Shown here in pieces: positions 1 through 64,000 of a DNA stretch of 64,000 bases. This DNA comes from Methanolinea sp. Lineage in GTDB: Archaea; Halobacteriota; Methanomicrobia; Methanomicrobiales; Methanospirillaceae. Numbering within the stretch: position 1 is the stretch's first letter; each line of letters begins with the position of its first letter. The notes under the pieces are model-generated. The model worked only from the letters and a program-made list of their open reading frames with translations. It was not told the origin of the DNA and did not search any database. Made by a program: the position numbers and the translations under genes. Location: contig JASFYI010000003.1 of assembly GCA_030055515.1 (NCBI GenBank), positions 124,001 to 188,000 on the forward strand, written 5' to 3'.

Positions 1-175
1 GGGCCCCGCCCGCGGCGAGCGTCTCCACGAGGCATGCCGTCTTTGCTTCGACGTGGAGAGCCATCCCGATGCGAATCCCCTCGAGGGGTCTCTCCCCGCG
101 GAACTCCTCCGCGATGGAGGAGAGGACGGTCATGTACTGCTTCGCCCACGAGATCTTCCTTCTCCCGGTATCCAT
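1..175 (-). CDS. ahcY: Adenosylhomocysteinase, N-terminal part (cut by window edge)
   Basis: The first 58 residues of an S-adenosylhomocysteine (or S-inosylhomocysteine) hydrolase, which removes the by-product of SAM-dependent methylation. The visible part has the family's N-terminal pattern: a helix with ISWAKQYM, then [13 protein letters not shown] and [10 protein letters not shown], the start of the substrate-binding domain. The NAD-binding domain lies outside the window. The ATG at 173-175 is the only good start. The gene is divergent from hisF with about 130 bp between them. Identification is by motif; the truncation is only the window edge. Confidence 0.9.
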
Positions 176-305
176 TGGAACACTCCCGGTCGCGGGTAAC
201 CGCGCTTGTTTCCCCGGTTCCATAAGGATTCGGCGGCCAACTCTCTTAAAACCCGGCGCACGCCGCTCCACAAGCATGATATCCCCCGCTGGTTTACCTT
301 CTCCC

Positions 306-1112
306 ATGACACTCACCCGCCGCATCATCCCGTGCCTCGACCTGAAAGACGGGAGGGTCGTCAAGGGAACGCACTTCGTCGGGCTCCGCGACGCGGGAGA
401 CCCCGTGGAGCTCGCCCAGCGCTACAACGAGCAGGGGGCAGACGAGGTCGTCTTCCTCGACATCACCGCCTCCGTCGAGGCGCGGGGGATCATCCTCGAC
501 GTGATCACCCGCGCCGCCGACCAGCTCTTCCTCCCCCTCACCGTCGGCGGCGGCATCAGGTCCGTGGACGACATCCAGCAGATACTCCGCGCGGGCGCCG
601 ACAAGGTGAGCATCAACACGAGCGCGGTGCAGGACCCCTCGCTCATCGACAGGGCCTCGGAGAAGTTCGGGACCCAGTGCATCGTTCTCGCCGAGGACGT
701 CCGGCGGAATTTCTCGGAAAATCCCGGTGCGACGACGATCGTGCTCCCCGACGGGAGGGAGTGCTGGTACGAGGTCGTCACCCACGGGGGGAGGCGCCCC
801 ACGGGGATCGACGCGGTATCGTGGGCGATCGAGGCGGAGGAACGCGGCGCGGGGGAGATCCTCCTCACGAGCATGGAGACCGACGGGACGAAGAGCGGCT
901 TTGACATCCCCATCACCGCGGCGATATCCGACGCGGTCGGGATCCCGGTGATCGCGAGCGGCGGGGTGGGGTGCCTCGAGCACTTCTACGAGGGGTTCGT
1001 GCGCGGCAAGGCGGACGCCTGCCTCGCGGCGAGCGTCTTCCACTACGGCGAGCTCACGGTGCGGCAGGTGAAGGAGTACCTTGCCGCCCGGGGTATCCCG
1101 GTACGGCTGTGA
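306..1112 (+). CDS. hisF: Imidazole glycerol phosphate synthase, cyclase subunit HisF
   Basis: A 268-residue (beta/alpha)8 barrel that, with the glutaminase HisH, converts PRFAR and ammonia to imidazole glycerol phosphate and AICAR in histidine synthesis. It begins [16 protein letters not shown], which holds the first catalytic Asp (about residue 11). The second is in the LAEDVRRN segment near residue 130, and DGTKSGFD and the phosphate-binding IASGGV follow. The ATG at 306 gives a family-typical N terminus; in-frame starts further upstream would add non-homologous sequence. A weak TATA-like stretch lies near 242-253. No hisH is in view. The last 59 bp overlap the 3' end of the convergent pheT. 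Confidence 0.96.
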
Positions 1113-2709
1113 GGTCGATCTCGACCGCGGCGACGGGGTGCTCGAGGTCCCACGCGTTCAGGACGGCGGGGTGGATCTCCCCGAAGACGCCTATCCTCTC
1201 CCCCCCGCACGTGAGCGCCCCGCGCCTGCCGGGGATGAAGGCCGGATCGTCCGATTCTTCGACACCATACGCGATCCCCAGTTCCCTGCAGAGGGCATCC
1301 GCGACCGCGTAGGCCTCGGAGAAATCCGCGGAAGCGTGGATGCTCGCGCAGGCTGCGCGCGGGAGCGTCTCCGTCCCCTCGACGACGTCCCCCACCGCGA
1401 AGATCCTCTGGGGGAGTTCCCTGTGCCGGTTGAGCGCGCACGCCTCGAGGAGGAGGGGGAGGATGTCCGTCCTCACCACCGCCTGCTCCTCGGATATCGG
1501 GTGCAGGACCCGCAGCGCCGTCTCTTTCAGGGGCCGCTGCATCCTCTCCGCGAGGACCTCCTCGCTCGTGAGGGAGAAGGGGAGGACCTCGGCGAATCCG
1601 AGGCCGCAGAGGATCTCCCGCGTGACCGCGTAGATCTCCATCACGGGGTGGGGGGCCCCTATGGTGAACGTCGGCGGTATCTCGGCCTCGAAGTTCCCGT
1701 AGCCGTAGGCGATCGCGACATCCTCGAAGATATCCCAGTCGTGCATGATGTCGGCCCTGTAGCAGGGGACGAGGACCCTCACGCGGGAAGGCCCTTCGGG
1801 TTCCGCCCCGTACCGCATCCTCTCGAGCAGGGCCGCGAGTGTTGCAGGATCGAGCCTCACGCCGAGGAGGGCGGACGCGTCCTCCGCGCTCACGGTCCGC
1901 TCCGACGGGAGCAGGTCGGGCACTTCCCGCCCCCCGACGCGGACGCTCTCGATCGTCGCCCCCGTCTCGGCGAGTGCCGTGCAGATGATGTTGACCGCGG
2001 TCATCACGGCGCGCTCGTCCGTTCCCGTGGTGTCGAGCAGGAGGTTCCTCGTCTGCCGCGTGACGCGGGTGAGCTCCCCGTTGATGATCGGCGGGAACGA
2101 GAGGACCCTGTCCTCGGCATCGACGATGAGGGGGTAGAGCGGGAAGTCCCTCACAATGTGGGCGTAGGCGCGCCCTTTCGGATGGTGGTCGAGTATCTCC
2201 TCGAGGGTCATCTCGCGGTCGAAGTCGAGGGGGACAAACGACCGCGACTTCTCCGCCGCGATGTACCGGAAGGGCGGGGTGACCGCGTCGAGGTCGTGGA
2301 TCCCTATCGCGACCTTGCTCCTCCCCCTCCCCACGGCCCAGTGGAGTGCCTCCTGCAGCCCCATCAGGGAGAGAATCGCCTCCTCGTCGAGGGATACGTT
2401 CCTGATGACCGCCGACCCGAGGCACGGGCGGATCGCCGCGAGGGCGGGGTCGACCGCGAATTCTATCCCGGAGGGCGTGACCGAGTACCGGGGGAGTCCC
2501 GTCTCCTTGCCGAGGAATCCCCTCATCGCCCGCGCGACACCCTCGACCGAGAAGAGGTCCGGGCGGCAGGGGAAGAACTCCACGTCGACGTGGTCTTCCT
2601 CCACGCGCTCGATGTCCGAGCCGATCATGGGGAGGTGCGCGAGGATCGTCTCCCTCCCCTCCCCGGTCAGCTCCTCGAGGTACCGGAAGTTCAGCCTTAT
2701 CACCGGCAC
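1054..2709 (-). CDS. pheT: Phenylalanyl-tRNA synthetase beta subunit
   Basis: The 551-residue archaeal PheT, the beta subunit of the (alpha-beta)2 enzyme that charges tRNA-Phe. The N terminus ([14 protein letters not shown]) and central B3/B4 and B5-type regions fit the archaeal family, which lacks the bacterial EMAP-like and anticodon-binding ends. I place the start at the GTG at 2707-2709, because homologues begin with this hydrophobic segment and the upstream in-frame residues come from the pheS 3' end. It overlaps pheS by 10 bp, so translation is probably coupled. The C terminus carries about 15 residues rich in Pro and Gly beyond the usual end, and this stretch overlaps convergent hisF. 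Confidence 0.95.
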
Positions 2710-4160
2710 GGCCGGTCCCCCCCTGTTCCGCCCGATGCGGGGAGCCACGAGGGCGTGTCCCTGATCCACCCGATGTCACTCTTGTAGAGGAGGCGGAGGT
2801 CCGAGAGGCCCAGCCGGAGCATGGCGATGCGGCTCACCCCGAGCCCCCACGCGAGCACCGGGTGGACGATGCCGAACGGGGCGGTGACCTCCCTGCGGAA
2901 GATCCCGGCACCGCCCATCTCCACCCACCCGAGGGACGGGACGTACACCTCGGGCTCGACGCTCGGCTCGGTGTACGGGAAGTAGCCGGGCCGGAACCTC
3001 ACGTCCGGGAATCCCATCCTGCGGTAGAACTCTTTCAGGAACCCGAGGAGGTGGCGGAAGGTGACGCCCTCGTCCATCACGATCCCCTCGAGCTGCTCGA
3101 ACTCCGGCAGGTGGGTCGGGTCGATGGCCTCGCGCCTGTAGACCCTGTTGATGCAGAAGGCCTTGACGGGCGGTTTGGGGTGCGCGGCGAGGTGCTGGAT
3201 GGAGAGGCTCGTCGTGTGGGTCCGGAGCACGCACTGCTCGGCCTTCTCCCTCGACCACCGGCCCCCCCACCCCGTCGAGGAGGTATCCCCGCCGGAGAGG
3301 TGCGTGTCCCTGACGCGTTCCCAGCCCTCGGGGAGGGGGAACTTCTCGGCGAGGTAGAACGTGTCCTGCATCTCGCGGGCGGGGTGGTCCTGGGGCTGGA
3401 AGAGGGCGTCGAAGTTCCAAAACGCGCTCTGGACGATGCCGCCGTAGATCTCCGAGAAGCCCATGGAGAGGAGGAGCTTTCGCATCTCCTCTATCACGCG
3501 CTGGTAAGGGTGGATCTTCCCCGGGTATACCCTCCGCGGCGGGGCCTTGAGGTTGTACCCGCGCAGCCTAAGGTTCTTCCACGCGCCTGATACGATCTGC
3601 TCCCGCGTGAGCGTTCCTGCCTCCCCCGGCGCGTCAATACCCCGTTCTGCGCACGCAAGGCCGCGGGGCGTGATACTGATCCTGTACCGGGTCTCGTTGT
3701 TCTCCACGACGAGGTTGCGTTTCTTCAGCTCTTCGAGGCCGGATCCGCCGCGGGAGAGGTCGCGGAGCGCAAGCTCGTCCTCCCCCGGGGCGTCCTTCCC
3801 GGTCTTCTCCACCATGCCGTCCCTCACGACGATCCAGCCCTTCCTCTTCATCTGGCCGATCCCGATCCTCGCGAGGGGGTGGCGGGAGAGTTCCTGCACG
3901 GGGATCCTCCCCGAGAAGCTCTCGAGGAGTTGCCTCTCGGGGAGGCCTTCCCTCGCGTACCTCTCCCCCTCCTCGGTGAGGGCATACGTCGTCCTCACCT
4001 CCTTCTCCACCTCGCAGAGGCCGCGGTCGGAGAGGAGGTAGGCATACTGGATGACGGACTCCGGGGCCACGCCCAGCTCGGCGGCGAGGGTGGCCGGGTC
4101 CCCGGACTTCACCCTCGCGAGGACCACAAGGAGCCTCTTTTCGTTCGCTGAAAGGTCCAT
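2700..4160 (-). CDS. pheS: Phenylalanyl-tRNA synthetase alpha subunit
   Basis: A 486-residue catalytic subunit of phenylalanyl-tRNA synthetase. The first 170 residues form winged-helix-like tRNA-binding domains ([11 protein letters not shown] onward). The class II core follows: motif 2 lies in the region of [15 protein letters not shown] and [11 protein letters not shown], and motif 3 in [11 protein letters not shown] to [13 protein letters not shown]. The ATG at 4160 starts one nucleotide after the trpS stop codon. Order on the minus strand is endA-trpS-pheS-pheT, probably one transcript for tRNA charging and tRNA splicing. Confidence 0.97.
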
Positions 4161-4161
4161 C

Positions 4162-5418
4162 TCACTCCACCTTCACCATGTGCGCCACGGCCTCCATCTT
4201 CTCGCGGAAATCGCGGATGAACGCGAGCACCCTCTCCGCCGTCTCCTTCTTGCACTGCCCGCACAGGAGCTCCCCCTCCCGGCACCGCCTGTGGATGTCG
4301 GCAAGCTCCCTGTCGTCTTCCACCATGTGGAAGAGGTTGAGGAGGAAGACCGGGCACTTCTCGGGTTCTCCCCCAAGTTCCCTCTGCTCGGCGAGCGTTG
4401 CCCGCCCGCCCGTGAACGCGTTCATCAGCTTCTTTCTCACGACGTCGTCCGGCTCGAAGAACGTGATCGTGCTCTCGGGGACGCTGCTTGACATCTTCCC
4501 TCCCTGGAGGCCCGGCATGAACCTGTGGTACGTGGACGAGGGGGTGTGGAATGCGTACCCCCCGTGCGCCCTCTCGACCTCGCGGACCGCGGCACTCACC
4601 TCCGCGCACCGGGCACCCGGGATGTCCACGTGCCCCTGGTACCTGCGGGAGCCGGGGAACCGCTCGTGGACAGCCGCGAGCGCCTGCTCGGGGGCATTCT
4701 TCGACCTCACGCTGACGTAGCCGTCGCGCTCTTCCACGGTGAACATCCGGAGCTTGTGCGCGATCCCGCGCGTGAGACGGATGTGGGGGTCCTGGTCGAT
4801 TCCCACGGGGACGATCGTCGGCGCGGGGAAGCTGTCCACCTGCGGGAAGAGGATGTCGGCGACCTGCGTGATCACGCACTCCGCGTGCGCGAGGGTCGTC
4901 TCGTCCGAGAAACCGTATATCGCCTGGAGCTCGGAGAAGTTCACCCTCGTTGCCGCCTCGAAGGCGAGGTCTTTCAAGGCGTTATTCCGGCTCTGGAAGT
5001 ACGTCTTCCCCCGGTACCCGAGGGCATAGAGGCAGAGGAGGTACTCCCGCCCGTACTCGTCGCACTGCGCCCACGAAAGTTCCCGGACGGCGTGGGCCTC
5101 CCTGTCCGCGATCGTGATGTACCCCGTCCCGCCCTGCTGCACGTGCCAGACGACCTCCTTCATCACCATCAGGTGCCCGAGGTGCGGGTGGCCGGACGGC
5201 ATGAACCCCGTGAGGACGTGGAAAGGCTTCCCGTCCCTGATGGCCTCGGCGATGGCCCTGTAATCCCTGTGGCCCACGACCACCCCTCGCGAGATGAACG
5301 GGGGGACCCGGGGGAGTATCCCCGCGACCGTGTGGATGGGCTCGATACCGAAGAGGGAGAAGAGCTTCTCTATGTCGTCCGCCTGCTGGGAGGACCATGG
5401 ATTGATCGGCGCGTCCAT
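4162..5418 (-). CDS. trpS: Tryptophanyl-tRNA synthetase
   Basis: A 418-residue class Ic synthetase of the archaeal/eukaryotic type, which activates tryptophan and charges tRNA-Trp. The HIGH-like signature is SGHPHLGH, around residue 75-82, and the KMSKS-like loop is GGKMSSS, around residue 315. ITIADREAHAV and VPVGIDQDPHIRL are further family motifs. The N-terminal extension before the Rossmann fold is typical of archaeal TrpRS. Twelve bases separate it from endA upstream and one base from pheS downstream. Confidence 0.97.
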   Translation of the reverse strand: MDAPINPWSSQQADDIEKLFSLFGIEPIHTVAGILPRVPPFISRGVVVGHRDYRAIAEAIRDGKPFHVLTGFMPSGHPHLGHLMVMKEVVWHVQQGGTGYITIADREAHAVRELSWAQCDEYGREYLLCLYALGYRGKTYFQSRNNALKDLAFEAATRVNFSELQAIYGFSDETTLAHAECVITQVADILFPQVDSFPAPTIVPVGIDQDPHIRLTRGIAHKLRMFTVEERDGYVSVRSKNAPEQALAAVHERFPGSRRYQGHVDIPGARCAEVSAAVREVERAHGGYAFHTPSSTYHRFMPGLQGGKMSSSVPESTITFFEPDDVVRKKLMNAFTGGRATLAEQRELGGEPEKCPVFLLNLFHMVEDDRELADIHRRCREGELLCGQCKKETAERVLAFIRDFREKMEAVAHMVKVE

Positions 5419-5430
5419 TCTCTTCCTGGC

Positions 5431-6432
5431 CTAAAGCTTGATCCGGGCGAATTCCACGTACCGGATTCCCCCGGAGTGTACGCACGCAAACAACATCTTC
5501 TTTTTGACGCTGTGGGCCAGGCGGACGGACCTCGAGATGCTGCTCATGGGGAGCGCCGCGGCGAGGGGGAGGGCCTGGACGAGCATCTCGGAATGGGGTT
5601 TCTTCCCGGTATAGACCCTGAAGTGGTGGCCGAACTTGTACCCCGTCTTGGGCACGAGGCCCCTCCCCCTCAGGTCCTCGTACACGGCGAGCTTCTCGGG
5701 GAATTCCGGGTCGGACTCGCGGGCCACGTGGAGGAACGACTCGTAATCCAGCCGTTTCCCACTGTCCACGAGGACGAGGTTCCCCGCCCGCATCAGGCAG
5801 AGGACTTCAAGGGGGGAGAGGACGAGCCGGAGGGGATCTAGCTGCATCCCCCACCCGCCGGGAAGGGCCTTGCCCCCCGTGCGGACGACCGCGTACCGCC
5901 CCACGAGTTCGCCCTCGAGCACCGGCAGGGGCTCGCCGCCGGGCACCCGCTCGGGCTCCTGGACCTTCACCTCGTAGTAGGTGAGCTCGTTCTCGTCGTC
6001 CACGGCGGCGAGCACGTGCTGCTTGCGGATGTTGCGGGAGGCCGAGACTTCCCCGATGACCTTCTCGAAGACGACGAGGTCGCGTTCCGAGACGACCGAG
6101 ACGCTGTACTGGGACGGGCCCGCGCCCGGTTTCTGGCCGCGGCGGAAGACCCGGAAGTCGTGGGGACCGCTCTGGACGGCGTACCCCCTCTCCCTTATGT
6201 CCCGGTAGACGAGGAACGACCGCATGCGGTTCGAGCCGGAGGCGAGCGCGGCAAGGAGCGTGTCGAAGGTATGGCCCTCGACCTCGATCCGCCCCCTGTG
6301 GAGGAGGTAGAGCGCCTCCTCGGGAGAGAGCCGGAGGCCGTTTCCCTCCGGCCGCCCGTACCCGCTCTGCTCGTAGAGGACCCGCCCTTCAGGGCCGAGG
6401 CGGACATCCCTTCCGTCGAATACTGCCTTCAC
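5431..6432 (-). CDS. endA: tRNA-splicing endonuclease EndA, fused two-repeat form
   Basis: Cuts introns from precursor tRNAs at bulge-helix-bulge sites. At 333 residues it is about twice the length of the one-unit archaeal enzyme and fits the fused two-repeat type that works as a homodimer, with a degenerate N-terminal repeat and an active C-terminal repeat. The catalytic Tyr/His/Lys set is visible near the end: Tyr about 274 in HFRVY, His about 280 in KKPHSEM, and Lys about 311 in LAHSVKKK. The start is GTG at 6430-6432; no better ATG gives the family N terminus. It is the first gene of the endA-trpS-pheST group. Confidence 0.93.
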   Translation of the reverse strand: MKAVFDGRDVRLGPEGRVLYEQSGYGRPEGNGLRLSPEEALYLLHRGRIEVEGHTFDTLLAALASGSNRMRSFLVYRDIRERGYAVQSGPHDFRVFRRGQKPGAGPSQYSVSVVSERDLVVFEKVIGEVSASRNIRKQHVLAAVDDENELTYYEVKVQEPERVPGGEPLPVLEGELVGRYAVVRTGGKALPGGWGMQLDPLRLVLSPLEVLCLMRAGNLVLVDSGKRLDYESFLHVARESDPEFPEKLAVYEDLRGRGLVPKTGYKFGHHFRVYTGKKPHSEMLVQALPLAAALPMSSISRSVRLAHSVKKKMLFACVHSGGIRYVEFARIKL

Positions 6433-6525
6433 GCGTGCACCCGCGGGAGAGTGTGTTCCACGGGAGGGGGGTTCATGGTCCCGTGTGGCGGATTCCCGCG
6501 CGGGATACGTGCGGGGTGGGGACAG

Positions 6526-7368
6526 TCACTCCGCAAGTTCCCTCACCTTCCGGATGTTCCCCGCGTCGTCCCTCCTTCCGTCGACGGGTGTCTCGCAGAT
6601 GAGGGGCCTCTCCCTGAAGAAGTCGGTGTGGAGCATGAGGGAGAAGCCCTCCTCGCCGATGGCCCCCATCCCCACGTGCTCGTGGCGGTCGAGGCCGGAT
6701 CCCTTCTCCCCCTTCGAGTCGTTGAGGTGGATGAGGCGGACGAGCGGGAGCCCAATCATCTCGTCGATCGCGCCGACCGTCTCCTCGATCCCCTCCGCGG
6801 TCCGGAGCTCGTACCCCGCGCCGAAGGCGTGGCACGTGTCGAAGCAGACCCCCACCCTCGACGGGTACTCGATCCCGTCGAGGACCGCTCTCAGGTCTTC
6901 AAACGCGCTGCCCACGCTGTTCTTCTCCCCCGCGGTATTCTCGAGGAGGAGGGTGACGCCGGGTGGCGCGGTGGAGAGGGCGGCGTTCACGGCCTCGATC
7001 ACCCTCCTCCTTCCCGCATCCACCCCTGCCCCGAGGTGGTGGCCGAGGTGCGTGACGAGGTAGGGTATCGAGAGCTGCCGGCACCGGTCGAGCTCCGCGG
7101 TGAGGGCTGCCCTCGACTTCTCGTAGATGTCTTCCCTAGGGCTCGCGAGGTTCGGGAGGTAGGGCATGTGGTCGAAGACGGGCGCGATCCCGGATGCAGC
7201 GAGCGCGGAACGGAATGCCCCCGACTCATCCTCCGGGATCTCCCTGTACGTCCAACCTCGGGGATTCCGCGAGAATATCTGGAACGTGTCGCACGAGATC
7301 GCCCTTGCCCTCTCCACGGACTGGGCAATCGATCCCGCGATCGAGATGTGGACCCCCACCTTCACCAT
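6526..7368 (-). CDS. nfo: Endonuclease IV (apurinic/apyrimidinic endonuclease)
   Basis: A 280-residue TIM-barrel DNA-repair enzyme that nicks 5' of abasic sites using a trinuclear metal centre. The family pattern is clear: VGVHISIAGSI at the start, IFSRNPRGW, LVTHLGHHLGAG, LLENTAGE (metal-ligand Glu), GVCFDTCHAFGAG and RLIHLNDSKGEKGSG with HEHVGMG. Length and ATG start match the family. It stands alone, 93 bp upstream of endA and 149 bp downstream of the response regulator, so operon membership is uncertain. Confidence 0.96.
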   Translation of the reverse strand: MVKVGVHISIAGSIAQSVERARAISCDTFQIFSRNPRGWTYREIPEDESGAFRSALAASGIAPVFDHMPYLPNLASPREDIYEKSRAALTAELDRCRQLSIPYLVTHLGHHLGAGVDAGRRRVIEAVNAALSTAPPGVTLLLENTAGEKNSVGSAFEDLRAVLDGIEYPSRVGVCFDTCHAFGAGYELRTAEGIEETVGAIDEMIGLPLVRLIHLNDSKGEKGSGLDRHEHVGMGAIGEEGFSLMLHTDFFRERPLICETPVDGRRDDAGNIRKVRELAE

Positions 7369-7517
7369 TCGCCTCTCCTCCCACCCCTCCCTCCGGGGAA
7401 CCTATGTCGTTAGAATATCAATGGACGGCGGGAAAAATCCTTGCCCCGCGTTCAAAGGGGGGGAACGGGTCTCCCGTGGTCATCCCCGGCGGGTATCGCC
7501 CCGCGGGATACCGTGGG

Positions 7518-7889
7518 TCACGGCTCTTTCCCGCCGAGGACCGTCTCGATCTCCTCGAGGACGACCTTTTTATCGAACGGCTTGATGATGTACCCCGATG
7601 CTCCCTTCTTCACGGCCTCCCTGACGGTGTATTCCTGGTGGTCCCCGGTGCACATGATGACCTTCGTCCCCGGGCTCTCCTTCTTTATCTCTTCGAGGGT
7701 CTGGATGCCTTTAATGTGCGGCATGATGAGGTCGAGGATGACGAGGTCGGGCGAGGTCTCCCTGACCTTGCGGACCGCCTCGATCCCGTCGGCCGCCTCG
7801 CCGACGATCTCGTGGCCGCCCTCCCTGACGATCCGGGCGAGGAGGAACCGCGTCATCTGGGAGTCATCGACGAGGAGTATTCTCCCCAT
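7518..7889 (-). CDS. Single-domain (CheY-like) response regulator
   Basis: A 123-residue stand-alone receiver domain with no output domain. The acidic pocket is at Asp8-Asp9, the phosphoacceptor is Asp53 in VILDLIMP, the switch Thr is at 81 and the conserved Lys at 103 in IIKPF. It should be phosphorylated by a histidine kinase and act through protein contacts. No kinase, chemotaxis or archaellum genes are nearby, so its partner is unknown. A TATA box (7917-7930) lies 28 bp upstream, which predicts a very short 5' leader and an independent transcript. Confidence 0.93.
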   Translation of the reverse strand: MGRILLVDDSQMTRFLLARIVREGGHEIVGEAADGIEAVRKVRETSPDLVILDLIMPHIKGIQTLEEIKKESPGTKVIMCTGDHQEYTVREAVKKGASGYIIKPFDKKVVLEEIETVLGGKEP

Positions 7890-7916
7890 TTTCCATCACC
7901 TAGAGTAGAGGGAGGG

Positions 7917-7930
7917 ACTATATAAAATGC
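7917..7930 (-). promoter_or_regulatory. TATA box of the response regulator gene
   Basis: Read on the minus strand this is GCATTTTATATAGT, a strong archaeal TATA element in a GC-rich surrounding. The predicted start of transcription, about 25 nt downstream, falls near 7897, only some 8 nt before the ATG. Confidence 0.6.
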
Positions 7931-7948
7931 CCTTATCGCCGCGCGGGG

Positions 7949-8920
7949 TCATGTCCCCGCGAGGGCCCCTAGCTCCCTCATGACGTGCGCGCCGAACTCC
8001 GTGGTCGTCGCGGTCCCCCCGAGGTCCCTCGTCCGGATGCCCCTCGCGAGGACACGGGTGATCGCCTCCTCGAGGGCACGGGCGGATTCCGGGTCGCGGG
8101 CACTGTACGAGAGGAGCATCCCCGCGCTCCGGAGCGCGGCGACCGGGTTTGCGAGGTTCTTCCCGGCGATGTCGGGGGCGCTCCCGTGCACGGGCTCGTA
8201 GAGGGCATGGCGATCCCCGATGTTCGCGCTCGGCAGCATCCCGAGCCCGCCGACGAGGAATGCCGCGACGTCGGAGATGATGTCGCCGAACATGTTCTCG
8301 GTGAGGATGACGTCGTAGTTGCCGGGGTGCTGGAGGATGTCGAGGCAGAGGGCATCGATGTAGCATTCCCGGCAGGGAACCCCTGCCTTCCGCGCCTCGG
8401 CGAGGCAGATGTCCCTGAAGAACGCGTCCGCCTTGAGGACGTTCGCCTTGTGGCCGATCGTCAGGTGCCGCCTCTTCTTCGCGAGCCGGCAGGCGCACCT
8501 CGCGATGCGCTCGCTCCCCTTCCGCGTGATGCACCGCAGGGTGCAGGCGGACTCCCCGTCGATCTTCTCCACGCCGGAGTAGAGCCCTTCCGTGTTCTCC
8601 CTGACGATGACGATGTCGAAACCCTCGCCGCGGACGGGCCTGATGTTCGCGTAGAGGTCGAGGGCCTTCCGTATCTGCACGACCACGCTGCGGTACCCCG
8701 GGTCGGGGGGGGTCGTGACCGCGCCGAAGAGTATCGCGTCCGCGGAGGCGAGGTCCTCGATGTCGCGCGGGGTGATCGCCTCGCCGGTCCTCTGCCACTT
8801 CCCGTACCCCACCTCGACCTCGAAGAACTCGAAGTCGGGCCGGAGGATCTCGAGGGCCTTCCTCGCGACGGGGATGACCTCGTGGCCTATCCCGTCCCCC
8901 TCGACGACGGCGATCCTCAC
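7949..8920 (-). CDS. aksF: Homoisocitrate dehydrogenase AksF (LeuB/Icd family)
   Basis: A 323-residue member of the isopropylmalate/isocitrate dehydrogenase family. It begins [14 protein letters not shown] and has the family signature around [17 protein letters not shown], plus [14 protein letters not shown] for the nucleotide. NAD(P)-dependent oxidative decarboxylation of the hydroxy-tricarboxylic acid is the family reaction. Because the adjacent isomerase small subunit is of the homoaconitase type, I assign the chain-elongation enzyme AksF, which leads to 2-oxosuberate for coenzyme B, rather than LeuB; dual use cannot be excluded. The start is GTG at 8918-8920, overlapping the upstream stop codon (GTGA). 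It is the last gene of the operon. Confidence 0.85.
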
Positions 8921-9723
8921 GGGGATCCTCCCCCCGCTCTCCCGACGAGCCCGACGACTGCCCGGTAAATCTCCGCGGGACCCGCGCCCCAGTGGACGAC
9001 TGTACCCCTCTTCCCGTTGACCGTCCTCTCCCCGCCCCGCTCCTTCCTGCAGCAGCGCGTGATGAAGGGCTCTTCCCGCACCATCCGGAGAGGGCAGATG
9101 TCGATGAACTCTATCCCCTCCCCGTAGCATTCCCGCGCGATCTCCGCGCCCGTTTGGCAGCCCGCGACCCTCTCTCCGGGAAAGACCGGGTCCGCATCGA
9201 GCGTCCGCGGGAACCCCGCGGCCCTGCACGGGAAGACGTCCGCGCCGGTCCGCGAGATGTCGACGACGTGGTGGACGAACGCGACGTCGAGTTCCCCGAA
9301 CATGCCCGCGCCCTCGAGTTCCCGGATCGTGGAGGAGAGGCTCGGCAGGGGCGGGGACACGTCGTACACGTGCACCTTCCGGAACGCCGAGGGGTCAGGG
9401 TCGAGGACGAATGTCACGTGGCCGTCGCGCCCGAAAAAGACCGTGCACCGCGTCCCGCTCCCGAACGCGAGGTCGACGAGCCGGGCCCTGTCGTGGATGC
9501 AGACCTCCCCGGGGTACGCGCTCACCTCCCCCGCTGCCGCGAGGACGCGGATCGCCGTGACGGGGCGCATCGTTCCCCCCGCCGAGGGGGCCGTCTCGAC
9601 CTCGAGGAGCTCTAGGCCGCTCCCCGTCTCGCGGATGAGGTACCTCGTGAGGAAGTAGACCCTCTCCCCGCAGGGCCTGCCCCTCGCGTAGCCGACGACC
9701 TTGCACTCGCGCGGGAATATCAC
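8917..9723 (-). CDS. Uncharacterised cysteine-rich protein inside the aks operon
   Basis: A 268-residue protein whose function I do not recognise; it resembles an uncharacterised family (possibly DUF7714) of Methanomicrobiales, recalled and not searched. It starts with GTG at 9721-9723 (then IFPRECKVVGYA). It is soluble, has no transmembrane segment, and carries many Cys residues, notably CQTG, REC, IDICP and a RCCRKER cluster in the last third, with a VHH motif mid-protein. This fits metal or Fe-S binding but proves nothing. It overlaps aksE and aksF by 4 bp (GTGA) on both sides, so it is translationally coupled between two coenzyme B enzymes, which is the best clue to its role. Confidence 0.8.
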   Translation of the reverse strand: MIFPRECKVVGYARGRPCGERVYFLTRYLIRETGSGLELLEVETAPSAGGTMRPVTAIRVLAAAGEVSAYPGEVCIHDRARLVDLAFGSGTRCTVFFGRDGHVTFVLDPDPSAFRKVHVYDVSPPLPSLSSTIRELEGAGMFGELDVAFVHHVVDISRTGADVFPCRAAGFPRTLDADPVFPGERVAGCQTGAEIARECYGEGIEFIDICPLRMVREEPFITRCCRKERGGERTVNGKRGTVVHWGAGPAEIYRAVVGLVGRAGGGSP

Positions 9724-10190
9724 TGCCTGCTCCTCCAGTACTCCACGAGGCCGCCCGCGGAGAGGATCGCGAGCATGCGGGGGGAGAGCGGGCGTGCCGT
9801 GTACGTCCTCCCGCCCACCACGATCGTCCCCGTCGCGGGGTCTGCACTGACCAGCTCCCCCTCCGCGCAGGGGCACGCGCACTCCATGGCGGGAAGGCCC
9901 GTGTTGATGGCATTCCGGAAGAATATGCGCGCGAAGGAGGGCGCGACAACGCAGCGGACACCCGCCTCCCGGAGCGCGATGGGGGCCTGCTCGCGGGACG
10001 ACCCGCACCCGAAGTTCTTCCCCGCGATGATGATCGCGCCCCGGAGCCGGGGGGCGAGGGACGGGTCGAGGTCCTCGAAGACGTGGGACGCCCAGACCGA
10101 CCTGTCCTTCGTCCGGAGGTACCTCCCCGCGATGATGAGATCGGTATCGATGTCGGGCCCGAGGCAGACCGCGTGGCCTTCCACTCTCAT
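9720..10190 (-). CDS. aksE: Homoaconitase small subunit AksE
   Basis: A 156-residue swivel-domain subunit of the aconitase superfamily (LeuD-like), pairing with AksD to isomerise homocitrate and its longer homologues. NFGCGSSREQAP, around residue 59-70, is the family motif. The substrate loop reads YLRT at residues 24-27, placing Arg at 26. In Methanocaldococcus jannaschii YLRT with Arg26 marks the homoaconitase subunit, whereas isopropylmalate isomerase has YLVY-like loops (established, from memory). This is the strongest evidence that the operon serves coenzyme B. The ATG at 10190 overlaps the aksD stop. Confidence 0.9.
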   Translation of the reverse strand: MRVEGHAVCLGPDIDTDLIIAGRYLRTKDRSVWASHVFEDLDPSLAPRLRGAIIIAGKNFGCGSSREQAPIALREAGVRCVVAPSFARIFFRNAINTGLPAMECACPCAEGELVSADPATGTIVVGGRTYTARPLSPRMLAILSAGGLVEYWRSRQ

Positions 10191-11401
10191 CGCGGCACCC
10201 CCGGCACCGCGAGGGCACCCGCGAGCGCGCTCGCGGCGGCAGTCGATGGGGACGCGAGGTAGACCTCGCCCCCGACGCCCATCCTGTTCCTGAAGTTCCG
10301 GTTCGCCGTCGAGACGCAGACCTCGCCCTTGCCGAGGACGCCCTGGTGGGCCCCGAGGCACGGGCCGCACCCCGGCGGGAGGATGGTGCACCCCGCCTCG
10401 ATAAGCCACGAGAGGACTCCCCTCTCTGCCGCCCGGGCAAGCACGCGGCGCGAGGCGGGGGCGACGAGCGTGCGGACCCTGACCTTCTTGCCCCGGACTA
10501 CCCGGGCAAACCTCTCGAGGTCGCTATACCTCCCGTTCGTGCACGTCCCGAGGAAGACCTGGTCGACCGGGAGCCCCGCGAGATCCTCGACGGGTTTCAC
10601 TGTGTCCACGCGGTGGGGGACCGCGACGACGGGGACGACATCGGAAGCATCTATCTCGAGCGTCCGCGCGTACCCGCAGTCCTCCGGGACCTGCGGCTCG
10701 ACGTAGTGGCCGTGCGCGCGGAGGTAAGCGCACGTCTTCTCGTCCGCGTAGAAGAGGCCAACTTTTGCGCCCGTCTCGACGGCGAGGTTGGAGAGGGTCA
10801 TGCGGTCCTCCACCGGGAGCGAGGGCACGCACTCCCCGAGGAACTCGAGCGCCATGTATGTGGCGCCGTCCATCGTGAGGCGGGCGACGTAGGTGAGGGC
10901 GAGGTCCTTTGCCTCCGCGGGCTCGCGCAGGGAACCCCCGAGGTAAATCCCGATGGTCTCCGGGACGCGGAACCACGTCCCCCCGTCCGCCCAGATGGCT
11001 GCCATGTCGGTCGCGCCGACCCCCGTCGCGAATGCCCCGAATGCCCCGAGCGTGCAGGTGTGCGAGTCTGCCCCCACGATGATTTCGCCGGGGAGGGCGA
11101 TCCCCTCGCCCATGAGCTGGTGGCAGATCCCCTCGCCCACGTCGGCGAAGGGGAGGCCGTGCTCCCTCGCGAAACGGCGCAGCTCGGCCTGCAGCACGGC
11201 CGTCTCGGAATTGTTCGCGGGCACGATGTGGTCGAAGAAGACGTACGTCCTCTCCTTCCCCGCGAGCCTCCCCGCGCCCATCGCGTTCCACGCCTCGAGG
11301 GTGAGCACCCCCGTCCCGTCGTGCACGTAAGCGCGGTCGACCCTGCAGTCCACGTAGCTGCCCGCCGGTGCACCGAGGATCCTCTCCGAGAGCGTCGTCA
11401 C
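10187..11401 (-). CDS. aksD: Homoaconitase large subunit AksD
   Basis: A 404-residue aconitase-superfamily large subunit (LeuC-like) carrying the catalytic [4Fe-4S] cluster. The cluster Cys residues are visible in FLGTCTNGR (one) and ILPPGCGPCLGAHQG (two). VGADSHTCTLGAFG and VDCRVDRAYVHD are other family segments. It should dehydrate and rehydrate homocitrate-type acids with AksE. The start is GTG at 11399-11401, overlapping the aksA stop codon as GTGA. Sequence alone does not separate AksD from LeuC; the assignment leans on AksE. Confidence 0.88.
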   Translation of the reverse strand: MTTLSERILGAPAGSYVDCRVDRAYVHDGTGVLTLEAWNAMGAGRLAGKERTYVFFDHIVPANNSETAVLQAELRRFAREHGLPFADVGEGICHQLMGEGIALPGEIIVGADSHTCTLGAFGAFATGVGATDMAAIWADGGTWFRVPETIGIYLGGSLREPAEAKDLALTYVARLTMDGATYMALEFLGECVPSLPVEDRMTLSNLAVETGAKVGLFYADEKTCAYLRAHGHYVEPQVPEDCGYARTLEIDASDVVPVVAVPHRVDTVKPVEDLAGLPVDQVFLGTCTNGRYSDLERFARVVRGKKVRVRTLVAPASRRVLARAAERGVLSWLIEAGCTILPPGCGPCLGAHQGVLGKGEVCVSTANRNFRNRMGVGGEVYLASPSTAAASALAGALAVPGVPR

Positions 11402-12528
11402 AGCGGCGGTCCCCCCATCACCATCTTGATGAGGTCGATCAGCGTCTCGTCCGTGAGCTCGGCCTTCTTCTCGCCCCTGTCCTTGACGAGCTCGAGGAGG
11501 CGGCAGAGGTCCTTCTCCGGGAGGGAGTACCCGAGCCGGGAGACCTCGTGCTCGAGCGCCTTCTTGCCCGTGTGCTTGCCGAGGACGAACCTCCGCTGGG
11601 CCCCCACGAGCGAGGGCGGGAAGTACTCGTAGGTCGAGGGATCCTCGAGGATCGCCGCGATGTGAATCCCGCTCTCGTGGCGGAACGCGTGGTCCCCCAC
11701 GACGGGCTTGAGCTTGTCCACGTGTATCCCGGAGTACTGGGCGACCATCGAGGAGAGGGAGACGAGGTGCGAGAGGTCGTACTTCCTCACGTTCCCCTTC
11801 ATGTACAGCGCGACGAGGACCTCCTCGAGTGCCGCGTTTCCCGCCCGCTCCCCGATGCCGTTCACGGTCGTGTGGAGCTGGAATGCACCGGCCTGTGCCG
11901 CCGCGATCGTGTTCGCGGTCGCCATCCCCATGTCGTTGTGGCAGTGGGCGCAGAGGGGTTTCTTCACGGCCTTCACGATCTTCCGCATTGTCCTGTACAT
12001 CTCGAGGGGCGTGAGGGCACCGACCGTGTCGGCAAAGGAGAGCAGGTCTGCCCCGTGCTCCTCGCCCTGCCTGTATACCTCGAGGAGGAACGGGAGGTCG
12101 GTCCGCGACGCGTCCTCCGCGGCGAACCTCACCTGCATCCCGTGGTCGCGGGTGTAGTCGACCATTTCCAGAGCCTCCGCGAGGACTGTCTCCCGCGGCG
12201 CGTGGAACTTGTGCCGGACGTGGAGTTCCGACGTGGGGATGAATATGCTCACCATGTCCACGCCCGCGTCGATCGCGGCGTCGACGTCTGCCTTCCTCGC
12301 ACGCGCGAGGCAGCATATCCGCGCCTCCAGCCCGAGGGCGGCAACGCTGCTCACGCACCTCTTCTCGTAGCTCGAGGTCGCGGGAAACCCGGCCTCGATC
12401 ACTTCGACTCCCACCTCGTCGAGGGCCTCGGCGATCCGCACCTTCTCCTCGCAGGTGAACGAGACCCCCGGCGTCTGCTCCCCGTCGCGGAGAGTCACGT
12501 CACATATCTCGACATTCCACGATCTCAT
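11398..12528 (-). CDS. aksA: Homocitrate synthase AksA
   Basis: A 376-residue member of the isopropylmalate/homocitrate synthase family. It condenses acetyl-CoA with 2-oxoglutarate and, iteratively, its longer homologues, the first step to 2-oxosuberate for coenzyme B. The N-terminal motif is DVTLRDGEQTPGV; metal and substrate motifs are CAHCHNDMG, TTVNGIGERAGN and HESGIH. It ends soon after the GKHTGKKALEHE region and lacks the LeuA/CimA regulatory domain, as AksA does. The ATG at 12528 lies inside the 3' end of the TPP-enzyme gene (29-bp overlap). Confidence 0.87.
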   Translation of the reverse strand: MRSWNVEICDVTLRDGEQTPGVSFTCEEKVRIAEALDEVGVEVIEAGFPATSSYEKRCVSSVAALGLEARICCLARARKADVDAAIDAGVDMVSIFIPTSELHVRHKFHAPRETVLAEALEMVDYTRDHGMQVRFAAEDASRTDLPFLLEVYRQGEEHGADLLSFADTVGALTPLEMYRTMRKIVKAVKKPLCAHCHNDMGMATANTIAAAQAGAFQLHTTVNGIGERAGNAALEEVLVALYMKGNVRKYDLSHLVSLSSMVAQYSGIHVDKLKPVVGDHAFRHESGIHIAAILEDPSTYEYFPPSLVGAQRRFVLGKHTGKKALEHEVSRLGYSLPEKDLCRLLELVKDRGEKKAELTDETLIDLIKMVMGGPPL

Positions 12529-13786
12529 GCTCCTGTCCCCCCGGACATTCTCCCCTCACCACGATGACTGCCGGCCGCTCCGCGGTCCGGAAGAGCTCGC
12601 GGATCCTCCCAGTGTCCCGCGCTTCCACGAAACGGGGATTCGCCCACCCGATGTACGGCTCGAGCGGGATCGCGGGCTGCCTCCCCGTCATCGCGGCACA
12701 GCGGTTGTCGAGCACGACGCAGAGGAGGGGGAGGCCCTTCTCGTACACGTCGATGAGGGCATTGAGCCCGCTGTGGAGGAGCGCGTAGTCCCCCGTGAGC
12801 GCGACGGCCGTGCTCCGCGCAGCCACCGCGACCGAGGAGCCCATCCCGTAGCTCGCAACGCCGATCCTGTACGGCGGGTTCATCGCGAGGACGGCACACC
12901 CCGCGTCGACCACCGGCCTCATCCCCTCTTCCCGCATGAGGGAGATCACGGGCTTGAACGGGCAGTCCCGGCAGAACGTCCTGTAGAACCCCCTGCTCTC
13001 GATGGTCTCGGGCTCCTCTTCCGGTGTTCCCGGCAGGAAGCGGTGCCCGCAGTGGTCGGCCGCGAAAGGCAGCCCCTCTTCGTTGATGACCGAGTACCCC
13101 GCGAGCCTCGCGGGTGGCGGGAAGACCGTCACGATCCTCGTCTCCCCGGGTGCCGGGCCCACGCCGGCCACCCCTCCCCGCCACGCGTTGAGCGGGGAGC
13201 GATCCGCCCACTGCCGCATTCTCGAAAAGAGACGGCGTGACGCGGCCATCCTCCCGTGCATGGTGTAGCTCCTGTCGGAGAGCCTGCCCTGCCTTTCCGC
13301 GCGGGGGATGGGCGCGCCCGTTACCTCCGCCCCGAGGAGCGCGGGCGTCACCCGCAGCATCGCGACCCGCGAGAACTCTTCCGATGCCTCGAGTGCGGCT
13401 TCCACTGCCGAAAAACACGTCTCCGGGCCCGGTTCGAGGACCGGGATCTCGGCGAGTTCCCCGACGATCCGCGTGTCCTGGCTCGTCTGCGATCCCCTCG
13501 CTTCCGGGTCGTCCCCGCAGACGAGGAGGACCCCGGCGCGGAGGCCCTGGGCCGTTGCCTGCACGAGCGGGTCGACGCAGGCGTTGACCCCGACGTTCTT
13601 CACGACGAGGGCGGCACGCCGCCCGGAGAGCGAATCCCCGAGCGCGTACTCGAGGCCCGTCTTCTCGTTGACGACGGTCTCCGCGCCGCAGAGCGCGGCA
13701 AGCTCCGTCACCGGGTAGCCCGGGACCGCGTAGCGCCGGTCCGTCGCCGCGAGGAGTGCCGCCGCGAGTGCTTCCTCTCCCTTCAC
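12500..13786 (-). CDS. Orphan thiamine-diphosphate enzyme, IorA-like, without ferredoxin domain
   Basis: A 428-residue two-domain TPP enzyme resembling the indolepyruvate oxidoreductase alpha subunit. The N-terminal PYR-type domain has GYPVTEL and VNEKTGLE with the activating Glu at 41, then VKNVGVNACVDP and SQTSQDTR. After a CRDCPF segment comes the PP domain, with the GD...N thiamine motif spanning Gly332-Asp333 to Asn361. Oxidoreductases of this family add a C-terminal 2[4Fe-4S] domain and need an IorB partner; this protein has neither. I infer a non-oxidative 2-oxoacid decarboxylase, and its place beside aksA suggests 2-oxosuberate as substrate. The start is GTG at 13784-13786. Confidence 0.85.
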   Translation of the reverse strand: MKGEEALAAALLAATDRRYAVPGYPVTELAALCGAETVVNEKTGLEYALGDSLSGRRAALVVKNVGVNACVDPLVQATAQGLRAGVLLVCGDDPEARGSQTSQDTRIVGELAEIPVLEPGPETCFSAVEAALEASEEFSRVAMLRVTPALLGAEVTGAPIPRAERQGRLSDRSYTMHGRMAASRRLFSRMRQWADRSPLNAWRGGVAGVGPAPGETRIVTVFPPPARLAGYSVINEEGLPFAADHCGHRFLPGTPEEEPETIESRGFYRTFCRDCPFKPVISLMREEGMRPVVDAGCAVLAMNPPYRIGVASYGMGSSVAVAARSTAVALTGDYALLHSGLNALIDVYEKGLPLLCVVLDNRCAAMTGRQPAIPLEPYIGWANPRFVEARDTGRIRELFRTAERPAVIVVRGECPGGQEHEIVECRDM

Positions 13787-14757
13787 GCGTCATCCCTCCC
13801 CGGCACGAGGTCGCACCCCGTGCAGGCCGCGCACATCGAGAGTGCACCCCGCGGGTCAAGGCCACTCTCCCGCAGCGCCTCCGCGTGGACCTCGAAGAGC
13901 GCGAGCAGCCTTTCCGCGGACGGGCGGGGCAGGTGGCGGCAGGCCCCCGCGGGCGTGAGGGGGCGCACGATGGGGATGACACCCATCCCCGCGAGCCTCC
14001 TGATGCACCGGGCCGCCTCCTCGTCCGTCTCCCCCAGACCCACGATGAGGTTCGAAAAGACGTGGTTCCTCCCGAAGAGCGGGACGGAACGGCGGAGCGC
14101 ATCCCAGATGGCGTCGCGGGAGAGCCCCGGGCACATCTCGGCGAACAGGCTGTCCGTTGCCGTCTCCACGTTGAACTTCACCTCCCTCACGCCGAGGGCA
14201 GAGAGGCGCTCCGCCGTTCCCTCCGACGGGTAGATGGAGACGCCGATGGGGAGCGAAAAGTGCCTGCGGAGCTCTCCCACGACGCGGAGAACGTACCTCT
14301 CCTCCTCTTCCACGGACCCGACGACCCCGCTCGTGAGGGAGATCGCGTCGATCCTACCCGCAACCTTCCTGACCATCTCCACGATCTCGCCCGGGGACTT
14401 CCTCCCCGCTTTCCCGCCGGGCACACCGCAGTAGCGGCACGAGAAGATGCACCCCGTGCTCACGGTCACGTACGCCTGGCGCGGGCAGTGGAGGGCGACC
14501 TCCTCGAGGATCCCCTCGATCTTTCTTCCCCCGATCTCGAGGAACGCCCTGCCGCCCCCGCGGTGGGTGAGGGTGAGGGGGCTCTCCCCGTCGACCGAGA
14601 GCCTGACCCTCTTTCCCCCGAGGGAGAAGAACACCGAGCCGGTGCCTCCCGCACCGGGGCCCGCGGCCGAGCGCGCGATGTACTCCCCCGCGGGTTCGCC
14701 CGCGAGGCGCACGGTCCCGGCGGAGAGGAGTTCGGCCTTCAGTTCCCTCCACCGCAC
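13783..14757 (-). CDS. Radical SAM protein with a C-terminal CxxCxxC motif, function unknown
   Basis: A 324-residue radical SAM enzyme. The SAM-cluster motif CxxxCxxC is at Cys103, Cys107 and Cys110 (STGCIFSCRYCG), placed after an unusual N-terminal domain of about 95 residues. A second motif, Cys309-x2-Cys312-x2-Cys315, close to the C terminus could bind an auxiliary cluster. VETATDSLFAEMCPG and NLIVGLGETDEEA are reminiscent of biotin-synthase-like methanogen proteins. The reaction is unknown. It overlaps mmp11 by 19 bp and the TPP enzyme by 4 bp, so it belongs to the coenzyme B operon. The start is GTG at 14755-14757. Confidence 0.85.
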   Translation of the reverse strand: MRWRELKAELLSAGTVRLAGEPAGEYIARSAAGPGAGGTGSVFFSLGGKRVRLSVDGESPLTLTHRGGGRAFLEIGGRKIEGILEEVALHCPRQAYVTVSTGCIFSCRYCGVPGGKAGRKSPGEIVEMVRKVAGRIDAISLTSGVVGSVEEEERYVLRVVGELRRHFSLPIGVSIYPSEGTAERLSALGVREVKFNVETATDSLFAEMCPGLSRDAIWDALRRSVPLFGRNHVFSNLIVGLGETDEEAARCIRRLAGMGVIPIVRPLTPAGACRHLPRPSAERLLALFEVHAEALRESGLDPRGALSMCAACTGCDLVPGRDDA

Positions 14758-15650
14758 AGCTCCAGCGCCTCCTCGTAGCGCGTGTAGAATGGGATCGATG
14801 CAACGGCCCCTACAAGCCCCCTCCCCCGGAGGACGAACGAGAGCCCGTCTCCTTCCAGCAGGGGGAGTCTCTCCCGGCTGACTTCCCCGGTCTTCACCGC
14901 CCACCCGAACTCCTCGAGGGTGCGGGGCGGGTGGAAACCCCTGTAGACCGCCATCCCCGTCTCGCGGGAGAGCGTGTACTTGGAGAGGAGTTCCTCGAAT
15001 GACCGGACGAGCCGGTCCGGGGCCCTCGAAGCGAACTCGCAGACGACCGCGACGCAGTTCTTCGTCCTGTAGGGGACCGGGAAGAGCTGGACAATCGTGT
15101 GGGAGAGGTACCGCGAGTCCGCATCCTGCACCGCCTTGGCGATGTTGTGGCAGAGCGTCCACGTCGCCCCCTCCTCGGGGTTGTCGGTATCGTCGACGCC
15201 GATGAGGACGCGTTCCCTCCGGGGAACCCATATCGTCGCACCCGCCTTCCTCCCCCCTCCGGAACGGTCGCAGCGTGCCCTCGTGACACCGCCCGCGAGG
15301 GAGCGGCACCCCGACGCGCCCACGCCCCCGCCCCCGAGCCCGACGTACGATATCGCGATCTCGTCCCCCTCCACCTCGACGCCCGAGATGCCCGCCGCGA
15401 AGCGCGACCCGGAAAGCTCGAGCGAGACCTTCCCGAGCGAGAGGAGGTAGCGGGTCGTCGATCCCACGGTCCGGATCGACCGCACGAGCGGGCTGCGCGC
15501 GTAGTGCTCCTTCACCCACATGGCCCCGCCGGTGCACTCGAAGAACTCCACGAGCTCGACCTCCCTGCCCTCGCCGTCCGCGACGGCTACTATCTCGGGG
15601 TACCTGATGACGTAAGGGTCGGGGATATCGGGGGTGGCGCCTCCTTCCAT
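14739..15650 (-). CDS. Methanogenesis marker protein 11
   Basis: A 303-residue protein matching methanogenesis marker 11, a family found in methanogens with no proven activity. Recognisable segments are PYVIRYPEIVAVAD, VELVEFFECTGGA, YVGLGGGGVGA, IGVDDTDNPEEGATW and LSHTIVQLFP. The DDTD motif recalls the kinase-like domain of TiaS (tRNA agmatinylcytidine synthase), so ATP or phosphate chemistry is conceivable. I chose the ATG at 15650 because a purine-rich GAGGAGAGG ribosome-binding stretch precedes it. It is the first gene of the operon, behind a TATA box and a large palindrome. Confidence 0.9.
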   Translation of the reverse strand: MEGGATPDIPDPYVIRYPEIVAVADGEGREVELVEFFECTGGAMWVKEHYARSPLVRSIRTVGSTTRYLLSLGKVSLELSGSRFAAGISGVEVEGDEIAISYVGLGGGGVGASGCRSLAGGVTRARCDRSGGGRKAGATIWVPRRERVLIGVDDTDNPEEGATWTLCHNIAKAVQDADSRYLSHTIVQLFPVPYRTKNCVAVVCEFASRAPDRLVRSFEELLSKYTLSRETGMAVYRGFHPPRTLEEFGWAVKTGEVSRERLPLLEGDGLSFVLRGRGLVGAVASIPFYTRYEEALELCGGGN

Positions 15651-15705
15651 TTTTTCCTCTCCTCCCGGCAACGGGCCGCGGGCACCGCGGCGGGACTCCG
15701 TCACC

Positions 15706-15742
15706 GATATTTTGTCAACGAAAATTTCGTGAACAAAATATC
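15706..15742. promoter_or_regulatory. 37-bp near-perfect palindrome at the mmp11-aks operon promoter (putative operator)
   Basis: The outer arms GATATTTTGT and ACAAAATATC are perfect 10-bp complements. The interior has a CGAAA/TTTCG core, and only the two base pairs next to each outer arm fail to match. It lies just downstream of the TATA box on the minus strand and covers the expected transcription start near 15731, the classic position for a repressor. It is AT-rich in GC-rich DNA. The regulator is not identifiable from this window. Confidence 0.7.
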
Positions 15743-15750
15743 CGTTATCA

Positions 15751-15761
15751 ATTATTTATAA
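15751..15761 (-). promoter_or_regulatory. TATA box of the mmp11-aks operon
   Basis: On the minus strand this reads TTATAAATAAT, a strong archaeal TATA element. It predicts a start near 15731 and a leader of about 80 nt before the mmp11 ATG at 15650. Confidence 0.6.
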
Positions 15762-15847
15762 GGATCGGTCCTGTTCCCGGGACTCCACGGGCGGTGCGCG
15801 AGCGGGGCATCCCGCGCGAGGAGACCGGAAGACCGGCCTTTCGTGCG

Positions 15848-15872
15848 CCCCTGCCAGGGGAAAAAAAGGGAA
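15848..15872 (-). terminator. Terminator after ftr
   Basis: Directly after the ftr stop codon the minus strand has a run of seven T followed by a CCCCTGGCAGGGG hairpin. Archaeal termination mainly needs the T run, so this is a likely end for the ftr transcript. Confidence 0.5.
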
Positions 15873-16757
15873 TCAGAGGATCTTGTGGAGCTCGATCTTG
15901 TAAGGCCCGAGGTTCCCCCCGTAATTCCCAGCGCTGATGTACTTCACGCCGGGAACCTTCACCGCGGCCCTGATCCCCTTCGCCATGGCCTCGGCGACCG
16001 CCTTCTCGTCGATGCCGTCGATGACGATCTCGTAGACCGCGTTCACCCCGGGCGGGACCTTGCTGTCCGGGACCTTGTCCCGCAGCGTGGGGCAGTACTT
16101 CTCGTTCGTGCTCGCCGGCATGAACTTGTACTTCTTCGAGCCGACCTTCGAGCCGCTCGCCACGATCCCGCCGGGGAAGCTCGTGATCACGCCGCGAACG
16201 CGGGCGATCGCGTCGGACGCGGCCTGCGCCCCCATGAGCGCGGCCATCTGGTTCTCGCCCATCACGAAGAAGTTGCCGCCGGCAACGCCCTTGACGATGC
16301 CGAACTCCTCCTCGCCGACGTACTCCCCCTCCATGATGGGGATGACCCAGCACTTCCTCCCGCCTACCTCCTTCTGGTACTCGTAGCCGTCCCCGAAGAA
16401 GTGGAGCTTCACCTGTATCTTCTCCTCCGCGTTCGGGAGACCGTCGAAGACCGCGGTGGTGGGGGACGTGAGGACGCACTCCGCGAGGCGCTCGACGACC
16501 TGTTCCTTCAGCTTCTTCTTCGCGGCGCAGATCAGGATCGCGACGCCGGGCCGGCCGTCCGGCGTCTCCTCGGGCGAGAGCTCGCACTCTATCCCCGCCT
16601 CGCAAGGACAGCCGATGGCCGACGTCGCGAATCCCGTCGCCTCCGTCGCGGCCTTCCTCGCCCACTCGAGGGTCACAGCGGTGATGATGACGCGGGCAAT
16701 CCACGTGGGGAATGCCTCCGCGTAAGTGTCGTCGATGGTCACTCCGTTCAGCTGCAT
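15873..16757 (-). CDS. ftr: Formylmethanofuran:tetrahydromethanopterin formyltransferase
   Basis: A 294-residue cytosolic enzyme that moves the formyl group from formylmethanofuran to tetrahydromethanopterin, the second step of CO2 reduction to methane. The whole sequence is typical: it starts MQLNGVTIDDTYAEAFP and contains TSAIGCPCEAGIE, FVMGENQMAALMGAQAA and SFPGGIVASGSKVGSK. The ATG at 16757 gives the family N terminus; upstream in-frame sequence is not homologous. It is transcribed away from the fwd-hdr operon, which carries the preceding step. Confidence 0.98.
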   Translation of the reverse strand: MQLNGVTIDDTYAEAFPTWIARVIITAVTLEWARKAATEATGFATSAIGCPCEAGIECELSPEETPDGRPGVAILICAAKKKLKEQVVERLAECVLTSPTTAVFDGLPNAEEKIQVKLHFFGDGYEYQKEVGGRKCWVIPIMEGEYVGEEEFGIVKGVAGGNFFVMGENQMAALMGAQAASDAIARVRGVITSFPGGIVASGSKVGSKKYKFMPASTNEKYCPTLRDKVPDSKVPPGVNAVYEIVIDGIDEKAVAEAMAKGIRAAVKVPGVKYISAGNYGGNLGPYKIELHKIL

Positions 16758-17097
16758 TTGGAATTCTCCGTGTGGAGGAGGTGTACAAAGGTGATTGCAG
16801 AAGAAATTTTCGAAATCACGCGCCGATAAACCAGCGGAGCGCGGGAGTTCCCCCCGCCGGGCCCGTCCTGCGGGGACCGTTCCCGTTTCCACCGGCATTC
16901 AAAAAAATTCCTTTACCAATAGTTAACGGTGAAATAAGTCTTTTTATTTGTTTTTCCCCCCTCCCGGAACGCGGGGAAACGCAGGGAAATTTCGCGTTTT
17001 TTGAGACACGATTCATTTACAAGGACATAATGTAAATGGATACCTGTTAACAACACCTGCCCGCGGGTGCCGTTCGCGCCCGGAAAAATCAGACAGA

Positions 17098-17112
17098 TTT
17101 ATCTATATACGG
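17098..17112 (+). promoter_or_regulatory. TATA box of the fwd-hdr operon
   Basis: TTTATCTATATACGG is a good archaeal TATA element 57 bp before the first ATG. The predicted start is near 17133, at the inverted repeat described next. Confidence 0.6.
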
Positions 17113-17130
17113 TCACCACTGTTCTTTTAG

Positions 17131-17146
17131 TCGATTTTTCAATCGA
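17131..17146. repeat. Inverted repeat at the fwd-hdr transcription start
   Basis: TCGATT-TTTC-AATCGA is a perfect 6-bp inverted repeat with a 4-nt centre, placed where transcription should begin. It may be an operator or a small hairpin in the leader. Confidence 0.5.
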
Positions 17147-17168
17147 TTGGAATGGTGCGTGAAAGAGA

Positions 17169-17432
17169 ATGGCATTTGCATTGCACGTGAACATGGACCG
17201 GTGTACCGGCTGTAACAACTGTGTGGTGGCATGCCCTGTCGATGCACTGGAGCTCTACACCGTGGATCCCGTAACGAACGAGAAGATCTACAAGGTGCGG
17301 CACGGCAAGGCCATGGTTCTTGACGTCAAGCAGGAGCTGTGTGCCGGCTGTGGCGTCTGCGTCGAAGCATGCCCGCACGATGTCATACGGCTGGCAGGCC
17401 GTGGAGCGATGCCCCACGAGGCCAAGGTATGA
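17169..17432 (+). CDS. fwdG: 2[4Fe-4S] ferredoxin, FwdG-like
   Basis: An 87-residue ferredoxin with two complete CxxCxxCxxxC motifs: Cys12, 15, 18, 22 and Cys58, 61, 64, 68. It is the first gene of the fwd-hdr operon, matching the small ferredoxin subunit FwdG of tungsten formylmethanofuran dehydrogenase, which passes electrons between the polyferredoxin and the catalytic FwdB/D. Between the motifs is a 35-residue insert with alternating charge. The subunit letter is inferred from size, cluster number and operon position. Confidence 0.85.
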   Translation: MAFALHVNMDRCTGCNNCVVACPVDALELYTVDPVTNEKIYKVRHGKAMVLDVKQELCAGCGVCVEACPHDVIRLAGRGAMPHEAKV

Positions 17433-17466
17433 ACGTATGACCAATGGAGATGCGTGAGGACACCAA

Positions 17467-18630
17467 ATGACACTGTTTCCGAAGTTCAAGAAATTCCGGG
17501 ATGGAGCAAATGTCATCTGCGAGCAACGGCTCCTCCAGCAGGTGAACAACCTGGTGCTCAACTCAGAGATCTGCACCGGCTGCGGTATCTGCGTCGAGGC
17601 GTGCCCGGAAGAGGCCATCGCGCTCGGGCTCGTGGGTGCAACCCGGAGGGGAGCCGTCACGTATGCAGCTCCCGTTGACATCGACGAGGTCAAGTGCTCG
17701 TACTGTGGCGTCTGCGTCATCATGTGCCCGTTCAATGCGCTAACCCTCAAGATCGACGGGGAAGAGCGCCTCCCGATCGTGGAGAAGGACGGATTCCCGC
17801 AGTACGACATGGTCGCAGACATCGACGACGAGAAGTGCGTGCGGTGCACCATCTGCGACGAGGTCTGTCCCCGCGAGGCGATCGTCCGCGACGTCCCGGT
17901 CTACGAGGGTGCAGAGGAAGGCGGGAAGGAACGCCAGACGGCCCTCAAGAGCAAGACGACCTTCAAGGTCGACGACGAGAAGTGCACGCTCTGCGGCATC
18001 TGCGGGGCCGTGTGCCCGGCGATCACGGTCAAGCACAAGCCGTTCACCGCGGAGACCGGGAAGGTCGAGGGGGAGGTCCTGTGGGACGAGAGCCGCTGCG
18101 ATGCCTGCAAGGTCTGCGTGGAGCTCTGCCCTGAAGAGTGCATCACCGTGGAACGCGAGGTCATCGAGGGCAAGAAGCTCCCGGGCCAGGTGGACATCGA
18201 CCAGAAGATGTGCTGCACATGCACGTGGTGCTCGCGCAACTGCCCGACCGAGGCGATCACCGTCGAGAAGATCTTCGAGGGGGACATCGAGTTCTTCCCG
18301 GAGAAGTGCCCGGGAGGGTGTTCCACGTGCGTCGAGGTCTGCCCCGCAAATGCCATTTACCTGCCCACCCCGCCCAAGGCGAGCGAGCTCAAGGGCACGC
18401 TTGAGCCCACCATCGCGGTGAACAAGGACTACTGCATCCTCTGCGGTGCCTGCGTGAACGCCTGCCCGGGCGAGGACATCATCAGGCTGCACAGGACAGG
18501 TATCCGGATGAAGGGCAAGGAGACCGACCTCTTCAAGAGGATCAAGGAGAAGCTCTTCACCCCGCGGACTTCGAAGGTGAAGGAAGAGATCCCCGGAAGC
18601 GTCCAGCTCAAGATGATGGAGAAGGCGTGA
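17467..18630 (+). CDS. fwdF: Polyferredoxin with eight [4Fe-4S] motifs, FwdF
   Basis: A 387-residue polyferredoxin. I count eight cluster motifs in order: CTGCGICVEACP, CSYCGVCVIMCP, CVRCTICDEVCP, CTLCGICGAVCP, CDACKVCVELCP, CCTCTWCSRNCP, a variant with CPGGCSTCVEVCP (one residue more between the first two Cys), and CILCGACVNACP. Eight clusters is the FwdF number; the protein is an electron wire between heterodisulfide reductase and formylmethanofuran dehydrogenase. It follows fwdG by 34 bp and precedes hdrC by 10 bp. Confidence 0.93.
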   Translation: MTLFPKFKKFRDGANVICEQRLLQQVNNLVLNSEICTGCGICVEACPEEAIALGLVGATRRGAVTYAAPVDIDEVKCSYCGVCVIMCPFNALTLKIDGEERLPIVEKDGFPQYDMVADIDDEKCVRCTICDEVCPREAIVRDVPVYEGAEEGGKERQTALKSKTTFKVDDEKCTLCGICGAVCPAITVKHKPFTAETGKVEGEVLWDESRCDACKVCVELCPEECITVEREVIEGKKLPGQVDIDQKMCCTCTWCSRNCPTEAITVEKIFEGDIEFFPEKCPGGCSTCVEVCPANAIYLPTPPKASELKGTLEPTIAVNKDYCILCGACVNACPGEDIIRLHRTGIRMKGKETDLFKRIKEKLFTPRTSKVKEEIPGSVQLKMMEKA

Positions 18631-18640
18631 GGTACCACAC

Positions 18641-19222
18641 ATGCCCAGAACGAAAGGATACCCCGAACCACTCGAGAAGAAACTGAGGGACACGCGCCTC
18701 TTCGAGGACGAGAGGAACCCCCAGTTCACGAAGACCGTCGAGAAGATCTCGATGACGATCCCGCACATGTGCTACCAGTGCGGGACGTGCACCGCGTCGT
18801 GCCCGTCGGCACCCCGGAGCTCCTACCGCATCCGCAAGTTCGTCCGGCGTGCGCTCCTCGGGCTCGAGGAGGAGGCCCTCACCGACCCCGACCTCTGGCT
18901 CTGCACCACGTGCTACAGCTGCACGGACCGCTGCCCGAGGGACATCGCCCCGACCGATGTCATCATGGCCATGAGGAACCTCGCCTTCAAGAGGGATATC
19001 GTGCCGGTCAACTTCCTCAAGACGGTCCAGGCCATCTACACGACGGGCCACGGTGTCCCGAACAACGACGTGAACCGCGCGGCCCGCAAGAAACTCGGGC
19101 TCCCCGCCGACCCGCCCACGACGCACGCGTTCCCGAAATACGTGAAGGGGATCCAGTACATCCTCGACCACTTCGAGCTCAAGAAGAATGCCGACCGGAT
19201 AGTCAAGGAAAGGGAGGGGTGA
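18641..19222 (+). CDS. hdrC: Heterodisulfide reductase subunit C
   Basis: A 193-residue cytosolic HdrC with two [4Fe-4S] motifs, CYQCGTCTASCP and CTTCYSCTDRCP. It carries electrons from HdrA to the catalytic HdrB during reduction of CoM-S-S-CoB. There is no membrane segment, so this is the soluble HdrABC type and not HdrDE. It sits in one operon with fwd genes, 10 bp after fwdF and 6 bp before hdrB. Confidence 0.95.
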   Translation: MPRTKGYPEPLEKKLRDTRLFEDERNPQFTKTVEKISMTIPHMCYQCGTCTASCPSAPRSSYRIRKFVRRALLGLEEEALTDPDLWLCTTCYSCTDRCPRDIAPTDVIMAMRNLAFKRDIVPVNFLKTVQAIYTTGHGVPNNDVNRAARKKLGLPADPPTTHAFPKYVKGIQYILDHFELKKNADRIVKEREG

Positions 19223-19228
19223 GGACTC

Positions 19229-20119
19229 ATGCGCGAATATGCATTTTTCCTCGGCTGCATCGCTCCGAACCGCTACCCGGGAGCTGAATCGGCATCGTAC
19301 AAGACCGCCGAGAAACTCGGGATCAAGCTCCTCGACCTCGAGGGAGCAAGCTGCTGCCCGGCACCGGGTGCATTCGGTTCGATCGACCTGAACGTCTGGT
19401 ATGCCATGGCCGCGAGGAACCTCGTGCTCGCGGAGCAGATGAAGAAGGACATCGCCCTGATCTGCAACGGGTGCTACAAGTCCATCTGGGAAGTCAACCA
19501 CAAGCTGAAGCACAACAAGGAGCTCAGGGACGGCGTGAACGAGGTCCTCAAGGGCATCGACATGGAGTTCAAGGGGACGATCGATGTCTGGCACCTCGCC
19601 GAGCTCTTCTACGATCCCAACATCGTGGGTGTTGATAAAATCCGTGACAGCGTGAAAGTCCCCCTCAAGGGCGCACGGATCGCGGTCCACTACGGCTGCC
19701 ACCTCATGAAGCCCAAGAAGGAGAGGCACTTTGGATCGACGGAGCACCCGACGTGGCTCGAGGAGATGGTCGCCGCCCTCGGCGCAGAGCCTGTCGAGTA
19801 CAAGAATAAAATGCTCTGCTGCGGTGCCGGCGGCGGTGTCCGCGGGTACGACCTCGTGCACTCCCTCGACATCACGAACGAGAAGCTGATCAACCTCAAG
19901 GAGGCAAATGTCGATGCCCTCACGGAAGTCTGCCCGTTCTGCCAGCTCCAGTTCGACCGCGGGCAGATCGAGATAGAGGAGAAATTCGGCGTAAAGTACA
20001 ACCTCCCTGTGCTCCACTACTGCGAACTGCTGGGACTCGCCCAGGGCATGTCACCCCAGGAACTCGGGCTCGACCTCCACGCGGTCAGCTGCGAGCCGTT
20101 CCTGAAGAAGGTGCTCTAG
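19229..20119 (+). CDS. hdrB: Heterodisulfide reductase subunit B
   Basis: A 296-residue catalytic subunit with the CCG-type motifs that hold two noncubane [4Fe-4S] clusters: FLGCIAPNRYPG, SCCPAPGAFGS, CNGCYKS, HYGCHLMKP, CCGAGGG and CPFCQLQFD. These are the full set expected for two CCG domains, which bind and cleave the heterodisulfide. The ATG at 19229 begins MREYAFFLGC, the usual N terminus. Confidence 0.96.
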   Translation: MREYAFFLGCIAPNRYPGAESASYKTAEKLGIKLLDLEGASCCPAPGAFGSIDLNVWYAMAARNLVLAEQMKKDIALICNGCYKSIWEVNHKLKHNKELRDGVNEVLKGIDMEFKGTIDVWHLAELFYDPNIVGVDKIRDSVKVPLKGARIAVHYGCHLMKPKKERHFGSTEHPTWLEEMVAALGAEPVEYKNKMLCCGAGGGVRGYDLVHSLDITNEKLINLKEANVDALTEVCPFCQLQFDRGQIEIEEKFGVKYNLPVLHYCELLGLAQGMSPQELGLDLHAVSCEPFLKKVL

Positions 20120-20132
20120 GGGGAGGGAGAAG

Positions 20133-22238
20133 ATGGCTGAGAAGAAGACCAAGAAAGAGCATCCCACGAAGAAGGACACGAAAACGGCTGCAGCAAAGGC
20201 TGCACATGCTGCCAAGACGCCTGACAAGGACCTCGGGAAGAACGCGCGGATAGGAGTCTACATCTGCCACTGCGGGACGAACATCGCCGGCTCCGTGGAC
20301 ATCCTCGCCGTGCAGGAGTACGCAAAGACGCTCCCCAACGTGGTGCACGTGGACAACTACCAGTACATGTGCTCGACGCCCGGCCAGAAGAAGATCGAGA
20401 ACGACATCAAGGAACACAATCTCACGGGCGTGGTCGTCGCGGCGTGCTCTCCCCGCCTCCACGAGCCCACGTTCAGGACCGCGACGAAGCAGGGAGGCTT
20501 AAACCCGTTCCGCTTCGAGATGGCCAACATCCGCGAGCAGGGGTCGTGGGTCCACATGCACGACCGCGAGGGTGCGACCGAGAAGGCGAAGGATGCCATC
20601 CGGATCGCCGTCGCGAAGGCAGCCCTCCTCCAGGACCTCGTCCCGAAGAGCGTGCCGGTCACGAAGGCGGCGCTCGTCGTGGGGGCCGGCGTCGCGGGGA
20701 TGCAGGCCGCGCTCGACCTCGCCAACGCGGGGATCAAGACCTACCTCGTCGAGAAATCGCCGACCATCGGCGGGCGCATGTCCCAGCTTGACAAGACGTT
20801 CCCGACGCTCGACTGTTCCCAGTGCATCCTCACGCCCAAGATGGTGGACGTCGGGAGGAACCCCAACATCCAGCTGATGACCTACTCCGAGATAGAGGAG
20901 GTCGAGGGGTACATCGGGAACTTCGACGTGACCATCAGGAAGAAGGCCCGCGGCGTCCTCACGCCGGCCGAGGCAGAGGCGCGGGGGATCGTCGGCGGAG
21001 GGTGCAACGGCTGCGGTGACTGCGACACGGTCTGCCCCGTCATCAAGCCCAACCCGTTCGAGATGGGGATGAAGCCCCGGAAAGCAATCTACATCTACCA
21101 CCCGCAGGTCGTGCCCCTCATCTACACGATCGACTTCGACAGCTGCGTCAAGTGCGGCCTCTGCGTCGAGGCGTGTGGCGAGAAGAAGGCAATCGACCTC
21201 GAGATGAAGGACGAGCTCGTGAAAATCAAGGTCGGGACGGTCATCCTCGCGCTCGGATACGACATCTTCCCCGTCGAGAAGAAGGAGGAGTGGGGCTACA
21301 AGAAGTACGAGAACGTGGTCACGAGCCTCGAGTTCGAGCGGCTCATCTGCGCGTCCGGCCCGACGGGCGGCCACCTCGTGAGGCCCAGCGACGGCAAGAC
21401 GCCGAAGAAGGTCGCGTTCGTACTCTGCGCGGGTTCCCGTGACAACACGGGCATCGGCAAGCCGTACTGCTCGCGGTTCTGCTGCATGTACTCGCTCAAG
21501 CACGCCCACCAGATCATCGAGAAGATCCCCGGCGCCCAGCCCTACATCTTCTACATGGACATACGGTCGTTCGGGAAGATGTACGAGGAGTTCTACTACC
21601 GCATCCAGGACGAGGGGGCGAAGTTCATCCGCGGGCGCGTGGCAAACATCCTCGAGGACCCGGTCACGAAGAATCTCATCATCAACGCCGAGGACACCCT
21701 CCTCGACCGGCCGATGCAGCTCGAGGTCGACATGGTCGTCCTCGCCGCGGCAGTCCAGCCGTCCGCGGACACCGACAGGACACGCAAGCTCTTCGGTGTC
21801 TCCTGCTCGCTCGACGGGTGGCTGCTCGAGGCACACCCGAAGCTCAACCCCTGCGGGACCACGACGGCCGGGGTATTCCTCGCCGGGGTCTGCCAGGGAC
21901 CAAAGGACATCCCCGACACGGTCGCGTCCGCCGAGGGTGCGGCATCGGCGGCGAGCATCCCGATCCACATGGGAGAGGTCGAGCTCGAGCCGTACTTCGC
22001 CCAGTGCATCGAGGAGAAGTGCGCGGGCTGCGGCATGTGCGTGAACCTCTGCCCGTACCAGGCGCTCTCGCTCGTCGAGAAGGAAGGCAGGAAGGTCATG
22101 CAGGTCACCGAGGCGAAGTGCAAGGGCTGCGGGACGTGCGGCGGGTTCTGCCCCGGCGGGGCCATCTGGATGCAGCACTTCGCGACACCGCAGATCATCG
22201 CGCAGATCGACGCGTTCCTCCTCGGAGGTGAGCAGTGA
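20133..22238 (+). CDS. hdrA: Heterodisulfide reductase subunit A (flavin-based bifurcating)
   Basis: A 701-residue FAD protein that splits electron pairs between ferredoxin and HdrBC. After a Lys/Ala-rich tail of about 40 residues (unusual) comes the N-terminal domain with YICHCGTN, then the FAD fold VVGAGVAGMQAAL. The cluster residue region SQCILTPKM has Cys where some methanogens have selenocysteine. There is an inserted pair of motifs CNGCGDCDTVCP and CVKCGLCVEACG, and a C-terminal pair CAGCGMCVNLCP and CKGCGTCGGFCP. It ends at the ATG of mvhD (TGATG overlap). Confidence 0.97.
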   Translation: MAEKKTKKEHPTKKDTKTAAAKAAHAAKTPDKDLGKNARIGVYICHCGTNIAGSVDILAVQEYAKTLPNVVHVDNYQYMCSTPGQKKIENDIKEHNLTGVVVAACSPRLHEPTFRTATKQGGLNPFRFEMANIREQGSWVHMHDREGATEKAKDAIRIAVAKAALLQDLVPKSVPVTKAALVVGAGVAGMQAALDLANAGIKTYLVEKSPTIGGRMSQLDKTFPTLDCSQCILTPKMVDVGRNPNIQLMTYSEIEEVEGYIGNFDVTIRKKARGVLTPAEAEARGIVGGGCNGCGDCDTVCPVIKPNPFEMGMKPRKAIYIYHPQVVPLIYTIDFDSCVKCGLCVEACGEKKAIDLEMKDELVKIKVGTVILALGYDIFPVEKKEEWGYKKYENVVTSLEFERLICASGPTGGHLVRPSDGKTPKKVAFVLCAGSRDNTGIGKPYCSRFCCMYSLKHAHQIIEKIPGAQPYIFYMDIRSFGKMYEEFYYRIQDEGAKFIRGRVANILEDPVTKNLIINAEDTLLDRPMQLEVDMVVLAAAVQPSADTDRTRKLFGVSCSLDGWLLEAHPKLNPCGTTTAGVFLAGVCQGPKDIPDTVASAEGAASAASIPIHMGEVELEPYFAQCIEEKCAGCGMCVNLCPYQALSLVEKEGRKVMQVTEAKCKGCGTCGGFCPGGAIWMQHFATPQIIAQIDAFLLGGEQ

Positions 22239-22663
22239 TGGCAGAGGGCGAGTGGAAACCCAAGATCCTCGGGATCATCTGCAACTGGTGTTCGTACGCG
22301 GGGGCCGACCTCGCGGGGAGCGCGAGGACGCAGTATCCCCCCGACATCCGGATCATCAGGGTGATGTGCACGGGGAGGGTCGACCCCCTCTTCATCCTGA
22401 AGGCCTTCGTGGACGGCGCGGACGGCGTCCTCGTCTCGGGCTGCCACTTCGGGGACTGCCACTACCTCGAGGGGAACTACAAGGCAGCAAAGAGGATGTT
22501 CCTGCTCAAGAGCCTCCTGCGGAACATCGGCCTCGAGGACAAGAGGCTGCGGATGACGTTTGTCTCCGCATCCGAGGGTGCCAAGTGGGCAGTGGTGGTA
22601 AAGGACGTCGTGGACACCATAAAGAGCCTGGGCCCAAGCCCGCTCAAGGAGATCACGCGCTGA
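22238..22663 (+). CDS. mvhD: F420-nonreducing hydrogenase iron-sulfur subunit D
   Basis: A 141-residue MvhD with a [2Fe-2S] domain (IICNWCSYAGADLAG, CTGRVDP, GCHFGDCHY). It docks a hydrogenase (MvhAG) or formate dehydrogenase onto HdrA. No hydrogenase or formate dehydrogenase genes are in the window, so the electron-input module lies elsewhere. The start is the ATG at 22238, overlapping the hdrA stop; a GTG one codon earlier is possible. Confidence 0.94.
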   Translation: MAEGEWKPKILGIICNWCSYAGADLAGSARTQYPPDIRIIRVMCTGRVDPLFILKAFVDGADGVLVSGCHFGDCHYLEGNYKAAKRMFLLKSLLRNIGLEDKRLRMTFVSASEGAKWAVVVKDVVDTIKSLGPSPLKEITR

Positions 22664-22682
22664 CCATCAGGGGGATCCTACC

Positions 22683-23084
22683 TTGGCGAAACTGAAATTG
22701 AACCTGATTACCGGCCGCACCATCCACCAGGGCGTGGCCATGGAGGGCGGAAAGGAGAAGGATGCCTACACGAAGGCCTGCGGGATCATCGAGATGGACC
22801 CGTCGGACATGAAAAAGCTGGGCATCTGGAAGGGGACGAACGTCCGTGTCACGAGCGAGTGGGGGAGCGTGGTCGTGAAAGCCGTGGAGGCAACCCAGGG
22901 GCCCCACCCCGGGCTCGCTTTCATCCCCATGGGACCGTGGGCGAACGCGGTCGTCAATCCCAAGACGTACTCTACCGGGATGCCGACATTTAAGGGAGTC
23001 CCCATCGAAGTAGAACCCGCAATAAACGAGCCGGTCCTCAATTCAATCCAGCTCGTGCAGAAGAAGTGCAGGGGTGAGGCCTGA
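22683..23084 (+). CDS. fwdD: Formylmethanofuran dehydrogenase subunit D
   Basis: A 133-residue subunit equal to the molybdopterin-binding C-terminal domain of formate dehydrogenases, which completes the active site of FwdB. It has LITGRTIHQG at the start and the conserved GLAFIPMGPWANAVV segment. The start codon is TTG at 22683, placed 7 nt after an AGGGGG ribosome-binding site; no ATG gives the usual N terminus. The stop adjoins the fwdB ATG. Confidence 0.93.
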   Translation: MAKLKLNLITGRTIHQGVAMEGGKEKDAYTKACGIIEMDPSDMKKLGIWKGTNVRVTSEWGSVVVKAVEATQGPHPGLAFIPMGPWANAVVNPKTYSTGMPTFKGVPIEVEPAINEPVLNSIQLVQKKCRGEA

Positions 23085-24404
23085 ATGTCCAAAGTCGTGA
23101 CCGACGTGATCTGCCCGTTCTGCGGAACGCTCTGTGACGACATCGAGGTCGTCGTCTCGGATGACGGGAAGAAGATAGAAGATGTCTACAATGCCTGCGC
23201 CATCGGCGCAGAGAAGTTCCTCCATGCCCAGGCCCCCGACCGGGTCAAGAGGCCGCGGATGCAGCAGCCCGACGGGTCCTACAAGGAGGTCTCGTACGAC
23301 GAGGCCGTGGAATACACAGCCCAGATGCTGTACAAGGCGAAGAAACCCCTCATGTACGGCTGGAGTTCCACGAGCTGCGAGGCACAGAGCATCGGGCACG
23401 AGATCGCGGAGAAGGTGGGGGCCGTCGTCGACAACACGGCCACCGTCTGCCACGGGACCACGCTGATCGCGGTCCAGGACGTCGGGATCCCAAGCTGTAC
23501 CCTGGGCGAGATCAAGAACAGGGCGGACAGGATCATCTTCTGGGGCTGCAACCCGTGCCATGCCCACCCCCGCCACCAGTCGCGCTATTCCGTCTTCCCG
23601 AGGGGCTTCTTCACGAACAAGGGGCACACGAACAGGAAGGTCATCGTCGTTGACCCGAGGGTGACGGACACCGCGAAGCTCGCCGACTACCACTACCAGG
23701 TCGAGCAGGGCCGCGACTACGAGCTCCTCTCCGCCTTCCGCGTCGCACTCCGGAACGAGCCCCTCCCCGAGGTCGTCGCGGGCATTCCCCGGGAGAAGAT
23801 CATCGAGGGTGCAGAGGTGATGAAGAGCGGCCGGTTCGGGATCATCTTCTTCGGGATGGGTGTGACCCAGTCGCTCTCCAAGAACCACAACATCGACAAC
23901 GCCATCAGCCTCACGAAGGACCTCAACGAGTTCACGAAGTTCAGCATCATGGCGATGCGGGGCCACTACAACGTGACAGGCTCGGGCCAGGTCCTCGGGT
24001 GGCAGTTCGGGTTCCCGTTCTCCGTTGACCTCTCGCGCGGCTTTGCGCGGTACAACCCCGGGGAGACGAGCTCAAACGACCTGCTCGTGAGGGGCGAGGT
24101 CGACGCGGTCTTCGTCATCGGGAGCGACCCCGGCGCGCACTTCCCGATAAGCTCGGTGAAGCAGATCGCAAAGCTCCCCTCCGTCTGCGTCGACCCGCAC
24201 ATCACCCCGACGACCGAGATATCCAAGCTCCACGTCCCGGTGGCGTTCGTGGGCGTCGAGGTCGCGGGGAACTGCTATCGGATGGACAACGTCCCGATCG
24301 AGGCCCGGAAAGTCGTCGACCCGCCGGAGGGTGTCTTGACGGACGTGGAATTCCTCACGCGCGTGAACGCCCGCCTCGACGAGCTGATGGCAGGAGGGAA
24401 GTAG
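23085..24404 (+). CDS. fwdB: Formylmethanofuran dehydrogenase subunit B (tungsten/molybdenum catalytic)
   Basis: A 439-residue catalytic subunit that reduces CO2 to formate at a W or Mo bis-pterin centre. A [4Fe-4S] cluster is held by Cys10, Cys13, Cys17 and Cys38. The metal ligand is Cys122 in TATVCHGTT, so this is a cysteine and not a selenocysteine isoform. FWGCNPCHAHPRH and VDPRVTDTAKLADYH are further family segments. The ATG directly follows the fwdD stop. Confidence 0.96.
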   Translation: MSKVVTDVICPFCGTLCDDIEVVVSDDGKKIEDVYNACAIGAEKFLHAQAPDRVKRPRMQQPDGSYKEVSYDEAVEYTAQMLYKAKKPLMYGWSSTSCEAQSIGHEIAEKVGAVVDNTATVCHGTTLIAVQDVGIPSCTLGEIKNRADRIIFWGCNPCHAHPRHQSRYSVFPRGFFTNKGHTNRKVIVVDPRVTDTAKLADYHYQVEQGRDYELLSAFRVALRNEPLPEVVAGIPREKIIEGAEVMKSGRFGIIFFGMGVTQSLSKNHNIDNAISLTKDLNEFTKFSIMAMRGHYNVTGSGQVLGWQFGFPFSVDLSRGFARYNPGETSSNDLLVRGEVDAVFVIGSDPGAHFPISSVKQIAKLPSVCVDPHITPTTEISKLHVPVAFVGVEVAGNCYRMDNVPIEARKVVDPPEGVLTDVEFLTRVNARLDELMAGGK

Positions 24405-26114
24405 ATGGCAGAATACATCATCAAGAACGGGTTTGTTTTCGATCCCGTCCAGGGAATCAAGGGGGACAAGGCCGACATCGCCGTCAAGGACGGCAAGATC
24501 GTCAAGTCGACGGAGGTCTCCTCCAAGGCAAAGGTCATCGACGCGAGCGGAAAGACCGTGATGGCGGGCGCCGTGGAGATCCACGCCCACATCGCGGGCC
24601 CCAAAGTCAACGAGGGGAGGAACTACAGGCCGGAAGACAAGCTCTTCCAGTACCGGCCGAAGAAAGGGTCCGTCCGCATGGCCGGCGGGTTCTCGATCCC
24701 GACGACGTTCAAGACAGGGTACGAGTACGCGCGGATGGGCTACACGACGGCGATGGAGGCCGCGATGCCGCCCCTCTACGCCCGGCACGTCCACGAGGAG
24801 ATCAGGGACACCCCCATCATCGACGAGGGCGCATACCCGGTGTTCGGGAACAACTGGTTCGTCCTCGAGTACCTGAAGAACAGGGAGATCGAGAACACTG
24901 CCGCGTACATTTCCTGGCTCCTCCAGGCCTCGAAGGGCTACGCGGTCAAGCTCGTCAACCCCGGCGGCACGGAGGCGTGGGGGTGGGGTCTCAACTGCCT
25001 CACGATCGACGACCCTGTCCCATACTTCGACATCACCCCCCGCGAGATAGTGACCGGCCTCATCGAGGCAAACGAGTATCTCGGGCTTCCCCACTCCATC
25101 CACATCCACCAGAACAGCCTCGGCAACCCGGGGAACTACACCGTGACACTCGACACCCTCAGGCTCGCGGAAGGATTCAAGGCGAAGAACAAATTCGGGC
25201 GCGAGCAGGTCATGCACTCGACGCACCTCCAGTTCCATTCGTACGGCGGTGACAGCTGGGCGAACTTCGAGTCCAAGTCAAAGGAGATAATGGACTACGT
25301 CAACAAGCAGAAGAACATCACTGTGGACACGGGCTGCGTCACGCTGGACGAGACCACGACGATGACCGCCGACGGCCCGTTCGAGCACCACCTCACCGAG
25401 CTGAACCACCTCAAGTGGGCCAACGTGGACGTCGAGCTCGAGACTGCGGCAGGGGTCGTCCCCTACATCTACAGCCCGGACATCAAGGTCTGCGAGATCC
25501 AGTGGGCGATCGGGCTCGAGCTCGCGCTGATGGCCAAGGACCCGATGCGCTGCTTCATCACGACCGACCACCCGAACGCGGGGCCGTTCACGAGGTACCC
25601 GCGGATATTCAAGTGGCTGATGAGCGAAGAGGCGCGCAAGAAGCAGATCGAGTCCTTCAAGCACCGCGAGAAGATGATCGAGGCAACGCACATCGCGGGC
25701 ATCGACCGCGAGCTCTCCCTCTACGAGATCGCGCAGATGACGAGGGCAGGGCCGGCAAAGGCGCTCGGTCTCTCCCACCAGTACGGCGGGCTCGCACCCG
25801 GCATGGACGCGGACATCGCCATCTACGACCTAAACCCGGAGAAACCGCACAAGCCCGAGGATATCGAGAAGGCGTTCTCCGCCGCGGCATTCGTCATGAA
25901 GACCGGCGTCCCGGTCGTCGTCGACGGCGAGGTCGTGAACAACGGCAACAAGAGGACGATCTGGGTCAAGGCGAAGGTGAACGAGAACCCGCAGGTCATG
26001 AGGGACATCCGGGACAAGTTCCTGAAGTACTACAGCGTGACGCAGGCGAATTACGATGTGTCCTCGCACTTCGTCCCGAATCCCCACGTGATCGAGGTCG
26101 ACGCGACGCACTGA
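24405..26114 (+). CDS. fwdA: Formylmethanofuran dehydrogenase subunit A
   Basis: A 569-residue amidohydrolase-type subunit with a dinuclear zinc site. It condenses formate, delivered through a tunnel from FwdB, with methanofuran. Metal motifs are EIHAHIAGPKVN near residue 60, AVKLVNPGG with the Lys likely to be carboxylated, and HSIHIHQNSLG. GLAPGMDADIAIYDL near the C terminus is typical of the superfamily. The ATG immediately follows the fwdB stop codon. Confidence 0.97.
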   Translation: MAEYIIKNGFVFDPVQGIKGDKADIAVKDGKIVKSTEVSSKAKVIDASGKTVMAGAVEIHAHIAGPKVNEGRNYRPEDKLFQYRPKKGSVRMAGGFSIPTTFKTGYEYARMGYTTAMEAAMPPLYARHVHEEIRDTPIIDEGAYPVFGNNWFVLEYLKNREIENTAAYISWLLQASKGYAVKLVNPGGTEAWGWGLNCLTIDDPVPYFDITPREIVTGLIEANEYLGLPHSIHIHQNSLGNPGNYTVTLDTLRLAEGFKAKNKFGREQVMHSTHLQFHSYGGDSWANFESKSKEIMDYVNKQKNITVDTGCVTLDETTTMTADGPFEHHLTELNHLKWANVDVELETAAGVVPYIYSPDIKVCEIQWAIGLELALMAKDPMRCFITTDHPNAGPFTRYPRIFKWLMSEEARKKQIESFKHREKMIEATHIAGIDRELSLYEIAQMTRAGPAKALGLSHQYGGLAPGMDADIAIYDLNPEKPHKPEDIEKAFSAAAFVMKTGVPVVVDGEVVNNGNKRTIWVKAKVNENPQVMRDIRDKFLKYYSVTQANYDVSSHFVPNPHVIEVDATH

Positions 26115-26126
26115 GGGGGGGGAGAG

Positions 26127-26927
26127 ATGGAGACTGTCACACTCACAATGAAGAACCAGCCCGCACTCTATCTGGAGGCGGACAACATCTCGCCTGACAA
26201 GTTCGCCGGGAAGAAAGCATCCGAGATCGCAGCACTCCACGCCTACGAGGGGCGGGAGCAGACGACCCTTGGCAAGTACTTCGAGGTCTCGGGAGAGGCA
26301 GGGGCGACCGCCGCGGATACCCGCATCGTCATCAAGGGCGACGTGAGCAGGGTCAAGTACATCGGCATGAAGATGTCGGCGGGAGAGATCCTCGTCGAGC
26401 AGAGTCCCGACATGTACACCGGTGCGTGGATGCAAGGCGGCAGGCTCGTCGTGAAGGGGAGCGTCAACTCCTTCGCCGGGATCGGCATGAAGGGCGGCGA
26501 GCTTCTCATCGAGGGCAACGCGGGCGACTACCTCGGCGCCGCGTACCGCGGCGACTGGCGCGGCATGCAGGGCGGCCTCATCCGCGTGAAGGGGAATGCC
26601 GGCGCTGACCTGGGGTACTACATGAACGGTGGCACGATCATCGTCCACGGTGACGCGGACGTCCACGTGGGCACCCACATGGACGGCGGCAGGATCGTCA
26701 TAAAGGGGAACGTGCCGAGCAAGGTCGGCGGCCAGATGGTCACTGGGGAGATCTTCGTCTTTGGAAAGATAGACGTCATGATGCCCGGCTTCAAGTACGT
26801 CCAGGACGAGGAGGTCGAGGTCGACGGGGAGAAGGCGAAGTTTGCCCTCTACTATGGCGACACCGGCGAGCGGCACCCCAAGAGGAAAGGGCAGCTCGTG
26901 TACGGGAAACTCTACCTGAAAATATAA
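26127..26927 (+). CDS. fwdC: Formylmethanofuran dehydrogenase subunit C
   Basis: A 266-residue right-handed beta-helix protein, related to the C-terminal domain of glutamate synthase, which holds FwdA and FwdB together. Repeated glycine-rich turns are visible: MQGGRLVVKG, MKGGELLIEGNAG, MQGGLIRVKGNAG, MNGGTIIVHGDA, MDGGRIVIKG. It is the last gene of the ten-gene operon, followed by a T-run terminator. Confidence 0.95.
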   Translation: METVTLTMKNQPALYLEADNISPDKFAGKKASEIAALHAYEGREQTTLGKYFEVSGEAGATAADTRIVIKGDVSRVKYIGMKMSAGEILVEQSPDMYTGAWMQGGRLVVKGSVNSFAGIGMKGGELLIEGNAGDYLGAAYRGDWRGMQGGLIRVKGNAGADLGYYMNGGTIIVHGDADVHVGTHMDGGRIVIKGNVPSKVGGQMVTGEIFVFGKIDVMMPGFKYVQDEEVEVDGEKAKFALYYGDTGERHPKRKGQLVYGKLYLKI

Positions 26928-26944
26928 ACCAATACCATTTCTTT

Positions 26945-26958
26945 ATCTAAACCTTTTT
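26945..26958 (+). terminator. T-run terminator of the fwd-hdr operon
   Basis: ATCTAAACCTTTTT lies 18 bp after the fwdC stop codon. The AAACCTTTTT core recurs just after mcrA and mtrH. Confidence 0.5.
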
Positions 26959-27109
26959 CAGGAGCGCGTGCGGTTTTCATAAAATTATTGTATAAATAGT
27001 AACAAGAGTGTTACTTTACTGGATATTTTTAGTACCAGTATATATGTGAAAAGATTGAAACGGTTTATTATTTGTAATTTTTCCCAAAGATGGGTTATTA
27101 TTCATTTAT

Positions 27110-27125
27110 TTTTATATTTTAAAAT
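27110..27125 (+). promoter_or_regulatory. Probable TATA box of the mcr operon
   Basis: TTTTTATATTTTAAAA is the strongest TATA-like element before mcrB and predicts a leader of about 150 nt. A second candidate lies at 27038-27046; mapping the 5' end would decide. Confidence 0.45.
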
Positions 27126-27296
27126 TGCCAAATCAAATCAGAAACCTTTTATGGAGATAGCTAGTATAGTAGATTGTCCCGTGAGGGGACGTGCAGTAGT
27201 GACCGACATTCATCATCAGTGTTCCTTATAGCGGATGCCATAGTTCAGAAAACGTATTGTCACGCGACTCGTAGAAATCACAAAAGGGGATAAAAA

Positions 27297-28610
27297 ATGG
27301 CGAAATACAAAGACACCATCGATCTGTACGATGACAACGGGAAGCTGCTCAAGAGCGGGGTCAGCCTCGACAAGATAAGCCCTCTCACAAATGCGGGCAT
27401 CCTCAAGATCATCGATCTCACGAAGAGGACCGTCGCAGTAAACATCGCCGGGATTGACAACGCGCTCAAAACCGGTGCGATGGGAGGGAAGAACAACCAG
27501 ATCCTTGGACGGGCAATCAAGTGCGACTGCGTCAAGGATGTCGACGCCCTCGCCGAGAAGATTGCCGAGTACGTCTCTGTCACAAAGGGAGACGACACAA
27601 AGGTCATGAAGGTTGCAGGCGGCAAGATGCTCCTTGTCGAAGTTCCCACCGCCCGGATGAACGCAGCAGCCACTTATGATGCTGCGTCGACAGCGGTCGC
27701 CGCGGCGACTACCCTTGCGCTCGTGGAGCACTACAAAGTAGGAATGTGGGATGCTCCCTACGTCAAGTCCGCGGTATGGGGTTCATACCCTGTCACAATG
27801 GACATGCAGGGCGGAAACATCATCTCCGTGCTCTCGATCCCGCAGAACAACGAGGGTCTTGGGTACGCGCTGAGGAACATCCCGGCGAACCATGTGGCCA
27901 TGATGACCCACCGGAACGCCATGCAGACCGCGGCACTCTCGTGCACGTACGAGCAGGCGGGTGAATTCGAGATGGGCATGGCGATCGGTCCCTTCGAGCG
28001 CGCCCAGCTCCTCGCCTACGCGTACCAGGGCCTGAACGCGAACAACCTCGTCTACGACCTCGTCAAGGCAAACGGGAAGACAGGGACCATCGGTACTGTC
28101 GTCCAGAGCCTCGTCGAGAGGGCCATCGAGGACAAGGTCATCAAGCCCGGCAAGAAGGGCAAGAGCGGGTTCATCTTCTACGAGACGAAGGACCCGATGC
28201 TCTGGAATGCCTATGCATGTGCAGGCACGATGGCGGCCACGATGGTCAACTGTGGTGCCGGGCGGTTCGCACAGGCGGTCTCCTCCACGCTGCTCTACTT
28301 CAACGACCTGCTCGAGCACGAGACAGGTCTCACCAGTGCTGACTACGGGCGTGTCATGGGAACTGCCGTCGGGTTCTCCTTCTTCAGCCACTCGATCTAC
28401 GGTGGTGGAGGCCCCGGTGTGTTCAACGGCAACCACGTCGTGACGAGGCACGCAGCGGGTGTCGCGGTGCCGTGCGTGTGTGTCGCGTGTGCTCTTGACG
28501 CAGGGACCCAGATGTTCGGACCCGAGCAGACGTCCAAGGTCTACCAGGACACGTTCGGGCAGATCGACGTCTTCAAGCAGCCAATCCAGTCTATCGCAAA
28601 GGCCGTATAA
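27297..28610 (+). CDS. mcrB: Methyl-coenzyme M reductase beta subunit
   Basis: A 437-residue beta subunit of the nickel-F430 enzyme that makes methane from methyl-CoM and CoB. It starts MAKYKDTIDLYDDNGK and has typical segments ALVEHYKVGMWDAPYVKS, VWGSYPVTMDMQGGN, VGFSFFSHSIYGGGGPGVFNGNHV split over the C-terminal half, and HAAGVAVPCVCVACALDAGTQ. It is the first gene of mcrBDCGA. Confidence 0.98.
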   Translation: MAKYKDTIDLYDDNGKLLKSGVSLDKISPLTNAGILKIIDLTKRTVAVNIAGIDNALKTGAMGGKNNQILGRAIKCDCVKDVDALAEKIAEYVSVTKGDDTKVMKVAGGKMLLVEVPTARMNAAATYDAASTAVAAATTLALVEHYKVGMWDAPYVKSAVWGSYPVTMDMQGGNIISVLSIPQNNEGLGYALRNIPANHVAMMTHRNAMQTAALSCTYEQAGEFEMGMAIGPFERAQLLAYAYQGLNANNLVYDLVKANGKTGTIGTVVQSLVERAIEDKVIKPGKKGKSGFIFYETKDPMLWNAYACAGTMAATMVNCGAGRFAQAVSSTLLYFNDLLEHETGLTSADYGRVMGTAVGFSFFSHSIYGGGGPGVFNGNHVVTRHAAGVAVPCVCVACALDAGTQMFGPEQTSKVYQDTFGQIDVFKQPIQSIAKAV

Positions 28611-28623
28611 AACAGACGATAAA

Positions 28624-29094
28624 ATGACGGATGCCATATATCCTCAAGTCAGGATCGTGACCGAGCGTCTCATGAATCCCGAGACAGTCGAGCGCGTGAT
28701 GAACCTGATCATCGAGACAGGTGGGGTCCGGAGGGTCATCCTGAATGGCCCCCGGCTCCCCGCCACCGTCCCCTACGGTCCTGCGAGGGGTCTTCCCAAT
28801 CCCACGGAATACAGGAGGAAGATCAAGATCGGGGGCCAGGAGGTGGAACTGGAAGTCCACGTCGGGACCATCGTGCTCGAACTCGAAAACAGGGATTATA
28901 TCCCCGCGGTAAGGCAAGCCTGCGAGAAAGGCATCACGAAGTTCTCTTGGAGCCTCAACGAGGGCAGGTTCATGAAGACCGAGCCGTCTCTCGTTGACTA
29001 TGCCAAGTACGGACCCGATGCCGACAAGAACATCATAGGACTGACCGAACCGGGGAGAAAGTCAGGTCTGATCATCCTCCAGGGGAACAAGTGA
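28624..29094 (+). CDS. mcrD: Methyl-coenzyme M reductase operon protein D
   Basis: A 156-residue accessory protein that is not part of the mature enzyme; McrD is thought to help assembly or F430 handling. The N terminus MTDAIYPQVRIVTERL and VRRVILNGPRLPATVPYGPARG fit the family. The ATG at 28624 comes 13 bp after mcrB; an overlapping upstream start would extend into mcrB without homology. Confidence 0.94.
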   Translation: MTDAIYPQVRIVTERLMNPETVERVMNLIIETGGVRRVILNGPRLPATVPYGPARGLPNPTEYRRKIKIGGQEVELEVHVGTIVLELENRDYIPAVRQACEKGITKFSWSLNEGRFMKTEPSLVDYAKYGPDADKNIIGLTEPGRKSGLIILQGNK

Positions 29095-29097
29095 CCT

Positions 29098-29718
29098 ATG
29101 CCCATGGGACGAGTCACTCAGGTTGTCGACTGCAGGGAGACGATGGGGATGGGGAAAGGCGGAGGGATCGCCCAGCGCGGGACGATCTCGGAGTGCCGGT
29201 ACCCCGATGTCATCGTGGTGGGGATGTCCCCCGGGAGACGCCACGTGACGAAACCCGTCTGCGACATCACGTCTGCACTCCGGCAACAGGGAATCGAGTA
29301 CGGCATCAGCACGCTCGTCCTGAATGCGGGCTCAGGGGTTCCCCCCGATGCCGCGAACATCGGGGGTGCAGTCCTCGGGGCATACTTCGGCCTGACCGAC
29401 AAGGAAATCAGCCAGATCGAGAAGCACCGCGTCGCCATCCTCCACCACGGGAATGTCCGTTCCCACGTGGTGCACAAGGTCCGCTTCATCCTGCAGGCCT
29501 GTGACGTGAAGGCCGTCGTGGTGTCGCAGGCACCTGTAGACTTCGAGGATTTTGCCCGGGAAGGTGTGAAAACCGCTCTCGTGATGCCACCTCCGGACAA
29601 GGTAAAAACAAAGGGAACGGTGATGGCAATAGTGAGCGGGGTGACCCGTGGCCAGACACCGACCCGGGAAAAAATGGCAGAAGTCATTCACGCCGTAATG
29701 CGGTTGATCAAAAACTAG
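29098..29718 (+). CDS. mcrC: Methyl-coenzyme M reductase operon protein C
   Basis: A 206-residue McrC, associated with the ATP-dependent activation complex that reduces Ni-F430 to Ni(I). Typical segments are QVVDCRETMGMGKGGGIAQRG, here residues 8-28, VGMSPGRRHVTKPVCD and LNAGSGVPPDAANIGGAVLGAYFG. It starts 3 bp after mcrD and ends 13 bp before mcrG. Confidence 0.95.
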   Translation: MPMGRVTQVVDCRETMGMGKGGGIAQRGTISECRYPDVIVVGMSPGRRHVTKPVCDITSALRQQGIEYGISTLVLNAGSGVPPDAANIGGAVLGAYFGLTDKEISQIEKHRVAILHHGNVRSHVVHKVRFILQACDVKAVVVSQAPVDFEDFAREGVKTALVMPPPDKVKTKGTVMAIVSGVTRGQTPTREKMAEVIHAVMRLIKN

Positions 29719-29731
29719 GAGTGATAAAAAA

Positions 29732-30496
29732 ATGGCATACAAACCACAATTTGGGCCCGGAACTTCCACCGTTGCTCAGAACAGGCGCAGAGTGATGGAC
29801 CCCAACTACAAGTTGGAGAAGGTCCGTGACATCTCTGACGAGGATATCGTATTGCTTATGGGACACAGGGCACCCGGTGCAGCGTATCCCACATGTCACC
29901 CACCGCTCACCGAGCAGCAGGAGCCAGACTGCCCCATAAGGAAGTTGGTGACTCCTATCGAGGGAGCAAAGCACGGGGACAGGATAAGGTACATCCAGTT
30001 TGCCGATTCGATGTACAACGGCCCGTGCCAGCCATACCTCCGTTCTTATCTCGCATCATACCGCTACCGCGGTGTTGACCCGGGTACCCTCTCCGGCCGC
30101 CAGATCGTGGAGTGCCGCGAGCGTGACCTCGAGAAGATCGCGAAAGAGCTCGTTGCGACCGAGATCTTCGACCCCGCACGCACCGGTATCCGCGGCGCGA
30201 CCGTGCACGGGCACTCCCTCAGGCTTTCCGAGGACGGGATGATGTTCGACATGCTCCAGAGGTGCATCCTCGACAAGAAGTCGGGCGTCGTCAAGTACGT
30301 GAAGAACCAGATCGGGGAGCCGCTGGACAAGGAGGTCAAGGTCGGAAAACCGATGGACGAGAAGTGGCTGAAGCAGCACAGCACGATCTTCCACTCGCTC
30401 GTGGGAGAGCCGTTCCGGTCTGACCAGGAGTATATCGAATATGTCCAGAGGGTGCACTCCCTGCGGACAAAGTATGGATTCATGCCGACGGAGTGA
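29732..30496 (+). CDS. mcrG: Methyl-coenzyme M reductase gamma subunit
   Basis: A 254-residue gamma subunit. It starts MAYKPQFGPGTSTVAQNRR and contains the conserved LMGHRAPGAAYPTCHPP, DSMYNGPCQPYLRSY and LSGRQIVECRERDLE. The gamma subunit contributes residues around F430 and the CoB channel. It is followed by mcrA after 6 bp. Confidence 0.98.
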   Translation: MAYKPQFGPGTSTVAQNRRRVMDPNYKLEKVRDISDEDIVLLMGHRAPGAAYPTCHPPLTEQQEPDCPIRKLVTPIEGAKHGDRIRYIQFADSMYNGPCQPYLRSYLASYRYRGVDPGTLSGRQIVECRERDLEKIAKELVATEIFDPARTGIRGATVHGHSLRLSEDGMMFDMLQRCILDKKSGVVKYVKNQIGEPLDKEVKVGKPMDEKWLKQHSTIFHSLVGEPFRSDQEYIEYVQRVHSLRTKYGFMPTE

Positions 30497-30502
30497 TGCG
30501 CA

Positions 30503-32206
30503 ATGGCAAAGAAGATTGAGAGAACCCAGAAACTCTTCCTGAAGGCCCTCAAGAACAAATTCGCAGAGGACCCGCAGAGCACGACCACGGTGTATTCCAG
30601 GGTAGGTCTCAAGCAATCTCCAAGGAAGATGGAATTCGTCAAGGCCGGGAAGATTGCGGAGATGTCCCGTGGAATCGCCATGTACGACCCCGTGCGCTGC
30701 CACCTCGGTGGGATCCCCCTCGGGCAGCGCCAGCTGATGACCTACGAGGTCTCCGGGACGGGCGTGTTCGTGGAGGGTGACGACCTGCACTTCGTCAACA
30801 ACGCTGCAATGCAGCAGATGTGGGACGACATCCGCAGGACAATCATCGTCAACATGGACCTCGCCCACCAGACGCTCCAGAAGAGGCTGGGCAAGGAAGT
30901 CACCCCCGAGACCATCAACGAGTACCTCCACGTGGTCAACCACGCGATGCCCGGTGCAGCCGTGGTCCAGGAGCACATGGTCGAGACCCACCCCGGCCTC
31001 GTCGATGACTGTTACCTCAAGGTCTTCACCGGCGACGACGAGATGGTCGACGACCTCGAGCCCCAGTTCGTCATCAACATCGACAAGCTCTTCCCGGCAA
31101 AGCAGGCCGCCCAGCTGAAGGCAGCCGTCGGGAAGTCCATGTGGCAGGCCATCCACATCCCGACCATCGTCTCGAGAACCTGCGACGGTGGGACGACGTC
31201 CCGCTGGTCTGCGATGCAGCTCGGCATGTCCTTCATCGGTGCGTACCGCATGTGCGCCGGTGAGGCCGCGGTCGCCGACCTCGCGTTCGCCGCGAAGCAC
31301 GCGGGCGTTATCCAGATGGCCGAGATCCTGCCTGCCCGCCGTGCCCGTGGCCCGAACGAGCCGGGTGGTATCAAGTTCGGACACTTCGCAGACATGATCC
31401 AGACCGACAGGAAGTACCCGAACGACCCCGCCCGCGCATCTCTCGAGGTCGTCGCTGCAGGGACGATGCTCTTTGACCAGATCTGGCTCGGGTCCTACAT
31501 GTCCGGCGGTGTCGGGTTCACGCAGTACGCCACAGCCGCCTACACCGACAACATCCTCGACGACTTCACGTACTACGGGATGGACTATATCAAGGACAAG
31601 TACAAGGTCGACTGGCAGAACCCGAACGAGAAGGACAAGGTCAAGCCCAGCCAGGATGTCATCAACGACATCGCAACCGAGGTCACCCTCTACGGGATGG
31701 AGCAGTACGAGCACTTCCCGACCATGCTAGAAGACCACTTCGGCGGTTCCCAGCGTGCCTCGGTCCTCGCCGCTGCGTCCGGTCTCACAACCGCGATCGC
31801 AACAGGCAACTCGAATGCCGGGCTGAACGGCTGGTACCTCTCGATGCTCCTGCACAAGGAGGGCTGGTCACGCCTCGGGTTCTACGGATACGACCTCCAG
31901 GACCAGTGCGGCTCGGCGAACACCGAGTCGATCCGCGCAGACGAGGGTTGTGTCGGCGAACTCCGCGGACCGAACTACCCGAACTACGCGATGAACGTCG
32001 GTCACCAGGGAGAGTACGCCGCGATCTGCGGTGCAGCGCACTACACCCGCGGCGATGCATGGACTCTCAACCCGCTGATCAAGATCACGTTCGCGGACCC
32101 GTCCCTCAAGTTCGACTTCGCCGAGCCGAGACGCGAGTTCGCCCGCGGTGCGATCAGGGAGTTCATGCCGGCCGGGGAGCGCTCCCTCATCATCCCCGCA
32201 CGGTAA
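30503..32206 (+). CDS. mcrA: Methyl-coenzyme M reductase alpha subunit
   Basis: A 567-residue catalytic subunit. The segment [19 protein letters not shown] includes the arginine methylated in other methanogens, and [19 protein letters not shown] holds the thioglycine site; both are intact. The C-terminal [19 protein letters not shown] is typical. Only one mcr operon is in the window. A seven-T terminator follows within 20 bp of the stop. Confidence 0.99.
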
Positions 32207-32214
32207 ACCCCCAA

Positions 32215-32228
32215 AAACCTTTTTTTCC
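32215..32228 (+). terminator. T-run terminator of the mcr operon
   Basis: AAACC followed by seven T (32220-32226), directly after mcrA. This is the same AAACCTTTTT pattern seen after fwdC and mtrH. Confidence 0.55.
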
Positions 32229-32266
32229 GCAGTAGCTACTCCCAGTTTCCCAACGGCGGGAGATCT

Positions 32267-32280
32267 TTCTCAATTGAGAA
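32267..32280. repeat. 14-bp perfect palindrome between mcr and mtr operons
   Basis: TTCTCAATTGAGAA is its own reverse complement and is flanked by GATC-type half-matches (GATCT...AGATC). It lies about 100 bp upstream of the mtr TATA box and may be a regulator site. Confidence 0.5.
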
Positions 32281-32367
32281 GAGATCAAACATACTTGATT
32301 TAATTAAATAATTTATTCTTAATTATCCCGTAAATGTATTTTTTTGGCATTTACGCCATTTAAATCG

Positions 32368-32377
32368 CTTATATACG
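32368..32377 (+). promoter_or_regulatory. TATA box of the mtr operon
   Basis: CTTATATACG resembles the fwd-hdr box (CTATATACGG). It predicts a start near 32400 and a leader of about 110 nt. Confidence 0.55.
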
Positions 32378-32381
32378 CAAT

Positions 32382-32393
32382 TGTTTCGAAACA
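32382..32393. promoter_or_regulatory. 12-bp palindrome between TATA and start of the mtr operon
   Basis: TGTTTCGAAACA is a perfect palindrome between the TATA box and the expected start site, where a bound repressor would block polymerase. Confidence 0.5.
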
Positions 32394-32510
32394 TTTAACT
32401 CTTTCATCATCAACTGTTAGATGAACCACAAAGGGTTTGTACTCGATGTGAGTGGCAATGCTGATTGAACACTCTCGTGCACTCTTCTACGCACGCAGGG
32501 AGGAGGCTAA

Positions 32511-33410
32511 ATGGAAAGTATTGCGTTTGGCATTGGAATAACTGCATTGGCAGGAGCTCTTGCCGCCGTGGCCGGTGCAGCGGAGAACACTGAGTCCGAT
32601 ATCGGGTCGCAGGGTGACCCGAACTCACAGGTCCAGCTCGCTCCGCAGATGGGGTACCTGCACCGCATCTTCAACAAGGCCATCGCCGGTGAACCGCCGG
32701 CATACGGCCTGTGGGTCGCACTCGGTGCCGGTCTCGCATGGGCTTTCATGGCAATGCACGTGAACCCGATACTCGCCATCGTGCTCGGGTGTGCCCTCGC
32801 CGTATTCGTGCAGGGCGTGTACGCGACCACCGCGTACCTGGGCAGGATCGCGAGCCTTTCGAAGTTCGGCCAGCCCGTCTTCATCGACGTGCTGAAATCG
32901 ATGACCACGGTCACCATGGCCCACGCCTTCGTGGCGATATTCACGACCGTGACGATCTGCCACCTGATCAACGCCGCACTCGGCCACCCGTTCCCGCTGC
33001 CCCTGCTCGGGCTCGTGTGGGGTATCGCGCTCGGTGCAGCCGGTTCCGCGACAGGAAACCCGTTCTACGGGAAGGAGAGGCAGTATCAGACCCAGAAGTT
33101 CGGGGCCGGTGTACCCATCGCCGCGTCCGGGAACATCGTCCGCTACGCCGAGGCTGGGGAGAGGAACTCCCTCGACAATGGCTGGTTCTCTGCGAAGCTT
33201 GGCGGTCCCGCCTCTGGTCTCTGCTTCGGGCTGATCGTCTTCCTCGAGCTCTGGCGCACAGTCCTCTTCGAGAAGGTCGGTGCGGGGTGGGGAGCGATCG
33301 TCGTGGGTATCATCATGATCCTCATCTTCACCGTGATCGACCGGTACATCGAGGTCTGGGCACGGAAGACCTACGGGCCGTACACCGAGCCCGCGAAGGA
33401 GGGATCGTGA
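32511..33410 (+). CDS. mtrE: Methyltransferase Mtr subunit E
   Basis: A 299-residue integral membrane subunit of the sodium-pumping N5-methyl-tetrahydromethanopterin:coenzyme M methyltransferase. It has several hydrophobic helices (for example IAFGIGITALAGALAAVAG at the N terminus and WGAIVVGIIMILIFTVIDR near the end) and the family loop EPPAYGLWVALGAG. GGAGGAGG precedes the ATG. It is the first gene of the mtr operon. Confidence 0.96.
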   Translation: MESIAFGIGITALAGALAAVAGAAENTESDIGSQGDPNSQVQLAPQMGYLHRIFNKAIAGEPPAYGLWVALGAGLAWAFMAMHVNPILAIVLGCALAVFVQGVYATTAYLGRIASLSKFGQPVFIDVLKSMTTVTMAHAFVAIFTTVTICHLINAALGHPFPLPLLGLVWGIALGAAGSATGNPFYGKERQYQTQKFGAGVPIAASGNIVRYAEAGERNSLDNGWFSAKLGGPASGLCFGLIVFLELWRTVLFEKVGAGWGAIVVGIIMILIFTVIDRYIEVWARKTYGPYTEPAKEGS

Positions 33411-33414
33411 GACC

Positions 33415-34251
33415 ATGACAGCCATCGGTGCGAAACCGGCTGCCGGTGCGACGATGGACATCCCCTCGACGATCGCGGGGATCATCCTGCTGATCGTCAT
33501 CGTGGGAGCGACGTACTTCCTCGTCGGGCCGGGAATGATGTTCTACGCCCTCCTCGGCGTCATAATCGGCGGACTCCTGATATCGTTCGGCGTCCACTTC
33601 GTCCCCGTCGGCGGTGCGCCCGCCGCGATGGGCCAGGCGCCGGGGATCGCGACGGGTGTCGCGATGCTCGCTGCCGGTGCGGGTCTCGCGGGCCTCTTCG
33701 GTGGCGCGTGGGCCGCGGAACAGGGCCTCGCCGTCGCCGTCATCACGGGTGCCGTGGGTGGCGGCCTGATGATGGCCATCACGTGCATGTTCGTCACCTT
33801 CATCTACGTCTTTGGCATGGGCATCCCCTCCGCGTCCGGAAAAGTCGCGAAGGACCCCATCACGGGTGACACGCAGACAGAATACAAGTCCCAGGGGACC
33901 GAGGGACACGGGCTCCCGTTCGTCTCCTACGTCGGTGGCGTCACGGGAGGTATCCTCGGCGGTGGCGGCGGGACGCTGATCTACATCATGCTCCTCGACG
34001 TCTACAAGGAGGCGCTCCCCGCCATGATGAAGGCGCAGGCCGCCCAGGTCGTCCCGATCGCGGTCAGCCTCGCGGGGATCTTCGCCATCGGCATGTTCCT
34101 CGTGAACGCGGTGCTCACGGCGTACAACATCACGGGGACGATCGAAGGCCCCCACGACCCGAAGTTCAAGCGCTTCCCCCGGGCACTCGTCGCCTCCGCG
34201 GTGGCATCGGCCCTCTGCGGGATGGTCGCAATCCTGATCGTGGCCATGTGA
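33415..34251 (+). CDS. mtrD: Methyltransferase Mtr subunit D
   Basis: A 278-residue multi-pass membrane subunit that, with MtrC and MtrE, forms the sodium-translocating part of Mtr. It has a family-typical segment FGVHFVPVGGAPAAMGQ and several Gly/Ala-rich transmembrane helices. It starts 4 bp after mtrE and ends just before mtrC. Confidence 0.95.
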   Translation: MTAIGAKPAAGATMDIPSTIAGIILLIVIVGATYFLVGPGMMFYALLGVIIGGLLISFGVHFVPVGGAPAAMGQAPGIATGVAMLAAGAGLAGLFGGAWAAEQGLAVAVITGAVGGGLMMAITCMFVTFIYVFGMGIPSASGKVAKDPITGDTQTEYKSQGTEGHGLPFVSYVGGVTGGILGGGGGTLIYIMLLDVYKEALPAMMKAQAAQVVPIAVSLAGIFAIGMFLVNAVLTAYNITGTIEGPHDPKFKRFPRALVASAVASALCGMVAILIVAM

Positions 34252-34261
34252 GGTGCGTAAA

Positions 34262-35110
34262 ATGACAGTCAAAGTCGAAGTAGTCGAGGGAGGAATTCCC
34301 CACAACACGATCATGGCAGCAGGCCTCGTCGCGTCGGTCATATTCGTGTACCTGACCTACGCGAACGTGCTCACGCAGACCCAGCTCTTCTCGTTCTTCG
34401 GGGGGCTCGCTGCCGTTGCCGCGATCACGTGGGGGAGCCACACCATCAAACACCTGTGCAGCTACGGTATCGGGACGGGTGTCCCGTCCGCGGGGATGAT
34501 GGCATTCGGGTCCGGTGTCATCGCGATGCTGTTCGCGACGAAGTTCGGGGTCGCCTCGCCGATCGTCGCCGTCGTCCTCGCCGCGGTCATCGGTGCAGTC
34601 CTCGGGTTCCTCTCGAACAACGTCCTGAACATGAGGATTCCCGTGATGATCCAGTCGCTCACCGAGATGGCGATCGTGGGGGCCCTCGTGCTCATGGGAT
34701 TCGCAGCGATGATAACGGGGTCGTTCGAGTTCCACGCCCTGACGTCCGGCTCCGTCTCCATCCTCGGGCTCTCCCTGCCGAGCTACCAGGCATCCTTCAT
34801 CGGGGGATCCCTGATCGCAGTTGTCTTCATGCTCGGCGGGATCGCGGTCCAGCACCCGTTCAACGCGTGCCTCGGCCCGAACTGGACCCAGGACAGGATG
34901 CTCACGCTCGCGCAGGAGTGCGGGTTCCTCTCGATGATCACGGCCGCGGTCATGTCGATGGTCTTCCTGTCTCTCTCGGCCGCGCTCGTCTCGCTCGTGG
35001 TGGCAATCGTGGGCTGGTACTACACGTACACGAAGTACATCGGCCTTGCCAAGAGGGACGCGGCAGCCTGGCTCGATGCAAAGCCGATTCCGGAACTGGA
35101 GGGACACTAG
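34262..35110 (+). CDS. mtrC: Methyltransferase Mtr subunit C
   Basis: A 282-residue multi-pass membrane subunit. It begins MTVKVEVVEGGIPHNTIMA and has family segments ITWGSHTIKHLCSYGIGTGVPSAG (residues around 60-83) and HPFNACLGPNWTQDRMLTLA. I chose the ATG at 34262, 6 bp after GAGGTG, over a GTG at 34253 that lies within that ribosome-binding site. Confidence 0.94.
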   Translation: MTVKVEVVEGGIPHNTIMAAGLVASVIFVYLTYANVLTQTQLFSFFGGLAAVAAITWGSHTIKHLCSYGIGTGVPSAGMMAFGSGVIAMLFATKFGVASPIVAVVLAAVIGAVLGFLSNNVLNMRIPVMIQSLTEMAIVGALVLMGFAAMITGSFEFHALTSGSVSILGLSLPSYQASFIGGSLIAVVFMLGGIAVQHPFNACLGPNWTQDRMLTLAQECGFLSMITAAVMSMVFLSLSAALVSLVVAIVGWYYTYTKYIGLAKRDAAAWLDAKPIPELEGH

Positions 35111-35392
35111 ATGTACGTCGAGGTTCTTCCCGAGTTCGGACTGGTCTGCGATCCGATGATCGGTGTCGTGACCACTGCGGGTGAATCGTATGCACCCATC
35201 ATCGAGAAGATAGGTGACCTCGAGGCGATCGCAGATGACCTCGTCAACATGCTCTCCGCGGAGGGGAACTTCCTCGCGTCGTTCCCGAACAGGGAGAAGA
35301 CACTCCCCACGGCGGGTGCTGCAACGGCCTACTGGTACGGGCTGGCGGTGGGACTCCTGATCGCCGGGGTGTACGTATTCCACCTGTTATGA
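35111..35392 (+). CDS. mtrB: Methyltransferase Mtr subunit B
   Basis: A 93-residue subunit with one C-terminal transmembrane helix ([20 protein letters not shown]). The N terminus [18 protein letters not shown] is typical of MtrB. It sits between mtrC and the first mtrA and directly abuts mtrC. Confidence 0.93.
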
Positions 35393-35908
35393 GGTGAGAG
35401 AGATGGTAGAGAAGAAATCACCAGCAAGCGGGTGGCCGGTCGTCCAGGGAGATTTCCACGCGGGCGACCCCCAGAGCCCGGTCGCGGTCATGACATGCGG
35501 GTCGCACCTCGACGAGAAGGCCATCTGCGAAGGCGGAGCCGCCATCGCGGGGTCCTGCAAGACCGAGAACCTCGGCCTCGAGAAGGTCATCGCGAACATC
35601 ATCTCCAACCCCAACATCCGGTTCCTCCTGCTCTGCGGGACCGAGGTGAAGGGCCACCTCGCGGGCCAGACGATGGCTGCACTCCACAAGAACGGCGTCA
35701 AGGACGGGAGGGTCGTCGGTGCTGAGGGTGCAATCCCCTTCATCGAGAACCTCAAGGACGACGCCATCAAGCGCTTCCAGGAGCAGGTCGAACTGGTCAA
35801 CATCATGGAGACCGAGGACCTCGGGACCATCAAGGCCAAGATCGCGGAACTCAAGGCCCGCGACCCGGGCGCCTTCCCCGCGGACCCGATGGTCGTCGAG
35901 GTCAAGGA
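35389..35908 (+). repeat. 520-bp direct repeat, copy 1 (mtrA coding part and its ribosome-binding site)
   Basis: Matches 36334-36853 at a constant offset of 945 bp. By eye there are four base differences, all within the first 65 bp after the ATG, then about 440 bp with none. It includes the upstream ATGAGGTGAGAGAG ribosome-binding region. Confidence 0.95.
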
Positions 35909-36128
35909 GGCCGCCGCGGGTGGCACGGAGGAGGCCGGCGGAGTTATCCGGCCGCTTTCCGGGGAACTCGCCCTGATCCACGCCCGGATGAAGATCATCG
36001 AGAAGATGGTGACGGACATAGGGTACCGCGACAAGTTCGCTGCCGGAGTGTACGCGGGCAAGATCGAGGGGATCATGATCGGCCTGATCGTGTCGTTCAC
36101 CGTCCTCGGTTTCATGCTGATGGGGTGA
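35403..36128 (+). CDS. mtrA: Methyltransferase Mtr subunit A, first copy (complete)
   Basis: A 241-residue corrinoid subunit that accepts the methyl group on Co(I) and passes it to coenzyme M. The lower-ligand His is His85 in [10 protein letters not shown]. The C-terminal helix [19 protein letters not shown] anchors it in the membrane, as in ordinary MtrA. The ATG at 35403 follows GAGGTGAGAG. Residues 1-168 are repeated with a single change (position 2) in the gene at 36348. Confidence 0.96.
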
Positions 36129-36135
36129 GGGAAGA

Positions 36136-36342
36136 ATGGCAGAAGAAGGACAGAAAATGGCAGGACCGATCCGGATGGTCGCCATCGAGAACATGATGGA
36201 GAACATCCGGTACAAGGCGCAGTTGATCGCGAGGTCGAACAAGTACGACTCCGCGATCCTCGGCATGGGCCTCGTCGGGTTCGCCGCGGGATTGCTGACC
36301 GCGCTGGTCCTGATCGTGGTGCCTGCCCTTGTCATGAGGTGA
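36136..36342 (+). CDS. mtrF: Methyltransferase Mtr subunit F
   Basis: A 68-residue subunit with a short N-terminal soluble part ([18 protein letters not shown]) and one C-terminal transmembrane helix, [20 protein letters not shown]. Size and the YKAQLI.R pattern fit MtrF. It lies between the two mtrA copies. Confidence 0.9.
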
Positions 36343-36853
36343 GAGAGATGGGAGAGAAGAAATCACCAGCGAGCGGGTGGCCGGTCGTCCAGGGAGACTT
36401 CCACGCGGGGGACCCCCAGAGCCCGGTCGCGGTCATGACATGCGGGTCGCACCTCGACGAGAAGGCCATCTGCGAAGGCGGAGCCGCCATCGCGGGGTCC
36501 TGCAAGACCGAGAACCTCGGCCTCGAGAAGGTCATCGCGAACATCATCTCCAACCCCAACATCCGGTTCCTCCTGCTCTGCGGGACCGAGGTGAAGGGCC
36601 ACCTCGCGGGCCAGACGATGGCTGCACTCCACAAGAACGGCGTCAAGGACGGGAGGGTCGTCGGTGCTGAGGGTGCAATCCCCTTCATCGAGAACCTCAA
36701 GGACGACGCCATCAAGCGCTTCCAGGAGCAGGTCGAACTGGTCAACATCATGGAGACCGAGGACCTCGGGACCATCAAGGCCAAGATCGCGGAACTCAAG
36801 GCCCGCGACCCGGGCGCCTTCCCCGCGGACCCGATGGTCGTCGAGGTCAAGGA
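36334..36853 (+). repeat. 520-bp direct repeat, copy 2
   Basis: Second copy of the mtrA segment at 35389-35908; it begins within the last codons of mtrF. After the shared GAGGTCAAGGA the two sequences diverge completely, one into the MtrA anchor and the other into MtrG. Confidence 0.95.
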
Positions 36854-37088
36854 AGCTGCAGCCGGCGGCGTCGAGGTCGCGGCCGCGGGTGTCAACCCGC
36901 AGTTCCTCGAGATCGAGAAGAGGCTGGACAAGATCGAGAAGAAGATCGAGTTTGCCGATGCCGAGATTGCGCAGCGCGTGGGAAGGAAGATCGGAAGGGA
37001 CATCGGCATCCTCTACGGACTGGTCGCCGGACTGACCGTGTTCGTGATGCTGCTCGTCCTGCTCCCGAAGCTGAATATGATGATCTGA
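36348..37088 (+). CDS. Fusion of a second MtrA corrinoid domain with MtrG
   Basis: A 246-residue protein. Residues 1-168 equal the first MtrA except for Gly in place of Val at position 2, and keep the cobalamin-ligand His85. The rest, from [17 protein letters not shown] through [20 protein letters not shown] to the helix [14 protein letters not shown], is a complete MtrG. No separate mtrG exists in the operon, and this gene stands where mtrG is expected (F-G-H order), so it supplies MtrG with an extra MtrA head. It could double the corrinoid content of the complex. The ATG at 36348 has GAGGTGAGAG upstream. Confidence 0.93.
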
Positions 37089-37106
37089 AAGGAGGTGTGA
37101 ATTCGA

Positions 37107-38144
37107 ATGTTCAGGTTTGAGAAAGAACAGAAAGTCTGGGACTTCAACGGCACCAAGATTGGTGGTCAGCCTGGAGAGTACCCGACCGTACTTGCGTGCT
37201 CAATCTTCTACAACAAGCACGAGATCGTGCTTGACGAGAAGACCGGAAAGATCGACAAAGCGGCTGCGGAGGCGCTCTGGAACAGGTGCCAGGAGCTCTC
37301 CGACATGGTGGGTATCCCGCACTTCATCCAGATCCTCGCCGAGTACCCGCAGGCGTTCGAGAGCTACTTCACGTGGTTTGACAGCATCGACAACAAGACG
37401 GCGTTCCTCATGGACTCGTCCGTTCCCCAGTGCCTCGCGCACGCCTGCAAGTTCGTGACCGAGGTGGGCCTCGCGCACCGCGCGATCTACAACTCGATTA
37501 ACGGGTCGATCCTGCCGGAGAACATCGAGGCCCTCAAGAACAGCGACGTCGATGCCGCGATCGTCCTCGCGTTCAACCCCGCGGACCCGACCGTTCAGGG
37601 GAGGGAGAAGGTCCTCGTCGAGGGCGGTGTCGCCGGGCAGGCGAAGGGGATGCTCCAGATCGCAGAGGAGTGCGGGATCACGAGGCCCATCCTCGACACC
37701 GCGGCAACCCCGCTCGGGCTCGGGTCCGGGAGCGCGTACCGCGAGATCCTCGCCTGCAAGGCGATCCACGGGCTCCCGACCGGCGGTGCGTACCACAACA
37801 TGACGGTCGCGTGGACCTGGCTCAAGCGCTGGAAGGGATCGAAGAAGAACCCGTCCCAGCTCCTCGAGTCCCTGAAGGGCAAGGACATCTACGTGAAGCA
37901 GCTCCTCCACCACTACCTCGGCGGTCTCGAGGGAGTTGTCCAGGCGGCATGGTCAGCCCCCGACATCGGGTGCAACCTCGTCGCGAGCACGCTCGGCGCA
38001 GACCTCATCATGTACGGCCCGATCGAGAACGTCGAGCCGATGATCACTGCCCAGGCATACATGGACATCGTCACGCTCGAGGCGATGCGGCCGCTGGGAA
38101 TCGAGTGCAAGTCCGAGAACCACCCGTTCTTCAAACTCATCTAA
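37107..38144 (+). CDS. mtrH: Methyltransferase Mtr subunit H
   Basis: A 345-residue soluble subunit that takes the methyl group from methyl-tetrahydromethanopterin to the corrinoid of MtrA. It begins MFRFEKEQKVWDFNGTKIGG and has NSINGSILPENIEALKNSDV and ITRPILDTAATPLGLGSGSA, typical of this TIM-barrel methyltransferase family. A good ribosome-binding site (GGAGGTG) precedes it. It is the last gene of the operon. Confidence 0.97.
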   Translation: MFRFEKEQKVWDFNGTKIGGQPGEYPTVLACSIFYNKHEIVLDEKTGKIDKAAAEALWNRCQELSDMVGIPHFIQILAEYPQAFESYFTWFDSIDNKTAFLMDSSVPQCLAHACKFVTEVGLAHRAIYNSINGSILPENIEALKNSDVDAAIVLAFNPADPTVQGREKVLVEGGVAGQAKGMLQIAEECGITRPILDTAATPLGLGSGSAYREILACKAIHGLPTGGAYHNMTVAWTWLKRWKGSKKNPSQLLESLKGKDIYVKQLLHHYLGGLEGVVQAAWSAPDIGCNLVASTLGADLIMYGPIENVEPMITAQAYMDIVTLEAMRPLGIECKSENHPFFKLI

Positions 38145-38158
38145 ACCTTTTTTTCCCG
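38145..38158 (+). terminator. T-run terminator of the mtr operon
   Basis: The stop codon is followed directly by ACC and seven T (38148-38154), nearly identical to the site after mcrA. Confidence 0.55.
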
Positions 38159-38798
38159 CGGTCACGGAAAACCCCGGGCACATTCGATTGAAGCTTCGCT
38201 TCGTGCGCCCTTCCCCCTCTCCCCGGAGGTCTCGAGGGTAACCCGGACCACGCGGCGATTCCTCCCGCGGAAAGACAGCACTTGGATTGGCAATCCTCCC
38301 TCGGCCCCCCAGTGCATTCCCGTTCGATAAGACGGACACTCCCTGTCCCCCCGCGCGGCCTGCTCTCCATGCCCCTGCCACGCGTGCCGGGATGTTCCCC
38401 TTGTTCCGGGCAAGCGGGAGAAAACATCTGGAGAAAACAGGTTGTCGTCCCCCCGTCCCGGGCGCGATGTGGGAGGCGAAGCGGGGGAATGCCGCGTGGA
38501 CCCGTGGTTCCAGGGTCTGGAATCTTTTATAAACTGTATAATGCGATATGCAAGAACTGGACCCTCCGCGCCGCGGGCGGTGAATCCACCGCGGGGACGT
38601 GGGGAAGACACGCGTTGCCGGCGCGGGAGAACCCCGTGTAAAAGTTTTGCGAGGAAAAAAAGCGGTGACGTTATTTATTTGCGGTGAGGAGCCGGGGACT
38701 CGTCCAGGCCGTGCACTTCCCCGGGTACACCCGCAACGGATCGATCGGGAAAAGGGGCAGGGGAGCCGGATTCGTGTCCCTGATCCGGGCTGCCCCCG
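38145..38798. other. 654-bp non-coding stretch between mtrH and a radical SAM gene
   Basis: Apart from the mtr terminator I find no convincing gene on either strand; short open frames here lack ribosome-binding sites, family motifs and consistent codon use. A TATA-like TTTTATAAACTG (about 38524-38535) and an AT-rich TTATTTATTT (38671-38680) stand out. They could drive a small RNA or an unrecognised peptide. Confidence 0.6.
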
Positions 38799-39974
38799 TT
38801 ATCCCCTCCCCCTGCCCTCCCTCGTTGCGAGGAACCGCACGAGCGCCATGATCCCGGGTTTCCCCTCCTTCCTGTGCCCCCGTCCCGGCACAAACATCTC
38901 ATAGAAGGGATTTTCAAGCATCTCCCTCTCGAGGCGCCCGGAGATCTCGTCGAATATCCTCGCGTACGCGGTGCAGTAGGGATCGACGCCCGCGATCTCG
39001 CCCCCGTTTGGGACCATCGCGTTGTAGGGGCATCCCCCCCTGCAGTACCGGATGTGGGGGCAGTCCGCGCACGCCCTGTCGACGAGGTCCCGGAATTCCT
39101 GCATCCGCCTGCCGACGGGCGAATCCGCGAGCTGCGCGATGGACGGGCGGTCGGCAACGTGCCCCATCGCGTACTCCGGCATCCCCACGAACCGGTAGCA
39201 GGGGTAGATGGTCCCGTCCGGGCCCACGGCAAACGTGCTCCCCATGCAGTCCACGTAGGTGCAGACCGTCCCGTGCCGGAAGATGACGCACTTGCAGAGG
39301 TCATTGATGTTCATGATCTCGAAGGTCCCGAGGTTCTCGAGGGAGACATCGAGGAGGTACACGAGGAGCTCGCCGTAGTCGGCAGGATCGAGGACCCAGG
39401 GCTCGGGATTGTCGTTCCGCAGGGAGGGGAGCGCGGGGTGGAGCTTCAGCACGAACCCGTTCTCCCTGAAGAAACGGACGATCTCCTCCTTCTTCCCGAT
39501 GGACTGGGATGTGAACGTGCAGATGAAGCTCACCCGCAGCCCGTGATCCCGGGCGATCCTGTACCCCCTCATCGTCTTCTCGAAGTACCCTTCGCCCCTC
39601 TGGGCATCGCAGATCGGCTGGGGCCCGTCGATGCTCGTCCCGATGGGAACGTTGAACTCGGCGAGGATCTCCGCGATCTCGTCGGTGAGGAGCCAGAGGT
39701 TGGACTGCATCGCAAACTCGGGCCTCGATCGACCGGTGCTCCCCGCGAGGATGGGGAGCGCCTCCCGGTAGAAGGCCGCGCCGGCGAGGAGGGGTTCCCC
39801 GCCGTGGAACGTGAACGTGACCCGGTCCCTCCCGAGGGAAGAGACCCACTCCGCGACGTCGCTCACTGTCGCGATGTCCATGCGGGCGGAGCCCGGCTCC
39901 GAGCTCCAGCAGTACCTGCACCGCGCGGGGCACCCGAGGGTGGGGACGAGCATCACGTGGAACGGATTCTTCAT
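38799..39974 (-). CDS. Radical SAM protein with SPASM domain, putative peptide-modifying enzyme
   Basis: A 391-residue radical SAM enzyme of the sulfatase-maturase-like group. The SAM-cluster motif is Cys15, Cys19, Cys22 (PTLGCPARCRYC). A C-terminal SPASM region follows, with CKC, VCTYVDC, YPCYRF and CADCPHIRYCRGGCPYNA for auxiliary clusters. Such enzymes modify peptides or proteins. It resembles a family of putative peptide-modifying enzymes in Methanomicrobiales (from memory; not checked). I found no Cys-rich or other precursor gene beside it. The ATG at 39974 is chosen over a TTG at 39995. Confidence 0.88.
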   Translation of the reverse strand: MKNPFHVMLVPTLGCPARCRYCWSSEPGSARMDIATVSDVAEWVSSLGRDRVTFTFHGGEPLLAGAAFYREALPILAGSTGRSRPEFAMQSNLWLLTDEIAEILAEFNVPIGTSIDGPQPICDAQRGEGYFEKTMRGYRIARDHGLRVSFICTFTSQSIGKKEEIVRFFRENGFVLKLHPALPSLRNDNPEPWVLDPADYGELLVYLLDVSLENLGTFEIMNINDLCKCVIFRHGTVCTYVDCMGSTFAVGPDGTIYPCYRFVGMPEYAMGHVADRPSIAQLADSPVGRRMQEFRDLVDRACADCPHIRYCRGGCPYNAMVPNGGEIAGVDPYCTAYARIFDEISGRLEREMLENPFYEMFVPGRGHRKEGKPGIMALVRFLATREGRGRG

Positions 39975-40099
39975 GCGTACCTGTCTCTTTCGCAACGTCC
40001 GAGTTAAGGGTTACCCCGCCCGGTCCCCCCCACTTTCACGCCTCCTGCCCCACCTTCATCAGGGGGGACGCGCACATCCCGGGAGGAGGCGAGGAAAGG

Positions 40100-40354
40100 G
40101 TGACAGGCAGCACCGTGCCAAACAGGGAGGGAGAGAGGAGGAAAGGGCGGGAGGACATCCACGAGACGGCGGACCGGTGGCTCCGGGCGGCGCGGGCCCT
40201 CCCCGCCGCGGACAGGCCGCACGCAGAGCGCCTCGCCGCGATGATACGGGCGCACGCCACGGACAGGATGCCCCACATCAGGGATCCCCTCGAGGCGGCA
40301 GTCTTCTCCCTCCTCGTCGAGCTCGTGAAACGCCAAGAAGAGAAGGGGGAGTGA
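40100..40354 (+). CDS. Small hypothetical protein
   Basis: An 84-residue charged, helix-rich protein that I do not recognise. The start is GTG at 40100 with purine-rich GGAGGAGGCGAGG upstream, a good ribosome-binding site. It is acidic/basic mixed, with Arg/Ala-rich helices (ADRWLRAARALPAADRP, EAAVFSLLVELVKRQ), no Cys and no membrane segment. It sits between the divergent radical SAM gene and the convergent rubredoxin gene. The reading frame could be fortuitous, but the ribosome-binding site and position favour a gene. Confidence 0.55.
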   Translation: MTGSTVPNREGERRKGREDIHETADRWLRAARALPAADRPHAERLAAMIRAHATDRMPHIRDPLEAAVFSLLVELVKRQEEKGE

Positions 40355-40391
40355 TCCTCCCCGGCATCGCCTCCTCCCCTGCCCGGGATCT

Positions 40392-40799
40392 TCAGGGGAG
40401 GTCGAGGGGCTCGAATCCCTGCTTGTACACCTTCCCGAACTGGAGCGAGATCTTCGGGTCGAGGTTGCAGATCGGGCAGGTGTAGTCGTCGGGGAGGTCC
40501 TCGAACGGGGTCCCCGGCTTGATCCCCCTGTGCGGTTCCCCCCTCGCCTGGTCATAGACGTACCCGCAGACAGAGCAGATGTACTTCGTCGGGACCCACT
40601 CCTCGAAACCCCACTTCCCGATCTTCCCCTTCCCCTCCATCCCGCAGATGGGGCAGACGTACGTCTCGGGGAGATCTTCGAAGGGCGTTCCCGCCGGGAT
40701 CCCGTTGTGCGGCTCCCCGCGGAGGGGGGAGTAGATGTACCCGCAGATCCGGCACTTGTACCTCTTCACTCTCTTTTCCGGTTCCTTGCTCTTTGCCAT
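40392..40799 (-). CDS. Two-domain rubredoxin
   Basis: A 135-residue protein with two rubredoxin folds in tandem. Each has paired Cys motifs for one Fe: CRICGY and CPICGM in the first domain, CSVCGY and CPICNL in the second. Both keep the GTPFEDLP segment typical of rubredoxins. It is probably an electron donor, for example to oxygen- or peroxide-reducing enzymes. The domains differ in the link between the Cys pairs. It is divergent from the F390 synthetase-like gene, with 183 bp between them. Confidence 0.93.
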
Positions 40800-40982
40800 G
40801 GTCTTGCCACGTCCGTCGAATCCGACAACTACGAAAGTCCCCCTGCGAGATGTTAATAGTATTTCTCCCGGAATGCGGGTACACCGAGCCGCCCGGCCTC
40901 GTGCGTGAACTCCGGTCCTCCCCGCGTGCAAGAACACGGGGACCGCGAGCCTCATGAGCCCCGGCGACCATACACACACTCC

Positions 40983-42332
40983 ATGGAGAAGGGCAGATTC
41001 TTCGACCCTGCCATCGAGACCATGTCCCGCGGGGACCTCGATGCCCTCATCGACGAGCGCGTCCGCTACACCGTCTCGTACGCGTGGGAACACTCGCCCT
41101 TCTACCGGAGGTGGTTCGAGGAGCACTCGGTCGCGCCCGGGGAGATCAGGGAGCACGAGGATCTCCTTGCCCTCCCCCTCGTCTCGGGGAAGACGATCCG
41201 CGAGAACCAGCCCCCCGCGACACCTGAATTCTCGTTCAGGAGCGTGCCGTGGGAGGAGATATTCACCGTGCACGAGACGAGCGGCACTTCGGGAACGCCG
41301 AAGAGCTTCTTCCTCACGTGGGAGGACTGGATGCGGTACGCGACGAAGTACGCCCGCATCTTCGTCTCCCAGGGCTTCGGGAAGGGCGACCGGGTCGTGA
41401 TATGCACGTCCTACGGGATGAACGTCGGTGCGAACACGATGACCCTCGCCGCCCGCGAGATCGGGATGACGATCATCCCGACCGGGAAGTGCTCGTTCCC
41501 GAGCCGCATCCTGAACGCGTACAGGCCCACGGGGATCGTGGGGAGTGTCTTCAAGCTCCTCAGGCTGGCCGAGAGGCTGAAGGGAGAGGGCATAGACCCG
41601 AGGGAGACATCGGTCGAGAGACTCGTGGTCGGCGGCGAGAGCTTCTCCGAGGAGGCACGGGAATACCTCTCGGGTGTCTGGGAGAGAGAGGTGTTCAACA
41701 CCTACGGGAGCACGGAAGGGACGATGTGCGGCGAGTGCGCCCTGCGGCAGGGACTCCACGTCCCGGAAGACCTCGTGCACCTCGACGTGTACGATCCCGC
41801 GCTCAGGGATTTCGTCCCGGACGGGGAGTGCGGCCGCGCGATCCTCACGACACTCCTCCCGCCGGGCGGCCGGTGCGGGACACTCCTGATCAACTACGAC
41901 ACGGAGGACACGACGGTCATCCAGAGCCGGGAGAAATGCCCCTGCGGGAGGACGCACACGAGGATCTTCACCCCCCAGCGGGAGGCCGAGACCGTCTGGA
42001 TCTTCGGCACACCCGTCAACAAGGTGGACATCGAGCGCGGGGTGTTCCAGCCTGAAAACATGGAGTACCTCACGGGAGAATACGAGGCGTTCGTGTATCC
42101 CCGCGGCGACGATGGTGCCGTCGTCCGGGTCAGCATGGAATCGCGCGACCCGGCTTCTGTCCCCGCAGGTGACGTGTCGGAGAGGTTCCTCTCCACTTTC
42201 TTCCGTTCCAAGCCGGCACTCGCGCCGCTGTACGGCGACGAGCTCGAGATCCTCTTCTCGTTCCTCCCTCCCGGTTCGCTCGAACTCTACCGGGTGAAGG
42301 GCCGTCCCCGGCGGCTCGTCGACCGCCGGTGA
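40983..42332 (+). CDS. Coenzyme F390 synthetase-like adenylate-forming enzyme (PaaK family)
   Basis: A 449-residue AMP-forming enzyme of the phenylacetate-CoA ligase family. The phosphate loop is [10 protein letters not shown] and the adenine region is [18 protein letters not shown] near the C terminus is a typical Cys pair. In methanogens this family includes coenzyme F390 synthetase, which adenylylates or guanylylates F420 when cells are exposed to oxygen. A true acyl-CoA ligase remains possible. The ATG at 40983 begins [12 protein letters not shown], the usual start. Confidence 0.75.
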
Positions 42333-42587
42333 GCAAAGGGGGGGCGCGTGGCAGGCGCACCCTCCCGCGGCCGAACCGAACGTGAACAATTTTTAATATC
42401 AAAAGAACAAAAATCACTCAGCTCTCTGGATGGGTCTCCTGGTCTTTCTTTTGCCGGACACCCCCAAAATCTGGCATCAACCCCCCTATCAAGTCAGGGA
42501 CCTCTCCAGGAGAGCCCGCACGATCCCGCGTGATTCCCCTCGTACCCTCTGGTTTAATACGCGGGAGGACAAACCATCTGGCGTCCG
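42333..42587. other. Intergenic region before marC
   Basis: Non-coding. It contains an AT-rich TTTTTAATATC (near 42389-42400) that may end the upstream transcript and a TATA-like GGTTTAATACG (about 42550-42560) suited to marC. Confidence 0.5.
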
Positions 42588-43175
42588 ATGGCAGATTTCT
42601 TCCCGTCACTGCTGTACGCGTTCTCTGCGCTCTTCGTGATCCTCGATCCCATCCTGAGCGTGCCGATCTTCGCGTCTATGACGCGGGGGCAGTCCCCCCT
42701 CGAGATCAGCAGGCAGGCCATGATAGCCGTTGCCGTGGCCGGGTGCCTCCTCTACATCTTCCTCTTCTTCAATTTCTTCATCTTCGATGTCCTCGGGATC
42801 GACCTCCACAGCTTCCAGGTCGCGGGGGGAATCCTCCTCTTCATCCTCGGGATGCAGATGGCGCTCGGGATCGACATCGGCAAGCCGAAGGACAGGTCGC
42901 CCTCCGTCGCGGGCGTGATCATCGGGACACCCCTCCTCTGCGGGCCCGGCGCGATCACCACGGTGATCCTCCTCGTCAACCAGATGGGGATCCTCATCCC
43001 GGCAATCGCCATCGCGCTCTCCCTCGGCGCGACGTGGGTCATCCTCCGTTTCTCGGGGGACATCCAGAAGCTCGTGGGCGACACCGTGATCGAGGTCATG
43101 GCCCGCGTCCTCGGGATGCTCGTCGCGGCGATCGCGGTCAGGATAATCGCGGCGGGGGTCGTCGGTCTCGCCTGA
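42588..43175 (+). CDS. MarC-family integral membrane protein
   Basis: A 195-residue membrane protein with six predicted hydrophobic helices, for example LLYAFSALFVILDPILSVPIF at the N terminus, LLYIFLFFNFFIFDVLGI and VLGMLVAAIAVRIIAAGVVG at the end. The GTPLLCGPGAITTVIL segment is the MarC (UPF0056) signature. Its transport role is not established; the old link to antibiotic resistance is unsupported. It stands alone, convergent with the SpeD-family gene. Confidence 0.9.
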   Translation: MADFFPSLLYAFSALFVILDPILSVPIFASMTRGQSPLEISRQAMIAVAVAGCLLYIFLFFNFFIFDVLGIDLHSFQVAGGILLFILGMQMALGIDIGKPKDRSPSVAGVIIGTPLLCGPGAITTVILLVNQMGILIPAIAIALSLGATWVILRFSGDIQKLVGDTVIEVMARVLGMLVAAIAVRIIAAGVVGLA

Positions 43176-43362
43176 TGTCAAAAACGCAAAAATACCCTTC
43201 TCCCGGGCATCTTCCTCCGGGACGGCCGCGAGAGGCGTTCCGGGAAAGTTTTCCAGGGGGATTCTCCGCGGGTCCCGGGGAATGGCACCGCGGCGCGTGC
43301 GGGAAAAATGGCCTGTGTCCTCCCCGCGGCGGGGAGGGCGTAATTTCAAGAACCGGTTTGCT

Positions 43363-43806
43363 CTAGAAACGGAAAACCACGTTGTAGTTCATCGATTTCG
43401 CACCGAAGAACTCCTTGCAGAACTTCGCGGTCTTCTCGGGCGGGTATTCCTTGCAGCTGAAGATATCGAGGTACGCGGAGTTCGACTCGTTCGCGAAGTG
43501 GCCCGAGACGAGGCTCGTCTCGATGAGCTGGGTCATCGAGTATCCCGCGACCCTCTCGTTCGGACCGAAGTGGACGATGGTGGGATCCCCGAACCTCTTC
43601 ATCTCGATGAGATCGCAGAGCCTGACGATGAACTCGCGGATCTTCTCCGGGTCCCTGATGGTCTCCGGGTTGCATCCCTTCAGGTCCACCATGGTGCACA
43701 AACCCCACGCGTTTTCCTTCCTGAACGTCTTCATCACTTCTTCGTCCTTCATGTTCCGGACGGTCATTTCACGCTTCATTTCGAGCATGTTGACTTCTCC
43801 CACCAT
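43363..43806 (-). CDS. S-adenosylmethionine decarboxylase family protein (SpeD-like)
   Basis: A 147-residue protein. Overall similarity to SpeD is low, but the three key residues are kept at the right spacing: Ser98 (pyruvoyl former), His103 and Cys118, the same 5- and 15-residue intervals as Ser63/His68/Cys83 of bacterial SpeD. DIFSCKEY matches the DVFTCG strand. It should self-cleave and make decarboxylated SAM for polyamines, but the surrounding motif (ETSLVSGH) is unusual. The ATG at 43806 is used; another at 43788 has GGGAG upstream. A TATA-like GGTTTAAATT lies at about 43850-43860. Confidence 0.75.
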   Translation of the reverse strand: MVGEVNMLEMKREMTVRNMKDEEVMKTFRKENAWGLCTMVDLKGCNPETIRDPEKIREFIVRLCDLIEMKRFGDPTIVHFGPNERVAGYSMTQLIETSLVSGHFANESNSAYLDIFSCKEYPPEKTAKFCKEFFGAKSMNYNVVFRF

Positions 43807-44093
43807 AGTTCACTTCTCGGAACTATTTCTCAGAGGTCAGCCAGCCGAAATTTAAACCTTTCCCAATTACCCCGTGGGAAATCACCTCCCTTTTCTGCAT
43901 TGGAGTGACAATAGGCGGTTTTTGGAGAAATTACGCCATTTTAGACAAATTCTAAAATCGGCACGTAAAAGCGCGGATTCGAAACGCGCACCGAGGCAAT
44001 TGCGATTCCAAACGGGGCCCTTCCCGGGCGAATCTGGAGATCCCCCTTCCCGCGATCCCGTTTTATAGGGTTTAATTTCGCATTTTGTGCTAT

Positions 44094-45044
44094 TTAATCC
44101 CGCGCAGTGAACCCGGGGGTGCCCGGTTCGCGCTTCCCGAGGATCTCGGCGAGCTCCTCCTTTGCCACCGAGAAGACCTCGACCATGTGGTGGGGATGGT
44201 ACCGCGTCTTTGCCTCCCTGATCCCCGGCACACCCATGTCGCTCTCGCGGTTGATGTACGTGTACCTGCCCTCGAGGAACCGCGCCGTCTCGACGTTGAT
44301 GGCCTTGTAAATCCCCTCGCAATCGGGAAGGCCCTTCTCGAAGTGGACGACCGCGGTCTCCCGGTCGAGCTCTTCGAAGATCGAGATTGCCCCGATCCTG
44401 TCCTCCACCCTTATCGCGAGGCCCGACAGACCGAGCTTCCGGAAGTGGTCCATGGCAAAGAAGATTGCCTCCTTCTCGAAGGAGAGGTAGGGGTGCTCGT
44501 CGCACTGCCTCCACTCGCACCATTCCTCGAGGAACGCCCTGACATCCCCGATATTCTCGGGGGTTATCTCTTCCACGCTGTGGCGGCACCTCTCCACGAA
44601 CCTCCTGTACTGCCTGCGGATGGTGAGGTACTTCCCCCCGGGGAGCCGGGCGAGGTCGCGGGCGAGGTACACGTACTCCCAGTAGTCCCGGTCGGGCTGG
44701 AGCGCGATCCCCGGGAAGAGTGCCTCAATCCATTCCCTCGTCGGCCTGTCCACGAGGACGAGGGGGCGTGGCCCCCCCTCCCTCACCGCGATGTCGCACA
44801 CGTCGAGGAGGGCTTCCGTGTCCCTCGGGCCGATCGGCGGGCGGAACGTGGTAACCCCCTGGACGGTGCTGCTGACGACGAGGCATCCCCTGTGCACGGC
44901 GTACTTGTAGTGGGCGTAGTTGCTCCAGCAGACCATGTTCGCAAAGAGGTTGTCGCTGTGCCCCGGCGGGTAGTGCGCGTAGTGGCGGGAGAACACCTCC
45001 CTGTCCTCAAGCGTCACCGGGCGGAAACACGAGGATGTCAGCAC
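44094..45044 (-). CDS. DUF2156 (GNAT-like) domain protein
   Basis: A 316-residue protein of the DUF2156 type, with the double GNAT fold related to the aminoacyl-phosphatidylglycerol synthase C-terminal domain. Recognisable parts are the N-terminal SDNLFANMVCWS, the middle YLTIRRQYRRFVERC and the C-terminal ARFLEGRYTYINRESDMGVPG segment. The substrate is unknown, possibly an aminoacyl-tRNA-dependent or acyl transfer. The start is GTG at 45042-45044, overlapping the upstream GNAT gene by 7 bp, so the two are coupled. Confidence 0.82.
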   Translation of the reverse strand: MLTSSCFRPVTLEDREVFSRHYAHYPPGHSDNLFANMVCWSNYAHYKYAVHRGCLVVSSTVQGVTTFRPPIGPRDTEALLDVCDIAVREGGPRPLVLVDRPTREWIEALFPGIALQPDRDYWEYVYLARDLARLPGGKYLTIRRQYRRFVERCRHSVEEITPENIGDVRAFLEEWCEWRQCDEHPYLSFEKEAIFFAMDHFRKLGLSGLAIRVEDRIGAISIFEELDRETAVVHFEKGLPDCEGIYKAINVETARFLEGRYTYINRESDMGVPGIREAKTRYHPHHMVEVFSVAKEELAEILGKREPGTPGFTARD

Positions 45045-45481
45045 GGGCTCCCCCCGCCGTGGTACCTCATCGGGACGTGATCGTCCATCGGGAGAAAACC
45101 GCACCGCGTGTAGAACCCGGTGGTCCCTGGCGCGGCGACGAGGCCGATCCACGTGATCCCGCGGGAGAGGCAGAAAGAGACGAGTTTCTCGACGATCATG
45201 CGCCCGACTCCCCTCCCCCGGAATTCCGGCAGGACGAGGAGGTCCTGGATGTACGCGTCCGAGACGCCGTCGGAGATCGCCCTCCCCATCCCCGCGGTCT
45301 CGCCGGTCGGGACGTGGACGGCGACTGCAAATGCGAAGCTCGAGCCAACGATGCGGGAGAGGACGGAAGGGTCGCCCTCCCCGCTCCACCACGATCCCGC
45401 GCGGTAAAGCCGCACGAGGTCGTCCAGGTCCCACTCCTTCACGAGGAGGACGTCAAACCCGCCGCGACCTGCTGGTTCCAT
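45038..45481 (-). CDS. GNAT-family N-acetyltransferase
   Basis: A 147-residue acetyltransferase. The acetyl-CoA motif is visible as LLVLPEFRGRGVGRMIVEKL, followed by GLVAAPGTTGFYTRCGF, the usual C-terminal strand-helix pattern. The substrate is unknown. The ATG at 45481 gives MEPAGRGGFDVLL and lies 25 bp after the metallo-hydrolase gene. It overlaps the DUF2156 gene by 7 bp. Confidence 0.9.
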   Translation of the reverse strand: MEPAGRGGFDVLLVKEWDLDDLVRLYRAGSWWSGEGDPSVLSRIVGSSFAFAVAVHVPTGETAGMGRAISDGVSDAYIQDLLVLPEFRGRGVGRMIVEKLVSFCLSRGITWIGLVAAPGTTGFYTRCGFLPMDDHVPMRYHGGGSPC

Positions 45482-45506
45482 CGGGCATTCCCGTTCGCGC
45501 GCGCCG

Positions 45507-46358
45507 TCACGCGTACTCGCTCTCCCATCCGGATCCGACTGCCCCCACCTCGAACGCGGCCGCGAGCCGGCAAATGGCAGCCTCGCCCGTGCAGTGGCAC
45601 GGGTGCATGCGGGAGACACCCAGTTCGCGGAGGGTGTCCACGGTCCTCTCCAGCCTTTCCGGGGAGGCGCCGGCGAGGTGGAACCCCCCGACGATGTCGG
45701 CCACCTTTTCTCCCCCGCACACCTCGCGGGCCCGGGCCACGGTATTGCATATCCCGGAGTGCGCGCACCCGGTCACGATCACGAGGCCCTCCCTCCCCTT
45801 GTACGCGAGCGCGCTGTCGTCGAGGAGGGGGTCGGGCACAAGCCCGCCGCCCGCGACTCTCTTCACCCTCTTTTTCTGCTCTCCCGGGTCCTCGAACAGG
45901 TAACGCCTCGGTATCTCGCCGAGGAAGTACAGGCCGGGGAAGAGCCGGACCGGCTCCCTCGAGAGGTGGATCTCGAAGTGCTCGGCGCACTTTTCGAGGG
46001 CGACGAGGGATCCCGTCTCCGGGAGATCGCCCGTCTTCTTCGTCTGGAACGCGTCGGGGTGGGCCACGAGTGTCGGGCGGGCGACCTGCCTCTCCTCCAT
46101 CCGGGCCTCGGTCATCGCCATGATGTAGGAGAAAAGTCCCCACGTGTGGTCGAGGTGGCCGTGGGAGAGGACGACGTACCCCGCGCCGAGGATGTCTTCC
46201 CCCATGCGCCGGGCATTCTCCACGGCGGCACCCGAGTAGCCAAGGTCAAAGAGGACCCTGCCGTCTCCCGTCTCGACGAGCGCGGAGAAACCGGGTTCCG
46301 CGAGGAGGTAGCGGTCGGTGAGGGCAGCATTGTCCACGAGGATCCGGATGCGCATCAC
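45507..46358 (-). CDS. Metallo-beta-lactamase fold hydrolase, dihydropterin-related family
   Basis: A 283-residue metal-dependent hydrolase with the HxHxDH motif in LSHGHLDHTWGL and further ligands in VTGCAHSGICNT and GGFHLAG. It belongs to the group that includes a methanogen enzyme proposed in methanopterin synthesis (dihydropterin-ribofuranosyl-aminobenzene phosphate synthase-like); that role is only a family label here. It follows cmk by 6 bp at the end of the ribosomal operon. Confidence 0.85.
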   Translation of the reverse strand: MMRIRILVDNAALTDRYLLAEPGFSALVETGDGRVLFDLGYSGAAVENARRMGEDILGAGYVVLSHGHLDHTWGLFSYIMAMTEARMEERQVARPTLVAHPDAFQTKKTGDLPETGSLVALEKCAEHFEIHLSREPVRLFPGLYFLGEIPRRYLFEDPGEQKKRVKRVAGGGLVPDPLLDDSALAYKGREGLVIVTGCAHSGICNTVARAREVCGGEKVADIVGGFHLAGASPERLERTVDTLRELGVSRMHPCHCTGEAAICRLAAAFEVGAVGSGWESEYA

Positions 46359-46364
46359 GGTCCC

Positions 46365-46913
46365 TCACCGTGATTCCTTCCCCTTCCCGCTCACGATCCG
46401 GATCGCGAGCGCGACGATCCCGGAGAGTTCCTCCACCGAGAATCTCTCCGAGTTGAGGACGAGGTCGTAGGGGGAGAGGTCCCCGATGTCGATCTGGTAG
46501 TACTCCCTGTACCGCCTCGCCTCGCAGGCCTCCCTCTCCCGCGTCAGGGCAAGCGCCGTCTCCCTGTCCCGGATCGTGTCGCGCGCGAGGATGCGGTCTA
46601 CCCTGCACGCGAGGGGAGCCTGCAGCCAGACCCTCAAATCGGCGTTCCGGACGAACCACCCCGAGAGCCTCCCCTCGACGATGATGTCGTCTTCCCTCTC
46701 CGCGATCTCGCGTTGCCTCTCGTCGATCTCGCGGTCGATCTTCGGATCGCTCTCGGCGATCCTCCCGAACTCGTGGAGGTTGAGACCGCGTTCCCGCGCC
46801 ATCTGCCGGAAGACTTCCCCGGCAGACACCATGCGGAACCCGAGGGACTCGGCGAGGTGGCGGGCAAGGGATGTCGTCCCGCTCCCGGGCAGCCCGCTCA
46901 CCGTGATCCTCAT
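46365..46913 (-). CDS. cmk: Cytidylate kinase, archaeal type
   Basis: A 182-residue kinase that phosphorylates CMP and dCMP. The P-loop is GLPGSGTTS at residues 6-14; IIVEGRLSGWF and RILARDTIRDRETA are other family segments. The ATG overlaps the stop of the DUF106 gene by one base. Its place after adkA and DUF106 is the standard archaeal order. Confidence 0.94.
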   Translation of the reverse strand: MRITVSGLPGSGTTSLARHLAESLGFRMVSAGEVFRQMARERGLNLHEFGRIAESDPKIDREIDERQREIAEREDDIIVEGRLSGWFVRNADLRVWLQAPLACRVDRILARDTIRDRETALALTREREACEARRYREYYQIDIGDLSPYDLVLNSERFSVEELSGIVALAIRIVSGKGKESR

Positions 46914-47506
46914 CAGATGCCCCCGATGTTGAGCGATTTCCGGATGACCTGGCTTATCGTGAGGGAACAGATCATGTACCAGAGGATCCAGGCCGGGACG
47001 GGTCCGAGGACCGGCGCGGAGAGCGCGTGTTCGCCGAAGAATGGCATGGTGATCGGTGCATCGGGTGCCATCCCGAGCCGGAAGAGGAGCCAGAAGAAGA
47101 TGGGGACTGTGATGATGAGGATGTACGCCATCGGCGTGAACTGCTGCTGGGAGAGTTCGAGCTGCTCCTTCATCACGCGGTCCCTCTTCGCGTCGAGTTT
47201 CTTTATCCTCTTTTCGTCCCCGGAGAGCTGGGCTTCCCGGTACTCCTTCTGGAAGGCCTTCAGCTTTTCCTGGACCTCGGTCAACCTCTCGTAGTCGATC
47301 GTGTACTTCTGGATGAGGGACGAGTAGATCGCGGTGATCGCCGCGAGGATGATGATGAGGACGAAGAACGGGACCATCTCCGCGAGCGGGCCGAAAACGC
47401 TATCAAGGCCCCTCCCGACGCCCTCGCGGACCGGCTCGATACTGTAGGAGAGTATCATCGCCATCGCGACGAAGAGGGCGGCGAATCCCCCGAACCTCTT
47501 TGCCAT
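46913..47506 (-). CDS. DUF106 (EMC3/TMCO1/YidC-like) membrane protein
   Basis: A 197-residue membrane protein with an N-terminal helix, a helix at VPFFVLIIILAAITAIYSS, a long charged coiled-coil (YERLTEVQEKLKAFQKEY onward) and C-terminal helices (AYILIITVPIFFWLLFRLG and ILWYMICSLTISQVI). This matches the archaeal Oxa1/YidC-related insertases found next to secY. It likely helps insert membrane proteins. It lies between adkA and cmk. Confidence 0.9.
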   Translation of the reverse strand: MAKRFGGFAALFVAMAMILSYSIEPVREGVGRGLDSVFGPLAEMVPFFVLIIILAAITAIYSSLIQKYTIDYERLTEVQEKLKAFQKEYREAQLSGDEKRIKKLDAKRDRVMKEQLELSQQQFTPMAYILIITVPIFFWLLFRLGMAPDAPITMPFFGEHALSAPVLGPVPAWILWYMICSLTISQVIRKSLNIGGI

Positions 47507-47513
47507 CTGTCCC

Positions 47514-48086
47514 TCACCGGAGAACGTCTGCCATCTCGCGCACCGCGTGCTCGAGGAGGTGATCGGCGTTCGTGATGTACTTGATGGTGCACCCGGTGAG
47601 CATGGAGTACGCAGCGGCGATCGCCCTGTTGAACTGCTGGTGGTCCGCGATTGCCCCTGCCCCCTCCATGTCCCGCGTCCGCGTCTCGTCCGAGAGCCTC
47701 CGCATCAGGATCTGGTCGGGATCGGTCTCCACGAGGACGATCGTGTCGGGCATCAGCTCCCGGAGAACCCACTCGGGGAGCCCCGCGAGGAACCCGCGGG
47801 GGGTCTTGACCGAGGCGTGGGTATCGATCAGGATGTTCCCCTCCTCGCGTGCCATCGCCCGCGCCGCTAACTGCTGGAGCCTCTTCTGGATGTCCCCCGG
47901 GAGCTTGCGCATCTCGTCCCTGTCCCTGACGAGTCCCTGCGAGACTGCCATCTCGAACATGTACGTCCCGAAATTGAGGGACCTGTAGGAGATCCCTTCC
48001 CTCGCGAGGAGATCGAGGGCCCCCGTGATCACGGTCGTCTTGCCGACGCCCGGGACCCCAGTCACTATCACTCTCCTCCCTGCCAT
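47514..48086 (-). CDS. adkA: Archaeal adenylate kinase
   Basis: A 190-residue archaeal-type adenylate kinase (AMP + ATP to 2 ADP). The P-loop GVPGVGKTT is at residues 10-18, with NFGTYMFEMA, ILIDTHASVKTPRG and IVLVETDPDQI. The ATG at 48086 is preceded by AAGGAGTGAG; a GTG at 48092 would leave no such site. It starts just after the secY stop. Confidence 0.94.
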   Translation of the reverse strand: MAGRRVIVTGVPGVGKTTVITGALDLLAREGISYRSLNFGTYMFEMAVSQGLVRDRDEMRKLPGDIQKRLQQLAARAMAREEGNILIDTHASVKTPRGFLAGLPEWVLRELMPDTIVLVETDPDQILMRRLSDETRTRDMEGAGAIADHQQFNRAIAAAYSMLTGCTIKYITNADHLLEHAVREMADVLR

Positions 48087-48088
48087 TC

Positions 48089-49522
48089 TCACTCCTTCCC
48101 GAAGAACGTCCTCATGAACGGGTACATCTCCATGATCTGCTGGCTCGCGATCTCCTCGTACAGCCTGTAGGTGATCGAGACGGTCAGCAGGAGTCCCGTG
48201 CCGCTCACGGCCCCTATCACGCCGAAGAGGTTCGCGAACACCGAGAGGACCCCGATGAAGACCCCGCCGATCACGGTCACCCTCGGGATGTAGCGGTCGA
48301 GGTACTTCTCGAGGACCTGCGGGTTCCGCCTGTATCCCGGGATGGACATCCCGGACAACTGGATCTGGCGGGCGACGTCCTTAGAGTCCATGCCCGCCGT
48401 CTTTATCCAGAACAGGGCGAATACCGCGCCTCCCACCACCACGACGACGATATCGATCCCCATGCGGAGGAGGACCTCCCACGGGGGGTGGCCGAGATCG
48501 TAAATCCACCACATCCAGTCGTCGGGCCCGTTGATGGGGGCGAGGTAGTACATCACCCCGCTCACGGGCGTCGCGCCCTGGAACCTGCCGAGGACCGTGA
48601 TGCCCACGTTGTTCAGGAAGAGGCCGATCATCTGGATGTTGGCCTGGAGGACCCTCACGAGGATCATCGGGAGAACGCTCGCGTAGATGAGCTTGACGGG
48701 GAACCGCGCGCGTGCACCCCTCACCTGCGCGTGGGCGAGGGGGATCTCGATGCGCGTCGATTCCACGTACACGATGACGAGGAAGATGCCGACGGTCGTG
48801 ACCAGCGCGATGATGTCCTTGCCCATGTACTGGAGGAAATTCGCGCCGTCCAGCACGACCGCGACGATCCGCGGGAAGAACCCGACGGGGTACTGGTCGT
48901 TTACCGGTGCCCAGTTGATGAAACCGTTGATGATCGCCTGCGAGATCCCCGCGATGATGAAGAGGCCGACCCCTGACCCGATGCCCCACTTCGTGACGAC
49001 CTCGTCCATGAAGACGATCAGGAGACCCCCGATGCAGATCTGGACGAAGATGATGAACGAGACGAGGAACAGGTTCCCCCCGAAGAACATCTCCGCGATG
49101 CGGGGGTCCGGGAGGAGGAACCCGCCGACGAGGTTCGGGGCCGCCTCTACCACGATCATGACGAAGATGAGGAGTTTCTGCAGGCCCATGTACTGGATCT
49201 GCCCTTTCAGTTCGCTCGTGTCGATCTGGATGAGGTCTGCTCCCTTCAGCAGCTGGAGGACGATGGAGGCGGTGACGATGGGGCCTATACCCAGCTGCAC
49301 GAGCGAACCGCTCGCGCCCGCGAGGAGTGCGCGCCAGTAGAAGAAGATGTCCTGGGAATTCGGGTCCAGCCCGAAGAGGGGGATATTCGTGAGGACGAAA
49401 TAGAGGACGAGGATCCCCGCCGTCCACGCGAGCTTGTGCTTGAAGTGAACGTGCCCCTCGGGACCCTTCACCGTCGGCATCGCTGCGAGCAGCGGTTCCA
49501 TTCGGTCGAGAAGTTCTCCCAT
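48089..49522 (-). CDS. secY: Preprotein translocase subunit SecY
   Basis: A 477-residue, ten-helix core channel of the Sec translocon. After MGELLDRMEPLLAAMPTV come the first helix and the plug region (NIPLFGL), then the helices, the family segment RIEIPLAHAQVRGARARFP and the C-terminal KTAGMDSKDVARQIQLSG loop that contacts the ribosome. The ATG at 49522 has GGTG seven bases upstream. It follows rpl15 in the spc-type order. Confidence 0.96.
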   Translation of the reverse strand: MGELLDRMEPLLAAMPTVKGPEGHVHFKHKLAWTAGILVLYFVLTNIPLFGLDPNSQDIFFYWRALLAGASGSLVQLGIGPIVTASIVLQLLKGADLIQIDTSELKGQIQYMGLQKLLIFVMIVVEAAPNLVGGFLLPDPRIAEMFFGGNLFLVSFIIFVQICIGGLLIVFMDEVVTKWGIGSGVGLFIIAGISQAIINGFINWAPVNDQYPVGFFPRIVAVVLDGANFLQYMGKDIIALVTTVGIFLVIVYVESTRIEIPLAHAQVRGARARFPVKLIYASVLPMILVRVLQANIQMIGLFLNNVGITVLGRFQGATPVSGVMYYLAPINGPDDWMWWIYDLGHPPWEVLLRMGIDIVVVVVGGAVFALFWIKTAGMDSKDVARQIQLSGMSIPGYRRNPQVLEKYLDRYIPRVTVIGGVFIGVLSVFANLFGVIGAVSGTGLLLTVSITYRLYEEIASQQIMEMYPFMRTFFGKE

Positions 49523-49540
49523 TTTTTTCACCACGGGGGT

Positions 49541-49966
49541 TCAGACAACGAGGGCCTCGCCACCTTTCGTCTCGATCTTCTCTTTCGCCTGCGCGGAGAA
49601 CGCGTGCGCCGTGACGCGCAGCTTTTCCGTCACCTTTCCGTTTCCAAGTATCTTATCGATGCCGATCTTCTCCGCGGGGATGACAACCGTGTCCCCTTCC
49701 CTCGTCGCGAGGCCCGCGGCGAGGAGGTCATCGACCATCTCCTGGAGCCGCCCCACGGAGATCGCCCGGACCTTCTTCGTCGTGGGATTCGCAAACCCGT
49801 TCTTCCCGTTGTGAACCTCGCCGTAGACCCAGAAATGGGAGAAGCGGTGGTCGCGGTGTCCTGCCCTCCCTCTCCCGCCGCGGTTCCCGGCCCCGCGCCT
49901 GTTCTTGTGGGTACCCCCTCCACAGGTACGCGATCCCCTGTACTTCGATCTCTTGTTGACGGGCAT
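49541..49966 (-). CDS. rpl15: Ribosomal protein L15 (uL15)
   Basis: A 141-residue large-subunit protein with the Gly/Arg-rich N terminus typical of L15 (SRTCGGGTHKNRRGAGNRGG). I chose the ATG at 49966 over one at 49972, because GAGGTG ends only one base before the latter and seven before the former. Confidence 0.95.
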   Translation of the reverse strand: MPVNKRSKYRGSRTCGGGTHKNRRGAGNRGGRGRAGHRDHRFSHFWVYGEVHNGKNGFANPTTKKVRAISVGRLQEMVDDLLAAGLATREGDTVVIPAEKIGIDKILGNGKVTEKLRVTAHAFSAQAKEKIETKGGEALVV

Positions 49967-49972
49967 GTGCAT

Positions 49973-50437
49973 TCACCTCATTCTGTAGAGGAGCATGTTG
50001 ATCTCCTTCCCGTAGTACCCGAGTGCCCCTCCCTGCGGGTAGGTCCGCTTTATCGTCCTGTACCCCTTGCGGGGCGGGTGGAGCCGGAGGACCGGCTTGA
50101 CTCCGGGGACGTCGGTGAGCCGCGCCTCCCCCGACGCGATCGCGGCGGCGAACTCGGTGATTCCCCCGTAGGAGGAGTTCTCGCGGATGTACTCGTCGGT
50201 GAGCGGCCTGTTCCCCTCGATCCGCCCCCTCGTCCTGAGGATCGTCTCGATTGTCTCGGCGTCCACCTCCCCGTACGCGACGAAGTCTTTCACCTTCCGA
50301 ATCATCCCGAGGTACTCGGGTGTGTCGGGGACGAGGACGCAGTGGTTGACGTGGTGGAGGCGGAGCATCTTGAGAGTGTCCCGAATGTCCCTCCGGGTGT
50401 TGACGACTCCCCTCACCTGGACGACGGCGTAGGTCAT
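49973..50437 (-). CDS. rpl30: Ribosomal protein L30 (uL30)
   Basis: A 154-residue archaeal L30, longer than the bacterial form. It begins [18 protein letters not shown] and ends with KPVLRLHPPRKGYRTIKR, the archaeal/eukaryotic extension. Its ATG overlaps the rps5 stop codon by one base (TGATG). Confidence 0.95.
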   Translation of the reverse strand: MTYAVVQVRGVVNTRRDIRDTLKMLRLHHVNHCVLVPDTPEYLGMIRKVKDFVAYGEVDAETIETILRTRGRIEGNRPLTDEYIRENSSYGGITEFAAAIASGEARLTDVPGVKPVLRLHPPRKGYRTIKRTYPQGGALGYYGKEINMLLYRMR

Positions 50438-51051
50438 CACTCTCCCCCCGTGCGGATCATGTTCGTTGCCTTGAGGGCGTTGAACGTGGCCTTCGCGAAG
50501 TTGATCGTCGTCCTCGTCTGGCCCCTCGCAAACGTCCAGACATCCCTTATCCCGGCGAGTTCGAGGACCTTCTTGCTGATGTCCCCTGTGACGAGGCCGA
50601 TTCCCCTCGGGGCGGGCTTGAGCGTCATGCGCACGCTCCCCGCCGCACCCTCGACGATCATGGGGACCGAGTGCGGCGCGTTGCAGCCGCATTCCCAGCT
50701 GCCGCACCCGCGCTGCACTTTAATGAGGTTGATCTTCGCGTCGGCGATCGCCTTCTTGATGGCGTCCCCCACCTGCGCGTCCTTGCCCTGGCCGAAGCCG
50801 ATGTACCCGTTCCTGTTCCCGACGACCACCACGGCACGGAACTTCACCCGCCTGCCGGAGTCGGTCATGCGTTGCACCATGGTGATGTCAAGGACCTCGT
50901 CCTCGAGGTCCGGGAGGAATACGTCGACGATCTGGGGTTCCTTGATGGGGCGACCACTCTCGAGAACCTGGTCGATGCTCGAGAATTCCCCTGCCGCGAC
51001 CATCCTCCCGAGGCCGGTCAGCGGGACCCATTCCACTTTCTCGTAAGGCAT
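50437..51051 (-). CDS. rps5: Ribosomal protein S5 (uS5)
   Basis: A 204-residue small-subunit protein. The S5 signature appears as [23 protein letters not shown] (residues around 73-95), followed by [15 protein letters not shown], which is archaeal-specific, and [13 protein letters not shown]. It starts [10 protein letters not shown], one base after the rpl18 stop. Confidence 0.96.
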
Positions 51052-51052
51052 G

Positions 51053-51580
51053 TCACTCCAGCTCCTTCATGATGGCGTCCATGGTCTGCTCGACGACCTG
51101 TTGCAGGTTCCCCGCGCGTTCCGGTGCGTACGCCGCGATGTGTGCCCCCTTCACCCTGCTGTCGTCGGGGAGGATCTCCTCCCCGTGGGGGACGTCGAGG
51201 CCCGCGGTGACCGCACCTTTCAGCGCGGCAAAGACCCGCGCTCCCTTCGTCGCCCTGTGCAGGCCGATGTCGAGGATCGCGGTCTCGTACCCTGCGTTGA
51301 GGGCCCTCACGCCGAAGAGGAGCCCCGTGAGGTATGCCGCGGGCGTGCTGGAGAGGGAACCCGTGTACCCGTACTTCGCGAGTTCCCGGGAGTGGGCCGA
51401 GACCCGCGTGATGTCACCGTCCATCTCTGCCTCGACGAGCTGGATGGTGATGTACCTGTTCGTCCTGCGCACGACCATCCGGGGCTTCCTCGACACGACG
51501 AGCTTCGCCCGGGCGTAGTAGTCTGTCTTTCCCTCCCTCCGCCTGCGGAACGGGACGAAATAGCGTGGTCCTGTCGCCAT
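51053..51580 (-). CDS. rpl18: Ribosomal protein L18 (uL18)
   Basis: A 175-residue 5S-rRNA-binding protein of archaeal length. It begins [24 protein letters not shown] and has [19 protein letters not shown] and [19 protein letters not shown]. It lies one base from rps5 and one base from rpl19e. Confidence 0.95.
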
Positions 51581-51581
51581 T

Positions 51582-52034
51582 CTACCGGGCCCTCCCCGTG
51601 ATTGTCGCGATGTGGGTCTTTAGGTGCGCGACGCTCCGGAACTGGCCTCCTGCGGCCTGGCGGTAGAGGACGCGGTAGAGGTGCCTCTCTATCTCGCCCT
51701 TATCGCGGAGTTCCGCGAGTGTCCTGCGGAGTGCCCGGATCTTCCTGATCCACTGGCGTTTCGGCGGGTTCCGTGCGCCCGCTGCTCCCTTGCGCCGCCC
51801 GGGGCCCCTGCAGTGCCCGTAGGCCCTCTTCGCCATCCTCGCACGTGCCCTTCCCCTGCTGTTGCCCCTCACCTGGTGGGCTGCAATCGCGCCCTCCTCG
51901 ACGAGCTTCCGGATGTCCTCCCGCGAGACGGCGTTCTGGATGTCGGCGAGCCGGTCCGGATCGAACCATACCCGGTGGCGCCCGCAGCCGAGGAGGTCCG
52001 CGGCGATCCGTCGCTGCGTGGCAAGGTCACTCAT
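51582..52034 (-). CDS. rpl19e: Ribosomal protein L19e (eL19)
   Basis: A 150-residue large-subunit protein found only in archaea and eukaryotes. It begins [15 protein letters not shown] with [17 protein letters not shown], then a basic [23 protein letters not shown] stretch split over residues 60-83. It overlaps the rpl32e 3' end by 8 bp. Confidence 0.95.
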
Positions 52035-52473
52035 CGCCCTTCTCCTCCTCTACCTCCTCTCCGCCCGCCGGTTGTGCGGCCGGTTCCCCCGCGGGTTTCG
52101 TCTCCCGCGGGTTGAGGATCTTCAGCCCTGCCTTGAGGGCCATCTCCTGGATGAGGAGGCGCTTCTTCGCCCCGACACCCGCGGCGATCCGGATGGCGTC
52201 CCTCTCGGGATCGAGCCCCTCGAGCCCGGCGGGATTGTGCACCAGCACCTCGCGGTACCCGCTCGGGTGGAGCCCCCGCGCGACGAGGGGACTCCCGTAT
52301 CCCGGCGTGGGGAGGGGTCCTTTCGCCTTCTTCTGGATCCGCTGCTTGTTGTGGAGACCCCGCGGCCGCCGCCAGCAGTCCGCGAGCTGTTTCTTTTTGC
52401 CATACCCGTCGCGCTTGAAGCGGGCTGACTTCTGGCTGCGGATCCTTATTGCACGCATTATGTCATCTGCCAT
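52027..52473 (-). CDS. rpl32e: Ribosomal protein L32e (eL32)
   Basis: A 148-residue archaeal L32e with the core KSARFKRDGYGKKKQLADCWRRP region and PGYGSPLVARGLHPSGYREVLV. The C terminus carries an extra Pro/Ala- and Glu-rich acidic tail of about 25 residues, common in some methanogens and likely flexible. Confidence 0.94.
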   Translation of the reverse strand: MADDIMRAIRIRSQKSARFKRDGYGKKKQLADCWRRPRGLHNKQRIQKKAKGPLPTPGYGSPLVARGLHPSGYREVLVHNPAGLEGLDPERDAIRIAAGVGAKKRLLIQEMALKAGLKILNPRETKPAGEPAAQPAGGEEVEEEKGDE

Positions 52474-52479
52474 CGTCGC

Positions 52480-53004
52480 TCATCCCTTCTGCACGATGTA
52501 TATCCCGTCCTGGAATATGCGGGGATCCCTGTACTTGATCTTGGTTGCACGCTCGATGTTCGCGGACGTGATACCCAGCTTCTCGCGGTCGATCCCTGTG
52601 AGGATGACCTCGTCGTTGCCCACCTTCGCGGTCACGCCGGGGACGATGCGCGCGTACCTCGGTTTCTTCTCGCCGAGGAAATTGTTGATCTCGAGCCTGT
52701 CTCCCGCGAGCCTGAGCTGGATGGGGAAGTGGCTGTAAACTACCTTCATCCGGTACTCGAACCCCTCCGTGACGCCCTTGATCATGTTCTGGACGTGCGC
52801 CTGTATCGTGCCGACCATCGCGGTGATCCTCTTCCGGTCTGCCGGGGTGGATATCACGAGGACGCCGTCACTGACCGCGAGCGTGATCTGGGGGAACCGG
52901 AATGTCCTCTCGAGCTGCCCCTTCGGCCCCGTGACGCGGACGGTCGCGCCGTCGAGCTCGAGCTTCACGCCGCTTGGAATGGTCACCGTGCGCTGTGTTG
53001 CCAT
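52480..53004 (-). CDS. rpl6: Ribosomal protein L6 (uL6)
   Basis: A 174-residue protein with the double L6 fold. It begins MATQRTVTIPSGVKLELDG and has FRFPQITLAVSDG and HFPIQLRLAGDRLEINNFLGEKKPR, the archaeal L6 pattern. It follows rps8 by 13 bp. Confidence 0.95.
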   Translation of the reverse strand: MATQRTVTIPSGVKLELDGATVRVTGPKGQLERTFRFPQITLAVSDGVLVISTPADRKRITAMVGTIQAHVQNMIKGVTEGFEYRMKVVYSHFPIQLRLAGDRLEINNFLGEKKPRYARIVPGVTAKVGNDEVILTGIDREKLGITSANIERATKIKYRDPRIFQDGIYIVQKG

Positions 53005-53017
53005 CTTCCTTTCCCCC

Positions 53018-53410
53018 CTAGTACACGTAGCCCAGGAGCTCTCCCCCGATGCGCTCGCGCCGGGCCTGCTCGTGGGTCATGACCCCGCGGGACGTGGAGA
53101 TGATGAGGATCCCGAAGTTCTTCCCCGGGAGGAACTGCTTCTCCCAGTATTCCATCTCGTCGAGCCGGACCGAGTAGCGGGGCGTGATCGCGCCGCACCT
53201 GTTAATCTTCCCGTTCAGGTGGACGAGGAACTGGCCGCCGCGCCCGTCCTCGATGTACTCGAAGCCGTCGATGTACCCGGCCTCCTGCATGATGCGGAAC
53301 ATCGCGCCGAGGAGCTTGCTCGCGGGCTCGATGATGACCGAGGATTTCCCCCCTTCCGCCGCGTTCTTGAGGGCACACATGCCGTCCGCGATTGGATTGA
53401 GTCTTGCCAT
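53018..53410 (-). CDS. rps8: Ribosomal protein S8 (uS8)
   Basis: A 130-residue 16S-rRNA-binding protein. It begins [21 protein letters not shown] and ends with [31 protein letters not shown], the S8 signature. It follows rps14 by 12 bp. Confidence 0.96.
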
Positions 53411-53422
53411 GCGACACGCCCC

Positions 53423-53578
53423 CTAGTTCATCTTCTTGAAGCCCATCTTGGGCGCCCACTCGCGGAAGCATTGGCGGCAGAACATGATGTGGTACCGCCT
53501 CACGAGGGCCTGTTTCCTCCCGCACATCTTGCACTGGTGCGCGCCGCGGCCGAACAGCTTCTTCTTCTCTCCTCCCAT
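53423..53578 (-). CDS. rps14: Ribosomal protein S14, zinc-binding form (uS14)
   Basis: A 51-residue protein found by reading the gap between rps8 and rpl5. It starts [16 protein letters not shown] and ends with [12 protein letters not shown]. Two zinc-ligand pairs, CKMC and CRQC, are present, as in zinc-type S14 of archaea. Its ATG overlaps the rpl5 stop codon by one base, and the stop is TAG at 53423-53425. Confidence 0.95.
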
Positions 53579-54084
53579 CAGTACACCTCCACCTTGTGCG
53601 TCTCCTTGAGGAACCTGATGGCATCCTCCGGGTTGACCCTCTGCTTCGCAGGGAGGCGCTTCTTCTCTATCGACCGCCGGGCGATCCTGACACCCCTGCG
53701 GGCGAGGACGACGTTGACGTCCATCCCGTAGATCCCGACCTGCGGGTCGTAGCTCATCCCGGGGAAATCGGTGTGTTCCTCAATCCCGAACGAGAAGTTC
53801 CCCCACTTGTCGAACTGGCGCCTCGAGATCTTCCTGTCGATGATGTCGAACGCCTTGGCGAGGAACTCTGTCGCCTTCTTCCCCCGGAGCGTGACGCGGC
53901 AGCTGATCGGGGCGCCTTTCCGTATCCCGAACGAGACGTTGGTCTTCTTCGCGTTGCTCCGCACGGGGGTGTTGCCCGTGATCGCCCTGAGGATGTCGAC
54001 AGCTTTCGAGAGCCTGTCCCCGGATTCGCCGACACCCATGTGCACGACGACCTTCTCGACGAATACCTCGCGCATCGGGTTCAT
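53578..54084 (-). CDS. rpl5: Ribosomal protein L5 (uL5)
   Basis: A 168-residue 5S-rRNA-binding protein. It begins [28 protein letters not shown] and has [30 protein letters not shown] across residues 36-65. It overlaps the rps4e stop by 4 bp. Confidence 0.95.
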
Positions 54085-54806
54085 TCTTCAATCCCCCATT
54101 CCTTGAGGGCAGGCTCCTCGCGGCCCACCATGTAGATGTACTCGTCGATCGTCTCGAACCGCGATCCATCCGAAGGGTCCTCGAGGATGACCCTGTTGGG
54201 AACGCTCCCGGGGACCTTCTCTATCGCGACGATCCGTGCCACCCGGCCCGAGTGCCTCCCGCCGATGACCATCGCCATGTTGCCGACGGCAAACGGGAAG
54301 TGGTCGAGGATGGCAAACCTGTTCTCCGGTTCGAGGGAGAGGACGATCGAGTCGCCGGGCTTGTACCTGTTGTCCGCGAGGACGTTTGCACCGGAGCGGA
54401 GGTTCAGTTGTACTTTCCCGCCGGGGACTATCGTCTTGTTCCGAATCTTCTCGAGGCGGGTCTTCGCGGACTCCGCGTCGATCTCGATCGTCCGGTGCCG
54501 GCCGTTCTTGTCCCGGAGGATGCGGTAGTGCTTGTTGATCCGCGGGATCGAGATGATGTCGAAGATGCCGATTCCCATCCGGGGATTCCGGCACGGCCTG
54601 CCGTTCACGATGACGTCCCTCTGGTGGAGGATCTGCCTGACCTCCTTTGCATTCGCCGCGAGGTGCATGTGTTCCCGCAGCCACACCGCGATCGGCATCG
54701 CGTTCGCGTTGTGAGGTCCGGGTGCCGTCTTTGTGATGAACTTGCTCGTCTTCTTCGCGACGTGCCAGGAGTCGGGGGCATTCAGCCTCTTTAGGTGATC
54801 TGACAT
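54081..54806 (-). CDS. rps4e: Ribosomal protein S4e (eS4)
   Basis: A 241-residue small-subunit protein of archaea and eukaryotes, with an S4-like RNA-binding domain (ANAKEVRQILHQRDVIVNGRPCRNP) and a KOW motif region near VIGGRHSGRVARIVAIE. I use the ATG at 54806, which overlaps the rpl24 stop; an adjacent GTG one codon upstream is possible. Confidence 0.95.
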   Translation of the reverse strand: MSDHLKRLNAPDSWHVAKKTSKFITKTAPGPHNANAMPIAVWLREHMHLAANAKEVRQILHQRDVIVNGRPCRNPRMGIGIFDIISIPRINKHYRILRDKNGRHRTIEIDAESAKTRLEKIRNKTIVPGGKVQLNLRSGANVLADNRYKPGDSIVLSLEPENRFAILDHFPFAVGNMAMVIGGRHSGRVARIVAIEKVPGSVPNRVILEDPSDGSRFETIDEYIYMVGREEPALKEWGIEE

Positions 54807-55171
54807 CACTCACTCCCCCCGAGTCTCTCTGCCCTCTTTGGGTCTTTCAGGTTGAGCTTCGTCACCTGCACGTTGGAGGGGTGCACGGGGCGCGGGACCT
54901 CGGTGCCGTCCGCCTTGCGGACAGAGACACCCTGGACGACGATCATGCACCTCTTCGTGTCTACCTTGTCCACGAGTCCCTCCGTCCCGGCCGACTCGCC
55001 GCGGAGGACCTTGACCGTGTCCCCCGTCACCACGCGGACGCTGCGCCTGTGGTATTTCTCGCGCAGCGCAGGGGCGAGCGGGGCATGGAGGAAACGGTTC
55101 CTCGCGTGGGCAGGTGCCGTGTACCGGGCCTTCCTCTGTTTCCTCGGTTGCTTGCTCTCGATTCGGACCAT
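54806..55171 (-). CDS. rpl24: Ribosomal protein L24 (uL24)
   Basis: A 121-residue protein with KOW motif VTGDTVKVLRGESAGTEGLV. The N terminus carries the archaeal extension KQPRKQRKARYTAPAHARNRF. It follows rpl14 by 9 bp. Confidence 0.95.
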   Translation of the reverse strand: MVRIESKQPRKQRKARYTAPAHARNRFLHAPLAPALREKYHRRSVRVVTGDTVKVLRGESAGTEGLVDKVDTKRCMIVVQGVSVRKADGTEVPRPVHPSNVQVTKLNLKDPKRAERLGGSE

Positions 55172-55180
55172 GGATCTGCC

Positions 55181-55579
55181 TCACACGATGATCGTTGCCA
55201 TCGACCCGATCTTCGGGAACCGCTCCGCGACCTCGCGCGCGACCGGTCCCTTGATCTCGGTCCCCCTCGGTTCGTTCTTGTCGTCCACGATGACCACGGC
55301 ATTGTCCTCGAAGCTGACCCTGATGCCGCTCGGCCTCCGCAGCTCCTTCTTCTGCCGGATCACGACTGCCCTCACGAGCTTGCGGCGCATGTCAGGCGTC
55401 CCCTTCTTCACGCTCACGGTCGCGATGTCGCCGAGGCCAAGCCTTGGCTGGCGCCTCCGCACGCCGTGGTACCCGAAGACGGACACGATCTGGACCTCCC
55501 TCGCGCCGGTGTTGTCGGCGCAGAGGAGCCTTGAGCCCGTGTGGAGCGCCCGCGGGATGTTCGACTGCTTCGCCTTCAT
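55181..55579 (-). CDS. rpl14: Ribosomal protein L14 (uL14)
   Basis: A 132-residue protein. It begins [29 protein letters not shown] and has [30 protein letters not shown] across residues 71-100, the L14 signature. The ATG at 55579 overlaps the rps17 stop by 4 bp. Confidence 0.96.
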
Positions 55580-55902
55580 GATGGCTGCACCTCCACCACG
55601 ACGTACGTGGTGGTCTTCGAGAGCGGCCTGCACTCGGCGATGCGCACGGTGTCACCGGTCTTCGCCTGAATGCAGGGAGGGTTGTGGGCGTGTATCTTGC
55701 TGCTCCGCTTCTCGTAGCGGTTGTATTTGCCCACGTAGTGCAGGTAGGCCCGCTCCACCACCACGGTCTTTGCCATCTTGTCGCTCACGACTTTACCGGT
55801 GATCACCTGGCCGCGCACCGGTAAAGTGCCGTGAAACGGACAATCGACGTCATCGCACTCCCTCTCGGGAGGCCTGACGTTCAACCCGATGTTCCTTGCC
55901 AT
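55576..55902 (-). CDS. rps17: Ribosomal protein S17 (uS17)
   Basis: A 108-residue archaeal S17. It begins [22 protein letters not shown] with the archaeal extension, then [19 protein letters not shown] and [16 protein letters not shown]. The ATG overlaps the stop codon of the RNase P protein gene by one base (TAATG). Confidence 0.95.
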
Positions 55903-56186
55903 TATTTCCCTCTGGTCTTCCAATTCGCGTTGATCCGCTTTTCCGGCGCCATGACCAAGGCGGAACCGTCAATCTCCACCAGGACACCATCCGGGAGGAC
56001 GACACGGAACCGTGTTCCCGCCTTTTGGATCTTCTTCGTCCCCTTCTCCCCCCGGATCACCAGCATGTTCCTGGTCTCATCGATGACGCGGCCCGACAGG
56101 CCGTGCAGGGCAGGGTTGGTCGCCCTAACCACGGTGACTTCCAGCCCGATCAGTTCGTGCCGGAGGATGTTTCGCGGCGAGATCAT
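55902..56186 (-). CDS. rnp1: Ribonuclease P protein component 1 (Rpp29)
   Basis: A 94-residue Sm-like RNA-binding subunit of archaeal RNase P, needed for 5' maturation of tRNA. It has [31 protein letters not shown] and [20 protein letters not shown]. It stands between rpl29 and rps17 as in many archaea; the SUI1 gene often found here is absent. Confidence 0.94.
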
Positions 56187-56392
56187 CTGGCGCTGCGTCT
56201 CCTGCTGTTCTGCTCGGTCTTCATCCTCGCGATCGTCCGGCGGAGCTCCCGTATCCTGCCGGGGTTCTCCGTCGATCCCCCCGCGCTCACCTTGCCGTAG
56301 TGCTGGATGAGCTCGACCTTCAGCTTCTCCATCTGCTCGGAGAGCTCGACGTCAGAGAGCTGCCGCACCTCCTTTGCCCGGAATATGGCCAT
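56183..56392 (-). CDS. rpl29: Ribosomal protein L29 (uL29)
   Basis: A 69-residue helical protein at the peptide exit tunnel. It starts MAIFRAKEVRQLSDVELSEQ and ends in a basic helix with RIRELRRTIARMKTEQ. The ATG at 56392 lies 2 bp after the rps3 stop, with GAAGTGA upstream. It overlaps rnp1 by 4 bp. Confidence 0.94.
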   Translation of the reverse strand: MAIFRAKEVRQLSDVELSEQMEKLKVELIQHYGKVSAGGSTENPGRIRELRRTIARMKTEQNSRRRSAR

Positions 56393-56394
56393 CT

Positions 56395-57114
56395 TCACTT
56401 CCTCCCGAGCAGCTCTTCCTCGTCGAACTCGTCGGGTTCGAGCGGGAGTTCCTCTTCCGCGATGTCCTCGCCGACCGTCGTGACGGGTATCTCGATGCCT
56501 TTCTTCTGCGGTTTCTCCCTCTTGGCCGTGACCTCGAAGTGGTCGGGGATCTTCGCGGTCGGCGGGATGATCTTGACCTGGACCCCTATCACCCCGAGTT
56601 TCTTCACGGCGACGGCGTAGCCCTTCTCGACGATGGTGTTCACGGGTTCACCCGCGTGCTTGATGTAGCCCTCCGTGAACTTCTGGACCCTCGCGCGGGC
56701 CCCCGTGAGCTTCCCGGCGATGATGACCTCGCAGCCCAGCGCCCCCGCGTCCATCACGCGACGGAGGATGCTCTGGCCGGCCTTCCTGAAGTACCAGCCC
56801 CTCTCGAGGGCGTTCGCGAGGCGCTCCGCCATGATCTGGGCATTGAAGTTCGGGTTGGGAACCTGCTGGACCTCGATCTGGGGGGACTCGACCGCGAAGT
56901 CGTTCGCGAGGTCCTGCGTGAGCTGCCGGACGAGTTTCCCGCCTTTCCCGATGACGATGCCCGGTTTCTCCGCGAATATCGTGACCTGGGTCCCGAGCGG
57001 CGTCCGCTGGATGTCCATCCCGCCGTACCCCGCGCGCTTCAGCTCCTTCTTGAGGTGTTTTTCCACGCGGGCGCGGCGGACCCCCTCGGCCACGAATTTC
57101 TTCTCGACTGCCAT
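56395..57114 (-). CDS. rps3: Ribosomal protein S3 (uS3)
   Basis: A 239-residue protein with a KH domain (EKPGIVIGKGGKLVRQL) and the S3 C-terminal domain (GCEVIIAGKLTGARARVQKF). The C terminus is an acidic tail (EEELPLEPDEFDEEELL). The ATG overlaps the rpl22 stop codon by one base. Confidence 0.96.
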   Translation of the reverse strand: MAVEKKFVAEGVRRARVEKHLKKELKRAGYGGMDIQRTPLGTQVTIFAEKPGIVIGKGGKLVRQLTQDLANDFAVESPQIEVQQVPNPNFNAQIMAERLANALERGWYFRKAGQSILRRVMDAGALGCEVIIAGKLTGARARVQKFTEGYIKHAGEPVNTIVEKGYAVAVKKLGVIGVQVKIIPPTAKIPDHFEVTAKREKPQKKGIEIPVTTVGEDIAEEELPLEPDEFDEEELLGRK

Positions 57115-57575
57115 CAGGCCGCCTCCTTCGCGACGATCTCGATGTTCACCGTCTCCTTGCGCTTGGGTGTCGCCCTGCCCATCGCCCTCGGGAAGATGCC
57201 GCGGTACGCCCTGCCCCTGTTCGCCGCGACGTGCACGATCTCGAGGTTCTCCGTGTCGAGCCCGAGGTACTCGGCGTTCTTCACCACCGAGTGGAGGAGG
57301 CGGAGGTACGCCTTCGATGCCTTCTTTGGGTACCTCCCGGCACACCACCCGGAGAGCCCCTTCTTGTGCGCGACCTTGCGGTTGAACCTTCGGAACGGAA
57401 TCGGTTTCTTCCCCTCGACGACCTGCGTGAGGTACGAGATTGCCTCGGGGACCTTCTTGTGCCGTATGAAGGACGCGATCTCGATCGCGTGCTTCGGGGA
57501 GATCTGCACCTCGGTTGCCTTCCCGCGGGCATAGGTCTCCCCCTCGAATGCCACAGAGTAGCGTGTCCTTGCCAT
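57114..57575 (-). CDS. rpl22: Ribosomal protein L22 (uL22)
   Basis: A 153-residue archaeal L22. It begins [22 protein letters not shown] and contains [16 protein letters not shown] and [24 protein letters not shown]. It follows rps19 by 5 bp. Confidence 0.95.
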
Positions 57576-57580
57576 GGCGA

Positions 57581-57994
57581 TCACTTCAGCGGCACGTACT
57601 TGCTCGAGCGGGTCGCCCCGATACCGGCAGCCCCGTGCACCACCTTCTTCCTCGTGAGGGCAAACTCGCCGAGGTAGTGGAAGAGGGCCTCGGGCAGGAT
57701 CTCGACCTTCACGAATTCCTTCCCGTTGTGGATGTCGACCGTCCGCCCCACCATCTCCGGCATCACGATCATGTCCCGCAGGTGTGTCCGGATGGTGCCA
57801 TCGCCCTTCTTGAACTGCGCGAGGAGGTGTTCCTCGCCGCGGGTGAGACCGCGGAGCAGCTTCCGCCTCGCGCGGGCCGGCATGACGGCGGCGAGCTCGG
57901 ACCGGCCCATCGCCCGCAGCTCGTCGAGCCGGAAACCGCGGTACGTGAACTCCTCCCGCCGCCTCGGGATCTTCTTCTGCGCCTTCTTTGCCAT
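57581..57994 (-). CDS. rps19: Ribosomal protein S19 (uS19)
   Basis: A 137-residue protein. It starts [20 protein letters not shown], the archaeal extension, and has the S19 signature [27 protein letters not shown] and [14 protein letters not shown]. It follows rpl2 by 10 bp. Confidence 0.95.
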
Positions 57995-58004
57995 GTGTCA
58001 CCAC

Positions 58005-58721
58005 TCACTTCTTGGATAGCCCCGTTCTCCTCGCTGCGATGTGCCCGACTGCCCGTCCGGGCGGGGTCCCGCGGCTCACGGTCTTCGGCCTGCCCGCGTG
58101 CTGGTGTCCGCCGCCGCCGAAGGGGTGGTCGATGACGTTCATCGCGACACCCCTCACCCGTGGCCAGTTGGACGCGGTGTTCTTCATCTTGTGGTACTTC
58201 TTCCCGGCCTTGACGAAGGGTTTCTCGCCGCGGCCGCCCCCGGCCACGATTCCCACGGTGGCACGGCAGCGGCTGTTGAACCACTTCAACTCCCCGCTCG
58301 GCATCGTCACGCCGACGCGGTCCTCCGTCCTGTCGACGACGACCGCCTGCGTCCCGCTGGCCCGGACGAACTTGCCGCCGTCATTGGGCTGTGCCTCGAT
58401 GTTGCAGATGAACGTCCCGGCCGGGATCTCCGCGAGGGGCAGCGTGTTGCCGTTCTTCACCTCTGCCCCCGCGCCCCACGCGATCGTGTCGCCCACGCCC
58501 ATTCCCTCCGTCGCGAGGGTGTACACTTTCTTCCCGTCCGCGAGGCGGACGAGCGCGATCGGGGCGTGGCGTGCGGGGTCGTGCTCGATGTCCTCGACGA
58601 CTCCCTGGACGAGGCCGTCAGCGCTGTTCACGTGCCGGATCGCGGCCTTGTACCTGTGCGAGGGGGCACGGTATGTCGGGCCCCCCTTCCCCCGGCTCTG
58701 CGTGGTGATGCGATGTCCCAT
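58005..58721 (-). CDS. rpl2: Ribosomal protein L2 (uL2)
   Basis: A 238-residue peptidyl-transferase-region protein. It starts MGHRITTQSRGKGGPTYRAPSHRYK and ends with the L2 signature VRGVAMNVIDHPFGGGGHQHAGRPK across residues 196-220. The ATG at 58721 is preceded by GGTGGGG; a GTG at 58730 lies inside that site. Confidence 0.96.
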   Translation of the reverse strand: MGHRITTQSRGKGGPTYRAPSHRYKAAIRHVNSADGLVQGVVEDIEHDPARHAPIALVRLADGKKVYTLATEGMGVGDTIAWGAGAEVKNGNTLPLAEIPAGTFICNIEAQPNDGGKFVRASGTQAVVVDRTEDRVGVTMPSGELKWFNSRCRATVGIVAGGGRGEKPFVKAGKKYHKMKNTASNWPRVRGVAMNVIDHPFGGGGHQHAGRPKTVSRGTPPGRAVGHIAARRTGLSKK

Positions 58722-58730
58722 GTTCCCCAC

Positions 58731-58979
58731 CTACATGATGCCAAGCCGGGAGAGGATCTCCTCGGCCGCTTTCTCGTTCGCGAAGCTGATGATCGCCTTC
58801 TTCCTTCCGTCCATCGTCATCATCGTCGAGACGTGGGTGACTTCCTGCGCGAACGTCTTCTCGATCTCCCTTTTTATCTCTGCCTTGGTCGCGTTGTTGT
58901 CGACGATGAACTGGAGCTTGTTCTGGTTCTCGAGGGCCATCATGGCCTTCTCCGTGACGTAGGGGTACCGGAGCACCAT
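58731..58979 (-). CDS. rpl23: Ribosomal protein L23 (uL23)
   Basis: An 82-residue protein at the exit tunnel, where SRP and nascent-chain factors dock. It starts MVLRYPYVTEKAMMALENQNKL and ends with KKAIISFANEKAAEEILSRLGIM. The ATG follows the rpl4 stop closely (2-bp gap). Confidence 0.94.
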   Translation of the reverse strand: MVLRYPYVTEKAMMALENQNKLQFIVDNNATKAEIKREIEKTFAQEVTHVSTMMTMDGRKKAIISFANEKAAEEILSRLGIM

Positions 58980-58981
58980 GG

Positions 58982-59731
58982 TCACGCACCACCCCCGAGC
59001 CGCGCAATCGCGCCCTCCGTCCACACCGTGAGCCTCCCGGGGAGCGTGCCAGGCGCGAGGAGCTCGCAGGTGAGCTGGTCCACGGTGGTCACGTCGACGC
59101 CCGGCAGGTTCTCCGCGGCGTAAAGGGGCTTTCCTGCCGTCACGATGAGGAGGCTCTTCTTCTGCTTGTACCGCCGGCCCCTCATCTTCCCGCGACCCGC
59201 GCGTACCTTCCGGCTCGCCTTGGCCTTCAGGACGTCTCCGAGGACGCCCGCAGCCGCGAGGACGGGGATGACGTCACGCGTCTTCTCGAGATCCTCGAAC
59301 CGGTCCTCGAGGATGACGGGGACGTGCGAGGAGAAGACGTGCCCCCTCGCCCTGACGAGCTCTTCGCACGCAGTCGCCGCGATCGCCGACCACATCGCCT
59401 TCCTCTTCTCCTTCTTGTTCATCCGGCGCACGAGCACCTTCTCCACGACCGGCGGGTGGGCTTCCCTCCCGCCCCTCGCCTGCGGGACCTTCGCGGCCCG
59501 CGAACCGCCCTTGATCCGCGGCACCTGCGCGACACCGCGGCCGGATCCCCAGCTGTGCGCCGACGAGAGGATTCCCGCGTAGGGATACGTCCCGTGGGGC
59601 TGCCGCCTCGTGCTCTGGAGGGCAATGACCGCCTTCTTGATCAGGTCGGGGCGGTATTCCTCCTCGAAGACGGCGGGGAGATCTATCTCCCGGAGAACCG
59701 AGCCGTCCAGTGATAATACCTGCGCTTTCAT
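58982..59731 (-). CDS. rpl4: Ribosomal protein L4 (uL4)
   Basis: A 249-residue archaeal/eukaryotic-type L4. It begins MKAQVLSLDGSVLREIDLPAVF and has SSAHSWGSGRGVAQVPRIKGG in the tunnel-facing loop (about residues 56-76). L4 represses its own operon in bacteria; whether the long leader here is involved is unknown. It follows rpl3 by 4 bp. Confidence 0.95.
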   Translation of the reverse strand: MKAQVLSLDGSVLREIDLPAVFEEEYRPDLIKKAVIALQSTRRQPHGTYPYAGILSSAHSWGSGRGVAQVPRIKGGSRAAKVPQARGGREAHPPVVEKVLVRRMNKKEKRKAMWSAIAATACEELVRARGHVFSSHVPVILEDRFEDLEKTRDVIPVLAAAGVLGDVLKAKASRKVRAGRGKMRGRRYKQKKSLLIVTAGKPLYAAENLPGVDVTTVDQLTCELLAPGTLPGRLTVWTEGAIARLGGGA

Positions 59732-59735
59732 CTCC

Positions 59736-60752
59736 TCAGCACCCCTGCTTGCTCTCCGTGCTCACGAACTCGATCGTCGGCTGCCGGACCACGTGCTCAC
59801 CCTGCCTGATTGCCGGCCTGATGCGCACGAGCCTCTTGGCAGGCCCGGGGATCGACCCCTTGACGAGGACGTAGGGGTTCTTCACCACGCCGTAGTGGAG
59901 GAAACCGCCCTTCGGGCAGATTTCGTCGCCGTTCTCGCCGATCTTGAGGATCCTCTTGTTGAACTCGGTCCGCTGCTGGTACCCCATCTGCCCCATCTGG
60001 GGAACCTGCCAGCGGACGTGGTGCGGGTTCCACGGCCCGAGGTTGCCGACGTGCCGTTCCTTGCCACCCCTCGCGTGCTTCCTCTTGCGCAGCTTGACAC
60101 CCCAGCGCTTCACCGGTCCCTGTGTCCCCTTCCCCTTCGTCACGGCCGTGATGTCCGCGTAAGCACCCGGCTGTATGATGTTCTTGAGGTGGACCTCCTT
60201 GCCGAGGAGGGACGCAGCGAAGTCCAGTCTCTGCTGGACCGTGCCCCCTGCGACCCGCACCTCCATGATCTCGGGGACCTTCTTTGGGACCCCGCTCACC
60301 ATCTGGGGGAGGGTGTGCATCACGGCGAAGATCTCCTCCACCACGCCCTTCGCGACCGCGTCCCTCATCTCGTCCATCGCCTTCGCCGCGTCGTACTCCT
60401 TGGGGAGGGTGATTCTCTTCCCGAGGGCCTCGTCGAGGTTCCCCGCCCAGACCTCCGTGAGGGGGTGCCTCCCGTAGGTGTCCCTCCTGTAAGCCCGGAT
60501 GGCGGCAACCTTCATCGGGGGTGTCTCGATCACGGTGACCGGCACCATGATGTCCTTCCCCTCCGTCGGGCTGTTCTTGTGATCATCCACCATGATGACG
60601 TGGGTCATCCCCACCTTGTACCCGGCAAAGCCCTGGAGCATGGGCTCTCCCTCGTACTGGGGCCATGACTGGTACCGGGGTACAGGGCTCTTGGCCCTCT
60701 TGCGGGGGGAAAAGGCCAGAGATCCTCTTCGTGGATGGTTTATCTTGGGCAT
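59736..60752 (-). CDS. rpl3: Ribosomal protein L3 (uL3)
   Basis: A 338-residue archaeal/eukaryotic-type L3, the first gene of the ribosomal operon. It starts [21 protein letters not shown] and has [17 protein letters not shown] and the L3 signature near [30 protein letters not shown] (residues about 203-232). A leader of about 465 nt precedes it. Confidence 0.96.
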
Positions 60753-61217
60753 GTCTCGATCAATCCTGCATTCTCGAATCGTCTCTGCCGCGGGGTCGGC
60801 CCGCGGCCTTCACCGGGTCTCCCGGTCTCGAACGCCTATCCTCGGCCGGTCCGCGCAGGAGTCGGGCGGTGTCCCCGGGCTCCGGGTGGGAGGGAGCATG
60901 CCCTCCCACGGTATCCCGGAAGAACGGCCCTCGCCCTTTCCGACCGCTTCCCTCCGATCTGCCTCGCAAAGAGTGTCTGAATCCGGCACGGACCTGCCTT
61001 CCCGCGCTCGTCCTCTCGCGGCGGTCCAAGGGCCCATATCCCAGCGGATACGTCCGCCCCGTGTGCCTTCTTCAGTGCCACCGTGTCAGCCGGTGGTGAT
61101 CGCTCACCACTCTCCCGCGATAAGGACACCGGCCCACCCCGGGACGGTGTCCCTGACCTTCGGTGCGGATTCCTCCCCGGGAACTCCTGTCCCGCGGGGC
61201 GGTTTCCTCACATAGGC
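60753..61217 (-). ncRNA. Structured leader of the ribosomal operon or embedded structured RNA (unidentified)
   Basis: This non-coding stretch lies between the operon TATA box and rpl3. It contains at least seven perfect short-loop hairpins (positions on the plus strand): 60788-60794/60800-60806, 60812-60817/60821-60826, 60886-60894/60901-60909 (9 bp), 61044-61048/61053-61057, 61078-61083/61091-61096, 61093-61099/61104-61110 (GCGA tetraloop in the RNA) and 61124-61131/61145-61152 (8 bp). Two of them overlap and exclude each other. I looked for the hallmark motifs of RNase P RNA and SRP RNA and did not find them. The open frames here look fortuitous. Confidence 0.6.
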
Positions 61218-61240
61218 TCCATAATAATTCGGGGGAAACG

Positions 61241-61250
61241 CATATAAACC
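61241..61250 (-). promoter_or_regulatory. TATA box of the ribosomal protein operon
   Basis: Minus strand GGTTTATATG in an AT-rich patch. It predicts a start near 61217, about 465 nt upstream of the rpl3 ATG. Confidence 0.6.
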
Positions 61251-61268
61251 TTATTCAGGCCGGGGCCG

Positions 61269-61673
61269 CTACCCGAAGTAGAGGTCCCCGTCCGGGGTGA
61301 TGTAGACCTCGATGTCCCCCTTGACGAGTCGGGCCCTCGTCCGGCCGGGGGCAGACTCCCTGATCCTGTTGAGGAGGGAGAGCGTGTCGTACTTGACCTT
61401 GATCCCGTGTTTCTCTGCCTCCCTGTACACGAGGGACGCGGCATCGAGGAGGTCCATCCCCGTGCTGATGGTGCAGAGGCGGGTGCCGTCGATGGTGTAG
61501 AGGAACTCGAGCGTCTCCCTCGCCTTCCGAATGTTCTCGAGTGCAGACCTCTCTATCGTGCACACGTTTGCCTTCGAGGTCTTGATGATGTCCGCGATCT
61601 GCTGCTGGGTCAGTCCCTGTTTCCGGTACCGCAAGACTTCCTTCTGCCTCTCGGTCAGCAGCCCACCCTTCAT
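61269..61673 (-). CDS. Tfx-family DNA-binding transcriptional regulator
   Basis: A 134-residue regulator of the Tfx family. The N-terminal helix-turn-helix covers LTERQKEVLRYRKQGLTQQQ and IADIIKTSKANVCTIERSA; the C-terminal domain (RTRARLVKGDIEVYITPDGDLYFG) is typical. In Methanothermobacter, Tfx binds downstream of the molybdenum formylmethanofuran dehydrogenase promoter (from memory). Here it is divergent from mtd, with tandem repeats in between. GGGAAGA precedes the ATG, and a TATA-like GATTTAAACA lies at 61694-61703. Confidence 0.92.
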   Translation of the reverse strand: MKGGLLTERQKEVLRYRKQGLTQQQIADIIKTSKANVCTIERSALENIRKARETLEFLYTIDGTRLCTISTGMDLLDAASLVYREAEKHGIKVKYDTLSLLNRIRESAPGRTRARLVKGDIEVYITPDGDLYFG

Positions 61674-61774
61674 GATCTTCCCTTGGGGAGCGTGATTTAA
61701 ACATCTTTCGTTAACTCACTTGGATTTCTAAGGCATCTTGTAGATATTCCGTCGCGCCCGTGCAGTTTCCGGAG

Positions 61775-61798
61775 ATTCCCCGGGATATTCCCCGGGAT
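61775..61798. repeat. Tandem 12-bp direct repeat between tfx and mtd
   Basis: ATTCCCCGGGAT occurs twice in a row (61775-61786 and 61787-61798), and a related AATCCCGCGGAT follows at once. It lies about 55 bp upstream of the mtd TATA box. Evenly spaced repeats centred on CCCGGG suggest a regulator site; Tfx is the obvious candidate. Confidence 0.6.
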
Positions 61799-61852
61799 AA
61801 TCCCGCGGATGGGGAAATTGCCTGCAATTTGGGGAGTAAAAGATTTCAAAAC

Positions 61853-61861
61853 GTTTATAAC
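61853..61861 (+). promoter_or_regulatory. TATA box of mtd
   Basis: GTTTATAAC, 51 bp before the mtd ATG, predicts a start near 61882 and a leader of about 30 nt. Confidence 0.55.
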
Positions 61862-61911
61862 AGTAGTGGCAGATAGTAACCTGTTAAAACTAAAAAACGA
61901 GGTTGAATTAT

Positions 61912-62751
61912 ATGGTTGTGAAAGTAGGAGTTGCGAAGCTGGGCAATATCGCGAGTGGCGTGATGGCCGAGCTCCTCCTCGACGAGAGGGCAGACCGCGA
62001 GGATATGATCACGTTCATGGCCACGAGCGGCACGAAACTCCAGCCCGAGGACATCGACCGCGTCGTCAACAACCTGATCGCGTGGAAACCCGACTTCGCC
62101 ATCGTCGTATCCCCTAACGGCGTCCTCCCCGGACCGACGGGGGCACGCGAGAGGCTCGCCGCGGCAGGGATCCCGACGATCTTCATCACGGACGATATCA
62201 CGACGAAGAAGGAATGGGCCGAGATCAAGGACGGGAAGTTCGGCTACATCATCATGAAGGGCGACGCCATGATCGGTGCCCGCAGGGAGTTCCTCGACCC
62301 CATCGAGATGGCGGACTACAACGGGAACCTGATCAAGGTCCTCTCGATCACGGGCGCGTTCCGCAAGCTCCAGATGGCCCTCGACCAGGTGATCGACCAG
62401 GTCAAGGCCGGGAAGAAGGGATCGGAGCTCGTCCTGCCCAAGCTCGTCGTCACGTCTGACAAGGCCGTGGAGGGAGAGTTCTCGAACCCGTACGCGCTCG
62501 CAAAGGCGAGGGCAGCCTACGAGATCGCGCAGTCTGTCGCGATGGTCAACGTCAAGGGCTGCTTCATGACGAAGGAGTGGGAGAAGTACATCCCGATCGT
62601 CTGTTCCGCGCACGAGATGATGCGGATCGCGGCGACCCTCTGCGACGAGGCGAGGGAACTGGAGAAGGCATGCGACGGTGTCGTCCGCAAGCCGCACAAG
62701 AAGGATGGCGTCATCGTCTCCAAGACAAAGCTCATCAGCAAGCCGGAGTGA
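61912..62751 (+). CDS. mtd: F420-dependent methylenetetrahydromethanopterin dehydrogenase
   Basis: A 279-residue enzyme that reduces methenyl- to methylene-tetrahydromethanopterin with F420H2, the fourth step of CO2 reduction to methane. It begins [31 protein letters not shown] and has [25 protein letters not shown] and [11 protein letters not shown]. The ATG at 61912 follows CGAGGTTGA. It is transcribed alone, divergent from the Tfx-family gene. Confidence 0.97.
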
Positions 62752-62813
62752 ACCGGCACAATTTTTTCCTATTTTGCGCCGGCCATGCCGGTTCTCCCGT
62801 TTCCCCGTCGGGA

Positions 62814-63749
62814 TTATCCCGGTTTTCCCCCGTTCCGGTAGAAATGCCCGAGGTCCTCGGGGAGGGTGAGGATGACGGGTTCCTGGTGGATCCTCTCCAT
62901 GAATGCCGAGTCACTCGTCGAGGACTCGTTGGGGTTGATGCGGGAGATGACCGAGCAGAACACCCGGAAACCGTTCTCCCTCTTCTCCCTGTCAAAGAAT
63001 ATCGACATGTTGAAGGCGTGTGTCCCGAGGCTCCGGTACATCTCCAGGATGGAGAGGAGCCCCTCCGCGAACGTGCCGATGTAGGGCTCGAAGTCGGAGA
63101 GGGTCGTGACGGGGAGGACAGCCCGGACCTCCCTCTCGCCGAGCGGGACCGCCTGCGCGATCCAGCATACCTCGTCGCCGAAGAGGAATCGTGCGCCTTC
63201 GCGCTCCTTCTCGACGAGGCTCTCCCAGTACGTCTCGCCGTGCCTGACGAGGTACCGGAAGCCCCCCTCCATGTACCGCTCGGCGAGGACCGGGGGCCTC
63301 CGGTCCACGAGGCCCTGGATGTGGGGGTGGGCGATGCTCGCGCCCGCGGAGGGGAGGAAGTTCCAGTTGATGCTCGGGTAGCCGGGCACGTGCGCGAGAG
63401 ACTGGACCTGGGCGGCAAGGGCGTCTTCGATCTGCCGGGCCGAGAACGCGTCGACGTGGTGGGCGCGGGTGACCACGGTCACGGTGTGCCACTCCGCGAA
63501 GGGGAAGAGGTTCGGGAACGTGAGGCTCTCGCCGACGGCGATCCGCGACCCGTCGGGAAACGTCGGTGTCACCCTCTCCACCGCGTCCCCGCAGAAGGGG
63601 CACCCCGCGGGGGGAGCCGGGGGGACGTACCTCGCGTCGAGACGGCGGTTCAGTCTCTCGGGGGATATCTTGCACCGGAGGCCCGAGACGTGTTCTTCCC
63701 GGACCTGGATCGTGCTCGTCCCAGACCTTATCTCGGTGACCGTGAACAT
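62814..63749 (-). CDS. Galactose-1-phosphate uridylyltransferase-like (HIT superfamily) protein
   Basis: A 311-residue protein of the GalT branch of the HIT superfamily. The active-site motif is HPHIQG in GASIAHPHIQG, and CPFCG near residue 50 is a zinc pair. NLFPFAEWHTVTVVTRAHH is also typical. It probably transfers a nucleotide to a sugar phosphate or hydrolyses a nucleotide derivative; the substrate is unknown. The ATG at 63749 begins MFTVTEIRSG. It is convergent with mtd and downstream of mer. Confidence 0.85.
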   Translation of the reverse strand: MFTVTEIRSGTSTIQVREEHVSGLRCKISPERLNRRLDARYVPPAPPAGCPFCGDAVERVTPTFPDGSRIAVGESLTFPNLFPFAEWHTVTVVTRAHHVDAFSARQIEDALAAQVQSLAHVPGYPSINWNFLPSAGASIAHPHIQGLVDRRPPVLAERYMEGGFRYLVRHGETYWESLVEKEREGARFLFGDEVCWIAQAVPLGEREVRAVLPVTTLSDFEPYIGTFAEGLLSILEMYRSLGTHAFNMSIFFDREKRENGFRVFCSVISRINPNESSTSDSAFMERIHQEPVILTLPEDLGHFYRNGGKPG

Positions 63750-63823
63750 GCGGGCCCCTGCCCCCGGCGGGCCTCCGGTCAAAAAAAAAAGGGGGATTCT
63801 CGTGTCCCCGGAGCGGGACTCCT

Positions 63824-64000
63824 TCAGACGATGTACTTGCCGAGCAGCCTGATGGACGTCGTCATGTCAGGGCCTAGCGGGGACCCGAAGATGATCTGGG
63901 TGACGCCTGCCTTGACGAGATCCTCGCACTTCTGCTTGACGGTGTCCGGCGTGCCGGCGATCGTGAAGGCATCGATGATCTTGTCGTCGACCGTCTCCCC
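63824..64000 (-). CDS. mer: Methylenetetrahydromethanopterin reductase, C-terminal part (cut by window edge)
   Basis: The last 58 residues of the F420-dependent Mer, which reduces methylene- to methyl-tetrahydromethanopterin. The visible part reads IIDAFTIAGTPDTVKQKCED, KAGVTQIIFGSPLGPD, ending IRLLGKYIV, typical of this luciferase-like enzyme. It lies close to mtd, the preceding step, but on the other strand. Confidence 0.93.
   Translation of the reverse strand, partial: GETVDDKIIDAFTIAGTPDTVKQKCEDLVKAGVTQIIFGSPLGPDMTTSIRLLGKYIV

Follow-up and report, generated by a model that had tools for sequence, protein, structure and literature searches.

A second MtrA corrinoid domain fused to MtrG in Methanolinea sp. 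and throughout the Methanomicrobiales

In the genome of Methanolinea sp., the stalk subunit MtrG was found only as the tail of a fusion protein whose head is a second MtrA corrinoid domain, and the fusion is fixed across the order Methanomicrobiales. Mtr carries out a central, energy-conserving step of hydrogenotrophic methanogenesis in which Na+ is pumped, and the Methanomicrobiales are major methane producers. With a probability of roughly 0.75, the fusion is the gene mtrA-2b and gives each Mtr protomer two tethered heads (about six per trimer), the second having the same role as the head of MtrA. The gene structure was implied to be new when read from sequence alone; as an order-wide trait it has in fact been known since 2015 as mtrA-2b (Wang et al., 2015; PMC4632066), and the remaining interest lies in the stoichiometry of Mtr. 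In that study, based on eight Methanomicrobiales genomes, two mtrA copies were described in Methanomicrobiales and Methanococcales, the second fused to mtrG (mtrA-2b, Methanomicrobiales) or to mtrF (mtrA-2a, Methanococcales), with gene conversion keeping the mtrA heads alike; Muller's ratchet and paralogue interference were discussed, and the accessible text does not state a consequence for corrinoid stoichiometry. A 2018 study placed mtrA among long-lasting concerted genes (PMC6053082).

The window, i.e. the whole stretch of 64,000 nucleotides that was analyzed (contig JASFYI010000003.1, positions 124,001 to 188,000, assembly GCA_030055515.1), contained a complete mtr operon in the order mtrE-D-C-B-A-F-(A)G-H, all on the + strand, with mcrA (30503-32206) upstream (Table 1). 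The sequence-only reading had proposed a normal mtrA, then mtrF, then a second MtrA head fused to MtrG, and Pfam placed both domains in one open reading frame: MtrA at residues 4-172 (E 1.6e-84) and MtrG at residues 185-237 (E 4e-23), both far above the cut-off. The span it gave for this feature (35403-37088) does contain the fusion, but also covers mtrA and mtrF, the fusion itself occupying 36348-37088. The fusion adjoins mtrF and mtrH with the normal mtrA upstream, which is the position of mtrA-2b. The upstream mtrA is ordinary, aligning with solved MtrA chains over its full length, and mtrF is a separate gene rather than being joined to MtrA as in mtrA-2a (MtrA-MtrF).

Table 1. Genes of the mtr operon and parts of the fusion gene, in window coordinates
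Feature	Position	Strand	Description	Support
mtrE	32511..33410	+	membrane subunit	Pfam MtrE 2.5e-127
mtrD	33415..34251	+	membrane subunit; actual start possibly further in	Pfam MtrD 2e-93
mtrC	34253..35110	+	membrane subunit	Pfam MtrC 3.4e-68
mtrB	35111..35392	+	stalk subunit, N-terminus docks MtrH	Pfam MtrB 1.8e-30
mtrA (mtrA-1)	35403..36128	+	241 aa; corrinoid domain, linker, stalk/TM helix	Pfam: MtrA only
mtrF	36136..36342	+	free, 68 aa	Pfam MtrF 7.1e-21
mtrA-G fusion (mtrA-2b)	36348..37088	+	246 aa	sole MtrG in genome
Second MtrA corrinoid domain of fusion	36348..36851	+	residues 1-168	
443-nt identical stretch, gene-conversion tract core	36411..36853	+	equals 35466-35908 of mtrA	
Disordered linker of fusion	36855..36896	+	residues 170-183	pLDDT <50
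MtrG stalk and transmembrane helix of fusion	36897..37085	+	residues 184-246	
mtrH	37107..38144	+	methyltransferase methylating corrinoid	Pfam MtrH 1.9e-99

The ligand His85 is present in both heads (CAC at 35655 in mtrA and at 36600 in the fusion), as had been read for the extra head. The fusion tail matched MtrG chains 9qtq_S and 8q3v_G, and MtrA's own C-terminal transmembrane helix is missing from it, identity to mtrA stopping in the linker. The MtrG Pfam model was matched from position 11 onward, indicating that the MtrA head and linker stand in for roughly the ten N-terminal positions of MtrG; the M. mazei chain 9qtq_S (72 aa) aligned to the fusion from its residue 6. AlphaFold2 on 52 fusion proteins predicted the head followed by a linker without ordered structure (170-183) and then a single helix of 62 residues (184-245); mean pLDDT was 79, so only the coarse layout was relied on. 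The predicted head fitted solved MtrA structures (5l8x, 5laa, 9qtr) at 1.5-1.9 Å. From head residue 165, the linker runs 15-18 residues to a conserved NPQF motif in the fusion and 21-26 residues to the ALIHAR motif in MtrA; with linkers of similar size, the reach of both heads would be of the same order.

Some further features of the region were recorded. A 43-nt segment in the stalk part of mtrA (35984-36026) is 72% alike to the start of mtrF (36171-36213), and the MtrF and MtrA stalk proteins share 28% identity over 43 aa (E 0.010). This is a weak hint of a common origin of MtrF and the MtrA stalk helix, and the match is too weak for a claim that MtrF was derived from the stalk. Near the operon on the - strand, judged by translation, lie a 398-aa radical-SAM-like frame with C-terminal cysteine motifs, 3' of mtrH (38799-39995), and a frame with an apparent tandem double rubredoxin of two CxxCG...CPxC units (40392-40810).

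The genome gave one match to PF04210 (MtrG) and two to PF04208 (MtrA); no free or second mtrG was found in it by the PF04210 search (assembly estimated 99.1% complete), in agreement with the sequence-only reading, which had also proposed a survey of mtrG in the Methanomicrobiales. MtrG was found in 179 of 232 genomes in a class-wide search, with 150 matches listed for the order. A full-length fusion frame (at least 230 aa) was present in 101 of these, and in the remaining 49 the frame was interrupted by the end of a contig, an N gap or a frameshift; 21 of the 49 were + strand matches no more than about 430 bases from the start of a contig, and the single frameshift case (L043/L118) was beside a contig end. 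Frames of 80-215 aa were considered as candidate free mtrG genes and rejected, each listed case being one of these interruptions. Neither a free mtrG nor loss of the head was found among the 150 listed matches, and in several genera, closed genomes of one contig carried two full-length MtrA domains apiece. Outside the Methanomicrobiales, MtrG frames among the matches listed for the phylum measured 73-143 aa, i.e. were free, and no MtrA-MtrG fusion was found among them. Separately, a further, distant MtrA-like gene was seen outside the operon in genomes G015, G020, G030, G031 and G036 (approximately 108-125 bits).

Over their first 165 codons (495 nt), the two heads of the Methanolinea genome shared 99.2% of DNA and 99.4% of protein positions. 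The 4 mismatches all fall within the first 63 nt; an identical run of 443 nt follows, and divergence then starts in the linker and leads into unrelated tails. Both heads were complete at 90 distinct loci, from which 82 pairs with equal-length heads were analyzed. Head DNA identity within a genome averaged 95.5% (median 97.3%, range 79.4-100%), vs. 75.3% for fusion heads between genomes. The fusion head's nearest relative was its own mtrA in 63 of 82 cases, the two were sisters in the tree in 61 of 82, and grouping every fusion head in one clade was rejected (p-AU 7e-4, quick tree). The Methanolinea genome does not belong to the exceptions in which the heads are non-sisters, and it shows the concerted evolution of mtrA-2b. 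Across 52 pairs with enough flank, identity was about 0.3 per position upstream, rose at the start codon and decayed within the linker, indicating that homogenization is confined to the head; gene conversion limited to the head coding region would keep the heads near-identical. The gene-conversion pattern of Wang et al. (2015) is thus reproduced on 82 pairs. A recent species-specific duplication is ruled out by the identical structure across the order together with the occurrence of non-sister head pairs.

Among the genomes reported, the lowest head identities (79-84% DNA) were found in L076, L077, L187, L193, L195 and L200, which include Methanospirillum and Methanomicrobium, and gene conversion between the heads appears to have lapsed in these lineages. 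In the same six together with L027, L156 and L186, dS between the copies was 0.5-1.7 with dN/dS of 0.04-0.12, indicating heads that have been largely separate in evolution and are both still conserved. This purifying selection in conversion-lapsed lineages is an addition beyond Wang et al. (2015). The mean dN/dS between copies was 0.073, a pairwise value by which the constrained copy is not distinguishable, yet no fusion head was without the ligand or with a stop: the cobalt-ligand histidine was kept in 82 of 82 pairs in both copies, without stops. In the 82 pairs, 67 of 165 head columns were invariant in both copies. Change in the segments that surround the histidine (residues 79-117) is about 3-fold less frequent than elsewhere, and in the most diverged lineages 5 of 198 cells of the histidine segment differ. 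Given the strong purifying selection in diverged lineages and the histidine kept in 82 of 82, the additional head very probably functions as a corrinoid carrier.

These data bear on a reading that sees the second head as structural or spare, kept mainly by conversion from mtrA and by the need for an intact MtrG N-terminus, and not by a need for two carriers. Conversion is frequent and heads are near-identical in most genomes, and with MtrG essential the locus cannot simply be lost; conversion-kept identity would also arise if the second head were only weakly selected. Evidence against a spare part comes from the diverged lineages, in which the heads are still under strong purifying selection at dS 0.5-1.7 and the cobalt-ligand segment is kept, from the lack of any head loss or free mtrG among the 150 listed matches and from the parallel MtrA-MtrF fusion in Methanococcales (PMC4632066). 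A spare part is therefore considered unlikely, and the comparison favors a second head that selection maintains as a functional corrinoid domain, beyond its being a copy overwritten by its neighbor.

In M. marburgensis (PMC10998594) and M. mazei (PMC12774963), both species without the fusion and the sources of both published Mtr structures, the stalk is threefold and consists of MtrA, B, F and G. It contains three copies of MtrG, and the only carrier present is the MtrA head. By analogy with these structures, a complex built with the fusion as its MtrG would naturally be expected to hold six corrinoid domains per trimer. Each protomer would have one corrinoid domain tethered on MtrA and one on MtrG, the doubling that the sequence-only reading had proposed; the MtrG-borne head would take the methyl group from methyl-H4MPT at MtrH and pass it to CoM at MtrCDE, the effect being more carrier per complex with the chemistry unchanged. 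The fusion would accordingly be expected to be translated as one chain, incorporated at three copies, loaded with cobamide and active in turnover; it could also be cleaved, or its head could stay an apo-domain. If the corrinoid domains are doubled, then mechanism, B12 demand and activity per complex would differ across the order, and the present structures would be unrepresentative of Methanomicrobiales. The words 'fusion' and 'fused' do not occur in the accessible text of the two structure papers (PMC10998594, PMC12774963), and no published test of six vs. three B12 domains in Mtr was found in the literature.

The M. mazei complex contains three MtrH dimers, i.e. six barrels, for three MtrA heads; contact of its membrane-distal barrels with MtrA is considered sterically unlikely, and the MtrG N-terminus lies in the B-F-G sheet beside MtrH (PMC12774963). 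From these two features it might be speculated that the MtrG-borne head serves the second barrel. The extended version, in which six heads are matched one-to-one to six MtrH barrels, the MtrG head works on the membrane-distal MtrH, presumed largely idle in one-head complexes, and two methyl carriers alternate per Na+-pumping site, is regarded as doubtful. The surplus of barrels and the placement of the MtrG N-terminus could also suit heads with separate roles, e.g. one for MtrCDE and the other for the membrane-distal MtrH or a regulatory partner, and residues 3, 5, 6, 24, 157, 162 and others differ in the same direction in diverged lineages. Such specialization is improbable: the heads are near-identical in most genomes, so only the tether could specialize, and the differing positions lie mostly at the domain ends.

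An assembly artefact, with mtrA duplicated or mtrG misjoined to mtrA, had been allowed for by the sequence-only reading and might be suspected from heads 99% identical and from many draft assemblies breaking exactly at this locus, but it is ruled out by the same arrangement in closed genomes of many genera, by four copy-specific differences, unrelated tails and an mtrF between the copies, and by the earlier publication of the fusion from complete genomes (PMC4632066). Contigs of draft genomes such as G133, G030, G038, G028 and G001 break inside the near-identical mtrA heads. As such breaks can make mtrG or mtrA falsely appear missing, draft genomes that seem to be without either very probably have both.

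Compared with known systems, the fusion shares with mtrA-2b the site between mtrF and mtrH, the domain order, the coexisting mtrA-1 and the within-genome head homogenization, and as far as mtrA-2b is described in the accessible text (PMC4632066) it differs in nothing essential, coming from a further species outside those eight genomes; the closest named relatives are MAGs of Methanolinea, with 95% protein identity. With mtrA-2a it has in common a second MtrA head carried on another stalk subunit and kept identical by gene conversion, whereas in mtrA-2a the head is joined to MtrF and here it is joined to MtrG, with mtrF free at 68 aa (PMC4632066). All eight subunits and the operon order agree with canonical Mtr (M. 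marburgensis 8q3v, M. mazei 9qtq), as do the head, linker and stalk helix of MtrA and the stalk helix of MtrG. In the canonical complex, by contrast, each protomer has a single corrinoid domain, and MtrG is a free protein of 86 or 72 aa.
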